64,000 nucleotides of DNA from Pseudomonas sp. ATCC 13867 (GTDB lineage Bacteria > Pseudomonadota > Gammaproteobacteria > Pseudomonadales > Pseudomonadaceae): positions 496,001-560,000 of the forward strand of contig NC_020829.1 in assembly GCF_000349845.1 (NCBI RefSeq), written 5' to 3'. A program made the position numbers and the translations under genes. Each line of letters begins with the position of its first letter. The first letter of the stretch is position 1. The notes beneath the pieces are model-generated. The model did no database searches, was not told the DNA's origin, and saw nothing but the letters and a program-made list of their open reading frames with translations. Below, piece after piece: positions 1 through 64,000 of the stretch.

Positions 1-467
1 GTGCTTTCGCGGGTGACCCGCGCCTGGATGCGCGAGCCGCCGGGCAGCTCGATGCACACCAGGTCGTTGAGCCCGGCGGGTTCGATGGCGCAGATATGCC
101 CGTGCAACTGGTTGCGCGCGCTGGTGCGCATCATCAGGCGGCCGATCAGTTCCAGGTCGGCCTGGTGCTCGACGTGTTCGACGATGTGTTCGCGCAGGGC
201 TTCCAGGCGCTGGTAGAGCGTCAGCAGGCGCTCACCGTCGGCGGTCAGGCGTGCGCCGCCGCCGCCCTTGCCGCCGACGCTGCGTTCCACCAGCGGGCGG
301 TCGGAGAGGTTGTTGAGCTCATCGATGGCGTCCCAGGCGGTCTTGTAGCTCATCCCGGCGGCCTTGGCCGCATGGGTGATGGAGCCGAGCTGGGCGATCT
401 GGGCGAGCAGGGCGATGCGTTGTGGGCGGCGGGTGACGTGCTGGGTCAGCAGACTGAGGGTGGTCAT
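1..467 (-). CDS. ModE-type molybdenum-responsive regulator (3' end outside window)
   Basis: The minus-strand frame starts at an ATG at 467 and stays open to the window edge, so about 155 N-terminal residues are visible and the C-terminus is missing. Residues about 15-100 form a LysR-like winged helix (ITHAAKAAGMSYKTAWDAID) with the glycine-rich wing GGKGGGGARLT typical of ModE. A Mop/TOBE ligand domain begins around residue 115 (SARNQLHGHICAIE). ModE proteins bind molybdate and repress molybdate transport genes; that role is assigned by family. The gene runs toward the left edge, where modABC might lie, but nothing of that is visible. Promoter space is the 93 bp between this start and the comF-like gene. 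Confidence 0.85.
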   Translation of the reverse strand, partial: MTTLSLLTQHVTRRPQRIALLAQIAQLGSITHAAKAAGMSYKTAWDAIDELNNLSDRPLVERSVGGKGGGGARLTADGERLLTLYQRLEALREHIVEHVEHQADLELIGRLMMRTSARNQLHGHICAIEPAGLNDLVCIELPGGSRIQARVTRES

Positions 468-560
468 GGTTTCGCGAGTGCTTATTGGTATGTCGCGAGG
501 CTCCGTTGCTTGTCGATAAAACGCAAGGGGAAGTTGCCTGGAATGTGGATGAGCGGTCGT

Positions 561-1301
561 CTATTCCGGGGCCGGCGTACGTGCCAGGCAGTAGATGTCC
601 ACCCGCCGGGCGCCGGCCTTGCGCAGTTCGCGGGCGATGAACTGGGCGGTGGCGCCGGTGGTCAGCACGTCGTCCACCACGGCCAGGTGCTGGCCGTCGA
701 TCCGCGCGCCATCGGCCACGGCAAAGGCCCGGCGCAGGTTGCGCATGCGCGTGGCGGCGTCCAGGCCCTGCTGCGCCGGGGTGTCCTGGATGCGCCGCAG
801 CAGTCGGTTATCCACAGGCAGGCCGAGTGGCGCGGCCAGCCAGCCGGCCAGCAGGGCGGCCTGGTTGAAGCCGCGCCGGCGCTCGCGTTGATGCGACAAC
901 GGCACGGGCAGCAGGCGGTCCGGGCGCGGCAGTCCTTCGCCGAAGGCGTGCTGCAGGTGGCGCGCCAGCAACTGCGCGAGCAGCCGGCCGAAGGGCGCGT
1001 TGGCCTGGTGCTTGAAACGGGTGATCAGTGTGTCGACGGGGAAGCCATAGCACAGGGGCGTTTCGACGCGCTGGAAGGCGGGGGCGCGGCGCAGGCACTG
1101 CCCGCAGGTGAGACCGGCGGCGGGCAGGGGCAGGGCGCAGATCGCGCAGTGCCCGGCGAGCCAGGGCAGGTCGTCATCGCAACCGGGGCAGAGCGGCAGG
1201 CCGGACGGGTCCGCCCTGCCGCCGCACAACAGGCATTGCACGCGTGGACGCCACCAGACGGGGCGCCATTGCCGGATAGGACTCCATTGATAGAACCGCA
1301 C
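561..1301 (-). CDS. ComF/GntX-family phosphoribosyltransferase
   Basis: This 246-residue protein has an N-terminal four-cysteine zinc-ribbon pattern (CLLCGG, CPGC, CAICALP, CGQC) followed by a type I phosphoribosyltransferase fold. The PRPP-binding motif VVDDVLTTGAT is clear near residue 215. ComF relatives take part in DNA uptake in naturally transformable bacteria, and GntX relatives are linked to gluconate use; the substrate is not established. The only start in this frame is a GTG at 1301 and the first 20 residues are rich in Trp and Arg, so the true start may lie slightly downstream. In P. aeruginosa the gene sits immediately beside biotin genes, as it does here. Confidence 0.85.
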   Translation of the reverse strand: MRFYQWSPIRQWRPVWWRPRVQCLLCGGRADPSGLPLCPGCDDDLPWLAGHCAICALPLPAAGLTCGQCLRRAPAFQRVETPLCYGFPVDTLITRFKHQANAPFGRLLAQLLARHLQHAFGEGLPRPDRLLPVPLSHQRERRRGFNQAALLAGWLAAPLGLPVDNRLLRRIQDTPAQQGLDAATRMRNLRRAFAVADGARIDGQHLAVVDDVLTTGATAQFIARELRKAGARRVDIYCLARTPAPE

Positions 1302-1326
1302 TCCACCCCTCCGTGGGCGGCGGCCG

Positions 1327-1620
1327 TCAGTGGATCAGCCAGCTCAGGACCACCAGGCCCAGCACCGTCCAGATCAGCCCGCCGAAGATCGAGCGCCGCA
1401 GGAAGGCGCGGATGCCACTGTAGAGCAGCAGCAGGCCGAGGAAGAGCAGGACGAAGCTGAAGATCGAGACGTCGATTCCGACGGCGCGCGCCAGGCCGTG
1501 GAAAAAGTCGTCCATCGCCCGCCAGAGGCCGCCGAGCACCCCCGACAAGAGATCGACGATGAAGCGGATGGCCTTGCCGACCATCTGGCCGAGGCTGTCG
1601 AAGAATCCTTCTGTTCCCAT
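1327..1620 (-). CDS. small membrane protein of unknown function
   Basis: This is a 97-residue protein. An amphipathic N-terminal half (residues 1-50) is followed by two hydrophobic segments at about 52-70 and 78-96, joined by a short basic loop (RAFLRRS). The arrangement suggests a double-spanning inner-membrane protein with both ends on the same side. No catalytic motif is visible and I do not recognise the family beyond its conserved position in Pseudomonas next to the ComF-like gene. It is transcribed toward that gene with only 25 bp between them, so the two could share a transcript. The ATG at 1620 is the natural start. Confidence 0.7.
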   Translation of the reverse strand: MGTEGFFDSLGQMVGKAIRFIVDLLSGVLGGLWRAMDDFFHGLARAVGIDVSIFSFVLLFLGLLLLYSGIRAFLRRSIFGGLIWTVLGLVVLSWLIH

Positions 1621-1677
1621 CTGGGTGATGACTCCTGAGTGTTCTGTTGGCTTGGAGTGGCCGGGTACGCATAGGGT

Positions 1678-2595
1678 TCAGCGGCGCGTGCTGCTCAATT
1701 GCGGAGCCAGGAACGACTGGCGGAAGTATTCGCGGAAAGCCAGCATGGCCGGTGTCAGCTCGCGCTCGCGGTGCCAGGCCAGGCCGACGCTCATCGACGG
1801 TACCGGATCGACCAGGCTCAGCGTCTCGATGCGCTTGCCCTCCAGTGACCAGGGGCGATAGACCAGATCGGAAAGGATAGCCACGCCGGAGCCGTTGGCG
1901 ACCATGCTGCGCACCGCCTCCACCGAACTGGTGTGCAGGATCACCCGGGGTTCCTGGCCGCAGGCCTGCCAGTAGCGCATCGACGAGTCGCCGGCCTCAT
2001 CGACGGTCAGCATGATGTACGGCTCGCCGGCCACGTCCGCCAGCGCCACTGCCGGCCGCTCGGCGAGCGGATGACGGACCGGCAGCCAGAGCCGGCGGGT
2101 TGAGCTGAACAGCGTCTCCGAGGCGATCCGCGGCTCGGTCAGGTTGCCGGTGAGGACCACGGCCATGTCGTAGCGGCCGTCGAGCAGGCCCTGCTCGATG
2201 TCCACCCGCTCCTGTTCGTGCAGGTGCAGGCGCAGGTCCGGATACCACTGCGCCAGGCGCTGCAGGTGGTACGGCAGGAAGTAGCCCACCACGGTGTAGC
2301 TGGCGGCGACGTTCAGGCTGCCGTTGAGCTGGGTATCGGGCAGCGGGCTGTTCAGCGCGTCGTCGACGCTGCGCAGGATCGAGTAGGCGTGGTTGAGGAA
2401 GTGCCGGCCGTTGTCAGTCAGCGTCATGCCCTGGGCGGTGCGGGTGAACAACGCGGCGCCGAGCAGGCTTTCCAGTTCCTGGATCGCGCTGGTCACCGCC
2501 GACTGCGAAATGTGCAGGTTCACCGCCGCCTGGGAAATCTGTCCGACCTCGGCGGTGGCGACGAAGTAGCGCACTTGGCGCAGGGTGAAGGCCAT
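1678..2595 (-). CDS. LysR-family transcriptional regulator, divergent from the pxp/carboxylase operon
   Basis: This 305-residue LysR regulator has the helix-turn-helix at residues 1-60 (AAVNLHISQSAVTSAIQELE) and a periplasmic-binding-protein-like effector domain from about residue 90. It is transcribed divergently from the PxpA gene with a 127-bp shared region, the usual arrangement for a LysR protein that controls its neighbour. It is therefore the likely activator of the 2.7-8.4 kb operon, responding to that pathway's substrate. This role is inferred from position; the effector cannot be read from sequence. Confidence 0.9.
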   Translation of the reverse strand: MAFTLRQVRYFVATAEVGQISQAAVNLHISQSAVTSAIQELESLLGAALFTRTAQGMTLTDNGRHFLNHAYSILRSVDDALNSPLPDTQLNGSLNVAASYTVVGYFLPYHLQRLAQWYPDLRLHLHEQERVDIEQGLLDGRYDMAVVLTGNLTEPRIASETLFSSTRRLWLPVRHPLAERPAVALADVAGEPYIMLTVDEAGDSSMRYWQACGQEPRVILHTSSVEAVRSMVANGSGVAILSDLVYRPWSLEGKRIETLSLVDPVPSMSVGLAWHRERELTPAMLAFREYFRQSFLAPQLSSTRR

Positions 2596-2610
2596 GAGAT
2601 CGTTCCTGGG

Positions 2611-2639
2611 TATCGATTTTTCAGAAACAAGTCTATCGA
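2611..2639. promoter_or_regulatory. candidate LysR operator region between the LysR gene and pxpA
   Basis: The divergent intergenic region is clearly more AT-rich than its surroundings and carries TATCGA twice, at 2611-2616 and 2634-2639, about two helical turns apart, followed by an AT-rich run to about 2650. Such a layout suits a LysR tetramer site plus promoter. No canonical dyad was proven. Confidence 0.35.
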
Positions 2640-2722
2640 ATAATAAATCTACCCAATACCGTTACTGCGACTTAACGTCACCTCACTGACCTTACAAATC
2701 CAAATACAGAGGCCACGTGGCG

Positions 2723-3481
2723 ATGCACACAGTCGATCTCAATTCCGACATGGGCGAAGGTTTCGGCCCCTGGACTATCGGCGATGGCGTGGACGAGGCG
2801 ATCATGCCGCTGATCAGCAGCGCCAACATCGCCACCGGCTTCCATGCCGGCGAGCCGAACATCATGCGTCGCACCGTCGAGCTGGCTCTCGAGCACGCCG
2901 TCGGTATCGGCGCCCATCCCGGTTTCCGCGACCTGGTCGGCTTCGGTCGCCGGCACATCAACGCTCCCGCCAGCGAGCTGATCAACGACATGCTCTATCA
3001 GCTTGGCGCACTGCGCGAATTTGCCCGTCTGCACGGCGCGCGACTGCAGCACATCAAGCCTCACGGCGCGCTGTACATGCACCTGGCGCGCGACGAGCAG
3101 GCCGCCGGCGAATTCGTCGAAACCTTGCATCGTCTGGATCCCGAACTGCTGCTGTTCTGCATGCCCGGCTCGGCCACCTGGCGCGCCGCCCAGGCGGTGG
3201 GCCAGCCAACGGTGCGCGAGTTCTACGCCGACCGCGACTACGACAACAGCGGCTCCATCGTCTTCACCCGCCGGGTTCGGGCGCTCGATCCGCGGGAGGT
3301 CGCGGCCAAGGTGCTGCGCGCTTGCCGGGAAGGCCGGGTGCGCACGGTCGAGGGCAACGACATCGAGATCGACTTCGATTCTGTCTGTATCCACAGCGAC
3401 ACGCCTGGTGCGCTGGCGCTGGTCCAGGCCACCCGCGCAGCGCTGCTGGACGCCGGCATCAGCATTCAGGCGCCGCGCTGA
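2723..3481 (+). CDS. pxpA: LamB/YcsF-family 5-oxoprolinase subunit A (PxpA)
   Basis: This 252-residue LamB/YcsF protein carries the family signature [11 protein letters not shown] at the N-terminus and HIKPHGALY around residue 110. In bacteria PxpA works with PxpB and PxpC as an ATP-dependent 5-oxoprolinase that opens pyroglutamate to glutamate. I chose the ATG at 2723 over the in-frame GTG at 2717 because AGAGG at 2708-2712 is 10 bp upstream of the ATG but only 4 bp from the GTG, and family members begin close to this point. It is the first gene of the operon; here a biotin carrier and a biotin carboxylase lie between pxpA and pxpB, which is unlike the simple pxpABC arrangement. Confidence 0.9.
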
Positions 3482-3553
3482 GCGCCCTCCCGCCTCGCGG
3501 GAACATCTCCCACTGCATCTGCCATTCACACATTCGAACAATGAGGAAACGTC

Positions 3554-3802
3554 ATGGCCGAACATCATGTGCAGTCACCCTTGCCGGGCACTTTCTACCG
3601 CAAGCCAACCCCAGATGCCCCGGCCTATGTCGAAGTGGGCCAGCGGGTCGAGCCCGGCAGCGTGATCGGGCTGGTCGAGGTGATGAAACAGTTCTCCGAA
3701 GTGCAGGCCGAATACGCCGGTACGCTGCAGGCCTTCCTGGTCGGGGATGGCGATCCGATCGAACCGGGACAGGAACTGGCGACCATTCGTCTCGATGCAT
3801 GA
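3554..3802 (+). CDS. stand-alone biotin/lipoyl attachment domain (mini biotin carboxyl carrier)
   Basis: This 82-residue protein is little more than one biotinyl domain. The biotin acceptor lysine is in EVMKQF, where most carriers have AMKM. Housekeeping AccB is about twice as long and has an N-terminal extension missing here, so this is a dedicated carrier rather than the acetyl-CoA carboxylase subunit. It lies 72 bp after pxpA and 10 bp before the biotin carboxylase, so the two surely form a pair. BirA would have to biotinylate it, which connects it to the bio operon 5 kb downstream. Confidence 0.9.
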   Translation: MAEHHVQSPLPGTFYRKPTPDAPAYVEVGQRVEPGSVIGLVEVMKQFSEVQAEYAGTLQAFLVGDGDPIEPGQELATIRLDA

Positions 3803-3812
3803 GGGCCGCGCC

Positions 3813-5177
3813 ATGCTGAAGAAGCTTCTGATCGCCAACCGTGGCGAAATCGCCGTGCGCATCATCCGTGCCGCGCGTGCGCTGGGAGTCCCGACCGTCG
3901 CGGTGTGCAGCGAGGCCGACGCCGATTCGCTGGCCGCGCGCCAGGCCGACGAGATGCGGATCATCGGTCCGGCCCGCGCCGACCGCAGTTACCTGAATGC
4001 CGAGGCCTTGCTGCGGGCCGCGCGGGACACCGGTGCGGATTCGATCCATCCCGGCTACGGTTTCCTCTCCGAAAACGCGGACTTCGCCCAGGCGGTGGTC
4101 GATGCCGGACTGGTCTTTGTCGGTCCTGCCGCGTCGACCATCCGCCGCATGGGCGACAAGGCCGAGGCACGGCGCACGGCGATGGCAGCCGGCGTGCCGG
4201 TGGTGCCGGGCTCGCCGGGCGAGCTGGAGGACATCGCGGCCGCCCTGCGTTGTGCGGAACAGGTCGGCTATCCGCTGCTGATCAAGGCCTCCGCCGGTGG
4301 CGGCGGCCGAGGTATCCGCATCGCCCACGATGCCGAGGAACTGCGCCGCGAGTTCCCCATTGCCCAGCGCGAAGCACAGGCGGCTTTCGGTTCCGCAGCG
4401 GTGTATCTGGAGCGTTTCATCCGCCAGGCGCGGCATATCGAAGTACAGATTCTGGGCGATGGTGAGCGGGCCGTGCACCTGTTCGAGCGCGAGTGTTCGC
4501 TGCAGCGCCGCCGGCAGAAGGTCTTTGAGGAGGCGCCCTCCGCCGCGCTGAGCGACAGCCAGCGCGAAGCCCTCTGCGCCAGCGCCGTGCGTCTGGCTGA
4601 GAGCCTGGGCTATCGCGGCGCCGGCACCCTGGAATACCTGTTCGACGCGCACAGCGGCGAATTCTTCTTCATCGAGATGAACACCCGCATCCAGGTCGAG
4701 CACCCAGTCAGCGAGATGATCACTGGCATCGACCTGGTCCAGGCCATGCTGCGCATCGCCGGCGGCGAGCCGCTGGGGCTGCGCCAGGAAGACATCCGCC
4801 TGAACGGCGCGGCGCTGGAAATGCGCGTCAACGCCGAAGACCCTGAGCGAAACTTCTTCCCGTGCCCCGGCGTGGTGGAAAGCCTCGGCTGGCCGCAGGG
4901 CGAGGGCGTGCGCGTGGACAGCCACCTGTACCCCGGCTACCGCGTGCCGCCTTACTACGATTCGCTGCTGGCGAAGATCATTGTCCACGGCCGCGACCGC
5001 GAAGAGGCCTTCGCCCGCGCCCGGCGGGCGCTGGACCACACCGAACTGGCCGGCATGGCGACCACCCTGCCGCTGCACCGCTGGCTGCTGGCCGATGTGC
5101 GCGTGCAGGCCGCGCAGTTCGACACCGGTACCCTGGAAACCTGGCTGGCCGAGCGTTCGGCCAGAGTGGAGGCATGA
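3813..5177 (+). CDS. biotin carboxylase subunit (AccC-like) of the operon's carboxylase
   Basis: This 454-residue ATP-grasp biotin carboxylase carries LLIANRGEIAVRI at the N-terminus, the glycine-rich ATP loop SAGGGGRGI near residue 163, and the catalytic stretch EMNTRIQVEHPVSE near residue 288. It would carboxylate the biotin on the preceding mini-carrier using ATP and bicarbonate. I start it at the ATG at 3813, seven bases after GAGGG; an upstream in-frame extension would overlap the carrier gene. It is 1 bp from the next gene, so the genes are translationally coupled. As no AccA/AccD-like carboxyltransferase is nearby, the acceptor half is presumably the following two genes. Confidence 0.92.
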   Translation: MLKKLLIANRGEIAVRIIRAARALGVPTVAVCSEADADSLAARQADEMRIIGPARADRSYLNAEALLRAARDTGADSIHPGYGFLSENADFAQAVVDAGLVFVGPAASTIRRMGDKAEARRTAMAAGVPVVPGSPGELEDIAAALRCAEQVGYPLLIKASAGGGGRGIRIAHDAEELRREFPIAQREAQAAFGSAAVYLERFIRQARHIEVQILGDGERAVHLFERECSLQRRRQKVFEEAPSAALSDSQREALCASAVRLAESLGYRGAGTLEYLFDAHSGEFFFIEMNTRIQVEHPVSEMITGIDLVQAMLRIAGGEPLGLRQEDIRLNGAALEMRVNAEDPERNFFPCPGVVESLGWPQGEGVRVDSHLYPGYRVPPYYDSLLAKIIVHGRDREEAFARARRALDHTELAGMATTLPLHRWLLADVRVQAAQFDTGTLETWLAERSARVEA

Positions 5178-5178
5178 C

Positions 5179-6057
5179 ATGCACGAGCAGATTCGCTACA
5201 GCTTCGGTGGCGACGAGCACCTGTTCGCTGAGGTCGCCGAATCCATGTCGCTTGAGGCGTTTTTCCGCGGCATGGCCATCACCCAGGCGATCGAGCAGCA
5301 GGCGCTTCCCGGTGTGCTGGATGTCTGCCTGGCCAATGCGTCCTTCCAGGTGCGCTTCAATCCTGACCTGATCGCTCCGCAGGTGCTGCTCGAGCGCGTG
5401 CGTGAGCTGGAGTCGCTGGCCACCACCGAGCGTCGCATCCAGACGCGGATCATCGAGATCCCGGTGCTCTACAACGACCCCTGGACCCATGAGACGCTGA
5501 TGCGCTTCCGCGACCGCCACCAGGCCCCGGACTCCACCGACCTGGAATACGCCGCGCGGATCAACGGCTACCGCGACGTCCAGGCCTTCATCGAGGCGCA
5601 CAGCGGCACGCCGTGGTTCGTCTCGATGGTCGGTTTCGTCGCCGGCCTGCCGTTCATGTACCAGATGGTCGAGCGCGAGAAGCAGTTGCAGGTGCCCAAG
5701 TACCTGCGTCCGCGCACCGATACGCCGAAACTGACGCTCGGCCACGGCGGCTGCTTCGGCTGTATCTATTCCGTGCGCGGTGCCGGCGGCTACCAGATGT
5801 TCGGCGTCACTCCGGCGCCGATTTACGACCCGCAACAGAGCCTGGGCTATCTGAAGGATTCGATGGTGTTCTTCCGCGCCGGAGACATCGTGCGCTTCAA
5901 GCCGATCGACCGCGGCGAGTACGACCAGGTACTGGCCTCGGTGGAGGCGGGCAGCTTCGATTTGCGCATCCGTCCGGTCGAGTTCGATCTCGATGCCTTC
6001 CTCAACGATCCGCAAGGTTGCCGGCAACGCCTGCAGGAGGTGCTCCATGTCGCTTAA
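5179..6057 (+). CDS. pxpB: carboxyltransferase-domain protein, PxpB/AHS1 type (urea-carboxylase-like)
   Basis: This 292-residue protein has the AHS1 fold shared by PxpB/KipI and the first half of the urea carboxylase carboxyltransferase domain. The conserved core is at about residues 140-225: VGFVAGLPFM, then PKYLRPRTDTPK, then CIYSVRGAGGYQMFG. The last resembles the YS-x-x-x-PGGYQL motif of urea carboxylase more than the PGGWxxIG motif of KipI-type proteins, a comparison made from memory. The start is the ATG at 5179, one base after the biotin carboxylase stop. It may act as part of a 5-oxoprolinase, or, given the biotin genes beside it, as half of a carboxyltransferase. The pxpB symbol reflects family membership only. 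Confidence 0.82.
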   Translation: MHEQIRYSFGGDEHLFAEVAESMSLEAFFRGMAITQAIEQQALPGVLDVCLANASFQVRFNPDLIAPQVLLERVRELESLATTERRIQTRIIEIPVLYNDPWTHETLMRFRDRHQAPDSTDLEYAARINGYRDVQAFIEAHSGTPWFVSMVGFVAGLPFMYQMVEREKQLQVPKYLRPRTDTPKLTLGHGGCFGCIYSVRGAGGYQMFGVTPAPIYDPQQSLGYLKDSMVFFRAGDIVRFKPIDRGEYDQVLASVEAGSFDLRIRPVEFDLDAFLNDPQGCRQRLQEVLHVA

Positions 6058-7024
6058 GGTCCTCAAGCCCGGGCTTGCCACCTCGGTTCAGGATGCCGGC
6101 CGCGAAGGCTACTATCACCTGGGTATCCCGCCGTCCGGCGCGCTCGACCAGTACGCGCTGCGTGCCGCCAATCTGCTGGTGGGCAACCCGGCGACCACGG
6201 CGGCGCTCGAATGCACCTTGCTCGGCCCGCAGCTGGAATTCCAGCGCGACGCGCTGGTGGCCGTCTGTGGCGCCGCCATGACGCCGCGCCTGGGCGGCGC
6301 TGAGATGCCGTTGTGCACGGCTTTCCGCGTGCGCGCCGGGCAGGTGCTGGGTTTCGACTTCATCAAAGCCGGCGCGCGCGGCTACATCGCCATCGACGGC
6401 GGCATCGACGTGCCCGTCGTGCTGGATAGTCGCTCCACCTACGGCCTGGGCGCCATCGGCGGGTTCCACGGGCGGCGCCTGCTGGCCGGCGACGAGCTGC
6501 CGCTGGGAGCGCCGGGCGAGCGCGGGCAGGAAGGCCTGGCTTTGCCGCGGTCACTGCAGATCGAGGTGGGCGGCGAGATCAGCCTGCGGGTCGTCCCCGG
6601 CCTCTATTTGCATCGTCTGACGGCGCGGGCCGCCGAGCAATTCTTCGCCGACACCTGGACGGTCGGGTCCGAGGCGGATCGTACCGGTTTCCGTTTCAAG
6701 GGCGGCACGCCGCTGGCGTTCCAGCCGCGCGAACAGCCGTTCGGTGCCGGCTCCGACCCGTCGAACATCGTCGATGCCTGCTACCCGATCGGCTCGATCC
6801 AGGTCCCAGGCGGCCTGGAGCCGATCGTCCTGCATCGCGACGCGGTGTCCGGCGGCGGCTACGCGACCATCGGCACGGTGATCAGCCCGGATCTCAACCG
6901 CATGGCGCAGATGCAACCCAACCAGAAGGCCCGCTTCGTCGCCATCAGCCTGGAGGAGGCCCTGGCGGCGCGTCGTCGCTACAACCAGCAACTGGAAAAC
7001 CTGAACCGCTTCTTTCTTGCCTAG
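6047..7024 (+). CDS. pxpC: carboxyltransferase-domain protein, PxpC/AHS2 type
   Basis: This 325-residue AHS2 protein carries the family signatures VQDAGREGYYHLGIPPSGA at the N-terminus, AAANLLVGN-like RAANLLVGNP after it, and DSRSTYGLGAIGGFHGR around residue 130. It is related to PxpC/KipA and to the second half of the urea carboxylase carboxyltransferase domain. The ATG at 6047 follows a perfect AGGAGG at 6035-6040 and overlaps the end of pxpB by 11 bp, so the two are co-translated and probably form a heteromer. An alternative reading of this pair is a plain ATP-dependent 5-oxoprolinase. The C-terminus ends normally, with no truncation. Confidence 0.87.
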   Translation: MSLKVLKPGLATSVQDAGREGYYHLGIPPSGALDQYALRAANLLVGNPATTAALECTLLGPQLEFQRDALVAVCGAAMTPRLGGAEMPLCTAFRVRAGQVLGFDFIKAGARGYIAIDGGIDVPVVLDSRSTYGLGAIGGFHGRRLLAGDELPLGAPGERGQEGLALPRSLQIEVGGEISLRVVPGLYLHRLTARAAEQFFADTWTVGSEADRTGFRFKGGTPLAFQPREQPFGAGSDPSNIVDACYPIGSIQVPGGLEPIVLHRDAVSGGGYATIGTVISPDLNRMAQMQPNQKARFVAISLEEALAARRRYNQQLENLNRFFLA

Positions 7025-7035
7025 CCAATAAAAAC

Positions 7036-7085
7036 GCCGCGGCGGCGCGATCTCCGGCGGCTCCCCACGAGGGTGTCGCCGCGGC
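7036..7085 (+). other. intercistronic GC-rich stem-loop between pxpC and the permease gene
   Basis: GCCGCGGCG at 7036-7044 pairs perfectly with CGCCGCGGC at 7077-7085. No run of T follows, so this is not a standard intrinsic terminator. It may stabilise the upstream mRNA or reduce read-through into the permease gene. Confidence 0.4.
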
Positions 7086-7130
7086 CTCCTGCTGCCGCTC
7101 GCCAAGCCCTCATCTTGCGGAGAAACCAAG

Positions 7131-8447
7131 ATGGCAAGTCTGTCGCAGCATCCCGAGGTCGATTCTTCCGTTACCAGCGCTCCCTGCCATGCCCGGATGG
7201 GCCGGATGTCCCTGAGCATGGCCTGGTGGGCCGTATGCAGCGCCATGTTCTACATCGTGGTCGGCGCCTCGCTGGCGCTGGCCTACGGCGCGCGCAACGC
7301 CATTCTCGGCATGCTGCTGTCGGTGCTCTGCTACGGACTGATCAATGCAGTGATCAGTCGCTATGCGATACGCACCGGACTGTCCGTGGCGTTGTTCTCG
7401 CGGGTGCTGTTCGGCAGCGCGGGGTCGTCGCTGGCGACCCTGATCTTCTTTTCCACGGCGATCTACTACGCGGTGTTCGAGGGCTCGGTGATCGCCGTGG
7501 CGCTCAATCATCTCTACCCCGGCGTCTCCTACTCGCTGGCGGCGCTGCTGGTCGTGCTGTACAGCGTGCCGCTGATCTTCGGCGGCGTGCAGCACTGGCT
7601 GGACCGCTTCAACGGCGTGCTGCTGCCGTTCTACCTATTCGGCCTGCTGGCGGCGGTGGTCCTGTCCATCGGCGAGTACGGCTATCAGCCGCAGTGGCTG
7701 GACTTCGGCCCGGCGGACCCGCCGGCTGGCGGCTGGTGGGAGTGCTTCAGCGCCTACATGGGGGTCTGGGTGCTGATGATGTTCACCTTCGACTACGCCC
7801 GCTTCGGCAAGCCGGAGGATGCCACCTGGCATGGCCGCTGGAACTTTGGCATGCCGTTCTACCTGGTGACCTTCCTGCTCAACGGCATGGCCGGCATCTA
7901 CCTGGTCAGCAGCATTCCTCAGGAAGGCACGCTCAGCGAAGTCACCGTGGTGCTGGCGATCCTCAAACTGATGGGCCTGTGGGGGCTGCTGTTCGTCTGG
8001 GTGACGCAGACGCGCATCAACACCGCCAACTACTACCTGGCGACGGTGAACATGCAGGCCTTCTTCCTCGAAGTGTTCCGCCTCCGTGCGCCCGCTCTGG
8101 CCTGGGCGGTGGTGGTCGGCGCGGTGGCCTATGCGCTGATGCTGGCGGATGTGTTCGCCTGGCTGCTCAAGGCGCTGGCCTGGCAGGGCGTGTTCGTGGT
8201 GGCCTGGGTCGGCGTGGCGCTGGCGCACATCCTGGGCAAGGTCCGCTTGCCAGCGGGCGAGCCGGGGCGGCTGAACGGCGCGGGGCTGAGCGCCTGGTTC
8301 TGCGGTGCGCTGTTGGGCTTCGTGCTGATGGAGATGGGTGGGAGCCTGCAGTCCTTCTCGGCGCCGTTGACCTTCCTGGTATCGGCCGGTGTCTATGCCG
8401 GCTTGCGCCGTCGCCGTGGCGCGCAGCCTTCGATAACTTCTGTCTGA
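7131..8447 (+). CDS. NCS1-family (purine-cytosine permease-like) transporter
   Basis: This 438-residue polytopic protein has about twelve hydrophobic helices and the NCS1/cytosine-permease look (AYGARNAILGMLLSVLCYG in helix 2, FTFDYARFGKPEDATWHG in the middle, TQTRINTANYYLATVNMQAF in the later loop). NCS1 proteins import nucleobases, hydantoins, allantoin and related small ureides or lactams by Na+ or H+ symport. Its position directly after the carboxylase/oxoprolinase genes suggests it imports that system's substrate. The ATG at 7131 is preceded by CGGAG. No transporter of this type is needed for biotin synthesis, so it groups with the upstream operon rather than with bioB. Confidence 0.85.
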   Translation: MASLSQHPEVDSSVTSAPCHARMGRMSLSMAWWAVCSAMFYIVVGASLALAYGARNAILGMLLSVLCYGLINAVISRYAIRTGLSVALFSRVLFGSAGSSLATLIFFSTAIYYAVFEGSVIAVALNHLYPGVSYSLAALLVVLYSVPLIFGGVQHWLDRFNGVLLPFYLFGLLAAVVLSIGEYGYQPQWLDFGPADPPAGGWWECFSAYMGVWVLMMFTFDYARFGKPEDATWHGRWNFGMPFYLVTFLLNGMAGIYLVSSIPQEGTLSEVTVVLAILKLMGLWGLLFVWVTQTRINTANYYLATVNMQAFFLEVFRLRAPALAWAVVVGAVAYALMLADVFAWLLKALAWQGVFVVAWVGVALAHILGKVRLPAGEPGRLNGAGLSAWFCGALLGFVLMEMGGSLQSFSAPLTFLVSAGVYAGLRRRRGAQPSITSV

Positions 8448-8462
8448 TCATTAAGTGATCAC

Positions 8463-8494
8463 TTGTCGACCTGTGTCGCGTTACTGGTTGACAG
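8463..8494. promoter_or_regulatory. BirA-type biotin operator upstream of bioB
   Basis: TTGTCGACC at 8463-8471 and GGTTGACAG at 8486-8494 are inverted half-sites separated by 14 bp, matching the published BirA consensus TTGTAAACC-N14-16-GGTTTACAA in half-site type and spacing. The right half contains the promoter -35 element, so bound BirA-biotinyl-AMP would block RNA polymerase. Confidence 0.72.
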
Positions 8495-8515
8495 CGTCAC
8501 AGCTCCCAATATGAT
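8488..8515 (+). promoter_or_regulatory. sigma-70 promoter of the bio operon
   Basis: A consensus -35 TTGACA (8488-8493) and a -10 TATGAT (8510-8515) are spaced by 16 bp, about 80 bp upstream of bioB. This is one of the best sigma-70 matches in the window and is fully overlapped at the -35 by the BirA-type operator. Confidence 0.72.
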
Positions 8516-8596
8516 GCCTTTAGCCTGAATCCCGGTGGCGTGCTGCCGGCTCACTAGACAAAAAGGCGCCCCCGACAGCGTCGAAAGGATATGCCC

Positions 8597-9655
8597 ATGA
8601 GTGCCACCGCAGCCCAGGTAACCCGCCACGATTGGACTCTCGCCGAAGTCCGCGGCCTGTTCGAGCAACCCTTCAACGACCTGTTGTTCCAGGCGCAGAC
8701 CCTGCACCGTGCGCACTTCGACCCGAACCGCGTGCAGGTGTCCACCCTGCTGTCGATCAAGACCGGCGCCTGCCCGGAAGACTGCAAGTACTGCCCGCAG
8801 TCCGGCCACTACAACACCGGCCTGGACAAGGAAAAGCTGATGGAAGTGCAGAAGGTGCTGGAAGCTGCGGCGGAAGCCAAGGCCATCGGCTCCACCCGCT
8901 TCTGCATGGGCGCCGCCTGGAAGCACCCGTCGGCCAAGGACATGCCCTATGTGCTGGAAATGGTGAAGGGCGTGAAGAAGCTCGGCCTGGAAACCTGCAT
9001 GACCCTGGGCAAGCTGACCCAGGAGCAGACCCAGTCGCTGGCCGAAGCGGGCCTGGACTACTACAACCACAACCTCGACACCTCGCCGGAGTTCTACGGC
9101 AACATCATCACCACTCGCACCTACGGCGAGCGCCTGCAGACCCTGGCCTACGTGCGCGAGGCAGGGATGAAGATCTGCTCCGGCGGCATCCTCGGCATGG
9201 GCGAGTCGGTGGACGACCGCGCCGGCCTGCTGATCCAACTGGCCAACCTGCCCGAGCACCCGGAATCGGTGCCGATCAACATGCTGGTGAAGGTGAAGGG
9301 CACCCCGCTGGCCGAGGAGAAGGACGTCGACCCGTTCGACTTCATCCGCACCCTGGCGGTCGCCCGCATCCTCATGCCGAAATCCCACGTGCGCCTGTCT
9401 GCCGGCCGCGAGCAGATGAACGAGCAGATGCAGGCTTTGGCCTTCATGGCCGGCGCCAACTCGATCTTCTACGGCGAGAAGCTGCTGACCACCAAGAACC
9501 CGCAGGCCGAGAAGGACATGCAACTGTTCGCACGTCTGGGCATCAAGCCCGAGGAGCGCGAGGAGCACGCCGACGAAGTGCACCAGGCTGCCATCGAGCA
9601 GGCGCTGGTGGAACAACGCGACTCCCAGCTGTTCTATAACGCGGCTTCGGCCTGA
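8597..9655 (+). CDS. bioB: biotin synthase
   Basis: BioB is a radical-SAM enzyme that inserts sulfur into dethiobiotin in the last step of biotin synthesis. The 352-residue protein has the radical-SAM cysteine motif [10 protein letters not shown] near residue 56 and later family motifs [13 protein letters not shown] and GGILGMGES. The second ATG (8597) is the better start: AAAGGA at 8584-8589 is seven bases from it but only one base from the ATG at 8591. It heads the bio cluster and is separated from bioF by 146 bp that hold a REPIN. The protein looks complete and close to the P. aeruginosa enzyme. Confidence 0.97.
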
Positions 9656-9665
9656 TCGCTTTTAA

Positions 9666-9760
9666 TGTAGGAACGAGGGGGACGCCTAGTCCTTGCTCGC
9701 GAACCGCCTGGCACCCTGAGCCTCCGGGGAGCAATGTTCGCGAGCAAGCTCGCTCCTACA
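9666..9760. repeat. REPIN between bioB and bioF
   Basis: A degenerate forward REP (about 9666-9704, with an internal insertion) faces a well-conserved inverted copy ending CTCGCTCCTACA at 9736-9760. Together they form the inverted pair typical of Pseudomonas REPINs, and lie inside the biotin operon. Confidence 0.8.
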
Positions 9761-9801
9761 GGTTCTCCTTTCGGAGTACCGCCGCCGCTTTGGGGTTGCG
9801 T

Positions 9802-11007
9802 ATGTCTTTCGATCTCGCCGCCCGCCTGGCCCAGCGCCAGGCGGAGGACCTTTACCGCCGCCGCCCGCTGCTGGAATCCCCGCAGGGGCCGGATGTGCTC
9901 ATCGATGGCCGGCCGATGCTGGCCTTCTGTTCCAATGACTACCTGGGCCTGGCCAATCACCCCGAAGTGATCGCCGCCCTGCGCGCCGGCGCCGAGCGCT
10001 GGGGCGTGGGCGGTGGCGCCTCGCACCTGGTCAACGGCCACTGCGGGCCGCACCACGAGCTGGAGCTGGCGCTCGCCGAGTTCACCGGCCGTCCGCGCGC
10101 GCTGCTGTTCTCCACTGGCTACATGGCCAACCTCGGCACCGTCACCGCCCTGGCGGGCAAGGGTGATAGCGTGCTGGAAGACCGCCTCAACCATGCCTCG
10201 CTGCTGGATGCCGGCCTGCTCTCCGGCGCGCGCTTCTCGCGCTACCTGCACAACGACGCCGCCAGCCTCGCCGCGCGCCTGGACAAGGCCGAAGGCAGCA
10301 CCCTGGTGGTGACCGACGGCGTGTTCAGCATGGACGGCGACCTGGCCGACCTGCCCAGCCTTTGCGCGACGGCCCGAAAGCGGGGTGCCTGGGTGATGGT
10401 GGACGATGCCCACGGCTTCGGCCCGCTCGGGGCGAACGGCGGCGGCATCGTCGAACATTTCGGTCTGGGCATGGACGACGTGCCCGTGCTGGTCGGCACC
10501 CTCGGCAAGGCCTTCGGCACCGCCGGCGCCTTCGTCGCGGGCAGCGAGGAACTGATCGAGACGCTGATCCAGTTCGCCCGCCCCTACATCTACACCACCA
10601 GCCAGCCGCCGGCGGTGGCCTGCGCCACGCTGAAAAGCCTGGAGCTGCTGCGCGCCGAGAACTGGCGCCGCGACCATCTCAATGCCCTCATCGCACGCTT
10701 CCGCTCGGGGGCCGAAGCCATCGGCCTGCGCCTGATGGACAGCCCGACGCCGATCCAGCCGATCCTCATCGGCGGTAGCCGCCAGGCAATGGCCTTGTCG
10801 GCGGAGCTGCGCGAGCGCGGCATCCTGGTCGGTGCGATCCGTCCGCCGACCGTGCCGGCCGGCACCGCGCGCCTGCGTGTGACGCTCTCCGCGCTGCACA
10901 GCGAAGCGCAGGTCGATCACCTGCTGGTGGCGCTCGCGGAAAGCTGGCAGCGCGTGTCGTCTAGCCTTCTGGCAGAGATCGATGCCGAGGAGGGCGACGA
11001 TGCGTGA
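9802..11007 (+). CDS. bioF: 8-amino-7-oxononanoate synthase
   Basis: BioF is a PLP enzyme joining pimeloyl-ACP and alanine to give 8-amino-7-oxononanoate. The 401-residue protein shows [14 protein letters not shown] near the N-terminus, the substrate/PLP region DDAHGFG (about residue 200) and the PLP lysine in [11 protein letters not shown] (about residue 236). I start it at the ATG at 9802; an earlier in-frame start adds only four residues. The stop codon overlaps the bioH start by 8 bp, so the downstream genes are translationally coupled. Confidence 0.96.
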
Positions 11008-11725
11008 CCAACTGATCCTGCTGCCGGGCTGGGGCCTGGGCAGCGCGCCGCTGGAGCCGCTGCGCGATGCGCTGCTGGAACAGGCACCGCACCTGAACGT
11101 ACAGATCGAGCCGCTGCCGACCGATGCCGACCCCAACGCCTGGCTCGACGAGCTGGACGACAACGTCCCCCACGATGCCTGGATCGCCGGCTGGTCGCTG
11201 GGCGGCATGCTCGCCGCCGAGCTGGCCGCGCGGCGTGGCGAATCCTGCCGCGGGCTGGTCACCCTGGCCAGCAACCCCTGTTTCCGCCGCCGCGAGGATT
11301 GGTCCGAGGCGATGGCGGGCGAGGTGTTCGAGGACTTCTTCGAAGCCTTCCTGCTGGAGCCGCAGCTGGTGCGCAAGCGTTTCACCCTGCTGGTCGCCCA
11401 GGGCGCGCGCGATGCCCGAACCCTGGCGCGGCAGCTACAGGTGGCGCTGCCGCAACTGGATGCCGCTGGGCTGACCGCCGGCCTGCAACTGCTCGGCCAG
11501 CTCGATGCCCGCCCCGCCCTGGGGCGCTACCCCGGTCCGCAACTGCACCTGTTCGCCGACAACGACGCCCTGGTGCCGGCGAGCGCAGCCGATGCCCTGC
11601 TGGAGTGGCTGCCGGACATCGAGGTCGCCCGGATGGCCGGCGCCAGCCACGGCCTGCCGCTGGAGCAGCCGGACGAGGTAGCTGGCGCCATCCTGAGATT
11701 CATCCACGAGGGCGACGATGCCTGA
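11000..11725 (+). CDS. bioH: pimeloyl-ACP methyl ester esterase (BioH)
   Basis: This alpha/beta-hydrolase of 241 residues hydrolyses the methyl ester of pimeloyl-ACP, ending the BioC/BioH pimelate branch. The nucleophile elbow GWSLGG lies near residue 78, and a catalytic histidine is in [10 protein letters not shown] near residue 218. An Asp in [11 protein letters not shown] is the likely third member of the triad. It starts at the ATG at 11000, overlapping bioF by 8 bp, and overlaps bioC by 8 bp at its other end. The oxyanion-hole region is LLPGWGLG at the N-terminus. Confidence 0.92.
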
Positions 11726-12515
11726 CTGCAGTCATAGCGTGCTGCCTGACAAGCGCCAGGTCGCCGCGTCCTTCTCCCGCGCCGCGCAGACCTACGATGC
11801 GGTGGCCGACCTGCAACGCGCGGTCGGCTCGCAGCTGTTGCGGCGATTGCCGGGCGAGCTGGCACCGCAGTGCTGGACCGACCTGGGCAGCGGCACCGGT
11901 TACTTCACCCGCGTCCTGGCGGCTCACTATCCACAGGCCCGGGGCCTGGCCATCGATATCGCCGAAGGCATGCTGCGTCATGCCCGCGAGCTGGGCGGCG
12001 CGGAACATTTCATTGGCGGAGACGCCGAGCATCTGCCGCTGCGTGACGGCGCCTGCGACCTGCTGTTCTCCAGCCTGGCGCTGCAATGGTGCGCGGATCT
12101 GCCGTCGGTGCTGGGCGAGGCGCGGCGAGTGCTGCGTCCGAACGGCGTGCTGGCGTTCAGCAGCCTGTGCATCGGCACGTTGGGCGAATTGCGCAAGAGC
12201 TGGGAGGCGGTGGACGGTTTCGTCCATGTGAACCGCTTCCGCGCGTTCGAGGACTACCAGCGGCATTGCGCGGACAGTGGGCTGGAGGTGCTTGAACTGC
12301 GCACCGAAGACCGCGTCCTGCATTTTCCCGATCTGCGCAACCTGACCCACGAACTCAAGGCGCTCGGCGCGCACAACCTCAACCCTGGTCGTCCCGACGG
12401 ACTGACCGGGCGCGAGCGGGTGCGCGCGCTGATCGCCGCCTATGAACGATTCCGCCAGCCCCAGGGGCTGCCGGCGACCTACCGGGTGGTCTACGCCGTC
12501 CTGCGCAAGAACTGA
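11718..12515 (+). CDS. bioC: malonyl-ACP O-methyltransferase
   Basis: BioC caps malonyl-ACP with a methyl group from SAM so that the fatty-acid machinery can build the pimeloyl chain. The 265-residue protein has a class I methyltransferase fold with the SAM motif [10 protein letters not shown] near residue 55, [11 protein letters not shown] following it, and [10 protein letters not shown] as motif IV. It overlaps bioH by 8 bp, which fits the two acting in one branch. After bioC the operon is interrupted by a REPIN before bioD. Confidence 0.95.
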
Positions 12516-12519
12516 ATCC

Positions 12520-13304
<785 letters not shown>

Positions 13305-13377
13305 CGACACCTGGCCGGGCGGGTGGAAGTCTGCTTGAATGGTGGCCATTGGCTGTCTTTGTCCTGGGAGACGCACG

Positions 13378-13602
13378 ATGGAAATCTCCGGTAATGCATT
13401 TGCCGCGGCCCTGGGTTCGGTCCAGGCCGGCCAGCGCCGCGTCGACCAGGCTGGCGCCGAGATCGCCGGCAACGCCTCCAGCGCCGTCCTGGCCGATCAC
13501 CTGATGGACCTGCGCCGCGGCCAGCATGAGGTCGAGGCTGGCGCCAAGGTCATCCAGGCCGCCGACGAAACGCTCGGCACCCTCATCGATATCCGCGCCT
13601 GA
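13378..13602 (+). CDS. 74-residue protein resembling flagellar rod/hook terminal helices
   Basis: A good ribosome-binding site (GGGAG at 13366-13370) precedes the ATG at 13378. The protein is short and helical. Its N-terminal part ends in GAEIAGNASSA, which resembles the N-I-A-N-x-x-T signature of axial flagellar proteins, and its C-terminal part VEAGAKVIQAADETLGTLID resembles the YEANxKVIxTxDEMLGTLLD signature at the C-terminus of FlgC/FlgE-type proteins. There is no central domain. No flagellar genes lie nearby. The likeness is read by eye; the function is unknown, and the real relation could be convergent coiled-coil character. Confidence 0.72.
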   Translation: MEISGNAFAAALGSVQAGQRRVDQAGAEIAGNASSAVLADHLMDLRRGQHEVEAGAKVIQAADETLGTLIDIRA

Positions 13603-13757
13603 CGGCCACTTTCCTCGCGTATGTTCTTCTCATCCCACCGGCTGTCCTCGCGACGCGCCGGCCGCTCTGGCATGGGCTTTAATCAATGGCAGGACGGTGG
13701 CGCGAAAGCCCTCCGGCGGTTGCCTTGCTAGCGTGACCGGGCGGTCAGTCTGCGTGC

Positions 13758-13786
13758 TTGACAAGGGTATGGCGTAAACGTATGTT
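13758..13786 (+). promoter_or_regulatory. candidate sigma-70 promoter of the first acyl-CoA dehydrogenase gene
   Basis: A perfect TTGACA (13758-13763) is followed after 17 bp by TATGTT (13781-13786). The PsrA-like palindrome begins two bases later, which is a sensible repression geometry. The 308-bp gap from 13603 to 13910 otherwise holds no visible gene. Confidence 0.55.
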
Positions 13787-13787
13787 T

Positions 13788-13801
13788 CAAACGCCTGTTT
13801 G
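13788..13801. promoter_or_regulatory. PsrA box (fatty-acid-responsive operator)
   Basis: CAAAC-GCCT-GTTTG is a perfect inverted repeat matching the published PsrA consensus (G/C)AAAC-N2-4-GTTT(G/C). PsrA is a TetR-type repressor released by long-chain acyl signals, so the following beta-oxidation gene would be induced by fatty acids. Confidence 0.72.
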
Positions 13802-13910
13802 ACTGTCGGGATGCGTGCGCGCACCGACTGGGCGGCCGGGAACGATCCCGCACTGCGACCGCAACTACCGGTCGCCCATTCACCAGAACCCTTCGTAGAG
13901 GTTTACCGCT

Positions 13911-15716
13911 ATGCCTGATTACAAGGCCCCCTTGCGTGATATCCGTTTCGTTCGCGACGAGCTGCTGGGCTACGAAGCGCACTACCAGAACCTGCCGGGC
14001 GCCCAAGACGCCACCCCGGACATGGTCAATGCCATCCTCGAAGAGGGTGCGAAGTTCTGCGAACAGGTGATCGCTCCGCTGAACCGCGTTGGCGACCTGG
14101 AAGGCTGCAAGTGGAGCCCGGAAGGCGTGAAGACCCCGACCGGCTTCAAGGAGGCCTACCAGCAGTTCGTCGAAGGCGGCTGGCCGAGTCTGGCCCATGA
14201 CGTCGAGCATGGCGGTCAGGGTCTGCCCGAATCCCTCGGCATGGCCATCAGCGAGATGGTTGGCCAGGCCAACTGGTCCTGGGGCATGTACCCGGGCCTG
14301 TCCCACGGCGCCATGAACACCCTGCACGCCCACGGCACCCCGGAACAGCAGCAGGCTTACCTGACCAAGCTGGTTTCCGGCGAGTGGACCGGCACCATGT
14401 GCCTGACCGAGCCGCATTGCGGCACCGACCTGGGTATGCTGCGCACCAAGGCCGAGCCGCAGGCCGACGGCACCTACAAGATCACCGGCACCAAGATCTT
14501 CATCTCCGCTGGCGAACACGACATGGCCGACAACATCGTCCACATCGTGCTGGCCCGTCTGCCCGACGCCCCGCAGGGCACCAAGGGCATCTCGCTGTTC
14601 ATCGTGCCGAAGTTCCTGCCCAATGCCGAAGGCGGCGTAGGCGAGCGCAACGCCGTTTCCTGCGGCTCCATCGAGCACAAGATGGGCATCCACGGCAACG
14701 CCACCTGCGTGATGAACTTCGACGCCGCCACCGGCTTCCTGATCGGCCCGCCGAACAAGGGCCTGAACTGCATGTTCACCTTCATGAACACCGCTCGCCT
14801 GGGTACCGCGCTGCAAGGCCTGGCCCACGCCGAGATCGGTTTCCAGGGTGGCATCGCCTACGCTCGCGAGCGTCTGCAGATGCGTTCGCTGACCGGCCCG
14901 AAAGCCCCGGAAAAAGCCGCCGACCCGATCATCGTGCACCCCGACGTACGCCGTATGCTGCTGACCGCCAAGGCGTTCGCCGAAGGCAACCGCGCCATGC
15001 TGTACTTCGCCGCCAAGCAGGTCGACATCGTCCAGCGCAGCCAGGACGAAGAAGAGAAGAAAGCCGCTGACGCGATGCTGGCCTTCCTCACCCCGATCGC
15101 CAAGGCGTTCATGACCGAAGTGGGCTTCGAAGCCGCCAACCACGGCGTGCAGATCTATGGCGGCCACGGCTTCATCGCCGAACACGGCATGGAACAGAAC
15201 GTCCGCGACAGCCGCATCTCCATGTTGTACGAAGGCACCACAGGCGTTCAGGCGCTCGACCTGCTGGGCCGCAAGATCCTCATGACCCAGGGCGAAGCGC
15301 TCAAGGGCTTCACCAAGATCGTGCACAAGTTCTGTCAGGCCAACGAAGCCAACGACGCCGTGAAGGAGTTCGTTGCACCGCTGGCCGCGCTGAACAAGGA
15401 GTGGGGCGACCTGACCATGAAGGTCGGCATGGCCGCCATGAAGGACCGCGAGGAAGTCGGCGCCGCATCGGTCGACTACCTGATGTTCTCCGGCTACGCC
15501 TGCCTGGCCTACTTCTGGGCCGACATGGCTCGCCTGGCTGCCGAGAAGCTGGCCGCCGGTACCAGCGAAGAGGCCTTCTACCAGGCCAAGCTGAAGACCG
15601 CGCGCTTCTACTTCCAGCGCATCCTGCCGCGCACCCGCGCGCACGTTGGCTCCATGCTGTCGGGCGCCAACAACCTGATGGACCTGGCCGAGGAAGATTT
15701 CGCCCTCGGTTACTGA
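13911..15716 (+). CDS. fadE1: long-chain acyl-CoA dehydrogenase (about 600-residue type)
   Basis: This 601-residue FAD enzyme catalyses the first step of beta-oxidation. Its length and C-terminal extension match the large acyl-CoA dehydrogenases of Pseudomonas; by position it corresponds to the P. aeruginosa enzyme called FadE1. Visible motifs are [12 protein letters not shown] (substrate/flavin contact, about residue 165), [14 protein letters not shown] after it, and the catalytic-base segment [17 protein letters not shown] around residue 440. It begins [12 protein letters not shown], as do its two neighbours. A strong hairpin terminator follows, so this gene is transcribed alone under the PsrA-type promoter. 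Confidence 0.93.
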
Positions 15717-15763
15717 TCAGCGCTCGTAACGGACGGTTTGCCGTCCGTCTGCTGAACAGTAGG

Positions 15764-15788
15764 AAGCCCGCCGCAAGGCGGGCTTTTT
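15764..15788 (+). terminator. intrinsic terminator after the first acyl-CoA dehydrogenase
   Basis: GCCCGCC at 15766-15772 pairs with GGCGGGC across a short loop and is followed by five T. Confidence 0.9.
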
Positions 15789-15887
15789 CGTATCCGCAAT
15801 CACGCAAATGCCTGCAGAGGGTGCCATTATTACGCCACTTGCTGGCTTGTTGATCCCGAGTCCGGCGCCAACGCTTCGGAACTTCCT

Positions 15888-17168
15888 GTGCGACCCACGG
15901 CTCCTTACCGGCTCAGCCACTTTCTCACTCCGCTGCTGCTGATCCCGGCGGGCATCGCCGCCGGCTCCCTGGCCGAACTATCCGAATTCTTCACCTCGCT
16001 GTTCAATGTCCTGCCGACCCTGTTGCTGCTCCTCGGCGGCGCCCTGTGCATGGTCTACGGTCGCCAGCGCCAGCTGTTCATGCTGACGGTGGTGTACATC
16101 GCGTATTTCCTGCTCGATACCCAGGTCGACTATTTCCAGGCGCACCGCGTGGTGATGCCGGAGGCGGCGCTGGTGTTCCACCTGTGTTGCGTGCTGCTGC
16201 CACTGCTCTACGGCCTGTACGGCATCTGGCAGGAGCGCATGCACATGCTGCAGGACCTGCTCGCTCGCAGCGCCGCGCTGGTCGCGGTGGCCGGGGTGGC
16301 GACGGCCCTGGCCAAGCGCTTCCCGCAGGGCCTGGCGAAACTGCTCAGCGAGGTCTACTGGCCGTCGCTGCACGGCCAGTGGATGAGCCTGGCGCAACTG
16401 TCCTACTTCGGCTTCAGCCTCGCCTTCATCGCTCTGCTCGCCGCCTACGCGCGCCAGCCGCGCCCGCTGCACGCCGCGCAACTGGTGGGATTGGTCGGCC
16501 TGCTGTGGATGCTGCCCAAGGTCTTCATCCTGCCCCACGCGCTGACCGTGATGACCAGCCTGGTGATGCTCACCCTGGCCGGCGCGGTGGCCCACGAGGC
16601 GTACCAGATGGCCTTCCGCGACGAACTCACCGGCCTGCCCGGACGCCGCGCGCTGAACGAGCGCTTCCAGCGCCTGGGCCAGCAGTACGTGCTGGCGATG
16701 ATCGACGTGGACCACTTCAAGAAATTCAACGACAGCCACGGCCACGACGTCGGCGACCAGGTGCTGCGCATGGTTGCCAGCCAACTGCGGCGCACCGGCG
16801 GGGGCGGCAAGGCGTATCGCTACGGCGGTGAGGAGTTCACCCTGGTATTCGCGGGCAAGTCGCTGGAGCAGTGCCTGCCGCACCTCGATGGCGTCCGCCA
16901 GGCCATCGAGAAGTACGCGATGCATCTGCGCGATCGCGGACACCGCCCCAGGGACGATCGCCAGGGCCGCACCAGACGCGGTGGCAAGGATGCGCAACTG
17001 GTCTCGGTCACCATCAGCGTCGGCGTGGCCGAGCGCGATGGCGAACGGCGCACGCCGGAAGAAGTGATCAAGGGCGCCGACCAGGCGCTGTACTCGGCCA
17101 AGAGCGGCGGGCGCAACCGGGTCGCCGTGCACGGGCAGACGCATCGGGGCGCGGTGCGAACGGCCTGA
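15888..17168 (+). CDS. membrane-bound diguanylate cyclase (GGDEF protein, no visible I-site)
   Basis: The first 230 residues hold about six hydrophobic helices, followed by a GGDEF domain from residue 240 (FRDELTGLPGRRALNERF). The active-site loop reads RYGGEEF and metal/substrate residues are in IDVDHFKKFNDSHGHDVGDQ, so the cyclase should be active. The position for the inhibitory RxxD, five residues before GGEEF, is occupied by glycines, so product inhibition there is unlikely. A basic insertion (about residues 350-370) interrupts the domain. The start is a GTG at 15888, chosen because the first helix begins immediately; no ATG lies nearby in frame. The gene sits between two dehydrogenases that are adjacent in P. 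aeruginosa as I recall. Confidence 0.88.
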   Translation: MRPTAPYRLSHFLTPLLLIPAGIAAGSLAELSEFFTSLFNVLPTLLLLLGGALCMVYGRQRQLFMLTVVYIAYFLLDTQVDYFQAHRVVMPEAALVFHLCCVLLPLLYGLYGIWQERMHMLQDLLARSAALVAVAGVATALAKRFPQGLAKLLSEVYWPSLHGQWMSLAQLSYFGFSLAFIALLAAYARQPRPLHAAQLVGLVGLLWMLPKVFILPHALTVMTSLVMLTLAGAVAHEAYQMAFRDELTGLPGRRALNERFQRLGQQYVLAMIDVDHFKKFNDSHGHDVGDQVLRMVASQLRRTGGGGKAYRYGGEEFTLVFAGKSLEQCLPHLDGVRQAIEKYAMHLRDRGHRPRDDRQGRTRRGGKDAQLVSVTISVGVAERDGERRTPEEVIKGADQALYSAKSGGRNRVAVHGQTHRGAVRTA

Positions 17169-17287
17169 ACGCCCTGCGTTATGACCGCGCATTCAGCGCG
17201 TGCAGCGTGATTGTCCAGGGGCTCTTGCGCCGTTAGGTTCAAGGTTTCCGCGCCGCGCTGGCGCCCTGAACCGAACGGAGATTCGCG

Positions 17288-19084
<1,797 letters not shown>

Positions 19085-19098
19085 TCCCCACGCCAGAC

Positions 19099-19135
19099 GA
19101 GGAGGCCCGCTTCGCCGCGGGCCTCCTCGTTTTTT
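19099..19135 (+). terminator. strong intrinsic terminator after the second dehydrogenase
   Basis: A 12-bp perfect stem, GAGGAGGCCCGC with GCGGGCCTCCTC, is followed by six T. Confidence 0.93.
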
Positions 19136-19293
19136 GCTACATATTGTGACCAATCTATAGTTGTGCAGTCACATCATGACGCTTAAAGTCTGAAAAGTTG
19201 TTGGAGTAAACTCCGGCGGCGTACCTTCGTGTACCTCCTATTCTGATACCGCTGGCTGCCTGATCAGCCGTCGTTTTCGTTCGAGGATCCATC

Positions 19294-21072
19294 ATGGCTG
19301 ACTACAAAGCTCCCCTGCGCGACATGCAATTCGTCCTCAATGAAGTCTTCGAGGTCGCCAACCTGTGGGCCGAACTGCCCGCCCTGGCCGAGACCGTCGA
19401 TGCCGAGACCGCGTCGGCAATCCTCGAAGAGGCCGGCAAGGTCACCGGCGGCGTGATCGCCCCGCTGAACCGCAGCGGCGACGAAGAAGGCTGCAACTGG
19501 AGCGCCGAGGGCGTGAAGACCCCGGCCGGCTTCCCCGAGGCCTACCGCACCTACGCCGAAGGCGGCTGGGTGGGCGTGGGCGGCGCGCCGGAATTCGGCG
19601 GTATGGGCATGCCCAAGGTGATCGGCGCCCAGGTCGAGGAAATGGTCAACTCGGCCAACCTGTCCTTCGGCCTGTACCCGATGCTCACCGCCGGCGCCTG
19701 CCTGTCGCTGCTCAACCACGCCAGCGAAGAATTGAAGGCCAAGTACCTGCCGAACATGTACGCCGGCACCTGGGCCGGTTCCATGTGCCTGACCGAGCCG
19801 CACGCCGGCACCGACCTGGGCATGATCCGCACCAAGGCCGAACCGCAGGCCGACGGCAGCTTCAAGATTTCCGGCACCAAGATATTCATCACCGGCGGCG
19901 AGCACGACCTGACCGAGAACATTATCCACCTGGTCCTGGCCAAGCTGCCCGACGCGCCGGCCGGCTCCAAGGGCATCTCGCTGTTTCTGGTGCCGAAGGT
20001 GATGGTCAACGCCGACGGCTCCCTGGCCGGGCGCAACGCCGTGTCCTGTGGCTCCATCGAGCACAAGATGGGCATCAAGGGCTCCGCCACCTGCGTGATG
20101 AACTTCGACGGCGCCACCGGCTGGATCGTCGATGCGCCGAACAAGGGCCTGGCCGCCATGTTCACCATGATGAACTACGAGCGCCTGGGCGTTGGCATCC
20201 AGGGCCTGGCCACTGGCGAGCGCTCCTACCAGAGCGCGGTGGAGTACGCCCGCGAGCGTATCCAGAGCCGCGCGCCGACCGGCCCGGTGGCTCAGGACAA
20301 GGCCGCCGACCCGATCATCGTGCACCCTGACGTACGTCGCATGCTGCTCACCATGAAGGCGCTGAACGAAGGCGGCCGCGCCTTCTCCAGCTACGTCGCC
20401 ATGCAGCTGGACACCGCCAAGTACAGCGAAGAGCCGACCACCCGCAAGCGCGCCGAGGAACTGGTCGCTCTGCTGACCCCGGTGGCCAAGGCCTTCCTCA
20501 CCGACATGGGCCTGGAAACCACCATCCACGGCCAGCAGATCTTCGGCGGCCACGGCTTCATCCGCGAGTGGGGCCAGGAGCAGCTGGTGCGCGACTGCCG
20601 CATCACCCAGATCTACGAAGGCACCAACGGCATCCAGGCACTGGACCTGATGGGCCGCAAGATCGTCGGCAGCGGCGGTGCCTACTGCAAGCTGTTCACC
20701 GACGAGATCCGCGCCTTCACCGCCTCGGCGTCGGCTGAGCTGGCCGAGTTCACCGGCCCGCTGAATGCTGCCGTGCAGAACCTGGACGAGCTGACCGCCT
20801 GGGTCCTGGACCGCGCCAAGGGCAACCCGAACGAAATCGGCGCCGCCTCGGTCGAGTACCTGCACGCCTTCGGCTACACCGCCTACGCGTACATGTGGGC
20901 CCTGATGGCTCGCGCTTCGCTGGGCAAGGAAGGCCAGGACGAGTTCTATGCCAGCAAGCTCGGCACCGCGCGCTTCTACTTCGCCCGCCTGCTACCGCGC
21001 ATCCACTCGCTGAGTGCCTCGGTGAAGGCCGGCAGCGAGTCGCTGTACCTGCTGGACGCCGCGCAGTTCTAA
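19294..21072 (+). CDS. fadE2: acyl-CoA dehydrogenase, third paralogue
   Basis: This 592-residue enzyme begins [12 protein letters not shown] and keeps the family motifs CLTEPHAGTDLG, KIFITGGEHDL and IYEGTNGIQALDLMGRK. It is more divergent than the first two. By synteny it matches the P. aeruginosa enzyme called FadE2. It has its own 209-bp upstream region, more AT-rich than the surroundings, and a downstream terminator, so it is a separate transcription unit. The symbol is by synteny and recall. Confidence 0.9.
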   Translation: MADYKAPLRDMQFVLNEVFEVANLWAELPALAETVDAETASAILEEAGKVTGGVIAPLNRSGDEEGCNWSAEGVKTPAGFPEAYRTYAEGGWVGVGGAPEFGGMGMPKVIGAQVEEMVNSANLSFGLYPMLTAGACLSLLNHASEELKAKYLPNMYAGTWAGSMCLTEPHAGTDLGMIRTKAEPQADGSFKISGTKIFITGGEHDLTENIIHLVLAKLPDAPAGSKGISLFLVPKVMVNADGSLAGRNAVSCGSIEHKMGIKGSATCVMNFDGATGWIVDAPNKGLAAMFTMMNYERLGVGIQGLATGERSYQSAVEYARERIQSRAPTGPVAQDKAADPIIVHPDVRRMLLTMKALNEGGRAFSSYVAMQLDTAKYSEEPTTRKRAEELVALLTPVAKAFLTDMGLETTIHGQQIFGGHGFIREWGQEQLVRDCRITQIYEGTNGIQALDLMGRKIVGSGGAYCKLFTDEIRAFTASASAELAEFTGPLNAAVQNLDELTAWVLDRAKGNPNEIGAASVEYLHAFGYTAYAYMWALMARASLGKEGQDEFYASKLGTARFYFARLLPRIHSLSASVKAGSESLYLLDAAQF

Positions 21073-21086
21073 GCGTTCTGAGAAAG

Positions 21087-21107
21087 CCCCGCTCCGGCGG
21101 GGTTTTT
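21087..21107 (+). terminator. intrinsic terminator after the third dehydrogenase
   Basis: CCCCGC and GCGGGG form a six-bp stem with a TCCG loop, followed by five T. Confidence 0.87.
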
Positions 21108-21147
21108 ATGGGTTATTTCTTTTCCGAAGAGCGCTAGTACGAATCCG

Positions 21148-21165
21148 TGTAAGCCTAAGCTTACA
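21148..21165. promoter_or_regulatory. GacA upstream activating site of rsmY
   Basis: TGTAAG-CCTAAG-CTTACA matches the GacA consensus TGTAAG-N6-CTTACA exactly. It lies about 60 bp before the predicted RNA start, the usual distance in Gac-controlled sRNA genes. A single extra CTTACA half-site is at 21201-21206. Confidence 0.9.
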
Positions 21166-21223
21166 AGCAGTGGTGGTGATCGGCGTCTTTCTGACAAAGG
21201 CTTACAGCGGTAACCTTCTCCTC

Positions 21224-21351
21224 AGTCAGGACATTGCGCAGGAAGCGCCAACGACAATACGGAAACAAGGGAATCCACCAAGGACGGTGGCGAGCATGGA
21301 CGTCAGGATATCGGTCTGCAAAACCCCGCTTCGCAAGAGGCGGGGTTTTTT
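21224..21351 (+). ncRNA. rsmY: RsmY regulatory small RNA
   Basis: The transcript is predicted to start at about 21224 with AGTCAGGACATTGCGCAGG, which I recognise as the 5' end of Pseudomonas RsmY, and to end in the poly-T of the hairpin at 21324-21351, giving about 128 nt. At least seven GGA motifs are present (in CAGGACA, CAGGAAG, ACGGAAA, AAGGGAA, AAGGACG, ATGGACG, CAGGATA), the binding sites for RsmA/CsrA-type proteins. RsmY titrates RsmA and so moves the cell toward biofilm and secondary metabolism when the GacS/GacA system is active. A weak -10 (TAACCT at 21211-21216) fits the start. A LysR gene follows on the opposite strand, as in P. aeruginosa. Confidence 0.93.
21324..21351 (+). terminator. 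rsmY intrinsic terminator
   Basis: CCCCGC at 21324-21329 pairs with GCGGGG at 21340-21345, followed by six T. It defines the 3' end of the sRNA. Confidence 0.92.
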
Positions 21352-21398
21352 CTTGCCTGCGTTTTCGGCAAGGGTGCCAAAGCGGTGGGACGCTTTTC

Positions 21399-21466
21399 TG
21401 TAGGAGCGAGCTTGCTCGCGAGTGCGTCCGCGCCGAAGCTTGTTCGCGAGCAAGCTCGCTCCTACA
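21399..21466. repeat. REPIN between rsmY and the LysR gene
   Basis: Inverted REP copies at 21399-21422 and 21442-21466 belong to the same family as the other five REPINs. They lie between convergent transcription units. Confidence 0.92.
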
Positions 21467-21480
21467 AGAGCCGGCGGCCC

Positions 21481-22359
21481 TCACACCGCCCCATCCAGCA
21501 GCGACTTGAGCAACTCCACCGTCGGCTGCTGCCGCTGCGCATCGCGGTAGACCAGGCCTACGCTCAACGGAATGCGCGGTTCGCTCAGTGGTTTCCACAG
21601 CAGGTTCGGATGTCCATGCATCTGCCGTGCGCGTCCCGGCAGCACGGTGGCGAAGCGCCTCTGCGGCAGGCTGTCGAGGATGCCGCTCATGTGGTTGAGC
21701 TCCGCCTGCACCCGTGGCCGCCGGCCGATGGCGGCCAGTTGCTCCTGCCAGATCTGCCGGGCGCGGAACTCTTCGCCCAGCAACAGCATCGGCAGTTCCG
21801 CCGCCTGGGCCAGGGAGACTTTCTTGAAGTCCTTCAGTGGATGGTCCGCCGGGATCACCAGTTGCAGTTCGTCCGGGTACAGCTCCACGCCGTGCAGCGC
21901 TGGCTGGCGCGGTGGCAGGAAGCCGATACCGATGTCCAGTTGCCCGGCCAGCAGGCGCCGCTCGATCTCCACGCCCGAGAGTTCGTAGATGCGCACCTGC
22001 ACGTGCGGCTGCGCGGTGTGCAGGCGCTCCACCAGGTGCGGCACCAGGTTGGCGTTGACCGTCTGCAATACGCCGATGCTCAGGCTGCGCGCACTCTGCC
22101 CACGAAAAGCCCGCAAGGCTTCGCGGGCGCGCTCCAGGCCGTCCAGCAGGGGTACCGCGTGGTTGTACAGGGTGTGCGCGGCGACGGTCGGCAGCAGGCG
22201 TTTGCCGTTGCGCTGGAACAGCGCCACGTCGAGGTTCTGCTCCATCTGGCGGATCTGTTGCGAGAGCGCCGGCTGGGAAATCGCCAGGCGTTCGGCGGCG
22301 CGTCCGACGTGGCCTTCCTCGTAGAGCGCGACGAAATAGCGGAGCTGGCGGAAATCCAT
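21481..22359 (-). CDS. LysR-family transcriptional regulator
   Basis: This 292-residue protein has an N-terminal LysR helix-turn-helix (AAERLAISQPALSQQIRQME) and an effector domain from about residue 90. It opens MDFRQLRYFVALYEEGHVGRAAERL, here described as the usual DFRQLRYFVAL start. It is transcribed away from the MOSC gene, with 100 bp between the two starts, so that gene is its most likely target. The effector is unknown. It occupies the same place relative to rsmY as the LysR gene of P. aeruginosa. Confidence 0.9.
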   Translation of the reverse strand: MDFRQLRYFVALYEEGHVGRAAERLAISQPALSQQIRQMEQNLDVALFQRNGKRLLPTVAAHTLYNHAVPLLDGLERAREALRAFRGQSARSLSIGVLQTVNANLVPHLVERLHTAQPHVQVRIYELSGVEIERRLLAGQLDIGIGFLPPRQPALHGVELYPDELQLVIPADHPLKDFKKVSLAQAAELPMLLLGEEFRARQIWQEQLAAIGRRPRVQAELNHMSGILDSLPQRRFATVLPGRARQMHGHPNLLWKPLSEPRIPLSVGLVYRDAQRQQPTVELLKSLLDGAV

Positions 22360-22459
22360 AAGGTCTGCTTATCAACGAAACTGGAAAATCGAAATGGATA
22401 GTCGGCTATCCAGGCCACTACTCTAGCGCTTGTCCGCTGTCTCAGATGGGTAGACAAAG

Positions 22460-23167
22460 GTGGAAAGCATCGTCATCCAGGGCGTTTTCATAGGCAAAGT
22501 CGAAGAGAGCTGGGGTGGTCTGCTCAGCGATATCGACAGGCTGGAAACGCATCAGGAAGTCTGGCTCGGCGCCCAAGGGCTGCCGGGGGACGCACGGGCC
22601 GACCTGCGCCGCGACGGCGGCCTGGAACGCGCACTGCATCATTACCCGGCCGAGCACTACCGTCACTGGCGCAAGCAGCACCCGCAGACGCGCTGGCGAC
22701 CGCCGGCCTTCGGCGAGAACCTGTCGACCTTCGGCCTCAATGAGCACGAGGTGTGCATCGGCGACCTGTTCCGCTGGGGCGAAGCGCTGATCGAAGTGAG
22801 CCAGCCGCGCTCGCCGAGCTACCGCCTGGCGAAGCGCTGGAATCTCCCCGAGCTGCCGCTGGAAGTGCAGGAGCAGGGCCGCTGCGGCTGGTTCTACCGG
22901 GTTCGCCGTTCCGGCATGGTCGCCCCCGACGCACCGCTGGAGCTGGTACAGCGGCACTACCCGCAACTCTCCGTGGCAAGCCTGCTGGACTGGTACTTCG
23001 GCCATCCCCTGGAACCTACCGGGCTGCGCCTGATGATGGCCTGCGACGCGCTCTCCCTGCGCTGGCGCAAGACCGCCGCGCAACGCCTCTCCAGTGGCGT
23101 GGTGGAAGACTGGACGGCCCGCCTGGCAGGCCCCGAATGCCTGGAACAGGGCGGTCTGCAAGCCTGA
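22460..23167 (+). CDS. MOSC-domain protein, YiiM type
   Basis: This 235-residue protein has a MOSC core (about residues 30-160) with the YiiM-type signatures GDARADLRRDGG and YPAEHYRHW, then AFGENLSTFGL, and a C-terminal three-helix segment (LLDWYFG to the end). YiiM-like proteins are molybdenum-cofactor enzymes that reduce N-hydroxylated compounds. The stretch SQPRSPSYRL has Ser where many relatives have Cys (QPRxPC). That substitution, judged from memory of the family, could affect cofactor binding. The start is a GTG at 22460; no better in-frame start is present. It is divergent from the LysR gene. Confidence 0.82.
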   Translation: MESIVIQGVFIGKVEESWGGLLSDIDRLETHQEVWLGAQGLPGDARADLRRDGGLERALHHYPAEHYRHWRKQHPQTRWRPPAFGENLSTFGLNEHEVCIGDLFRWGEALIEVSQPRSPSYRLAKRWNLPELPLEVQEQGRCGWFYRVRRSGMVAPDAPLELVQRHYPQLSVASLLDWYFGHPLEPTGLRLMMACDALSLRWRKTAAQRLSSGVVEDWTARLAGPECLEQGGLQA

Positions 23168-23275
23168 GCCGCACTGCTTCCGCAAACGCCCTCGCGCCCG
23201 CCTCCGGACGTCGTCTTGGTCCTGTGGGGCGGCTTTTATTCCCGTCGCCGGGCTCCTCAACGGGGCTCGGCGGCG

Positions 23276-23293
23276 TTGTCATCCCGTCGTAAC
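23276..23293 (+). promoter_or_regulatory. possible Pho box upstream of phoX
   Basis: TTGTCAT (23276-23282) and TCGTAAC (23287-23293) are direct repeats with an 11-bp period, the PhoB-box layout (CTGTCAT-N4-CTGTCAT). The second repeat is weak, so this is tentative, but the downstream gene is a PhoX-type phosphatase. Confidence 0.4.
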
Positions 23294-23375
23294 AACCCGT
23301 TCCTAACCTTCCGCGCATATCTTTCATTGGCAACCCGAGCCGTCCTGCCGACGGCCGTGCGGAAGGAACCCCTCC

Positions 23376-25349
23376 ATGAGCGAACGATTCCAGGACTTCC
23401 ACAATCGACTGGCCGCCTTCGATGACCAGGTGATCAACCCGTCCGGCAATGTGCCGATGAGCGGGCTGATCGACCCCGCCCGCCGCCGTCTGCTGAAGAA
23501 CAGCCTGGTGCTCGGCGCGGTCGCTTTCCTTGGCGGAGGTCTGTATGCGCCGCGCCGTCTGTTCGCCGCCGATGCAGCGACACCTTCCGTGCTGCTGGGC
23601 TTCAAGGGCGTGCCGGTGCAGCAGGACCCGAAGTTCGACCGGGTGATCGTCGCCGAGGGCTACAGTGCGCGGCCGTTCTTCTCCTGGGGCGACCCGGTGG
23701 TGACCGGCGCGCCAGCCTGGAAGGGTGACGCCAGCGAGGATTGGAAAGCCCAGGAACTGCAGGCCGGCGACAACCACGACGGTATGCACTACTTCGCCTT
23801 CCCGGATGCGCCGGACAGCCACGGCCTGCTGGTGATCAACCACGAGTACATCAACCCGACGCTGCACCCCAAGGGCCAGACCTTCGAGGATCGCCCCGAT
23901 GGCTCGCGGGGCCGCCCGGAAGGTGAAGTGCGCAAGGAAATCGCCGCCCACGGCCTGAGCGTGATCGAGGTGAAGAAGGATGCCAGCGGCCAGTGGCAGC
24001 GCGTCGAGGGTTCGAACTACAACCGCCGCATCACCGGCAGTTCGCCGCTGGAACTGTCCGGCCCCCTGGCCGGCAATGACCTGCTGCGCACCGCCAGCGA
24101 CCCCGAGGCCAAGCAGGTACTCGGCACCCTGAACAACTGCTCGATGGGCGTTACGCCCTGGGGCACCTATCTGGCTTGCGAAGAGAACTGGCACCAGTAC
24201 TTCGTCAACCGCGACAAGGACGATTACGCCAGGCGTGTTTCGCACAAGCGCTACGGTCTGTCCAACGGCGCGTTCAGCAACTACTACGCCTGGGAAGCGG
24301 TGGACGAACGCTTCGATGCCACGCCAAAGGCCGGCCAGCCCCACGGCGGCCACGTCAACGAACCGAACCGCTTCGGCTGGGTAGTGGAGATCGATCCCTT
24401 CGACCCGACGTCCACCCCGAAGAAGCGCACCGCGGTGGGGCGCTTCTGTCGCGAGTGCTCGACCCTTTCGCTGGGGGCCGACAACCGCATGGCCTTCTAC
24501 TACGGCGACGATACCAAGGGTGAGTACATCTACAAGTTCGTCCCGGCCGGCACGTACAACCCTGACGACCGCGCTGCCAACCGCGACCTGCTGGACGAGG
24601 GCACCCTGTATGTCGCCCAGTTCAGCGACGACGGCAGTGGCCGCTGGCTGCCGCTGGTGCACGGGCAGAATGGCCTGACCGCCGAAAACGGTTTTGCCAG
24701 CCAGGCCGAGGTGCTGGTCAATGCCCGCGCCGCCGCCGACAAGCTGGGCGCCACGCCGATGGACCGCCCGGAGTGGGTCGCGGTGCAGCCAGGCAGCCGC
24801 GCCGTGTACGTCAGCCTTACCAATAACGATGCACGGGGCAAGAAGCAGCCGGTGGACGCCGCCAACCCGCGCAAGGAAAACCTCCACGGGCAGATCCTGC
24901 GCTGGGACGAAGCCGGCGGCGATCCGACTAGCACGAGCTTCCAGTGGGAAGTCTTCCTGCTGGCCGGCGAACAGCAAGGCTCCGGCGCGCCGGAGAACCT
25001 GGTGGGCACCATCAACGGCGACATCTTCTCCTCGCCGGATGGCCTGTATTTCGACACTGCCGGCCGCCTGTGGATCGAGACCGACTACGACGATGCCGAG
25101 CAACCCATGCGCGTCATGGGCTGCAACCAGCTGCTCTGCGCCGACCCGCACAGCCGCGAGGTGCGCCGCTTCCTGGTGGGGCCGCGCGGCTGCGAACTGA
25201 CCGGCATCACCCAGACCCCGGATGGCAAGACGCTGTGGGTGAACATCCAGCATCCGGGCATCAGCTTCCCGGCCAGCGACGGCAAGAGCATCCCGCGCTC
25301 CACGACGCTGGTGATCACCAAGGACGATGGCGGGGTAATCGGGACCTGA
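23376..25349 (+). CDS. phoX: Tat-exported PhoX-family alkaline phosphatase
   Basis: This 657-residue PhoX (DUF839) protein would hydrolyse phosphomonoesters outside the cytoplasm using calcium and iron. A twin-arginine signal lies at about residues 36-65 (RRRLLKNS followed by a hydrophobic stretch ending LFAAD), after an unusually long, family-typical N-terminal tail. Metal-ligand regions visible are LLVINHEYINP, CSMGVTPWGTYLACEENW, GGHVNEPNRFGWVVEIDP and MAFYYGDD. It stands alone between the MOSC gene and a repeat-filled region. A weak Pho box upstream would fit phosphate-starvation control. Confidence 0.88.
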   Translation: MSERFQDFHNRLAAFDDQVINPSGNVPMSGLIDPARRRLLKNSLVLGAVAFLGGGLYAPRRLFAADAATPSVLLGFKGVPVQQDPKFDRVIVAEGYSARPFFSWGDPVVTGAPAWKGDASEDWKAQELQAGDNHDGMHYFAFPDAPDSHGLLVINHEYINPTLHPKGQTFEDRPDGSRGRPEGEVRKEIAAHGLSVIEVKKDASGQWQRVEGSNYNRRITGSSPLELSGPLAGNDLLRTASDPEAKQVLGTLNNCSMGVTPWGTYLACEENWHQYFVNRDKDDYARRVSHKRYGLSNGAFSNYYAWEAVDERFDATPKAGQPHGGHVNEPNRFGWVVEIDPFDPTSTPKKRTAVGRFCRECSTLSLGADNRMAFYYGDDTKGEYIYKFVPAGTYNPDDRAANRDLLDEGTLYVAQFSDDGSGRWLPLVHGQNGLTAENGFASQAEVLVNARAAADKLGATPMDRPEWVAVQPGSRAVYVSLTNNDARGKKQPVDAANPRKENLHGQILRWDEAGGDPTSTSFQWEVFLLAGEQQGSGAPENLVGTINGDIFSSPDGLYFDTAGRLWIETDYDDAEQPMRVMGCNQLLCADPHSREVRRFLVGPRGCELTGITQTPDGKTLWVNIQHPGISFPASDGKSIPRSTTLVITKDDGGVIGT

Positions 25350-25384
25350 TACCCCTCGCGGTACGGACAGGGACTGCTCCCGTA

Positions 25385-25530
25385 GCGGACCTTGTCCGCG
25401 ATCCGGCCGGTGGCCAGCAATGGCACCGCTATCGCGGAGAAGTACCGCGCCTATGCGGGCCGGCCTGCTCCTGTAGTAAGCGGACTCCGTCCGCAAGGGG
25501 CTCCGTGCCATGCGATCGCGGACGAAGTCC
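25385..25530. repeat. cluster of GCGGAC-N3-GTCC hairpins (second repeat family)
   Basis: Three short hairpins of the form GCGGAC-N3-GTCC(GC) occur at 25385-25399, 25480-25494 and 25518-25530, downstream of phoX. A further copy is at 45488-45500. They differ from the main REP family. The 352-bp stretch 25350-25701 holds only these and a REPIN. Confidence 0.5.
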
Positions 25531-25602
25531 TCTTCTGCGAAGGGCGGTTTTGCGCGGGGCTCAGGGGGAGCATAGCCCGCAGGGATGGCCGGTACACGGG
25601 CG

Positions 25603-25685
25603 GTTCGCGAGCAAGCTCGCTCCTACGAAGAGCGGGCGCGAGCGTCGGAAAGTCGGGGCCTGTAGGAGCGGGCTTGCTCGCGAAC
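25603..25685. repeat. REP pair with reversed orientation, upstream of the FNR-like gene's 3' end
   Basis: Here the inverted copy (25603-25626) comes first and the forward copy (25661-25685, with GCGGGC instead of GCGAGC) second, the opposite order to the other pairs in the window. Confidence 0.85.
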
Positions 25686-25701
25686 AAACCCCGCCGAGCA
25701 C

Positions 25702-26424
25702 TCAAAGCTCGACCTCACCTCCCGCCAACGCACACAACTCCGTGAAGTCGACAATCTCCGTCTCCCGCCCATCCACCCGCACCAACCCGTGCTTCTGCAG
25801 GCGAGTGAAACTGCGCGACACGGTCTCCACCGCCAGCCCCAGGTAATCGCCGATCTCGTTGCGCGACATGCTCAGGCGGAAGCGCGTGGCGGAAAAGCCG
25901 CGGTCGCGGAAGTGCGCGGAAATATTGAGCAGGAAGGCAGCGATCCGCGAGTCCGAGTTCAGCCGCGAGAGCAGCAGCTTCATCTGCTGATCCTCGCGGA
26001 TCTTGCGGCTCATCATCAGCATGATCTGGTGCGACAGCCCCGGAATCTGGATCGACAGTTCTTCCAGCTGGTGGAAGGGGATCTCGCTGCACAGCGTGCT
26101 TTCCAGCGCCTGCGCCGACACCGGGTAGCTGCCTTCGCCCATGCCGGAGAAGCCGAAGATCTCGGTGGCGAAATAGAAGCCGGTGATCTTCTCCAGACCC
26201 TGCTCATTGGTGGTGAAGGTCTTGATCGAGCCGGAACGAACCAGGTACACGTTGTGGAACGGGTCGCCCTGGCGGAACACGAAGTCCCCTTTATGCAGCA
26301 GGTGCCCCGGCTTGATGATCGCCTCGAGCTCCTGGACCTTGTCGTCACTCAGGGTCGGCGGCGCCAACCGGCAGTTCTTGCAGTACGGTTGCGGTTTGAT
26401 CATCTGATTCATCCATATCCCCAT
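25702..26424 (-). CDS. CRP/FNR-family regulator, ANR-like but with an incomplete iron-sulfur ligand set
   Basis: This 240-residue protein aligns by eye with FNR/ANR along its whole length: an N-terminal cysteine region, a cNMP-like beta roll with SGSIKTFTTNEQGLEKITGF, a dimer helix, and the recognition helix LGLAVETVSRSFTRLQ, whose E-x-x-S-R pattern predicts FNR-box (TTGAT-N4-ATCAA) binding. FNR holds its oxygen-sensing cluster with C-x2-C-x5-C plus one central Cys. Here CKNC is present and the central LCSEIPF Cys is present, but the third N-terminal position is Thr (CKNCRLAPPT). Several starts are possible (26424, 26412, 26403). It is probably a paralogue, not the main Anr. Confidence 0.88.
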   Translation of the reverse strand: MGIWMNQMIKPQPYCKNCRLAPPTLSDDKVQELEAIIKPGHLLHKGDFVFRQGDPFHNVYLVRSGSIKTFTTNEQGLEKITGFYFATEIFGFSGMGEGSYPVSAQALESTLCSEIPFHQLEELSIQIPGLSHQIMLMMSRKIREDQQMKLLLSRLNSDSRIAAFLLNISAHFRDRGFSATRFRLSMSRNEIGDYLGLAVETVSRSFTRLQKHGLVRVDGRETEIVDFTELCALAGGEVEL

Positions 26425-26599
26425 GCGCCGGCCAATCGCGCGCTAAAAAGCGTTCCTCGGGCGCATCGGCCCCCACGTAAACCATAGCAACTGGCGGCCA
26501 TCTGTCACTTGTCGGGAGCCCGGCAAAGGCGGCGCCGAATGGATTTTTCATACCGGCTTGACCCTTTCTTCACTGCGCCGACCGCAGTCTTTCGCGCTG

Positions 26600-26643
26600 T
26601 GCATCCTGGGGTCATGGGGGAGCCCGCAGGAGCTCCGGGTGCA
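26600..26643 (+). promoter_or_regulatory. candidate structured leader of the COG4705 gene
   Basis: TGCATCC (26600-26606) pairs with GGGTGCA (26637-26643). Inside it GGAGC (26619-26623) pairs with GCTCC (26632-26636), leaving a one-sided 12-nt internal loop that contains GGGGTCATGG. It lies about 60 bp before the start codon. It matches no riboswitch class well enough to name. Confidence 0.35.
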
Positions 26644-26698
26644 GACGACGCGGCCGCCGGGATAGGCGCCCGCCCTGCCCATTTCTGGAGTCTTGTCC

Positions 26699-27457
26699 GT
26701 GAACAAACTGCCACAGATCACCCTGGCCTTCTGGGTGATGAAAATCTGCGCGACCACCCTGGGGGAAACCGCCGGCGACCTGCTGTCGATGACTCTCGAC
26801 GTCGGCTATGCGATCAGTTCGCTGATCCTCATCAGCGTCTTCCTCGTCACCCTGGTCGGCCAGCTCGCCAGCAAACGCTACGTGCCCTGGTTGTACTGGC
26901 TGGTGATCCTCTCCACCAGCACCGCCGGCACCACCATGTCGGACTTCATGGACCGCACCCTGGAGCTTGGCTACGCCACCGGGTCGGCGATCCTGGTGAG
27001 CATCCTGGTGGCGATCTTCGCGCTATGGCGTTTCAGCGGTACCTCGCTGTCGGTGGACAACATCCGCAGCTTCAAGGGCGAGATGTTCTACTGGATCGCC
27101 ATCCTCTTCTCCAACACCCTGGGCACCGCGCTGGGCGACTTCCTCGCCGACGATTCGGGCCTGGGCTTTGCTGGCGGCGCGCTGCTGATCGGCAGCCTGA
27201 TCGCCGTGGTAGTGATGCTGCACTACTTCACCAAGCTGTCCTCGGTGTTGCTGTTCTGGGTGGCCTTCGTACTGACCCGGCCGTTCGGCGCGACCCTGGG
27301 CGACATGCTGACCAAGTCCCATGAGAAGGGCGGGCTGGACTTCGGCACCATCGGCTCCTCGGCCATCCTCGCCGGCATCCTGGTGGCGCTGGTGGTGGTG
27401 GTCAGCGTGCGGCAGAAGCGCGAGGAGCAGGACGGCGCCGCAGTGCTGTCTTCCTGA
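26699..27457 (+). CDS. COG4705-type membrane protein with four internal repeats
   Basis: This 252-residue protein has about eight hydrophobic helices arranged as four repeats. Each repeat has a small-residue/Asp motif: GETAGDLLSMT, GTTMSDFMDRT, GTALGDFLADD and GATLGDMLTKS, each followed by a glycine-rich helix (LGYATGSAIL and similar). The repeated polar G-x-x-x-(G/S)-D motif within helices suggests a transport path, perhaps for a cation. I recall the family only as uncharacterised membrane-anchored proteins. The start is taken as GTG at 26699; a TTG two codons earlier is possible. It is divergent from the FNR-like gene with 274 bp between them, containing a stable structured element. Confidence 0.8.
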   Translation: MNKLPQITLAFWVMKICATTLGETAGDLLSMTLDVGYAISSLILISVFLVTLVGQLASKRYVPWLYWLVILSTSTAGTTMSDFMDRTLELGYATGSAILVSILVAIFALWRFSGTSLSVDNIRSFKGEMFYWIAILFSNTLGTALGDFLADDSGLGFAGGALLIGSLIAVVVMLHYFTKLSSVLLFWVAFVLTRPFGATLGDMLTKSHEKGGLDFGTIGSSAILAGILVALVVVVSVRQKREEQDGAAVLSS

Positions 27458-27504
27458 CGATCTGAAGCGCAGCCCGTCCGCAAAAAGCGCGTCGGGCTAG
27501 CCTT

Positions 27505-27554
27505 GTGAAATTTGTTCTGTTATTTTTCATGAAAAATAATCAGAACAATTTCAC
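27505..27554. promoter_or_regulatory. 50-bp nested palindromic operator upstream of the polyamine genes
   Basis: Outer arms GTGAAATTTGTTCTG (27505-27519) and CAGAACAATTTCAC (27541-27554) are inverted copies differing by one base insertion. Exactly centred between them is a perfect 16-bp palindrome, ATTTTTCATGAAAAAT (27522-27537). The whole lies 9 bp before the oxidoreductase start and is far more AT-rich than its surroundings. It is a likely multi-dimer operator for the XRE-cupin regulator encoded in the cluster. Confidence 0.7.
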
Positions 27555-27563
27555 GAGGTGGCC

Positions 27564-28868
27564 ATGTTCCTGCGTTCGAGCGAGCCGGTCGGTACTTACT
27601 ATGCCGGCGCCAACCCCGAGCTGATCCAGCCGCGCGATGCGTTGCGCGAACCGCTGGAGTGCGAAGTGCTGGTGATTGGCGCGGGGTTCAGCGGCCTGCA
27701 CACGGCCCTGCAACTCGCCGAAGGCGGTCGCCAGGTCTGCATGATCGAGGCCAGTCGCATCGCCTGGGCCGCGTCCGGGCGCAACGGTGGCCAGGCCCTG
27801 CCGGGCTGGTCCAGCGACCTCGGCCCGATCGAAGCCGACCTTGGCCATGAAGGCGCGCTGCGTCTCTGGCAGGGCATGCTCTGGGCCGCCCATGAACTCC
27901 GTGATTTGCCGCAACGCCACGGTTTCGACTGCGACTACCGCATCGGCCACCTGTGGACTGCCGTGCTGCCGCGTCGCGTCGGCATGCTCTACGACTGGCA
28001 AGCCGAGGCCAATCGCCGCTGGGGCTACGAAGGCCTGCAATTCATCCCCCGTGAAGAGCTGCCGCAGTGGATCGCCAGCGACCGCTATCAGGCCGGCCTC
28101 TACGACCCCAATTCGGCGCACCTGAACCCGCTCAAGCTGGCCTACGGCCTGGCCGGTGCCTTCGAGCGCGCCGGCGGGCGAATCTTCGAGCAGACCCGTG
28201 CCCTGAGCTTTCGCGAGAGCGGCAGCGGCTATGAAGTGACCACCGAGCTTTCTAATGGCGAGCGGGGCAGCGTGCGCTGCGCCTCCCTGGTGCTGGCCTG
28301 CAACGCCTACATCGATGGGCTGGACCGCGACGTCTCCGAGCGCATCCTGCCGGTGGGCACCTACCAGGTCGCCACCGCGCCGCTGGGCGAGGAACAGGCC
28401 TGCTCGCTGCTGCCGAAGAACTGCTGCGTCACCGACAACCAGTTCGTCCTCGACTACTTCCGCCTGACCCCCGATCATCGCCTGCTGTTCGGCGGCGGCT
28501 GCACCTACCTGGGCGGCATGCCTTCGGACATTCGCGCCGCCACGCGCCCCTATGTCGAGCGAGTGTTCCCGCAGCTCAAGGGCGTGGAACTGGAATACGC
28601 CTGGGGCGGCCATATCGACTGCAGCATGCGCCGCACCCCGGACATCGGCCGGCGCGGCGAGCTGTACTGGCTGCAGGGCTATTCCGGCCACGGCGTGCTG
28701 CCGAGCCTGGCCGCGGCCCACGCGGTGAGCGAAGCCATGTTCGGCCGCAGCGACGAGCTTGACCTCTATCAACGCATCCGCAATCCCGGGTTCCCCGGTG
28801 GGCAGCGCTTCGCCGCGCCACTGGAAGCCGTCGGCAAGGCCTGGTATCGATTGCGCGACTTTTTCTGA
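27564..28868 (+). CDS. FAD-dependent gamma-glutamyl-polyamine oxidoreductase (PauB/PuuB type)
   Basis: This 434-residue DAO-family flavoenzyme has the dinucleotide-binding motif GAGFSGLHTALQLAEGG at residue 35 and the family core GRNGGQALPGWSSDL following it. The C-terminal GYSGHGVLPSLAAAHAVSEA is typical of PuuB-type oxidases that oxidise gamma-glutamylputrescine or other glutamylated amines to aldehydes. ATG 27564 is preferred over an in-frame GTG at 27558, as GAGG precedes it at a good distance. Its neighbours, a polyamine-type glutamine synthetase homologue and an XRE-cupin regulator, support the role. By position it resembles the P. aeruginosa PauB1 gene; the exact polyamine is not determinable. 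Confidence 0.87.
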   Translation: MFLRSSEPVGTYYAGANPELIQPRDALREPLECEVLVIGAGFSGLHTALQLAEGGRQVCMIEASRIAWAASGRNGGQALPGWSSDLGPIEADLGHEGALRLWQGMLWAAHELRDLPQRHGFDCDYRIGHLWTAVLPRRVGMLYDWQAEANRRWGYEGLQFIPREELPQWIASDRYQAGLYDPNSAHLNPLKLAYGLAGAFERAGGRIFEQTRALSFRESGSGYEVTTELSNGERGSVRCASLVLACNAYIDGLDRDVSERILPVGTYQVATAPLGEEQACSLLPKNCCVTDNQFVLDYFRLTPDHRLLFGGGCTYLGGMPSDIRAATRPYVERVFPQLKGVELEYAWGGHIDCSMRRTPDIGRRGELYWLQGYSGHGVLPSLAAAHAVSEAMFGRSDELDLYQRIRNPGFPGGQRFAAPLEAVGKAWYRLRDFF

Positions 28869-28881
28869 ATCGGACTTCGCC

Positions 28882-29433
28882 ATGACCCAGACGGCCGCCA
28901 ACGAACACCTCGCCACGCTGATCCGCGACCTGCGCAAGCACAAGAACCTCACCCTGGGCGCGCTGGCTGAACAGATCGGTCGCTCGGTGGGTTTCCTCTC
29001 CCAGGTCGAGCGCGGCCTGTCGCAACCCACCGTGGCCGACCTCACCGCCATCAGCGAAGCCCTGGGCGTACCGACCACCTACTTCTACGCCGGCGAGACC
29101 CGCCGTGAGCTCGACTGGGTGACCCGTCCGGCCGACCGCCGCACGCTCTACTACGCCGGTGGCATCACCGACATCCTCGCCTCGCCGAACATGTCCGGCG
29201 GCTTCTCCATGCTCGACAGCATCCTTGCCCCGGGTGCCACCAGCGGCGAGGGGCACCTGAACGACAGCTCGGAGCAGGGCGGTTTCGTCCTCGAAGGCGA
29301 ACTGACCCTCTGGTACGAGGAACAGACCGTCACGCTCCACGCCAACGACAGCTTCCAGTTGCCGCCGCACAGCCAGTTCCGCTACGGCAACCTCACCGAC
29401 AAACCCACGCGAGTGCTCTGGATCTTCACGTGA
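28882..29433 (+). CDS. XRE-cupin transcriptional regulator (PuuR/PauR-like)
   Basis: This 183-residue protein combines an N-terminal XRE helix-turn-helix (LGALAEQIGRSVGFLSQVER at about residues 24-43) with a C-terminal cupin sensor domain (about residues 110-180; GEGHLNDSSEQGGFVLEGE). PuuR and PauR have this architecture and repress polyamine catabolic genes until a polyamine or its glutamyl derivative binds. It is encoded 13 bp after the oxidoreductase and before the synthetase, so it probably controls the cluster through the nested palindrome at 27505-27554. The ATG at 28882 gives the normal family start. Confidence 0.88.
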   Translation: MTQTAANEHLATLIRDLRKHKNLTLGALAEQIGRSVGFLSQVERGLSQPTVADLTAISEALGVPTTYFYAGETRRELDWVTRPADRRTLYYAGGITDILASPNMSGGFSMLDSILAPGATSGEGHLNDSSEQGGFVLEGELTLWYEEQTVTLHANDSFQLPPHSQFRYGNLTDKPTRVLWIFT

Positions 29434-29509
29434 GTTTCCCAAGCCAGCCCACGCGGGTTGGCTTGGGAAAACGATCCGGCGCCGCCCGCACAGAAAAGGC
29501 CCCTGCACC

Positions 29510-30859
29510 ATGAACCGCCCGACCTATCCCGACCTGCTCAGTGAAGTCCGTGCCTTCCGCCAGCAATACCCGGACATCCGCTACGTCGACCTGATCTGCC
29601 TGGACATCCCCGGCCACTTCTACGGCAAGCGCTACCCCGTCGACATGCTGGAAAAAGTCGCCGCCGGCAGCCCGCTGAAACTGCCGCAGAACTGCGTGCT
29701 GCTGGGCGCGCAGGGCGGCTTGCACCCCATCGGCGACTACTGCTTCAACGACGGCGACCCGGATGCGCCGCGCCGCCTGATCCCCGGTTCGCTCAAGCCG
29801 GTGCGCTGGGAAAACCAGCCGCTGGGGCAGATGCTGATCAGCTCCGACGGTACCCACGCGCCCATCGAGTTCGAACCGCGCGAAGTGCTGGCCCGCGTCA
29901 TGCAGCGCCTGGAATCCAAGGGCATCCGCCCGGTGGTGGCCTTCGAGCTGGAGTTCTACCTGTTCGACAAGAAGCTCGACGCCGGCCTGCCGCAGTACCC
30001 GCGCGACCCGCTGTGCGACGACGAGGACGACCAGCCGAACATGCACATCGAGCGCCTGTCGCGCTTCTCCGATGTGCTCCATGAGATCGTCGAAGCCTCC
30101 CGCGAGCAGGGCGTGGACGCCAACGTCATCACCGCCGAGATCGGTCCGGGCCAGTTCGAGATCAACTTCGCCCACTGCGACGACGGCCTGCACGCCGCCG
30201 ACCAGGCCGCGCTGTTCACCCGCGCCACCCGTGGCGTGGCGCTCAAGCACGGCTACCGCGCCAGCTTCATGAGCAAGCCCTACCTGCATGCGCCGGGCAG
30301 CGGCATGCACGTGCATGTCAGCCTCTACGACCGCGACGGCAACAATCTGCTCGACCAGGACAACCAGCAGGCCCTGCGCCACGCCGTGGCCGGCTGCCTG
30401 GAGCTGCTGCCGCACTGCATGCCGATCTTCGCCGCCAACCACAACGCCTACCGCCGCTACGGCTCCCGTGTGAACGCCGCGAGCAAGGCCAGCTGGGGTT
30501 TCGAGGACCGCGATGCGTGCATTCGCATTCCCGAGTCCGATGGCAGGAACCTGCGCATCGAACACCGTCTCGCCGGCGCCGACGCGAACCCGTATCTCGT
30601 GCTGGCGGCGATCCTCACCGGCATGGAGCACGGCCTGGAAGCCCGCCAGGAGCCGATCCCGCCGCTGAACGAAGACCGCGACAGCGGCATCGACTTCCCC
30701 CGCGACATGCTCGGCGCCGTCGCCGAGATGGAAGACCACCCGGTGGTCAAGGAAAGCCTGGGCAGCGAGTTCGTCTTTGTCTATTGCGAGAACAAGCGCC
30801 ACGACCACCTGGACTTCATGAACGAAGTCAGCGCGCGGGAGTACCGCTGGTTCCTGTAA
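29510..30859 (+). CDS. gamma-glutamyl-polyamine synthetase (glutamine synthetase family, PauA/PuuA type)
   Basis: This 449-residue glutamine-synthetase-fold enzyme has the active-site regions AFELEFYLFD, EIGPGQFEINF, KPYLHAPGSGMHVHVSL and RIEHRLAGADANPYLVLAA. It has no NLYDLP adenylylation site, as expected for PuuA/PauA-type enzymes that ligate glutamate to putrescine or related amines instead of ammonia. Its co-location with a PuuB-type oxidase and an XRE-cupin regulator strongly supports a gamma-glutamylated amine pathway. The remaining steps (aldehyde dehydrogenase, glutamyl amidohydrolase) are not in the window. Confidence 0.9.
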   Translation: MNRPTYPDLLSEVRAFRQQYPDIRYVDLICLDIPGHFYGKRYPVDMLEKVAAGSPLKLPQNCVLLGAQGGLHPIGDYCFNDGDPDAPRRLIPGSLKPVRWENQPLGQMLISSDGTHAPIEFEPREVLARVMQRLESKGIRPVVAFELEFYLFDKKLDAGLPQYPRDPLCDDEDDQPNMHIERLSRFSDVLHEIVEASREQGVDANVITAEIGPGQFEINFAHCDDGLHAADQAALFTRATRGVALKHGYRASFMSKPYLHAPGSGMHVHVSLYDRDGNNLLDQDNQQALRHAVAGCLELLPHCMPIFAANHNAYRRYGSRVNAASKASWGFEDRDACIRIPESDGRNLRIEHRLAGADANPYLVLAAILTGMEHGLEARQEPIPPLNEDRDSGIDFPRDMLGAVAEMEDHPVVKESLGSEFVFVYCENKRHDHLDFMNEVSAREYRWFL

Positions 30860-30873
30860 CGCCTGATGCAACT

Positions 30874-30942
30874 TGTAGGAGCGAGCTTGCTCGCGAACAA
30901 CCCTCACTGCGGGGCCTGGTTCGCGAGCAAGCGCGCTCCTGC
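30874..30942. repeat. REPIN after the polyamine synthetase gene
   Basis: A forward REP (30874-30898) and an inverted copy with two substitutions (30919-30942) face each other across 20 bp. Confidence 0.9.
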
Positions 30943-31125
30943 GAAAAGCGGAAGCTACCGGCGAGCGCGTTATCAAGCGGCGCACCGATCAGACCCTTTC
31001 CCTCCGGGAGAGGAAGACCCTGGCGCGGACCCGACCTGCCCGACGTCAGCGTCAGATTCTCTGAACCCGCTCCGCTCGCCAACGGTCCATTCCATGCAAC
31101 AGGCAATCTCACAAGGAGCCACCGC

Positions 31126-31284
31126 ATGGACCTCATCCGCATCCTCATCGCCATCCTTCTGCCGCCGCTGGGCGTGTTCCTCCAGGTCGGTTTCGCCGGC
31201 GCGTTCTGGCTCAATATCCTGCTGACGCTGCTCGGCTACATCCCCGGCATCGTCCACGCCGTGTACATCATCGCCAAGCGCTGA
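31126..31284 (+). CDS. YqaE/Pmp3-family small membrane protein
   Basis: This 52-residue protein consists of two hydrophobic helices (LIRILIAILLPPLGVFLQVG and FWLNILLTLLGYIPGIVHAV) separated by a short turn, the hallmark of the YqaE/Pmp3 (UPF0057) family. Members are stress-induced proteins thought to stabilise membrane potential in eukaryotes; the bacterial role is not defined. AAGGAG (31113-31118) stands seven bases before the ATG. The gene stands alone between a REPIN and a convergent unknown gene. A member of this family is also found in P. aeruginosa in this region. Confidence 0.92.
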   Translation: MDLIRILIAILLPPLGVFLQVGFAGAFWLNILLTLLGYIPGIVHAVYIIAKR

Positions 31285-31297
31285 GGTTTCCTGATGC

Positions 31298-31768
31298 TCA
31301 GGCCGTTTCGGTCAGAGCAATACGCTCGCCATCATCGAACCCGTCGTGTACCGCGAGCGTCAGTGCGACAGGCCAGCTCCAGCCGCCAGCTTTCCACCAG
31401 CATTCGGCGAGCCAGGATTTGAGGGTGTTGGCCATCAGCGTGACGCCGCCGAAATCGCCTTCGAAGTACGCCAGGTCGAACTCGGGGATGCTCTGCAGGC
31501 CCAACTGCAGGTCCATCGCCTTGCCGGCAAACAGGGTGGGGTCCGAGGCATCCACCTTGTTGTTCTCGCCGCTGAGGTAGAGCCAGGCTTCCGGTACATC
31601 GAGACCGTCCTCGCCCAGGAATAGCTGGACCTCCCCCGTGAGTGGTTCATCGGGCAGGGCGCGTGCGAGCAGGGTACGGAACTTGTCGATTGTCGTCGGT
31701 GTGGTGCGCTGCAGGTGGCGACGGTAGCGCTGGCAGAACTGATCGGGACTCAGGCCGTAAGGGATCAT
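31298..31768 (-). CDS. hypothetical protein, 156 residues
   Basis: This is an intact 156-residue acidic cytoplasmic-type protein with no signal peptide or membrane span. A central pattern of alternating strands (VQLFLGEDGLDVPEAWLYL) and the C-terminal segment WLAECWWKAGGWSWPVALTLAVHDGFD are its most characteristic parts. It may belong to an uncharacterised DUF (I think of DUF6389, without being able to check). It is convergent with the YqaE gene and has 234 bp of noncoding sequence upstream, in which I see nothing definite. Confidence 0.68.
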   Translation of the reverse strand: MIPYGLSPDQFCQRYRRHLQRTTPTTIDKFRTLLARALPDEPLTGEVQLFLGEDGLDVPEAWLYLSGENNKVDASDPTLFAGKAMDLQLGLQSIPEFDLAYFEGDFGGVTLMANTLKSWLAECWWKAGGWSWPVALTLAVHDGFDDGERIALTETA

Positions 31769-32002
31769 GTCTCGAGCTCACGGTGCTGGCGCGAATGGGT
31801 AACCCGTCGCGCCGGATGAGGGAAAGGGACATTCTTGGCGAGCCTTGGCCGGGTTCCAGGCTGCCGTCGGCGGGATGTGACCCGGCACATCGCTCGTATC
31901 CCTCCAGCCGATGCGGGGTTCGCTCTTACACCCAGATCGGTAACTGGGCGTGTACATGCGTCATCACAGATGCGCTTGAACACACCCGTCTCAGCCGGGG
32001 CG

Positions 32003-32149
32003 CTACTTCTGGAAGCGAGGATCGCGCCGTACTTTAAAGCTATTGCACGCAGGGCACATCAATACCAGTCGAGTACTTCGCTGGAAGACATGCTGGCACT
32101 TGCTGCATACAAAAAAATACGGCGGACCACCGTGAAAGGCCGGGCTCAT
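32003..32149 (-). CDS. 48-residue zinc-ribbon protein, coupled to the upstream membrane protein gene
   Basis: The ATG at 32149 overlaps the TGA stop of the 140-residue gene as ATGA, the signature of translational coupling. The peptide has two cysteine pairs, CSKC and CPAC, about 15 residues apart, making a small rubredoxin-like zinc ribbon, with a basic C-terminal tail (FKVRRDPRFQK). It has no other domain. The open frame extends upstream but only as an overlap with its neighbour, so the short version is preferred. Function unknown; the pairing suggests it works with the membrane protein. Confidence 0.62.
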   Translation of the reverse strand: MSPAFHGGPPYFFVCSKCQHVFQRSTRLVLMCPACNSFKVRRDPRFQK

Positions 32150-32568
32150 CTCTTTTTTGACAGCGTGAGCAAGAAGCCGCCCCCAGCAGACTGAGATGGG
32201 CCATCCTGATCGTTCGGCTTGTTCGTGACGCTCCCCTTGGCACCGATCTTCGCGTCGTAGTCGTTGTACATCGTCAAAAAGGCCAAACCCAAAAGCGTAA
32301 GTCCACCGATAGCGGCTATCGCTACCGAGGCGCCTGCGGCCGACAGGCCTGCAACGGCAGCACCAGAGACCCAGCCGACAGGATTCCAACTGTTCGCCAC
32401 CACCACACCCGCGCCAGCGAGCATGGCCAGCGCAACCGGCTTTTTCACTTTTTTGGCGATATCGACCTTCCTCGCCAAATCAGGGTCGGTGATTGTGATT
32501 TCTTTCACCCCGGCATCGAGCGCTGCCTTGAGTTCCGAAACAGTAGACACTGAGCGATGGCTAGACAT
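32146..32568 (-). CDS. hypothetical protein with two hydrophobic segments
   Basis: This 140-residue protein starts at an ATG (32568) seven bases after GGAGAAGG. Residues 1-35 are polar and amphipathic (STVSELKAALDAGVKEITIT), followed by a lysine cluster and two Ala/Gly-rich hydrophobic stretches at about 40-62 and 70-100, then a polar tail. The layout is that of a small membrane protein with a cytosolic head. Codon and base composition look less GC-rich than in the surrounding core genes, suggesting recent acquisition. I do not recognise the family. Confidence 0.68.
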   Translation of the reverse strand: MSSHRSVSTVSELKAALDAGVKEITITDPDLARKVDIAKKVKKPVALAMLAGAGVVVANSWNPVGWVSGAAVAGLSAAGASVAIAAIGGLTLLGLAFLTMYNDYDAKIGAKGSVTNKPNDQDGPSQSAGGGFLLTLSKKR

Positions 32569-32724
32569 GATTCCTTCTCCGTCGTGTTGCCATATTTTCA
32601 TTGAGCAGGCCTGTCATCAAATCAGGCACAGAACGCTGATGTATATCACATTGCCACTGCTGATGGGCGAACGAGAGGCCAGGTCAAACGGACCGGTGTC
32701 GTTGAGCGCCGGTGCGGTGTTTAC

Positions 32725-32752
32725 GGGGCCTGGGGGGCCTGGGGGGGCTGGG
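32725..32752 (+). other. G-quadruplex-forming motif
   Basis: Four G-runs of 4, 6, 7 and 3 bases with loops of only 2-3 bases occur in 28 bp on the plus strand, a textbook G4 pattern. It lies between the tRNA terminator and the 140-residue gene, on the template strand for both. No gene lies in 32569-32812. Confidence 0.7.
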
Positions 32753-32812
32753 CGAGCGGGTGATGAGGGGGAGCTGGGTCCCGGAGAGAAGTAGCTGCCA
32801 ATGTGGGCGTTG

Positions 32813-32860
32813 GAAAGAAAAATGGGCTAGATCATCCGTCGCCGGATGCTCTAACCCATT
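32813..32860 (-). terminator. intrinsic terminator of the tRNA gene
   Basis: AATGGG...CATCCG and CGGATG...CCCATT form an 18-position stem with two mismatches and a four-base loop (32821-32860). Read on the minus strand it is followed by TTTTTCTTT. Confidence 0.88.
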
Positions 32861-32868
32861 GATATTGG

Positions 32869-32945
32869 TGGTGGGCCCACACGGACTCGAACCGTGGACC
32901 AAAGGATTATGAGTCCTCTGCTCTAACCGACTGAGCTATAGGCCC
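32869..32945 (-). tRNA. tRNA with CAU anticodon, probably tRNA-Ile2 (lysidine type)
   Basis: The 77-nt gene has a full cloverleaf: seven-bp acceptor stem GGGCCTA/TGGGCCC (with one G-U), D-arm AGCTCAGTCGGTTAGAGC, anticodon loop CTCATAA, T-arm GGTTCGAGTCC, and an encoded CCA at 32869-32871. CAU could mean Met or the AUA-reading Ile2; the anticodon stem and variable region (GGACTCATAATCC, then TTGGTC) are closer to E. coli ileX than to metT, so I favour Ile2. TilS would convert the C to lysidine. It lies directly downstream of no operon and has its own terminator. Confidence 0.93.
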
Positions 32946-32961
32946 CCAGAAGGCCGGCGGA

Positions 32962-35900
32962 TTATACCGATGCGTTTTCCGTAGCGCCAACCGGGTTGAG
33001 CGGAGTGAGGAATCGGTTGGCAAATGCGTCGGCTGGCAGCGGTGGGCTGAGGGCGTAGCCCTGGATCTGGTCGCAGCCTTCGGCTTCGAGGAAGTGTTCC
33101 TGGGCCTGGTGTTCCACGCCTTCGGCGATCACGGTGAGATTCATGCTGCGGCCCAGGGCGATGATGGCGCGGGCGATGGCGGCGTCGTGTGGGTCGTCGG
33201 GCAGACCGTGGACGAAGGATTGGTCGATCTTCAGGGTGTCCAGCGGCAGTTGTTTGAGGTAGCTGAGGGATGAGTAGCCGGTGCCGAAGTCGTCGATGGC
33301 CAACTGCACGCCGAGGTTCTTCAGGCTGTGCAGGATGGATAGGGCTTCCTCGGTCTGGTGCATGAGGAAGCTTTCGGTGATCTCCAGTTGCAGGCGCGAC
33401 GCCTGCAGGTGGTATCGGGCGAGCAGGTCGCGGATGCGTTCGACGAGGTGGGGCTGGCGCAGTTGTGCGCCGGCGAGGTTGACCGAGAGCGGGCCGAAGG
33501 CGGCGTGGCTGTCCTGCCAGCGGCTCATCTGGCGGCAGGCTTCGCGCAGCACCCAGTCGCCCAGTGGCAGGATCAGGCCATTTTCCTCGGCCAGGGGGAT
33601 GAAGCGGTCCGGAGAAATCGCACCGAATTGTGGATGTTTCCAGCGGATCAGGGCTTCGGCTCCGACCAGTTGGCCGCTGCCCAGGGCCAGCTTGGGTTGG
33701 TAGTACAGCTGTAGCTGGTCGCTTTCCAGGGCACGGCGCAGTTCGTGTTCCAGGGCCATGCGTTCGGTGGCCTGGAAGGTGAGTTCGCGGGTGTAGAACT
33801 CGACGCGGTTGCGGCCCTGGGCTTTGGCGCGGTACATGGCGGCGTCGGCGTTCTTTACCAGGGTGGCGACATCGTTGCCGTCGACGGGGTAGAGGCAGAT
33901 GCCGATGCTGGCGCTGACGAAAAATTCCTGTTCGCCGGCGATGAACGCCGTTTCGAAGCAATGCAGCAGCTTTTTCGCGACATGCTCGGCGTCTACCGCC
34001 CGATGCAGGCCGGGCAGCAGGATGATGAATTCATCGCCGCCCTGACGGGCCACGGTGTCGATGTCGCGTAGTTGGTCGCGCAGGCGTTGGGCGATGGATT
34101 GAAGCAGCAGGTCGCCGACCGGATGGCCGAGGCTGTCGTTGATGTGCTTGAAGCGGTCGAGGTCGAGGAAGAGTACGGCGCCCTGGTGATGGTCTTCCTG
34201 GGCTTCCTTGAGTGCCGTGGTCAGGCGGTTTTCGAAGAGCAGACGGTTGGGCAGGCCGGTGAGCGGGTCGTGGTGGGCCTGGTAGTCGAGCTTCGCCTGG
34301 GCGTACTTGAGGGTGGAGATGTCGGCGAACACGCCGACGTAGTGCGACAGTTCGCCGTCGGTGTTGCGCACGGCGCTGATGGTCAGCCACTCCGGGTACA
34401 GTTCATGGTTCTTGCGACGGTTCCAGATTTCGCCCTGCCAGTGGCCTTCGGCGTTGAGCTGGTGCCAGAGGGCGATGAAGAAGCTGCTGTCGTGCTGGCC
34501 GGAGGCAAGCAGGCGCGGCGAGTGGCCAAGCGTTTCCTGTTCGCTGTAGCCGGTGATTTCGCTGAAGGCGCGGTTGACGGCGATGATGCGTTGGCTGGCG
34601 TCGGTGATCATCACGCCTTCGGCGGTGCTTTCGAACACGGTGGCGGCCAGTTGCAACTTTTCCTGCATCTGCTGGCGTTCGGTGATGTCGCGGGCGATGG
34701 TCAGCAGGCAGTCGTCGCTGCCGATGGTGATGCGGTGGGCGGAGAGCTCGCACAGGCGCAGGCCGCCGTCACGGGTGCGGATCTGCACGGTGAAGTCCTG
34801 CACGCCGGATACCTGGTCGACGGCCCTGAGCAGCCGCTCGCGGTCGCTGGGATTGGCCCAGAGCCCGAGGCTGAGGGTGGAGCGCTGGTCGACGTCGTCC
34901 CGGGCGTAGCCGGTGATGCGGGTGAAGCCGTCATTGACCTCCACCAGGCGTCCGTCGCTGATGCGGGTGATGAGCATGCCGTCGGGCGAGGCGTGGAAGG
35001 CTTTGGCGAATTTTTCCTCGGAGACGCGCAACTGCTGCTGGGTTTGCTTGACCTGGGTGATGTTGCGCACGACCACGACCAGCGCGGGGGTGTCGTCGAG
35101 GACAATGTGCTGGGCCGAGAGCAGGCCGGTGAAACGGCTGCCGTCCCGACGATTGAGAGGGATTTCGATGTTGTCGAGGTTCTGCCCCTGCAGGCGGGCG
35201 AGTATCGCCGGGCCCATGCCGGGTTCGCCCCAGATGCCCAGTTCGGTGGAGGTCTTGCCGAGCGCCTCGCTGGCCGGTACGCCGATCTGCTGCTCGAAGG
35301 TGCTGTTCACCGCCAGCAGTCGGCCGTCGGCGCGCTGGGCGAGAACGATGATGTCCGGGCAGTGGTGGAACACCGAGGCAAACTTCTGCTCGGACAGGCG
35401 CAGCGCCTGTTCGGTCTGCTTGGCCTCGGTGATGTCGATCATCAGGCCGCGCAGGATCAGGTCGTCGCCATGCTGGATCAGGGTGACGATGTCGCGAATC
35501 CAGACCACCCGGCCATCGGCGGCGAGCATGCGGTAATCGAAGCTGTGGTTGCGCCCCGCCTGGCTCTCGCTCATGCAGTAGGCGACGGCGTGGTCGGCGT
35601 CGTCCGGGTAGAGGGTGCGCTGCCAGAAGCCGGGTTCCAGCCAGTCCTTGATCGGGTAGCCGAGTAGCCGCTGGGCGTGGGGGGAGACGTAGGTGAAGCG
35701 GTTTTCCGTCAGGCGCATTTCCCAGGCGATGGCTGCCAGGCTCTCGACCAGGCCGCGATAGTGCTGTTCGCTGTCGCGCAGGGCCTGTTCGAGCTTTTCC
35801 CGCCGCTGCATTTCCCCGCGCAGGCGGCGGTTCATGGTGACCAGTACCAGGACGGTGAAGGCGATCAGCAGGAAGATGGGGACGGCGATGCCGAGCATTT

Positions 35901-36708
35901 CGCGCCAGACCGGCCGCTTGTCGAGCAGGCCGCCGACCCAGGGCTCCTGCAGGGCTTCCACGTCTTCGGGTTTGAGCTCGGCGACTACCTTGTCGATGAT
36001 GTCGGCGAGGATGGCCTGGTCCTTCGGAACGGCCATTGCCAGTTGGTAGCGATAGGGCGTCTCACCGCTGATCTGCACGCCTTCGAGCTTGAGCTGGCGC
36101 AGGGTCCAGACGCTGGAGGCGAGGTCGCCGACGAAGGCGTCGACCTGACCGGTGGCCAAGGCCTGGAGACCGGCGGCGATGCTGGGGAGCGGCTGCAGGT
36201 TGAGGTCTGGATGGTTGGCGACCAGCAGTTCATAGGGCGCGTAATGGACGACCACGCCGACCTTCAGGCCGTATAGGTCCTTGAGGGTGCGCGGCGCCGG
36301 CCCGTCCTTGCGCCCGAGGATAATGATCGGGAAGTCCAGGTAGGGGCGGGTGAACGTCAGGTATTCCAGGCGCTCCGGCGTCGCCATGATGCCGGGGAGG
36401 ATGTTGATCCGCCCGTCGCGGGCCTGCTGCAGGACTTCACCCCAGGTGGCGGGCTCCACCGGTTCCAGCTGGACGTTCAGACGTTGGCTGATGAGGTTGA
36501 CGTAGCTGGCGGACAGGCCCTGGTAGTGGCCGTCGCTGTCGCGAAATTCGAAGGGCGGCCAGGAGGTATCGACGCCCAGGCGCAGGCTCGGATGCGCTTG
36601 CAGCCAGCGCTGTTCTTCAGGCGATAAATCCAGGGCGAGCGCCTGTCCTGCCCAGAATGCGAGACACCACAGCAGAACTGCCAGCAGGCGCGGCATGAAG
36701 GGCCTCAT
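32962..36708 (-). CDS. rmcA: RmcA-type dual GGDEF-EAL protein with periplasmic sensor and PAS domains
   Basis: This 1248-residue inner-membrane protein matches the architecture and chromosomal position of P. aeruginosa RmcA. Order: signal peptide (1-25), substrate-binding-protein-like domain (about 40-255), one transmembrane helix (about 272-294), four PAS domains (about 315-800), GGDEF (about 810-970) and EAL (about 985-1235). The GGDEF motif is RQGGDEF, with an intact inhibitory I-site RDID five residues ahead. The EAL domain keeps EALIRW, ESFLMH, DDFGTGYSSL and EGVEH, so it should hydrolyse c-di-GMP. RmcA links redox and phenazine state to c-di-GMP and matrix production; that is established for the P. 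aeruginosa protein. Confidence 0.93.
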   Translation of the reverse strand: MRPFMPRLLAVLLWCLAFWAGQALALDLSPEEQRWLQAHPSLRLGVDTSWPPFEFRDSDGHYQGLSASYVNLISQRLNVQLEPVEPATWGEVLQQARDGRINILPGIMATPERLEYLTFTRPYLDFPIIILGRKDGPAPRTLKDLYGLKVGVVVHYAPYELLVANHPDLNLQPLPSIAAGLQALATGQVDAFVGDLASSVWTLRQLKLEGVQISGETPYRYQLAMAVPKDQAILADIIDKVVAELKPEDVEALQEPWVGGLLDKRPVWREMLGIAVPIFLLIAFTVLVLVTMNRRLRGEMQRREKLEQALRDSEQHYRGLVESLAAIAWEMRLTENRFTYVSPHAQRLLGYPIKDWLEPGFWQRTLYPDDADHAVAYCMSESQAGRNHSFDYRMLAADGRVVWIRDIVTLIQHGDDLILRGLMIDITEAKQTEQALRLSEQKFASVFHHCPDIIVLAQRADGRLLAVNSTFEQQIGVPASEALGKTSTELGIWGEPGMGPAILARLQGQNLDNIEIPLNRRDGSRFTGLLSAQHIVLDDTPALVVVVRNITQVKQTQQQLRVSEEKFAKAFHASPDGMLITRISDGRLVEVNDGFTRITGYARDDVDQRSTLSLGLWANPSDRERLLRAVDQVSGVQDFTVQIRTRDGGLRLCELSAHRITIGSDDCLLTIARDITERQQMQEKLQLAATVFESTAEGVMITDASQRIIAVNRAFSEITGYSEQETLGHSPRLLASGQHDSSFFIALWHQLNAEGHWQGEIWNRRKNHELYPEWLTISAVRNTDGELSHYVGVFADISTLKYAQAKLDYQAHHDPLTGLPNRLLFENRLTTALKEAQEDHHQGAVLFLDLDRFKHINDSLGHPVGDLLLQSIAQRLRDQLRDIDTVARQGGDEFIILLPGLHRAVDAEHVAKKLLHCFETAFIAGEQEFFVSASIGICLYPVDGNDVATLVKNADAAMYRAKAQGRNRVEFYTRELTFQATERMALEHELRRALESDQLQLYYQPKLALGSGQLVGAEALIRWKHPQFGAISPDRFIPLAEENGLILPLGDWVLREACRQMSRWQDSHAAFGPLSVNLAGAQLRQPHLVERIRDLLARYHLQASRLQLEITESFLMHQTEEALSILHSLKNLGVQLAIDDFGTGYSSLSYLKQLPLDTLKIDQSFVHGLPDDPHDAAIARAIIALGRSMNLTVIAEGVEHQAQEHFLEAEGCDQIQGYALSPPLPADAFANRFLTPLNPVGATENASV

Positions 36709-36767
36709 TCCAGGGGGGGATTATGCCGAAGTGTAGACGTGGCACTTTGCCCAGTGGAAGGCCCCAA

Positions 36768-36799
36768 AGAAAAACCCCCGGCTCGGGCCGGGGGTTTTT
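36768..36799. terminator. bidirectional terminator downstream of rpoD
   Basis: AAAAACCCCCGGC and GCCGGGGGTTTTT make a near-perfect stem around a four-base loop. It ends rpoD transcription on the minus strand and insulates rmcA. Confidence 0.92.
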
Positions 36800-36801
36800 C
36801 A

Positions 36802-38661
<1,860 letters not shown>

Positions 38662-38740
38662 AACACCCTATCCACTGAAGGTCTTGGCGGGCTGAAATTA
38701 AGCCGAGGATTATACCAGATTCGAGGCTTCAGGCGCCAGT

Positions 38741-40747
38741 TCAGCTCTGGGGGCCTGGTGACGGGGAGGAGCTGATGTGCTCTCGCAGCAAGGCTTTCTC
38801 TTCGTCGGTCAGTTCACTGGGGCTCTTCTGCAGAACGCTACGCAGGCGTGCTTCGCGGCTGCCGTGCAGTTGGTTGTGTGCAAGTGTAGTAATGGTGTCG
38901 ATGAACTGCTTTTCAAGATTGTCCTGACCGATCAGCCATTCCTTTTCCGCAAGGACCTGCAACAGGCGTCCTTGTGGGGTTCCGTGCCAGCGCGCGATCA
39001 AGTGCATCGAGCGCTGGCTGGGGTTCTTCTGTAGCGCTTCGACCAGCGCAGCTAGCAGTTGCGAGTAGGTCTGGCCTTCGTTGGCGAAATGGCTGGCATC
39101 CTCGACCTTCTGCGCCAATTGCGGATGGTGCAGCAGGGTTCGCAGTGCGGTGAGGGTCGGTGATTCGACGCTGATCTCGGTGCGCGGCTGGCGCGGGGCG
39201 AAGTCGCGTTTCCGGCCGTTGCCATCCCACTTGCGCTCGCCTTTCCAGGATTTCCTGCCCTGTTTGGCGCCGCCGTTGCCGGCGGAAAAGTCCTTCGGTG
39301 CCTCGAAATAGCTCGAAGCGTCCTGGTAGTGGCTGTCGCCGTGGTCGGCGAACTGGCCCATGTCGTAGTCGGCGTACTCGTGGCCGTGTCCCGCTTCGTG
39401 TGTCTGTGCGGGGGCATGGCTGGACTGCCCGTGGCCGGAGCGCGGCGCGCTGATCTGGTTGAGCGCGTCGCTCGACAGGCCGGTGATCTCGCCCAGGCGC
39501 TGGCGCATCAGCAGGCGCAGGGTGTTGCCGGGAATCTTCTCCAGCAGCGGCCCGGCCAGGGTCGCCAGGTGCGCCTTGCCTTCCAGCGTGCTGGGGTCGG
39601 CTTCCTGGGTCAGTTGCTGGAAGAAATAGTCCGCCAGCGGTTGTGCCTGGTGGGCGAGACGGGCGCGGAAGGCGTCCGGGCCTTCGGCGCGCACCAGGCT
39701 GTCCGGGTCTTCGCCTTCGGGCAGGAACAGGAAACGCACCTTGCGTCCGTCCTGCAGGTTTGTCAGCGCCGACTCCAGCGCGCGCCAGGCGGCGTTGCGG
39801 CCGGCCTGGTCGCCGTCGAAGCAGAAGAGGATGTTCGGCACGATGCGGAACAGGCGCTTGATGTGTTCTTCGCTGGTGGCCGTGCCCAGGGTCGCCACCG
39901 CGTTGCGGATGCCCTGTTGCGCCAGGGCGATGACGTCCATGTAGCCTTCGACCACCATGATCTCGTCGAGATTCCGGGTGTTCTTCCGTGCCTCGTACAG
40001 GCCGTAGAGCTCCTGCCCTTTATGGAAGACCGGGGTTTCCGGCGAGTTCAGGTATTTCGGCTTGTCGTCGCCCAGCACCCGGCCGCCGAAGGCGATCACC
40101 CGGCCGCGGCTGTCGCGGATGGGGAAGATCACCCGGTCGCGGAAGCGGTCGTAGCGCTTGCCGCTGTCGGGGTTTTCCACCAGCAGGCCGGCGTCGAGCA
40201 TGGCCTTGAGCTGCAGGTTGTCGCCGCCGAGGTTCTTCAGCAGGTTGTCCCAGCCTGGCGGGGCGAAGCCCAGGCCGAAGTCGCGGGCGATCTCGCCGGT
40301 GAGGCCGCGGCCCTTGAGGTACTCCACCGCGGCCTTGCGCGCCGGGTGGCTCTTGAGTGCCTGGCGGTAGAACTCGGCGGCGCCGGCCAGTAGTGGGTAG
40401 AGCGGCGAGTCGACCGGCTGGCGGGGTTTGTTGCCGCGCCGGCCTTCCTCGCGGGGCACGTCCATGCCGGCGCGCTTGGCCAGGTCCTCGACCGCCTGGA
40501 CGAAGTCCAGCTGGTCGTGGTCCATGATGAAGCCGAGCGCGTTGCCGCCGGCGCCGCAGCCGAAGCAGTAGTAGAACTGCTTGTCCGGGCTGACGGTGAA
40601 GGAGGGGGTCTTTTCCTTGTGGAACGGGCAGCAGGCGCTGTAGTTCTTGCCGGTCTTCTTCAGCTGGATGCGCGAACTCACCACATCGAGAATGTCGGTG
40701 CGGTTGAGCAGGTCATCGATGAAGGATTGTGGAATCAGGCCGGCCAT
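38741..40747 (-). CDS. dnaG: DNA primase
   Basis: DnaG makes RNA primers at the replication fork. The 668-residue protein shows the N-terminal CHC2 zinc finger (CPFHKEKTPSF and YYCFGCGAGG), the TOPRIM catalytic core (VVEGYMDVIALAQ and FCFDGDQAGR, about residues 255-310), and a C-terminal helicase-binding domain reached through a low-complexity linker (about residues 430-510, rich in His, Gly and Asp). The start is placed at the ATG encoding AGLIPQSFIDDLL (40747). The 200 bp to rpsU contain hairpins but no YqeY-type gene, which P. aeruginosa has here as I recall. Confidence 0.97.
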   Translation of the reverse strand: MAGLIPQSFIDDLLNRTDILDVVSSRIQLKKTGKNYSACCPFHKEKTPSFTVSPDKQFYYCFGCGAGGNALGFIMDHDQLDFVQAVEDLAKRAGMDVPREEGRRGNKPRQPVDSPLYPLLAGAAEFYRQALKSHPARKAAVEYLKGRGLTGEIARDFGLGFAPPGWDNLLKNLGGDNLQLKAMLDAGLLVENPDSGKRYDRFRDRVIFPIRDSRGRVIAFGGRVLGDDKPKYLNSPETPVFHKGQELYGLYEARKNTRNLDEIMVVEGYMDVIALAQQGIRNAVATLGTATSEEHIKRLFRIVPNILFCFDGDQAGRNAAWRALESALTNLQDGRKVRFLFLPEGEDPDSLVRAEGPDAFRARLAHQAQPLADYFFQQLTQEADPSTLEGKAHLATLAGPLLEKIPGNTLRLLMRQRLGEITGLSSDALNQISAPRSGHGQSSHAPAQTHEAGHGHEYADYDMGQFADHGDSHYQDASSYFEAPKDFSAGNGGAKQGRKSWKGERKWDGNGRKRDFAPRQPRTEISVESPTLTALRTLLHHPQLAQKVEDASHFANEGQTYSQLLAALVEALQKNPSQRSMHLIARWHGTPQGRLLQVLAEKEWLIGQDNLEKQFIDTITTLAHNQLHGSREARLRSVLQKSPSELTDEEKALLREHISSSPSPGPQS

Positions 40748-40832
40748 AGACTCATCGGGACGCAGGTTGGACCCAAGCATAGCGCGGGGCGGTGAGGCCG
40801 CGGGCGAGACTTGAGACTAAGCATGGGGCTTG

Positions 40833-40872
40833 AAAAGCAAAAACTCCGAAGTCCGCGAATGCGAATCGGAGT
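40833..40872 (-). terminator. internal terminator/attenuator between rpsU and dnaG
   Basis: On the minus strand ACTCCGA and TCGGAGT form a stem followed by TTTTGCTTTT. In E. coli the rpsU-dnaG gap likewise holds a terminator that lowers primase output. Confidence 0.72.
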
Positions 40873-40876
40873 GGGG

Positions 40877-40917
40877 TGCCTTGTTTCAGGCACTCGCCCG
40901 GCGAGAGGGCCGGGCGA
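40877..40917 (-). other. two stable stem-loops in the rpsU-dnaG spacer
   Basis: TCGCCCGGC (40894-40902) pairs with GCCGGGCGA (40909-40917), and GTGCC/GGCAC forms a smaller stem at about 40877-40893. No oligo-T follows, so they may be processing or stability structures for rpsU mRNA. Confidence 0.55.
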
Positions 40918-40947
40918 TGCGGAAAGCGTGCGACGTAGCGCTGTAAC

Positions 40948-41163
40948 TCAGTACAGGCGCTCGCGGCGGCGCTGTTCGCGCTGCACTTTCTTGGCGTGAC
41001 GCTTGACGGCGGCAGCGGCCTTGCGCTTACGCTCGGCGGTCGGCTTTTCGTAGAATTCGCGGCTACGGACTTCGGCCAGTACGCCTGCTTTTTCGCAGGA
41101 GCGCTTGAAACGACGCAGAGCTACGTCGAAGGGTTCGTTCTCTTTAACTTTGACGGCGGGCAT
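40948..41163 (-). CDS. rpsU: 30S ribosomal protein S21 (bS21)
   Basis: The 71-residue, very basic protein has the S21 features [20 protein letters not shown] at the N-terminus and an arginine-rich tail ([13 protein letters not shown]). It binds the small subunit near the anti-Shine-Dalgarno region and helps initiation. The ATG at 41163 gives the exact family length. It is the first gene of the rpsU-dnaG-rpoD operon; the 200-bp divergent region to tsaD must hold its promoter. Confidence 0.98.
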
Positions 41164-41363
41164 CCAGGTCGTACCTTCAATGATTACCGGAGGATTTATC
41201 GCGCTCCTGACGGTTGTTCGGAGTCGGCGGTTTTCAAGGGTTGCGGATATTAAACGTTCGGAAGGAGGAATGCAAAGCCTCCGATCGAAAAGCACTGGTC
41301 CGAAGCCCAGCCGGCGATTATGATGCGCGGCTTCAATTTTGCCCAGAGTAAAGGCTCAAACCC

Positions 41364-42389
41364 ATGCTAGTGCTGGGGTTGGAAACCTCCTGCGACGAGA
41401 CCGGCGTCGCCCTGTACGACAGCGAAAAAGGCCTGCTGGCCGACGCGCTGTTCAGCCAGATCGACCTGCACCGCGTATACGGCGGCGTGGTTCCCGAGCT
41501 GGCCTCCCGTGATCACGTCAAGCGCATGCTGCCGCTGATTCGCCAGGTGCTGGCCGACTCCGGCCGCACCGCCGAAGACATCGATGCCATCGCCTACACC
41601 GCCGGCCCCGGTCTGGTGGGTGCACTGCTGGTCGGTGCTTCCTGCGCCCAGGCCATGGCGTTCGCCTGGGGAGTACCGGCCGTCGGCGTGCACCATATGG
41701 AAGGCCATCTGCTGGCGCCGATGCTCGAAGAGCAGCCGCCGAAGTTCCCGTTCGTCGCTTTGCTGGTGTCCGGCGGCCACACCCAACTGGTGCGGGTGGA
41801 CGGCATCGGCCAGTACCAGGTGCTCGGCGAGTCGGTGGACGACGCGGCCGGCGAAGCCTTCGACAAGACCGCCAAACTGCTCGGCCTGGCCTATCCCGGT
41901 GGTCCGGAGATCGCACGTCTGGCCGAGAGTGGCAGCGCTGGTCGCTTCGTCTTCCCGCGCCCGATGACCGACCGTCCGGGCCTGGATTTCAGCTTCAGCG
42001 GCCTCAAGACTTTCGCCCTGAACACCTGGCAGCGCTGCGTGGCCGAAGGTGACGACAGCGAGCAGACTCGCTGCGACATCGCCCTGGCGTTCCAGACGGC
42101 GGTGGTCGAGACCCTGACCATCAAGTGCAAGCGCGCGCTCAAGCAGACTCACCTGAAGAGCCTGGTGATCGCCGGTGGCGTCAGCGCCAACCAGGCCTTG
42201 CGCCAGCATCTGGAAAAGATGCTTGGCGAGATGAAGGGCCAGGTGTTCTATGCCCGCCCGCGCTTCTGTACCGATAACGGCGCGATGATCGCCTATGCTG
42301 GCTGCCAGCGGCTGCTGGCCGGGCAGCAGGACGGCCCGTCGATCGGCGTCCAGGCGCGTTGGCCAATGGAGTCGCTGCCGGCGATCTGA
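41364..42389 (+). CDS. tsaD: tRNA N6-adenosine threonylcarbamoyltransferase
   Basis: TsaD, with TsaB and TsaE, transfers the threonylcarbamoyl group to A37 of ANN-decoding tRNAs. The 341-residue ASKHA-fold protein has the iron-binding [10 protein letters not shown] (about residue 110), SGGHTQLV, and the C-terminal [10 protein letters not shown] and [10 protein letters not shown] motifs. Start ATG 41364 gives [14 protein letters not shown], the family standard. It is divergent from rpsU, a well-conserved pairing. Confidence 0.98.
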
Positions 42390-42483
42390 ATAATGAAGCT
42401 GCAAACGACGCGGCGCATGCTCTGAGCGGCATGGGCCGTTTTTTCGCTTGCAGCGCGTTACGCGGGCCGGGAAGCTCGCGGCT

Positions 42484-43053
42484 TTAGAAGTGACGTTCGC
42501 GTCCGGCGATCAGGTCGCGCAGGTTGCGGCGGTGGCGCCAGACGATCAGGCCGGTGAGCACGGTCATCGGCAGCAATGCCGAAGGTTCCTGCCAGGCCAG
42601 CAGCGGCAGGGTCAGCGGCGTGGCCACCAGGGATGCGAGCGAACTGGTGCGCGACAGCTTGAAGGTGATCAGCCAGGCGATGGCGGCGAGCAGCGCGGCC
42701 GGCGGATACAGCGCCAGCAGCATGCCGGCGGCGGTGGCGACGCCCTTGCCGCCACGGAAGTTGAAGTACAACGGGTAGAGGTGACCGATCACCGCTGCCA
42801 GCCCGACCCAGGCCTGCTCCACGTCGGACAGGCCGATCAGGCGGGCGATGAGCACGGGCAGCAGCCCCTTGGCGAGGTCGCCGAGCAGGGTGAGGATGGC
42901 GATCTTCCTGCCGGCCAGGCGCAGCATGTTGGTGGCGCCGGGGTTGCCCGAGCCGCTGGCGCGTGGGTCGGCGGTGCCGAACAGGCGACTGAGAAGTACC
43001 GCGAAGGACAGTGATCCGAGCAGGTAGGCGAGGATCGCCAAGAACCAGAACAT
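42484..43053 (-). CDS. plsY: acyl-phosphate:glycerol-3-phosphate acyltransferase
   Basis: PlsY makes lysophosphatidic acid from acyl-phosphate. The 189-residue protein has five to six helices and the three conserved loops [32 protein letters not shown] and SRTSSLASL. The ATG at 43053 matches the family start; a GTG nine bases earlier is less likely. It is convergent with tsaD and divergent from folB, separated from it by 80 bp that must contain both promoters. Confidence 0.96.
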
Positions 43054-43133
43054 GGTTTCCACCGGAGACGAGGTCGTTTCCGATTCTAACGGGGCGCTGG
43101 CCGCTTGTCGTGTCGCCTTGGAGCATGCAGTCA

Positions 43134-43487
43134 GTGGACAGAGTTTTCATCGAGGGGCTGGAAGTGGACACCGTGATCGGCGTCTACGACTGGGAGCGGG
43201 GTATCCGGCAGTGCCTGCGCCTGGACCTGACGCTGGGTTGGGACAACCGCCCGGCGGCGGCCGACGACGACATCGCCAAGGCCCTGGACTACGCCGTGCT
43301 CTCCGAACGGGTCATGGCCTTCGCCCGTGACGCGCATTTCCAGCTGGTGGAAACCTTTGCCGAGCGCCTGGCCGAGCTGCTGATGGCGGAGTTCGGCATC
43401 CAGTGGCTGCGCCTGAAAGTCACCAAGCCCGGCGCCGTTGCGGCCGCCATTGGCGTGGGTGTGGAGATCGAACGCGGATGCCGCTGA
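43134..43487 (+). CDS. folB: dihydroneopterin aldolase
   Basis: FolB cleaves dihydroneopterin in folate synthesis. The 117-residue protein starts [21 protein letters not shown], described here by its family core [14 protein letters not shown], and ends with [20 protein letters not shown] choose GTG 43134 because GGAG at 43120-43123 is ten bases upstream; the ATG at 43125 is only one base from it. The stop overlaps folK by 10 bp. Confidence 0.93.
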
Positions 43488-44014
43488 GCACGGTCTACCT
43501 GGGGCTGGGCAGCAACTTCGAGCGTGAGCGCCATCTGCTCGCCGGGCTCGAGGCGCTGGACGGTTTCCTCGAGGATATCCACTGTTCGCCGGTGTTCGAG
43601 AGCGAGCCGGTGGGCATCCGCAGCGGCCCCTTCTACAACTTCGTGATCGTCGCGAGCACCGGCCTGCCGCTGGCGGAGCTGAGCCTGCGGCTCAAGCACA
43701 TCGAGGCGGACAACGGCCGCTATGCGCCGGAGCGCAAGGGCCTGCCGCTGGATATCGATGTGTTGCTGTATGGCGATCTGCATGGCGAGTTCGACGGCCT
43801 GACGCTGCCGCGCGCGGAGGTACTGAAGAATGCTTTCGTGCTCTGGCCGCTGTCCCTGCTGGCTCCGGAGCTGAAGCATCCGGGGGTGCAGCGCTCGTTT
43901 GCCGAGCTGTGGGCCGAGGCGCGGATCGAGCAGAAGCTCTGGCCGGTGCCGTTCCAGTGGCGCGGCGTGGAGCTGACGCCTGCGGCGCTGATCGAGGCGC
44001 ATCCGGCGGCGTAG
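43478..44014 (+). CDS. folK: 2-amino-4-hydroxy-6-hydroxymethyldihydropteridine pyrophosphokinase
   Basis: This 178-residue HPPK-fold protein shows the start [16 protein letters not shown], the pterin/ATP region RYAPERKGLPLDIDVLLYG, and LPRAEVLKNAFVLWPL. FolK activates the pterin with ATP for dihydropteroate synthesis. It overlaps folB, so the two steps are co-translated. A REPIN follows immediately. Confidence 0.92.
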   Translation: MPLSTVYLGLGSNFERERHLLAGLEALDGFLEDIHCSPVFESEPVGIRSGPFYNFVIVASTGLPLAELSLRLKHIEADNGRYAPERKGLPLDIDVLLYGDLHGEFDGLTLPRAEVLKNAFVLWPLSLLAPELKHPGVQRSFAELWAEARIEQKLWPVPFQWRGVELTPAALIEAHPAA

Positions 44015-44023
44015 GACTCTTTT

Positions 44024-44105
44024 TGTAGGAGCGAGCTTGCTCGCGAACCGGCCCAACGATGGGGGTGGCCGGTGACCATCGTTCGCGAGCAAGCTCGCTC
44101 CTACA
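44024..44105. repeat. REPIN between folK and cca
   Basis: Forward REP (44024-44048) and inverted REP (44081-44105) are nearly perfect copies, located between convergent folK and cca. Confidence 0.93.
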
Positions 44106-44122
44106 GGGGTATCCCGTCGCCT

Positions 44123-45352
44123 TCAGCCTGCGTAGTTTTCCTTGTAGGCCTTGAGTGCCGTCAGGCGCTCGCGCTTGAGCGCTTCGCCCAGTTCCGCGCC
44201 CTTGTATCCCTTCTCCAGCAAGGGCTGCACGGCGACCGCCCGGGCGGCTTGCGCCGCGCCGCGCAGGTAGTCCGCCTGCGGGTACTCGCGCTCTTCCAGC
44301 CCGTGGCGGCCGCGGGCGTCCATTTCGCTGGCGGCGATGAACTCCTCGAAGCGTTGCGGGCGGCGGTAAACGTCGAAGGTCTGCAGCAGTTCCAGGATGG
44401 TATTCGGCCGTAGCTCCAGTGCGCGGTGGCAGTGGGTGTGGTATTCGCCGACCAGCCGCGCCAGCTCCTGGCAGTCGCGCGGGACCTTGAAGCGGGTATT
44501 GATCGCGTCGATCAGCGGCAGACCGAGGTGTTCGTGGGCATGGTGTCTGGGCCAGTCTTTCTCGCGGGTTTCGCCCTTGCCGACGTCATGGACCAGGCAG
44601 GCCCAGCGCACGCTCAGCGGCTGTTGGTGTTTGGCGCACTCGCGCAGCACAGCCAGCACGTGTTCGCCGGTATCGACCTCGGGATGGTGTTGCGCTGGCT
44701 GCGGCACGCCGAACAGGGCATCGACTTCCGGCATCAGCACGGCCAGGGCGCCACACTCGCGCAGGACCTGGATGAAGACGTCGGGGCGCGGTTCCATCAG
44801 GGCACGGGAGATTTCCTTCCAACTGCGCTCGGCCGTCAGCGCTTCCAGCTCACCGGATTCGGACAGTTCACGCATCAACGCCAGGGTTTCCGGCGCCACG
44901 GCAAAGCCCAGCGGTGCGTAGCGGGCGGCGAAGCGGGCGACCCGCAGTACGCGCAGCGGGTCTTCGGCGAAGGCCGGGGAGACGTGGCGCAGCAGCCGGG
45001 CATCGAGGTCCTTCTGACCGCCATAGGGATCGACGACGCTGCCCTGCGGGTCCTCGGCCATCGCGTTGATGGTCAGGTCGCGGCGGATCAGGTCCTCTTC
45101 CAGGGTGACGTCGGGGCTGGCGTAGAAGGTGAAACCGCCATAGCCGCGCCCGCTTTTGCGCTCGGTGCGGGCGAGGGCGTATTCCTCGCCGGTCCTGGGG
45201 TGGAGGAACACCGGGAAGTCGGCGCCCACCGGGCGGTAGCCCTGGGCGAGCATTTCGTCGGCGCTGGCGCCGACCACCACCCAGTCGGTGTCGTTGAAGG
45301 GGATGCCGAGCAGGCGATCGCGCACGGCGCCGCCTACCTTGTAGATCTGCAT
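44123..45352 (-). CDS. cca: CCA-adding enzyme (multifunctional tRNA nucleotidyltransferase)
   Basis: This 409-residue protein adds or repairs the tRNA 3' CCA. The nucleotidyltransferase head shows [11 protein letters not shown] and [14 protein letters not shown] at the N-terminus and [10 protein letters not shown] around residue 110. A C-terminal HD domain has [11 protein letters not shown] with H-A-H-E-H following, as in the longer gammaproteobacterial enzymes with phosphohydrolase activity. The ATG at 45352 gives [12 protein letters not shown]; the frame is open further upstream but that extension is arginine-rich and unlike the family. Confidence 0.96.
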
Positions 45353-45487
45353 GAAGCTGTCTCCTGTTCTGGGGGATAGCTTCGGGGTTTGGCGCGAAGG
45401 GGGCAAGCGCGTCGCTGCGGCGGTTCGCGAGCTACAGGTGCGGCGGGTTTTTCGTCGTCCGCGATCTGCCTGGCGGCGTAGCTTATC

Positions 45488-45500
45488 GCGGACGGAGTCC
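45488..45500. repeat. single copy of the GCGGAC-N3-GTCC hairpin repeat
   Basis: Matches the three copies near 25.4 kb and lies in the 165-bp gap between cca and the lipoprotein gene, next to other Pho-like noise that I could not interpret. Confidence 0.4.
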
Positions 45501-45517
45501 ACTCCTACGGGCATGGG

Positions 45518-46027
45518 TTATCGCGTGGCGGCGGGGACCTGTTTCAGCAGGACATCGATGGCCTCCTGCAACAGCGTGGTGCTGGCGTGCGCCGGGCTCA
45601 GGCCGGTGCTGACGGTGCCTTCCCAGAGCGTCTGTTCCTGCACGTTGGTCAGACGCAGGCGCAGGGTGCCGGTTTCGTCGCGCAAACGGTGGATGGCGAG
45701 GTAGGGGCCAAGTGGGTCGGGTGGCGGGACGTCGACCTTGAATTCCAGCGGCGCGTCCTGCAATGCCAGCCAGTAGTAGACGCGGATCTGCGGCGTGGCG
45801 CTTTCCCGGTAGCCGCGCTCGATCAGGCCCTGCCGCACCTGGGCGTTGATCAGCGGGTAGCGGCTGCGGTAGGGCAAGGCATCGACGGCGTTTTCCGGCG
45901 GCATCAGCTGGAAGTCATGTAGCGCGGGCAGCCGCGCGTCGGCCGGATGGGAGACGTGGGCCCGCGGCACCTGGTTGGTGCAGGTTGCGACGGCGAGGCA
46001 GAGCAGCAGGATGACGAACAGACGCAT
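45518..46027 (-). CDS. DUF4136-like lipoprotein
   Basis: This 169-residue protein starts at the ATG 46027 with a hydrophobic signal and a lipobox-like VATC (Thr at -1 is unusual). The rest reads like the DUF4136 family: YPLINAQVRQGLIERGYRE and YYWLALQDAP in the middle, WEGTVSTGL near the end. It is probably an envelope lipoprotein. It is located between spoVR and cca, both on the same strand, with gaps that suggest its own promoter. No function is known. Confidence 0.78.
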   Translation of the reverse strand: MRLFVILLLCLAVATCTNQVPRAHVSHPADARLPALHDFQLMPPENAVDALPYRSRYPLINAQVRQGLIERGYRESATPQIRVYYWLALQDAPLEFKVDVPPPDPLGPYLAIHRLRDETGTLRLRLTNVQEQTLWEGTVSTGLSPAHASTTLLQEAIDVLLKQVPAATR

Positions 46028-46086
46028 GGCGATCTCCACGGGGAGTCTCGCCATGCTGGAAGCGGCCCGATGCACCGGTCAACCGA

Positions 46087-47640
46087 TCAAATGGGTGGGA
46101 TGATCAGGTCGAGCCGCGGGTAGCCCTCCTCGTTGTCGCGTTCACCCTTTGGGGGCATGTGGAAGGTGTTGACCAGGTTGTCGCCCTGCAGGGTTTCCAG
46201 GTGGATGTCGAACCCCCACAGGCGGTGCAGGTGCTTGAGCACGTCGTCGGTGGAGTCGCCCAGCGGTTTGCGGTCGTGCTGCTGATGACGCAGGGTCAGC
46301 GAGCGGTCGCCACGGCGGTCGACATCCCAGATCTGGATGTTCGGCTCGCGGTTGCCGAGGTTGTACTGCGCCGCCAGGGTTTCGCGGATCTTCCGGTAGC
46401 CGTCGTCGTCGTGGATGGCGTCGACCAGCAGGTCGTCCTTCTGGTCGTCGTCGAGGATACTGAACAGCTTGAACTCGCGGATCACCTTGGGTGAGAGGAA
46501 TTGCAGGACGAAACTCTCGTCCTTGAAGCTCTTCATGGCGAATTTCAGGGTGGCCAGCCAGTCGCTGCCGGCGATGTCCGGGAACCAGCGTTTGTCTTCC
46601 TCGGTAGGCTCCTCGCAGATGCGGCGGATGTCGCGGTACATGGCGAAGCCCAGGGCGTAGGGGTTGATGCCGCTGTAGTAGGGGCTGTCGAAGCCGGGCT
46701 GGTAGACCACGCTGGTGTGGTACTGGAGGAACTCCATCATGAAGCCGTCGCTGACCAGCCCTTCGTCGTAGAGGTCGTTGATCAGGGTGTAGTGCCAGAA
46801 GGTCGCCCAGCCTTCGTTCATCACCTGGGTCTGGCGCTGCGGGTAGAAGTACTGCGCGACCTTGCGCACGATGCGTACCACTTCGCGTTGCCAGGGTTCG
46901 AGCAGCGGCGCGTTCTTTTCGATGAAGTAGAGGATGTTTTCCTGCGGCTCGCTGGGGTAGCGGGCCAGGCCCTGTTCCTTGTCCTTGCCGGCGGCCTTGG
47001 GAATGGTCCGCCAGAGGTCGTTGACCTGGCGCTGGATCTGCTCCTCGCGCTCCTTCTGGCGCTGCTTCTCTTCCTCGGCGGAGATCGGGTAGGGCCGCTT
47101 GTAGCGGTCCACGCCGTAGTTCATCAGGGCGTGGCAGGAGTCCAGCAGGTCTTCCACTGCGTCGATGCCGTAACGTTCCTCGCACTTGTTGATGTAGGAC
47201 TTGGCGAACACCAGGTAGTCGATGATCGAGGTGGCGTCGGTCCAGGTGCGGAACAGGTAGTTGCCCTTGAAGAAACTGTTGTGTCCGTAGCAGGCATGGG
47301 CGATCACCAGCGCCTGCATGCACTGGGTATTCTCTTCCATCAGGTAGGCGATGCACGGGTCGGAATTGATCACGATCTCGTAGGCGAGGCCCATCTGGCC
47401 GCGCTTGTAGTTCTTTTCCGTGCTGAGGAAGTGCTTGCCATAGGACCAGTGGTTGTAACCGATGGGCATGCCGACGGAGGCGTAGGCGTCCATCATCTGC
47501 TCGGCGGTGATCACTTCGATCTGATTGGGGTAGGTGTCCAGCGCGTAGCGCTCGGCGAGCCGACTGATCTCGCGGTCGTACTGCTGGATCAGCTCGAAGG
47601 TCCACTCCGAGCCGGTGGCGATCGGCTGGCGCTTGCTCAT
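46087..47640 (-). CDS. SpoVR-family protein
   Basis: This 517-residue SpoVR/YcgB-type protein begins [20 protein letters not shown] and has the family core [11 protein letters not shown] and [13 protein letters not shown] near residues 80-140 and [20 protein letters not shown] near 290. The start ATG at 47640 overlaps the YeaH stop by 4 bp. Bacterial SpoVR proteins are induced in stationary phase and cell-envelope stress; the biochemical role is unknown. It is the last gene of the prkA-yeaH-spoVR operon. Confidence 0.93.
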
Positions 47641-48908
47641 GCGACGAGCCTCCTCTGGAACAGCTCGCGGAACACCGGGTAGATGTCCGAGGCGGAGACG
47701 ATCTGCTGCTGGGCGAAGCTGTCTTCGAAGCTCTCGCGGATCTTCTCGTACTCGAACCACAGCGCCTGGTGCTCGCGCGGGGTGATCTCGACGTAGGTGT
47801 AGTACTGCACGAACGGCATGATCTGTTTCATCAGGATATCGCGGCAGACCGGAGAATCATCGTTCCAGTTGTCGCCATCCGAGGCCTGGGCGGCGTAGAT
47901 GTTCCACTCGTTGGTGGGGTAGCGCTCGGCCATCACTTCCTGCATCAGCTTGAGCGCGCTGGAGACGATGGTGCCGCCGGTCTCGCGGGAGTAGAAGAAC
48001 TCTTCCTCGTCCACTTCGCGGGCGCTGGTGTGGTGGCGGATGAACACCACTTCGATCTTCTCGTAGTTCCGCTTGAGGAACAGGTACAGGAGGATGAAGA
48101 AGCGCTTGGCGATGTCCTTGGTGGCCTGGGTCATGGAGCCGGAGACGTCCATCAGACAGAACATCACGGCCTTGGAAGTCGGGTTGGGCTGCTTGATCAG
48201 CAGGTTGTACTTGAGGTCGAAGGTGTCGAGGAACGGCACCCGGTCGATGCGCGCGCGCATCCTGGCGATTTCCAGTTCCAGCGCCTGGATGTCGCCGAGG
48301 TTGTCCGGCTCCTCGCGCTTCAGGCGGTCCAGTTCGGCCAGCGCCGCGCGCAGCTTGCTGCGGGTCGAGCCGGACAGGGCGATGCGCCGTGCGTGGGCCG
48401 AACGCAGGGTGCGCACGATGTTGATGCGCGAGGGATTGCCCTCGTTGCTGATGCCGGCGCGTACGGTCTTGAAGGTGTCGCTGCCGGTGAGGTGGCGCTT
48501 GACCAGGTTGGGCAGCTCCAGATCCTCGAACATGAAGTCGAGGAACTCCTCCTGGGTGATCTGGAAGACGAAGTCGTCCATCCCTTCGCCCTGGTTGCTG
48601 GCCTTGCCGCCGCCGCGTCCACCGCCGCCGCCCTGGGGGCGCGGAATGTGTTCGCCGGAGGTGAACTCCTTGTTGCCGGGATGGACGATCGTCTGCCGCC
48701 CGCCTCGGCCATGATGCAGTATCGGCTCGTCGATATCGCGGCCAGGAATACTGATCTGCTCGCCATGTTCCATATCGGTGATGGAACGACGGCTGACCGC
48801 CTCTTCCACCGCCTTCTTGATGTGCTCACGGTAACGCCGCAGGAAGCGCTGGCGGTTCACCGTGCTCTTGTTCTTGCCGTTCAGACGCCGGTCGATGACG
48901 TAGCTCAT
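47637..48908 (-). CDS. YeaH/YhbH-family protein (DUF444)
   Basis: This 423-residue DUF444 protein begins [20 protein letters not shown] and has a von Willebrand factor A-like region with a MIDAS-type [13 protein letters not shown] at about residue 245 and [11 protein letters not shown] following. A basic, glycine-rich region is at about residues 75-105. It is co-transcribed with PrkA and SpoVR, and the three are conserved together in many bacteria as a stress/nitrogen-starvation module. Overlap with the SpoVR gene is 4 bp. Confidence 0.92.
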
Positions 48909-49001
48909 GAATGCTCCTCAGGGCCTGATGCGCAGCGGCGCGACCGCCACGGACCCGACGGCAACCGGCGCGGCGGAATATGCCGCCGCGCCGATGGCAG
49001 A

Positions 49002-50924
49002 CTACTGCGACTTGCGAACGCGCAGATACCATTCCGACAGCAGGCGCACCTGCTTCTCGGTGTAACCGCGCTCGACCATGCGTTTGACGAAGTCGTTGTG
49101 CTTCTGCTGATCCTCCTTGCTCGCCTTGGCGTTGAAGCTGATGACCGGCAGCAGGTCCTCGGTGTTGGAGAACATCTTCTTCTCGATCACCACGCGCAGC
49201 TTCTCGTACGACAGCCAACTGGGGTTCTTGCCGTTGTTGCCGGCGCGGGCGCGCAGCACGAAGTTGACGATTTCGTTGCGGAAATCCTTCGGGTTGCTGA
49301 TGCCGGCGGGTTTCTCGATCTTCTCCAGTTCCTCGTTGAGGGCGGCGCGGTTGAGGATTTCGCCGGTTTCCGGGTCGCGGTATTCCTGGTCCTGGATCCA
49401 GAAGTCGGCGTACAGCACGTAGCGGTCGAAGATGTTCTGGCCGTATTCGCTGTAGGACTCCAGGTAGGCGGTCTGGATTTCCTTGCCGATGAACTCGACG
49501 TAGCGCGGCGCCAGGTACTCCTTCAGGAAGCGCAGGTAGCGCTCGCGGGTTTCCGGCGGGAACTGTTCCTGCTCGATCTGCTGTTCCAGCACATAGAGCA
49601 GGTGTACCGGGTTGGCCGCCACTTCATGGGGGTCGAAGTTGAACACCTTGGAGAGGATCTTGAAGGCGAAGCGGGTGGAAAGCCCGGCCATGCCCTCGTC
49701 CACACCGGCGGTGTCGCGGTATTCCTGGATCGACTTGGCCTTGGGATCGGTGTCCTTGAGGTTTTCGCCGTCGTAGACGCGCATCTTCGAGTAGATGTTG
49801 GAGTTTTCCGGCTCCTTCAGGCGCGACAGGACAGAGAACTGCGAGAGCATCTTCAGGGTGTCCGGCGCGCAGTGGGCGTGAGCCAGCGAGCTGTTGACCA
49901 GCAGCTTATCGTAGATCTTGATCTCGTCGGAGACGCGCAGGCAGTACGGCACCTTGACGATGTAGATGCGGTCGATGAAGGCCTCGTTGTTCTTGTTGTT
50001 GCGGAAGCTGTGCCATTCCGATTCGTTGGAGTGGGCGAGGATGATGCCGCTGTAGGGCAGCGAACCGAGGCCTTCGGTGCTGTTGTAGTTGCCTTCCTGG
50101 GTCGCGGTGAGCAAGGGGTGCAGGACCTTGATCGGCGCCTTGAACATCTCGACGAATTCCATCAGGCCCTGGTTGGCCCGGCACAGCGCGCCCGAGTAGC
50201 TGTAGGCATCGGCATCGTTCTGCGGGAATTCTTCCAGCTTGCGGATATCCACCTTGCCGACCAGCGCGGAGATGTCCTGGTTGTTCTCATCCCCCGGTTC
50301 GGTCTTGGCGATGGCGATCTGGTTGAGGATCGAGGGGTGCAGCTTGACCACGCGGAACTGACTGATGTCGCCGCCGAATTCGTTGAGGCGCTTGGTTGCC
50401 CAGGGCGACATCACCGAGCGCAGGTAGCGCCGGGGAATGCCGTAGTCCTCTTCGAGGATGGCGCCGTCTTCATCCGGGTTGAACAGCCCCAGGGGCGACT
50501 CGAACACCGGCGAGCCCTTGATCGCATAGAAGGGCACGTGCTCCATCAGTTGCTTGAGCTTTTCGGCCAGGGACGACTTGCCGCCGCCGACCGGGCCGAG
50601 GAGGTAAAGGATCTGCTTCTTCTCTTCCAGGCCCTGGGCCGCGTGGCGGAAGAAGGCGACGATCTGGTCGATGCACTCTTCCATGCCGTGGAAGTCGGCA
50701 AAGGCCGGGTAGCGGCGGATCACCTTGTTGGAGAAGATCCGCGACAGGCGCGAATCGACGGAGGTGTCCAGTAGTTCGGGCTCGCCGATGGCCATCAGTA
50801 TCCGTTCGGCAGCGGTGGCGTAGGCGGTCTTGTCCTGCTTGCAGAGATCCAGGTACTCCTGCAGGGAGTATTCCTCTTGGCGGGTCGCTTCGAAGCGTTC
50901 CTGGAAGTGACTGAAAATGCTCAT
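49002..50924 (-). CDS. PrkA-family serine protein kinase/AAA+ protein
   Basis: This 640-residue protein has an N-terminal AAA domain with the P-loop LLGPVGGGKSSLAEKLK near residue 105 and a C-terminal PrkA kinase-like domain (about 400-640). PrkA-type proteins phosphorylate serines and act in stress or stationary-phase signalling; more recent work describes AAA+ protease-like activity for the B. subtilis homologue. ATG 50924 gives SIFSHFQERFEATR. It is first in the operon; the 290-bp region upstream (50925-51213) must contain its promoter but I could not pick one out. Confidence 0.92.
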   Translation of the reverse strand: MSIFSHFQERFEATRQEEYSLQEYLDLCKQDKTAYATAAERILMAIGEPELLDTSVDSRLSRIFSNKVIRRYPAFADFHGMEECIDQIVAFFRHAAQGLEEKKQILYLLGPVGGGKSSLAEKLKQLMEHVPFYAIKGSPVFESPLGLFNPDEDGAILEEDYGIPRRYLRSVMSPWATKRLNEFGGDISQFRVVKLHPSILNQIAIAKTEPGDENNQDISALVGKVDIRKLEEFPQNDADAYSYSGALCRANQGLMEFVEMFKAPIKVLHPLLTATQEGNYNSTEGLGSLPYSGIILAHSNESEWHSFRNNKNNEAFIDRIYIVKVPYCLRVSDEIKIYDKLLVNSSLAHAHCAPDTLKMLSQFSVLSRLKEPENSNIYSKMRVYDGENLKDTDPKAKSIQEYRDTAGVDEGMAGLSTRFAFKILSKVFNFDPHEVAANPVHLLYVLEQQIEQEQFPPETRERYLRFLKEYLAPRYVEFIGKEIQTAYLESYSEYGQNIFDRYVLYADFWIQDQEYRDPETGEILNRAALNEELEKIEKPAGISNPKDFRNEIVNFVLRARAGNNGKNPSWLSYEKLRVVIEKKMFSNTEDLLPVISFNAKASKEDQQKHNDFVKRMVERGYTEKQVRLLSEWYLRVRKSQ

Positions 50925-51213
50925 GACGTCTCCTCGCTCGATGCATGGAGCCGGCGCGGGATCGGTCGTGTGCGGGTGCGGTCGGGCCGCCAGTGATGCC
51001 GGCGAGAATCCCCCAGAACTCCAACGGAACCTGGCCTCTGCCCTGATCCGCCCCAAATGGTCACTGCCGATTACCCGGAAGCCGGTGTGCCGGCTCTCCC
51101 TGTTTTGGATGGCCTGAGGGAAAGGATAGTTCGTTCTCAGACCTGTAAAGGGCGAAAGCGCGAGAAGTTACAGATTTTTTGGAGGGGCTATTCCGCCTCT
51201 TTCGTAGGGGCTT

Positions 51214-51543
51214 TCAGTCAGAGCCGCCCGCGCTGGTATCCGCGGGATAGACGCTGCGCCACAGTTCGAAGCCGCCGTCGAGGCTGTAGACCTCGGAGAA
51301 ACCCTGCTGGACGAAATAAGCCGCCGCGCTCTGGCTGGAATTGCCGTGGTAGCAGACCACGACCAGCGGTGCGTCCATGTCCGCCTCGCGGATGAAATCG
51401 GCCACCGAGTAGTTGTCGATGTGCCGCGAGCCGCTGATGTGGCCGAGGGCGAAACTCTGCGGGTCGCGGATGTCGACGACCTGGGCGCCGCCTTCGCGCA
51501 GTTGCTGGGCCAGGTCGGGGGCGATGCGCTTGAAGTCGCTCAT
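51214..51543 (-). CDS. glpE: thiosulfate sulfurtransferase GlpE (single rhodanese domain)
   Basis: This 109-residue single rhodanese domain carries the active-site loop [10 protein letters not shown], with the cysteine that takes the persulfide, near residue 68. [18 protein letters not shown] is the typical N-terminal half. GlpE transfers sulfane sulfur from thiosulfate to cyanide or dithiols such as thioredoxin. It lies downstream of apaH on the same strand with 43 bp between, so it may be part of that operon. Confidence 0.94.
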
Positions 51544-51586
51544 GTGGGGTACCTCGCAAGGCGCGGAGCGCTTGGCCCCGCGGGAG

Positions 51587-52411
51587 TCAGGGATGTTCTT
51601 TGGCGCAGCTGCAGTGGATGCGCTCCAGGGTGTCGACGTTCAGCAGGGTCATGCTGCCGCCCCACACGCAACCGGTGTCCAGGGCGAACAGGCCGGGAAC
51701 GTCGCACTGGCCTTCCAGCGCCGCCCAGTGGCCGAAGATGACCTTGCGTCCGGCGGCCTTGCGCTCGGCGTAGCTGAACCAGGGGGCGTAGCCGGGCAGC
51801 GCGGTGTCCAGGCCTTCCTTGGACTTCAGGTCGAGCTTGCCGTCGGGGGTGCAGAAGCGCATGCGCGTGAAGTAGTTGGTGATCACCCGCAGGCGCTCGA
51901 TGCCGTGCAGCTTCTTGTCCCACTTGGCCGGCTCGTTGCCGTACATGCCGTCGAGGAACAGCGGCAGTTGTTCGTCGTCGCGCAGGACCGCTTCGACTTC
52001 GGCGGCGCGCTGCAGGGACTTCTCGATGGACCACTGCGGCGGGATGCCGGCGTGCACCAGGGCGATGTCGCGCGCGGCATCGTGGTAGACCAGTCGCTGT
52101 TGGCGCAGCCACTCGATCAGCTCGGCGCGGTCCGGAGCCTCGATGATCTCACGCAGGGTGTCGTTCTTCTTCAGGCGCTCGGTGTTGTAGGCCACGGCGA
52201 TCAGGTGCAGATCGTGGTTGCCCAGTACGCAGACCAGGGACTCGCGGATGGCGTAGAGGTAGCGCAGGGTTTCCAGCGAGGCCGGGCCGCGGTTGACCAG
52301 GTCGCCGACCAGCCAGAGCTTGTCCTGCGTCGGGTCGAAGCGCACCTGTTCGAGCAGGCACTTGAGGGGTTCCAGGCAGCCTTGCAGATCGCCGACAGCA
52401 TAGGTGGCCAT
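51587..52411 (-). CDS. apaH: diadenosine tetraphosphatase, symmetrical
   Basis: ApaH hydrolyses Ap4A to two ADP and removes Np4N caps from RNA. The 274-residue metallophosphatase has GDLQGC at residue 7, [10 protein letters not shown] at about 34, and LGNHDLH at about 64. The start ATG (52411) shares one base with the apaG stop (TGATG), giving tight coupling. Start was set by the standard [11 protein letters not shown] beginning. Confidence 0.96.
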
Positions 52412-52791
52412 CAGTGCAGGGCCCCCGGCACGGCCAGGCGGAACACCGGGATCTCGGCGTCGAAATGGTGGCCGTCGGTGGCGATCATCTGGTAGCTGCC
52501 GTGCATGCTGCCCACCTGCGTGGCCAGTACGGTGCCGCTGGTGTAGGTATGGCTGGCGCCCGGCTCGATCAGCGGTTTCTCGCCAACCACCCCGGCGCCG
52601 CGCACTTCCTGCACATGGCCGTTGCCGTCGGTGATGACCCAGTGGCGAGTGAGCAGCTTGGCGGCCTGTTCGCCCTGGTTGTGGATGGTCACGGTGTAGG
52701 CGAATACGTAGCGCTGCTGCTCCGGCTGGGACTGTTCCGGCAGGTGGCGGGTAGTGACGCTGACGGTGACGTTGTAGCGCGGATCGCTCAT
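52411..52791 (-). CDS. apaG: ApaG (Co2+/Mg2+ efflux-associated, fibronectin-like fold)
   Basis: The 126-residue ApaG protein shows the family features [16 protein letters not shown] near residue 27 and [19 protein letters not shown] near 50, and GSMHGSYQM in the C-terminal half. It overlaps ksgA by 4 bp and apaH by one base. Its cellular role is poorly defined, although magnesium/cobalt phenotypes are known in enterics. Confidence 0.95.
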
Positions 52792-53615
52792 GCGGAGGGT
52801 CCTTGCTCGGCTTCCGGGTGGGTGTCGCTGTAGCGGTTGGCCAGGCTGACGAAGTCCGCGACGCTGAGCTGTTCGGGGCGCAGGGTCGGGTCAACGCCGG
52901 CGGCCTCGATGTCTTCGACGCTCATCAGGGTGCGCAGGGTGTTGCGCAGGGTCTTGCGGCGCTGGTTGAAGGCTTCGCGGACGATGCGTTCCAGCACGCG
53001 GTGATCCTTGGCCGGATGCGGCGGTTCGGCGTAGGGCACCAGGCGGACGATGGCCGACTCGACCTTGGGCGGCGGGTTGAACGCGCCGGGGCCGACGGTG
53101 AACAGGTAATCCACGCGGCAGAAGTACTGCACCATGATCGACAGGCGGCCCCAGTCGCCGTTGCCCGGCTCGGCGGCCAGGCGCTCCACCACTTCCTTCT
53201 GCAGCATGAAGTGCATGTCCTGGATCAGCGAGGCGTGGTCCAGGAGGTGAAAGATCAGCGGGGTGGAGATGTTGTAGGGCAGGTTGCCGACCACGCGCAG
53301 CTTGTCCTCGGGAGAGGCCATGAGGGTTGCGAAGTCGAACTTCATGGCGTCGCCCTGGTGCAGGCTGAAGTTGGGCTTGAGGCCGAAGCGCCATTTCAGT
53401 TGCGGGATCAGGTCCAGGTCCAGTTCGATCACGTCGAGCTTCGCGCCGCTGTCCACCAGGCCTTCGGTCAGGGCGCCCTGGCCCGGGCCGATTTCCAGCA
53501 GGTGCTGGCCTTCCTTGGCGGCAATGGCGCGCAGGATCTTGTGAATCACCCCGGCGTCATGCAGGAAGTTCTGCCCAAAGCGTTTACGGGCGCGGTGCTG
53601 GAAGAGTTCGGACAT
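52788..53615 (-). CDS. rsmA: 16S rRNA dimethyladenosine transferase (RsmA/KsgA)
   Basis: KsgA dimethylates two adjacent adenosines in helix 45 of 16S rRNA. The 275-residue protein has [15 protein letters not shown] at the N-terminus, the SAM motif [13 protein letters not shown], and the catalytic [12 protein letters not shown] near residue 113. It overlaps apaG by 4 bp. Full length and complete. Confidence 0.97.
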
Positions 53616-53731
53616 CGAAGGCTCCGGAGAGCAGCCGGGCGTAGGTGGCGGCCGGCTGGAGGCGGAAAAACCATCAGTTTACCAGCCCGGCGCGGCCAGC
53701 ACGAAACGCTGGCCGAACGGGATGCCTGGGG

Positions 53732-54733
53732 TCAGCGCGCGCCGGCGCCGGCTTCGGCCATCTGGTAGGCGGTTTCCAGGGCGACCTGCAGGCTGCCGCT
53801 GTCGATCCGGCCGGTACCGGCCAGATCCAGCGCGGTTCCGTGGTCCACCGAGGTGCGGATGATCGGCAGGCCCAGCGTCACGTTCACCGCCGCGCCGAAG
53901 CCCTTGTACTTGAGCACCGGCAGGCCCTGGTCGTGGTACATGGCCAGTACGGCGTCGCAGTGTTCCAGGTGCTTGGGGGTGAACAGGGTATCGGCCGGCA
54001 GTGGGCCGATCAGCTGTATGCCCTCGGTGCGCAGGCGCTCCAGGGTCGGCTCGATCACGTCGATTTCTTCGTGGCCGAGGTGGCCGCCTTCACCTGCGTG
54101 GGGATTCAGGCCGCAGACCAGGATGCGCGGGTTGGCCAGGCCGAACTTGTCGCGCAGGTCGGCATGCAGGATACGGGTGACGCGCTCCAGGCGCTCCGGG
54201 GTGATGGCATCGGCGATCTGCCGCAGCGGCAGGTGGGTGGTTACCAGCGCGACGCGCAGGCCGCGGGTGGCGAGCATCATCACCACTTGGGCGGTGCGGG
54301 TGAGGTCGGCGAGGAATTCGGTGTGGCCGGAGAAGGCGATTCCGGCTTCGTTGATCACACCCTTGTGCACCGGCGCGGTGATCATTCCCGCGAAATGGCC
54401 GTCCAGGCAGCCCTGGCCGGCGCGGGTCAGGGTCTCCAGTACGTAGGCGGCGTTGGCCTGGTTCAGCTTGCCCGGCTCGACCGGCGCGGCCAGCGGTGTA
54501 TCCCAGACATACAGGGTGCCGGCCGGGGCGGCGGCGCTGGGCCACTGGCCCGGACCGACGTCCTGCAGGTCGATGTTCAGCCCCAGCAGGGCGGCGCGCT
54601 GGGCCAGCAGTTCACGGCTGGCGACGGCGACCAGCGGGTGCGGTTGCGCTTCGCGGGCCAGCAGCAGGCAGAGGTCGGGGCCGATGCCGGCGGGCTCACC
54701 TGGGGTGAGGGCGAAAAGGTGGGAGGTGCTCAT
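53732..54733 (-). CDS. pdxA: 4-hydroxythreonine-4-phosphate dehydrogenase
   Basis: This 333-residue enzyme of pyridoxal phosphate synthesis has [13 protein letters not shown] at the N-terminus, the metal-binding histidines in the [10 protein letters not shown] and [16 protein letters not shown] regions, and the family end [11 protein letters not shown]. It lies between surA and ksgA in the conserved surA-pdxA-ksgA-apaGH cluster, but a strong terminator separates it from surA. Confidence 0.96.
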
Positions 54734-54812
54734 CAGGGACTCTCGAATCAGGATTTGCGGCAGATGGGCCTACTCTACGACGAAGCCCTTCCTGATCGAA
54801 GCTTTCGGCGGG

Positions 54813-54846
54813 CAAAAAGAAACCCGGCCGAGGCCGGGTTTCTTTT
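54813..54846. terminator. bidirectional terminator between surA and pdxA
   Basis: AAACCCGGCC and GGCCGGGTTT make a 10-bp stem with a two-base loop, flanked by A and T runs. It ends surA transcription, so pdxA must have its own promoter. Confidence 0.9.
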
Positions 54847-54862
54847 GAGCGACTCGCGCCGC

Positions 54863-56155
54863 TTACTGCTTGATCTCGACATAGGCTTCGTCGCGGATCT
54901 GCCGTAGCCAGGCCTGCAGCTCTTCGTCGTACTTGCGTGCGCGAAGGGTCTGGGCTGCCTGTTGTTCGCGGAACTTGTCGCTGCTGTCGGTGGCGCGACG
55001 GCCGAGGACTTCCAGCACGTGCCAGCCGAACGGCGAACGGAACGGCTTGGTGACCTGGCCTTGCGGCGCGTTGTTCATCACCTCGCGGAATTCCGGCACC
55101 AGCGATTCCGGGTCGACCCAGTTGAGGTCGCCGCCGTTGAGCTTGGAGCCCGGGTCTTCGGAGTACTTCTTCGCCAGATCGGCGAAGCTTTCGCCGGCCT
55201 GGATGCGTTCGTAGAGCTTCTCGGCCAGGCGCTGGGTGTCTTCTTCGCTGCGGATCTCGCTGGGCTTGAGCAGGATGTGGCGGACGTGGACTTCGTCACG
55301 CAGCATCTTGCTGCCGCCGCGCTTCTCTTCCAGCTTGAGGATGATGTAGCCGCCCGGGGTGCGGACCGGCTCGGTCACGTCGCCCACGGCCAGGCTGCCG
55401 ATCATGCTGTCGAACGGGGAGGGCAACTGGGCGGCCTTGCGCCAGCCGATCTCGCCGCCTTCCAGGGCGTTGTCGCCCGCCGAGCGGGACACCGCCAACT
55501 GACCGAAGTCCGCGCCCTGCTTGAGCTGCTGGTACAGCTCGGTGGCCTGGCGTCCGGCGGCCTGCACGGTTTCCGGCGAGGCGCCATCGGGGACCGGGAT
55601 CAGGATGTTGGCCAGGCGGTACTCTTCGGAGAGCTGGATCTTGCCCATGTCGGAGGCGAGGAAGTTCTGCACTTCCTGCTCGCTGACCTGAATGCGCTCG
55701 GCGACGCGGCGCTGGCGCACGCGGCTGATGACCATCTCGCGACGCACCTGCTCGCGGGCGTCGTCATAGGACAGGCCGTCGCGGGAAAGCGCGGCGCGGA
55801 ACTGATCCAGGCTCATGTTGTTGCGCTGGGCGATGGTGCCCATAGCCTGGTTCAGTTCTTCATCGGTGATGCGGATGCCGGAGCGGTCGCCGATCTGCAA
55901 CTGGATGTTCTCGATGATCAGGCGCTCGAGCACCTGCTGGGTGAGAACATGTTCCGGCGGCAGCGGCGCACCGCGCTTCTGGATGGTTGCACGAACTTCG
56001 CGCAGGCGCTGGTCGAGCTGGCTCTGCATCACCACGTCGCTGTCGACGATGGCGACCACACGGTCCAGCGGAACGACTTCGGCGTGAGCGATGGAACTTA
56101 CCAACAGTGCGCCCAGCATCAGCGGGCGCAGGGCCTTACATAGCATTGTCTTCAC
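54863..56155 (-). CDS. surA: periplasmic peptidyl-prolyl isomerase/chaperone SurA
   Basis: SurA guides outer-membrane proteins, including LptD, through the periplasm. The 430-residue protein has a signal peptide (GTG start, [17 protein letters not shown] then SSIAHAEV), an N-terminal chaperone module and two parvulin domains (about 175-275 and 285-390; [13 protein letters not shown] in the second). The start is GTG at 56155, matching the family beginning; it overlaps the lptD stop. lptD and surA are thus co-translated. Confidence 0.96.
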
Positions 56156-58913
56156 GTTGACGATAACCCTGGATACCTTGGTCGAGGAAGCCTTCCACCT
56201 GGTTGCCAACCACGCCGCCAAGGCCTTTCAAGATGATTTGCAGGAATACACCGCGGTCGGCCTTGGACGTCGAGGTCACATAGTCCTCGTCGTCGTAGTC
56301 GACCCAGTAGCGATTGATCAGGCGCAGTTTCCAGCAGCAGCTGTCGTACTCGAAGCCACCAAAGGCTTCCAGCGTACGGCTCTGGTTGTAGTCGAACTGC
56401 CAGCGGCCGATGGCGGCCCACTGGGGCACGACAGGCCAGATGAACGAGAAGTCATGCTGGTCGATCTTGTACTCGTCGCTGCCGTACTCGAAGGTGCCGC
56501 GTGATGGATTGAAGCGCTTGCTGTCCGCGCGGTAGCGGTAGCCGACGTTCAGCACTTTGCGCGGATCGTCTTCGGGCTGGTAGTGGAACATCAGGTTGCC
56601 GTTGTCGGTGTGGTGCCTGTCCGCATTCCAGTTGAAGTCCGAGCTCGCATACCAGTCGTGGTTGAAGCGGTACCGGCCGGTCAGGGCGTACGGCGAGCGC
56701 CAGGTGTCGGCGTCCGGGTTGCTCGCGCCACTGACCGCCAGGTCGTCCTCGGTCAGGCCCGGCAGTTGCACGCGGCGGTCGCTGAAGTAGTAGATCTGGC
56801 CGGCGGCGATATAGGCACGCTCGAAGCCGTCGTCCTCGATGAAGCGCGAGCCCAGGCCCAGGGACAACTGGTTGGCGTCGCCGATGCGGTCCTTGCCGGT
56901 GAAGCGGTTCTCACGCCACAGCGAGTCGTAGCTGAAGGTGAACTCGCCGGTGTCGAAGGTCGGCAGGTTGTCCTGGTTCTTGTACGGCACGTACAGGTAC
57001 ATCGCGCGCGGTTCCAGCGTCTGGCGGAACTTGGTGCCGCCGAAGGTGGTGTCGCGGTCGAAGTACAGGCCGGAGTCCAGCTTGGCCAGGGTCAGCGAGC
57101 GATCCGGGCTGCTGTCGTAGTTGAGCCAAGGCTGGTTCTGCGTGATGTATTGCTGACCCTTGCCGTCCAGGTCCAGGTCGTATTTGGTATAGAGACCCTT
57201 GACGGTCGGGGTCATGAAGCCCCAACTGCGGTTCATCGGCAGGCTGATGCCGGGTTCGGCATGGAAGCGGTCGCCGGTCGCTCGTGCCAGACCGCGGATA
57301 TTGGTGTCCGGGCGTGGGTACAGCGTCGGGTTGTCGACGTCAATGCGGTAGTAGCCTTCATCCAGGTCGCGGTCGAAGCGAACCAGTTCGGTGCCATAGG
57401 TGAAGTTCAGCCCGCCCGGATTGAACGGTAGTTGGCCATTCAGGGTGAGCTGCGGCAGGCGGTCGTATGGCGTCACGTCGGTTACGGTCGCCAACTGGTA
57501 GGCCTGGGCGTTCAGGCGCGCGGTGTAATTGTCACCGCGGTAGGTCAGCGAGCCCTGCTGGTTTACAAACGTCGGCGTGCCGATGCCCAGCGATGTGTCC
57601 AGGTCCTGGAAGTAGTACGGGTCGCTGATGCGGGTGTAGTCCACCTGCGCCATCAGGCGCGAATCCAGGCCGCTGACGTTTTTCCAGCCGTACAGCCAAC
57701 GGGTGTCGGTGTACTGCGGGAAGTCCTCGCGGTCGTCGTTCTTGTCGTTCAGATAGGCCGCGTTGAACTGGCCTTCGCTGGTGTGGGTCAGGTAGCGGAA
57801 CTCGCCTTCCATCAGCAGGCCGCGCTTGACCATGTAGCGCGGGTACAAGGTGGCGTCGTAGTTCGGCGCCAGGTTGAAGTAGTACGGCGTGGTCAGGGTG
57901 AAGCCGGTATCGGTGGAGCTGGCGAACGACGGCGGCAGGAAGCCGGACTGACGACGGTTGTCGATCGGGAAATAGATATACGGGGTGTAGAACACCGGAA
58001 TGTCCTTCACCCGCAGGGTCGCGTTGGTCGCGGTGCCGAAGCCGGTGGCCGGGTTCAGCTTGATGTTGTTGCCCTTGAGGACCCAGGCGTTGCTGCTGGG
58101 TTCGCAGCGGGTGTAGGTACCGTCCTTGAGCTGGATGATCGCGTCTTCCTGGCGCTTGGCGTACAGCGCGCTGCCGCGTACCTGGGCCTGGTGCATGACG
58201 TACTCGGCGTTGTCGATCTTCGCCGCGCCGTTGTCCAGTTGCAGCTCGGCGTGGTCGCCGACGATCAGCGCGCCGTTGTCGCGCAGCTTGACGTTGCCGG
58301 CCAGCTCGCCGCGGTTCTCGGCCTGGTGCAGGTTGGCTTCGTCCGCCTCGACCTGCATGCTGCCTTGGCGCAGGACCACATTACCCGCGAGGGTCGCGAC
58401 CTGTTTTTCCTGCTCGTAGCGCGACACCTTGGCCGAAACGTAGGTCGGGGCCTCGTCGTTCGGCGTCTTGTCGTTCATGCCCGGACGCACCGGCTCGATG
58501 TATTCGCCGCTGCAGTACGGCCCCATCTCCGCCAACTGGGCGGCGGTCAGCTTCTCGCGCGGAACCCAGTCGAGGTGGCTGTAATCGTTGCTGCGCGACT
58601 TGAGGCCGCGGCCGCCGGACTCGGTGACCAGTTGCTTGGGCTCTTCAGCGGCGCTGGCAGCGCCGCCGGAGGCATCGCCGCTGGCGGCCGTGGCGCCGGC
58701 GCCAGAGCTCACGGCAGTGGCACTGTGCTGCGGGCGCGGAATGCTGGTGGCGCTCTCCTGCGGTGCACAGTTCCAGGCACCGGAGGCGGAGGGTTGGCAG
58801 GCGAACTGCTGACCGGGTGCCGCGGTCACAGAGGCGAGCGGCTGGATAGCCAGCAGGCCACCGGTCACCAGTAAGGGGAATTTTCTACGGAACACGGGGA
58901 AATTCACTGCCAT
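56136..58913 (-). CDS. lptD: LPS-assembly outer-membrane protein LptD
   Basis: LptD, with LptE, inserts lipopolysaccharide into the outer leaflet. The 925-residue protein has a signal sequence ([20 protein letters not shown]), a periplasmic beta-jellyroll domain (about residues 130-330), and a large C-terminal beta-barrel. The conserved disulfide cysteines are visible in [13 protein letters not shown] at the N-terminus and YDSCCWKL near the C-terminus. ATG at 58913 gives [10 protein letters not shown]; the frame is open eight codons further. Its upstream region is now disrupted by the group II intron (3' end at about 58982, only 69 bp upstream), so its normal promoter may be separated. Confidence 0.96.
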
Positions 58914-58981
58914 CTTGTTAATCCGGGCTTCCTGCAAGCCATCGGCCCAGTGAGGACCGCGAGCCTCTCGATGGGCTCAAA

Positions 58982-59056
58982 GTCGGGTGGGAACCAGCCA
59001 TTACTGGCTGATCCCCCCCTAAGAACCGTACGTGCACCTTTCAGCGCTTACGGCTC
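58982..59056 (-). ncRNA. group II intron domains V and VI
   Basis: The 34-nt domain V (59023-59056) reads GAGCCGTAAGCGCTGAAAGG then TGCACGTACGGTTC, a standard hairpin with a GAAA-type cap. Domain VI follows as a hairpin around CAGCCAGTAATGGCTGG and the intron ends CCCACCCGAC at 58982. The maturase stop codon lies inside domain V. Confidence 0.85.
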
Positions 59057-60760
59057 AGGCCTATCCAAAACCCCCGAGGGGGCCGGTTTGCTCACGTGCA
59101 GACCACGTGCGTGGAGCTGTTGGTGACAAATGGGGTGCAATAGTACCCGGTTCTCCAGGGAGTCTCCACCGCCTTGTGAGCGGTAGATAATGTGGTGGTC
59201 GTGCCACCCGGTTTCCCTGGATATCGGCTGTTTGCATAGCGCGCATAACCCATTTTGGCTGGTGAATAGACTGGCGATTTGCTTCCGGTATTTCAGCTTG
59301 TTCAGCATCCGTTCCATCCGCAGTTTTTCGCCTGCCGCCTCCATGAGCGGGTCGTAGGGGTTGTATTCTCCACTTACCTTTTTGTGCCGCTCGATCGGTG
59401 TACCTGCAAGCTGGTACAACTCGACCTCCCGTTTTGTTCCGTTCGCTTCCAGAACCGTGGTGGCGAACACCCATCCTCGTTCCCCTTGCGGTCGGAAATA
59501 CTTCTTCCGTATCCAGTCCAGGGACTTGTTTGGATGCCGCCTTTTTGCCCAGCGCCAGAGCTTAATAAACGCCCTGTTATCCATCCGGCTGTACGCCTGT
59601 TTGGCCACCACTGGCTGATGGTAAAGCGCCCACCCCCGCAGGATCGGATTCAGCAATCGGATCAAGTCCTCTTGCTTACTCGTCTTGTGGGTGTCGATCA
59701 CTTCCCTGATCTTGCCGTAGAACGCCTTGACGTTCTTCTTGCTCGGTTTGATCAGCAACGTTCCGTCGTACTTCCGGAAGTTCCATCCAAGGAAGTCGAA
59801 GCCTTCGTCGATGTGGACGATGCGGGTTTTCTTGGGAGAAAGCCGCAGCCCGCGTACCGCCAGGAACTGCTCTACCCAGGGTTTGATCTCGTTTTCCAGT
59901 ACCTCCGGGGAGGCCCCAGTGATTACGAAATCATCCGCGTAACGCACCACGTTGATCTTCAGCTTCTTCGCCCTCGTCACCCCCAAATGTTGCTTGAGGA
60001 GTGATTCCAGCCCATCCAGTGCGAGGTTTGCCAGGGTTGGGGAGATGATCCCTCCTTGTGGCGTACCTGCATCCGTTGCATGTAATTGCCCTCGGTGTAC
60101 AACACCGGCCTTTAACCATTGCCGGAGTACTCGTGTATCCGTAGGGACATTCCCTATCAGCCAATCATGGTTGATGTTGTCGAAGAACCCTTCGATGTCC
60201 GCGTCCAGCACCCATTGAGCGGAGGCTCGCTTGGAGAGGCATACGAACAACTGCGCCATCGCGTCCGCCGTGGAGCGTTCGATCCTGAAGCCGTAGCTAT
60301 TCGGATCGCCCCGGGTTTCTGCGACAGGAGACAGCGCCAGCATATACAGCGCCTGCATGGCTCTGTCCGTCATGGTCGGGATACCCAGAGGGCGTTCCCG
60401 GCCATCCGACTTCGGGATAAAGACGCGCCGTAGTGGCCGTGCCTTGTATCCCCGCGTCTTCAACTGACCAACCGCTTCCCATTTCGCGTTGGGTGTATCC
60501 CAGAGTTGCTTATCGACTCCCGTCGTGCGGCTCCCCTGATTTTCCGTGACTCTCCGTACGGCCAAGTATCTGGCCGACTTCGAGCGGGTCAGCATCCGTT
60601 GCAAGGCTTTCACCCTGCGCCATTTGCCTTCCCGACAAGCCTTCGCAATCCGCACCTGCATTCCCCGGACGTTCCGCTGGACACGACTCCAATCGACGTC
60701 GTGCCATTGTTGTGGGGCGCCGGAAAGCGCAGGCCCGGCCTGTTGGCTGAGCTCTTTCAT
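59048..60760 (-). CDS. ltrA: group II intron reverse transcriptase/maturase with HNH endonuclease
   Basis: This 570-residue multifunctional protein has an N-terminal RT-0 region, RT motifs from about residue 100 (FIPKSDGRERPLGIPTMTDR), VLDADIEGFFDNI, GTPQGGIISPTLANLAL and the catalytic VRYADDFVITG near residue 270, a maturase/thumb domain (about 370-440), and a C-terminal HNH zinc domain (CALCKQPISRE, HDHHIIYRSQGGGD, HPICHQQLH at about 500-545). All key residues seem present, so it could support splicing and retrohoming. The stop codon TAA falls inside domain V, an unusual overlap of protein and catalytic RNA. Confidence 0.95.
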   Translation of the reverse strand: MKELSQQAGPALSGAPQQWHDVDWSRVQRNVRGMQVRIAKACREGKWRRVKALQRMLTRSKSARYLAVRRVTENQGSRTTGVDKQLWDTPNAKWEAVGQLKTRGYKARPLRRVFIPKSDGRERPLGIPTMTDRAMQALYMLALSPVAETRGDPNSYGFRIERSTADAMAQLFVCLSKRASAQWVLDADIEGFFDNINHDWLIGNVPTDTRVLRQWLKAGVVHRGQLHATDAGTPQGGIISPTLANLALDGLESLLKQHLGVTRAKKLKINVVRYADDFVITGASPEVLENEIKPWVEQFLAVRGLRLSPKKTRIVHIDEGFDFLGWNFRKYDGTLLIKPSKKNVKAFYGKIREVIDTHKTSKQEDLIRLLNPILRGWALYHQPVVAKQAYSRMDNRAFIKLWRWAKRRHPNKSLDWIRKKYFRPQGERGWVFATTVLEANGTKREVELYQLAGTPIERHKKVSGEYNPYDPLMEAAGEKLRMERMLNKLKYRKQIASLFTSQNGLCALCKQPISRETGWHDHHIIYRSQGGGDSLENRVLLHPICHQQLHARGLHVSKPAPSGVLDRPEP

Positions 60761-61600
60761 GCTGCTTTCCTCTCAAGTGAACTACCCGAGCGGAAGGTGC
60801 ACGCCGCCCCTGACGGGGTGAGTGCACCCGCCAGGGTAGGTTTGTTAAGGGCCGATGGAAGCTGACCCTGGGTTGATTGAGACGGTCTCTGTCAGAGCTG
60901 TTGCGACGGAAGACCACGCAGAAGTCTGCCCGGTTTCCCGTGGGGTGATGTTTCAACCCCTATCCGGATCATTACAACCCGGCATTCGCTTTCTCTGCGA
61001 TCCCATACCCGCACCGCCAACAGTTCGCCTTGCGGCTCCCCTGCCCGGAGGGCGGCGATACGGGCTTACCACGTTCCCTGTCTGTCACACGACTGGGTTA
61101 GGACTCGCCTTTTCACCGGTGGTCTTGAAGGCGACGTATCCCCACATCCCACGGAGATAACCGACCACATACCTTTTGGTTCATGCCTGACAGCAGTTTT
61201 GGCATGGCTATCCTTACGGTGTTTATCAGCGATTCACATGTGTTGCCCATACCAGCCAGCCTGGCGCCTCAACCCGGTACTGCTCCGAGTATCTGCAGCC
61301 TGCCTCGCGGAAGGACTGCACCCTGGATAGGGGGCTACGTTGTCGGACGAGCTTCGCACACCGCCGTTGCCAGTGATGCACGTCGTCGTAGGCTACCGTT
61401 GGTCGCACAACGAGTCCGCTCCCGCACCCTGATGGGTGTGGTTGGACAATGACAGACAGAGCTTTCGCCCATGTCTCCAGTTTGATGTGAGCAGGTACTG
61501 CGGGAGCAGCGTGCTCTCGGGGAGGTTTCCTCCTGTTTTGAGGCAGGAGGAACCCCAGCGGGGATTCTCTCCCGCAAGGGTTGGGCCACAAGGGCCGGGG

Positions 61601-61735
61601 TTAGTGCTTGGAATGTGGTCGTTTGAAGCGGCTTTTGATCCTTGGCCAATCAGCCCAGGCTGCCATCCCTAAACAGTAGAGAAGCAGGCCGGTGAGCATG
61701 ATTATGCCGAAGGTATCTTGGCTCATCTCATTCAT
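61601..61735 (-). CDS. 44-residue predicted single-span membrane peptide (accessory)
   Basis: The ATG at 61735 overlaps the end of the preceding frame. The peptide has a polar start (NEMSQDTFG), one hydrophobic helix (IIMLTGLLLYCLGMAAWA) and a basic tail (RIKSRFKRPHSKH), like small phage or plasmid membrane proteins. It lies in non-core DNA between the intron and amgK. Recognition of a family failed. Confidence 0.42.
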   Translation of the reverse strand: MNEMSQDTFGIIMLTGLLLYCLGMAAWADWPRIKSRFKRPHSKH

Positions 61736-61939
61736 ACCACCCTCCATTGGGCATGCACTCCAGAACCGAAAAGAGCTGGTTCGCAGTCGCGCTTCCGAGT
61801 GCTAGGCGACCTTGGGGTTGCCACCGCCGCTGCGGCAAGTCCTTGAAGGCAATGGACTTCTGGGCGGGTTTTGGTTCCTGGGGATGGATACCCAAGCGTG
61901 CGATTTCCTCTCGGAAATCCCCCAAGCTGACCCTACAGC
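61728..61939 (-). pseudogene. possible remnant or short gene upstream of the 44-residue peptide
   Basis: A reading frame with protein-like composition (RLGIHPQEPKPAQKS, then RRWQPQGRLALGSATANQL, ending MPNGGWYE) ends at 61728, overlapping the start of the next peptide by 8 bp. No ATG is in a sensible place; a TTG near 61925 is possible, so the gene may be truncated at its 5' end. It could be leftover phage or plasmid coding sequence. Weakly supported. Confidence 0.28.
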
Positions 61940-61965
61940 TTGGAGCCGGAGACACGCTACGCGTG
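61923..61965. repeat. pair of short palindromes near the right end of the accessory DNA
   Basis: CCAAGCTG-N6-CAGCTTGG and, shortly after, GACACGC-TAC-GCGTGTC lie within 45 bp, about 70-110 bp before amgK. Two adjacent hairpins could be an origin, an attachment site or a terminator; none is proven. Confidence 0.45.
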
Positions 61966-62032
61966 TCGCACAAGATGCTGGATAATAAAGCATGACCCGC
62001 GCAACGGCTAGGGCCGTGGAGAACCCATAAAG

Positions 62033-63726
<1,694 letters not shown>

Positions 63727-63727
63727 G

Positions 63728-64000
63728 GTGTTCTGGCCGGGCACCGTGCTGGGCCTCGTTGCCGGTTGGGCGCTGGCGAGCATTCCCGGAGCCCTGCTCG
63801 GGGCGTTGCTCGGCCAGGTGCTCGACCGCCGCTTGAAGGAGCGCTCCTGGCGCGGCTTGCTGGCGCAGTTGCGCGGCGGCCCGCAGGTCGATGACCGCGA
63901 GTTGCTGTTCCGGTTGCTCGGCCGTCTGGCCAAGAGCCGCGGGCGCGTGCATGACGCGCACATCCAGCAGGCGCGGGCGGAAATGCTGCGTCTGCAATTG
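63728..64000 (+). CDS. TerB/DjlA-like membrane-anchored protein (3' end outside window)
   Basis: A GTG start at 63728 follows the murU stop by one base. The 91 visible residues have a hydrophobic N-terminal anchor with glycine repeats (LVAGWALASIPGALLGALLG) followed by a cytosolic part with the TerB-like LLFRLLGRLAKSRGRVHDAH. This is the beginning of a DjlA-type protein, membrane-anchored J-domain co-chaperones that carry a central TerB domain. The J-domain would lie beyond the edge. Confidence 0.78.
   Translation, partial: MFWPGTVLGLVAGWALASIPGALLGALLGQVLDRRLKERSWRGLLAQLRGGPQVDDRELLFRLLGRLAKSRGRVHDAHIQQARAEMLRLQL

Follow-up and report, generated by a model that had tools for sequence, protein, structure and literature searches.

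A candidate biotin-dependent cyclic-amide carboxylase encoded in separate genes beside pxpA in Pseudomonas sp. ATCC 13867

The window analyzed here is a 64,000-nt stretch of the Pseudomonas sp. ATCC 13867 genome (NC_020829.1, positions 496,001 to 560,000). The genes named in an earlier note on this DNA are all open on the forward strand between positions 2723 and 8447, and their Pfam domains were confirmed; the permease is a special case, discussed below. The first encodes a 252-aa PxpA (LamB/YcsF; 2723..3481; PF03746, 306 bits; NCBIfam NF003814, 302 bits, cut-off 226), presumed to be a ring-opening hydrolase. It is followed by a stand-alone biotin carrier of the AccB type (3554..3802, 82 aa; PF00364; NF005457, 130 bits, cut-off 87), in which the lysine expected to be biotinylated, K45 of EVMKQF, is encoded at 3686..3688 (placed by analogy with EAMKMM in AccB); a biotin carboxylase of the AccC type (3813..5177, 454 aa; three biotin-carboxylase domains by Pfam; NF009471, 848 bits, cut-off 686); AHS1, carboxyltransferase subunit C/D (5179..6057, 292 aa; PF02682); and AHS2, carboxyltransferase subunit A/B (6047..7024, 325 aa; PF02626; TIGR00724, 263 bits; urea carboxylase model, 237 bits). 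The AHS1 and AHS2 reading frames overlap by 11 bases. By Pfam and NCBIfam profiles, the carrier, biotin carboxylase and carboxyltransferase components of the biotin-dependent carboxylase superfamily are all encoded. A LysR-family regulator (1678..2595, reverse strand; PF00126/PF03466) is divergent to PxpA, and a 438-aa permease (7131..8447) lies downstream.

The permease had been labeled NCS1. Fold comparison of a predicted model (pLDDT 66, middling) agreed with this, with CodB (7qoa) nearest and then Mhp1, both NCS1 proteins; profile searches did not, with no Pfam match and 25 bits against the NCBIfam NCS1 model (TIGR00800, cut-off 353). It appears to be a distant NCS1-type permease, a weaker label than the one first given.

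The gene set is not a chance grouping, because the five-gene order is identical in all 11 annotated alpha- and betaproteobacterial plasmid loci opened (chosen for carrying annotation, from the best 30 of 523 records). A divergent LysR gene adjoins PxpA in all 11 as well, and PxpA is a neighbor in every split locus opened, the exception being an incomplete one (L008). In P. aeruginosa PA7 (L090) the operon lies between comF and bioB, and PA0492-PA0496 of strain PAO1, equated with it from descriptions and the PA7 locus, are very probably the same operon. The PAO1 genes are known from expression lists, and the function of PA0493 and PA0494 is called unknown (PMC6249292).

By their sequences, AHS1 and AHS2 are a urea-carboxylase-like pair and not an ordinary PxpB and PxpC. 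In a 44-row tree under a mixture model they join the urea carboxylase carboxyltransferase, apart from PxpBC (support 100/99); a larger tree of 91 rows supports the grouping at 99, and the split-operon carboxyltransferase is placed as sister to the urea carboxylase clade (100/99). AHS1 scores 100 bits against the urea carboxylase model and 72 against the PxpB model (TIGR00370, cut-off 145.55). AHS2 reaches 222 bits against the PxpC model NF045499 (cut-off 500), below which the ordinary PxpC of the same genome likewise falls (230). The low-confidence AF2 model of AHS1 (pLDDT 66, below 50 in the active-site region) matches urea amidolyase/carboxylase folds first (E 6e-11 to 2e-10), with YbgJK at 2e-5.

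The active-site residues divide in the same way. Position 174 of AHS1 (codon 5698..5700) is Lys in all 103 split or urea-carboxylase rows and Arg in all 63 PxpB-type rows; by alignment to 3va7, with a numbering offset of 593, it is equivalent to K1605, the general base of Kluyveromyces lactis urea amidolyase (PMC5770610). Position 205, within the segment CIYSVRGAGGYQMFG (residues 195-209, 5761..5805), is Tyr in 103/103 and Trp in 63/63 of these rows, and position 243 of AHS2 is Asp in 103/103 and Ser in the 63/63 PxpC-type rows. The AHS2 segment R..AG..PSN..D..Y (residues 228-246, 6728..6784) is common to urea carboxylase; its first R occurs in 102 of 103 split or urea-carboxylase rows, with a gap in all 63 PxpC-type rows. 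Phylogeny, profile score and active-site residues agree with the suggestion of the earlier note that AHS1 is nearer to urea carboxylase than to KipI-type proteins, and the phylogeny that it proposed groups the pair with the urea carboxylase carboxyltransferase. Because all three are urea-carboxylase-like, refutation by PxpB/C clustering or by absent urea-carboxylase residues failed.

That the locus is not a plain 5-oxoprolinase, as also proposed, is supported by a second, ordinary pxpABC elsewhere in the same genome, whose PxpB passes TIGR00370 (157.8 bits). Like the PxpABC 5-oxoprolinase of B. subtilis and C. glutamicum, the split operon has a PxpA that passes the PxpA model and shares the AHS1/AHS2 fold and the gene company; unlike it, its AHS1 fails the PxpB model, it has Lys/Tyr/Asp in place of Arg/Trp/Ser, and it has its own carrier and AccC. 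The contrast drawn with a biotin-free PxpABC was too sharp in that a biotin carboxylase gene is also found in 13 of the 63 PxpB-type loci (in the stretch fetched). PxpA is likewise the partner of PxpB-type pairs, for which an ATP-dependent, biotin-free mechanism is assumed, a point against reading the operon as a biotin-dependent carboxylase.

The other half of the enzyme has a different ancestry. The carrier is 43% identical to AccB of its own genome (75 aa, gap-free), and the operon AccC is 54% identical to the other AccC of that genome, which adjoins AccB. The AccC proteins of split operons form one clade (100/99) spanning gamma-, beta- and alphaproteobacteria, and the BC domain of urea carboxylase falls outside this grouping. 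In the loci opened, AccC sits between PxpA and AHS1 wherever it is present and uncut. In a first set of 10 genomes, five have an AccC that clears the NF009471 cut-off, and in one more the contig stops within the operon AccC; a second set of 22 yields six. These hits always lie at the coordinates of the operon locus. In a third set, 1 genome of 143 clears the cut-off, the window's own (at most 10 candidates scored per genome). From this kinship, carrier and AccC belong with the AccB and AccC of acetyl-CoA carboxylase, and because they do, the split enzyme appears to be a chimera and not an un-fused urea carboxylase. The idea that four proteins rebuild a urea carboxylase from its own parts is not supported.

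These identities could also mean that carrier and AccC are subunits of a second acetyl-CoA carboxylase for fatty-acid synthesis, merely co-transcribed with their neighbors. Such a role has been suggested for PA0493 and PA0494, described as 40% AccB and 55% AccC, respectively, and when sigX is mutated in P. aeruginosa, expression of the operon declines together with that of fatty-acid genes (PMC6249292). However, AccA and AccD are absent from the 11 annotated loci, and the AccC clade has stayed with the operon, in the same place, across three proteobacterial classes; this explanation is hardly credible.

A split urea carboxylase working on urea or guanidine, with PxpA incidental, is very unlikely as well. 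Like urea carboxylase (EC 6.3.4.6; K. lactis 5i8i, 3va7), the operon has an AHS2 and AHS1 of the same clade, the general-base Lys, GGYQ and the AHS2 insert, together with a biotin carboxylase and carrier, and its carboxyltransferase has no nearer kin; two genomes (G016, G159) have the operon and allophanate hydrolase with no fused urea carboxylase, and G016, where a part in urea use is conceivable, is also without urease. Unlike urea carboxylase, with BC, CT and carrier in one polypeptide, it consists of four separate genes, its BC and carrier are AccC/AccB-like, and it has PxpA in place of allophanate hydrolase. Among 15 split-operon genomes (12 with the biotin genes, three without), allophanate hydrolase passes the TIGR02713 cut-off in seven and falls below it in eight, including the window's genome, where no fused urea carboxylase was found either; in genomes G262, G265 and G267, it adjoins a urea-carboxylase-sized biotin carboxylase frame instead. 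Urease alpha is present in 14 of the 15, and PxpA adjoins in all split loci opened but the incomplete L008.

Among the closest relatives, taken as 80 named loci, 42 have neither carrier nor AccC. P. putida NBRC 14671 (L108), for instance, is without the pair, and a P. protegens locus (L156) has the complete operon. Their presence or absence has changed state at least 4-5 times, and the deletion scars differ between loci. Where this biotin half is lacking, AHS1, AHS2 and PxpA are under purifying selection (median dN/dS 0.05-0.07), and the signature residues of AHS1 and AHS2 are retained. No operon-type AccC was found elsewhere in the genome in any of 16 such genomes tested, nor in G237. A dedicated biotin half is dispensable in these relatives and so not essential everywhere, since the 42 loci without it keep the other three genes under selection. 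Residues tracking its presence were also sought: 31 residue-column combinations show a frequency difference above 0.5. These were not used, because with just four independent pairs on the starred branches none can be significant.

These losses, the lack of an operon-type AccC elsewhere and the continued selection are what would be expected of a biotin-independent 5-oxoprolinase paralogue, in which AHS1-AHS2 activate the substrate with ATP directly and carrier and AccC are accessories or passengers; phosphorylation by PxpB/PxpC is the current assumption (PMC13274462). Against this, Lys174, Tyr205 and Asp243 match urea carboxylase, without exception in either direction, and the operon AccC has been inherited with the operon as a single clade. 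Such a paralogue is unlikely. Repeated loss of the biotin half with the rest kept hints at borrowing from fatty-acid synthesis: in the many Pseudomonas without it, housekeeping AccB and AccC would probably charge the same AHS1-AHS2.

Related arrangements differ in their parts. The mum operon of A. baumannii (mumTLUHC, PMC5050338) and L043-type loci, equated with it by described gene content and not by sequences, also join a biotin carboxylase and carrier to PxpA and AHS1/AHS2. Unlike the split operon, they have fused AHS1-AHS2, fused BC-carrier, PxpB-type residues, an NRAMP transporter and D-glutamate cyclase, and their BC is in another clade; mumC, not mumH, is reported to be required for growth on urea (PMC5050338). 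According to its title and chains, PDB entry 9yx5, the M. smegmatis long-chain acyl-CoA carboxylase, has an AHS1/AHS2 pair (MSMEG_0435-0436) bound to a biotin carboxylase holoenzyme that includes the biotin carboxylase alpha3 chain. This favors the carboxylase reading, but this pair is PxpB-like and actinobacterial, and its partner is another carboxylase. No split, lactam or hydantoin biotin carboxylase is named in the literature found, subscription literature being largely outside the search, and the accessible parts of PMC12344293, PMC13390462 and PMC5011921 contain nothing on a split PxpA/carrier/AccC/AHS1/AHS2 system.

Several neighboring enzymes were considered as substrate clues: GABA transaminase and succinate-semialdehyde dehydrogenase in Ruegeria (L165), formimidoylglutamate deiminase and N-formylglutamate deformylase in Azospirillum thermophilum (L189), and a molybdenum hydroxylase in Diaphorobacter (L168). 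They were set aside because none repeats among the 11 annotated loci. No substrate-naming cluster of flanking ORFs was found in 87 loci (60 largest clusters, plus Pfam searches on seven picked ORFs, which gave regulators, ion transporters, an efflux protein, an acyl-CoA dehydrogenase and one without a match). Because parS6 adjoins PA0492-PA0496 in PAO1 (PMC5521831), parS was also looked for; the window has two matches with three mismatches, each more than 8 kb from the operon.

Taking together the observed parts and their order, the kinship of each, the catalytic-residue signature and the selection acting on them, the operon probably encodes a four-protein biotin-dependent carboxylase of cyclic amides (lactams), coupled to the PxpA hydrolase. 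This core idea of the earlier note stands, with two corrections: the enzyme is a chimera, and its biotin half is dispensable. The four proteins would form a complex with a biotinylated carrier. AccC would use ATP and bicarbonate to carboxylate the biotin, and AHS1-AHS2 would pass the CO2 carried by carboxybiotin on to the ring's amide nitrogen, K174 serving as general base in the manner of urea carboxylase. The activated ring would then be opened by PxpA, and the carbamate product would lose CO2, so that the net result would be ring opening at the cost of ATP, in which CO2 activates the ring and is recovered for reuse. The scheme parallels urea carboxylase plus allophanate hydrolase. Candidate substrates include 5-oxoproline or another small lactam, a hydantoin or a ureide.

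More tentatively, and with the odds rather against it, the operon may represent a class of ATP-driven ring-opening enzymes with carboxybiotin as a traceless activator of cyclic amides. AHS1-AHS2 would be a plug-in joined several times to biotin carboxylases of differing ancestry. In Pseudomonas it would have lost its dedicated carrier and carboxylase time and again, being able to take carboxybiotin from the fatty-acid AccB and AccC.

Lombard and Moreira (2011, PMC3199775) asked whether carboxyltransferases of urea-carboxylase type outside urea carboxylase itself partner other biotin carboxylases or derive from another reaction; the split operon would be a clear example of the former. It also bears on substrate activation by ATP-dependent 5-oxoprolinases, still termed assumed in PMC13274462. 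Lys or Arg at AHS1 position 174 could serve as a one-residue marker to sort the family, and the biotin half, lost several times over, provides a natural experiment: either lactam catabolism and fatty-acid synthesis draw on the same carboxybiotin, or a carboxyltransferase has turned biotin-free.

Gene order in the window is comF (561-1301, reverse strand), a LysR gene, then, divergently, PxpA, an 82-residue biotin carrier, AccC, AHS1, AHS2 and a permease (together 2723-8447, forward strand), and bioB (8591-9655, forward strand); the two flanking genes are presumed, from their sequences, to be those named. AHS1 starts one base past the AccC stop codon and overlaps AHS2 by 11 bases. PxpA exceeds the cut-off of the NCBIfam PxpA model (302 bits vs. 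226), and the carrier and AccC pass NF005457 and NF009471, respectively; AHS1 scores 100 bits against the urea carboxylase model and 72 against the PxpB model, whose cut-off of 145.55 it does not reach. The permease had no match in a Pfam search and matches the NCS1 family model weakly, but its predicted structure (pLDDT 66) is nearest in fold to CodB (TM 0.70), then Mhp1, so “distant NCS1-type” seems a fair label. BioB, which opens a biotin biosynthesis cluster, also lies directly downstream of the operon in 5 of 86 other loci (L086-L090).

The 5.7 Mb single-contig genome has PF02682 and PF03746 (PxpA) at two places each. The second pair belongs to an ordinary pxpABC (L001/L013; contig position about 1126500-1128900), whose PxpB passes TIGR00370 (157.8 bits) and which has no carrier or AccC match within 13 kb. 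The PF02682 search of this genome turned up no fused urea carboxylase.

Across the phylum, 84 of 249 genomes have PF02682, at places read from the survey table as 74 PxpB-type, 34 urea-carboxylase-sized frames, seven stand-alone AHS1 of the window type, and one weak match. Loci were fetched for 63, 11, and six of the first three classes, the window being the seventh split locus. Five of these seven carry the full PxpA-carrier-AccC-AHS1-AHS2 set; L008 ends inside AccC at a contig edge, and L009 has neither carrier nor AccC. Biotin carboxylases (BC) near PxpABC are not rare: within the roughly 13 kb fetched, 13 of the 63 PxpB-type loci show a match. In ten (L036, L043, L050, L057, L059, L060, L066-L068, L073), PxpA is accompanied by a long BC frame (570-833 aa), which Pfam resolved as a BC-carrier fusion in the two examined, L036 and L043; in all of the ten but L068, AHS1 and AHS2 seem to be fused as well. 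In L032 and L075, carrier/AccC, PxpB, PxpC, and PxpA are consecutive, and in L058 AccC and carrier are some kb off.

The AHS1/AHS2 pair groups with urea carboxylase. In a quick-model tree of concatenated AHS1 and AHS2 (91 rows), for which the program warned of meeting long branches, 42 split rows form one clade and 11 urea carboxylases another, and the two are joined with support 99. A slower mixture model (44 rows, limited to columns with at least 70% occupancy), run with no long-branch warning, separates split operons plus urea carboxylase from PxpB/PxpC at 100/99. The residue counts cover 166 rows: 63 PxpB-type, 11 urea carboxylases and, of the split type, 50 that have the biotin genes and 42 that lack them; L160, with a cut AHS2, was left out. 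AHS1 positions 174 and 205 and AHS2 position 243 are Lys, Tyr, and Asp in all 103 split and urea carboxylase rows vs. Arg, Trp, and Ser in all 63 PxpB-type rows; all 13 pairs near a biotin carboxylase retain the PxpB-type residues. By HMMER alignment, K174 is opposite residue 1012 of 3va7, and thus, with an offset of 593 to full-length 5i8i, corresponds to K1605. PMC5770610 gives K1605 as the probable general base, and K1605A as severely impairing urea carboxylase. Urea amidolyase and urea carboxylase are the top fold matches (E 6e-11 to 2e-10) to a weak predicted model of AHS1, which E. coli YbgJK matches only at 2e-5.

The biotin half has other kin. In a mixture-model biotin carboxylase tree (60 rows), the 18 split-operon AccC rows form one clade (100/99), joining AccC-like proteins, some beside AccB, on a branch short of a star (93/82). 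A separate clade (100/100) holds the BC domains of the 11 urea carboxylases; it is joined (99/97) with five long genome proteins that are acyl-CoA-carboxylase-alpha-like by size. The carrier is 43% identical, with no gaps, to AccB of the same genome, and the operon AccC 54% to the AccC neighboring AccB; the nearest solved carrier structures are named BCCP of acetyl-CoA carboxylase. These trees and kinships make the operon a chimera, with a urea-carboxylase-type transferase and acetyl-CoA-carboxylase-type biotin parts. The earlier note's picture of a urea carboxylase built from separate subunits thus holds for the transferase, but not for the AccB/AccC-like carrier and AccC. BCs of the ten long-BC operons form a further clade (100/100), and those of L032, L058, L075, and L171-L173 are near housekeeping AccC; from these different tree positions, transferase and biotin carboxylase appear to have united several separate times.

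In the probable reaction scheme, AccC would charge the carrier, AHS1-AHS2 would carboxylate a cyclic amide, and PxpA would open the carboxylated ring, with CO2 released at the end. For the unrelated caprolactamase, a bicarbonate-dependent route via a carboxylated lactim is one option proposed in PMC8453981.

Many relatives lack the biotin half. Among the best 80 of at least 515 in a genome-collection scan, mostly Pseudomonas, carrier and AccC separate PxpA from AHS1 in 38 and are both missing from 42, where the LysR-PxpA-AHS1-AHS2 company is unchanged; the permease is absent in all 42 and in 14 of the 38. No AccC above the NF009471 cut-off was found in any of 16 genomes tested that lack the half, nor in genome G237; all six control genomes with the full operon have one, located at the operon. 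In the class survey (at most 10 candidates scored per genome), the window's genome was the only one of 143 with this type. On a LysR+PxpA+AHS1+AHS2 tree (85 rows; L155 and L160 omitted as cut), the pattern of presence and absence requires five changes, at least four of them on well-supported branches. As the biotin genes occur in every far relative, loss is the simpler explanation; the 11 annotated plasmid loci, the two Herbaspirillum loci, and the four far survey loci that are uncut all carry them. Further loci without them are L009 (same family, another genus by tool codes) and L149. The latter, labeled Pantoea sp. Ap-967, has an operon that falls among those of P. putida relatives in the tree; probably the record is mislabeled or the operon was transferred.

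Deletion junctions differ among the 18 of 42 read. In putida-type, fluorescens-type, and some syringae-type junctions, AHS1 is joined in frame to the leader and opening codons of the carrier; L101/L133, L114, and L140 have both a start resembling that of the carrier and a distinct AHS1 start; in L120/L163 the leader is gone. Downstream of PxpA, L163 has a stretch of 19 residues that may be left over from the carrier C-terminus (53%; E 6e-4 in a small search); no other of the 42 gave such a match with E under 0.01. By our own reading there are about six kinds of scar, and the deletions are therefore mostly separate events, although exchange between strains may have contributed. Median dN/dS (pairs with dS 0.15-0.9) indicates purifying selection on what is left: 0.066 for AHS1, 0.053 for AHS2, and 0.074 for PxpA, vs. 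0.045, 0.063, and 0.089 in loci with biotin genes. Lys174, Tyr205, and Asp243 are retained.

These losses would also be explained if the enzyme worked without biotin, as PxpBC is assumed to do (PMC13274462), but Lys174 argues against this. The simplest proposal would have the housekeeping AccB/AccC charge the reaction: they are related to the lost parts, and PDB 9yx5, by its entry title and chains, is a mycobacterial long-chain acyl-CoA carboxylase complex with an AHS1/AHS2 pair (MSMEG_0435-0436) bound, including a biotin carboxylase alpha3 chain. In L171 and L172 (P. cerasi and Pseudomonas sp. KUIN-1), the split operon without its biotin half has, about 8 kb away, a different biotin-linked operon (carrier, AccC, PxpB, PxpC, second carrier-like ORF, PxpA), which could in principle be a source of carboxybiotin for it.

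The operon parts already have database families, and P. aeruginosa PAO1 PA0492-PA0496 is very probably the same operon. These genes appear in expression studies (PMC6249292, PMC5521831, PMC8768829), the first of which gives the function of PA0493 and PA0494 as unknown. No paper proposing this enzyme was found in the literature searched; within the reach of that search, three points are new: the division of the family by Lys or Arg at AHS1 174, the operon's mixed ancestry, and the recurrent loss of its biotin half.

As to substrate, urea is unlikely for the window operon: of 15 split-operon genomes, 14 have urease, and eight, among them the window's own, lack an allophanate hydrolase scoring above cut-off. 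Counting toward urea are G016, with the operon and allophanate hydrolase but neither urease nor fused urea carboxylase, and G159, with allophanate hydrolase and no fused urea carboxylase. An NCS1-type transporter is beside the operon in the window and 25 of 86 other loci; among the 11 annotated plasmid loci, four have a TorT-like ABC system (partly listed in a fifth), one has the NCS1 type, and five have no directly adjoining transporter. Enzymes adjoining three of the operons, none of which recurs, are GABA transaminase and succinate-semialdehyde dehydrogenase (L165, 1911-4659), two histidine-degradation genes (L189, 13228-15455), and a molybdenum hydroxylase (L168, 14626-18399).

The long-BC operon of L043 (2908-9284) encodes NRAMP, PxpA, D-glutamate cyclase, fused AHS1-AHS2, and fused BC-carrier. 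Since D-glutamate cyclase makes 5-oxo-D-proline, the biotin-linked relatives probably act on 5-oxoproline; for the window, because its genome retains ordinary pxpABC, another lactam, or one of D configuration, is just as likely. The L043 gene content is of the kind reported for the A. baumannii mum operon. If the likeness in gene content means that L043-type operons are mum, mumH would be a carboxyltransferase instead of an allophanate hydrolase, and the operon may serve 5-oxoproline; counting against that, PMC5050338 has mumC, not mumH, required for urea as nitrogen source.
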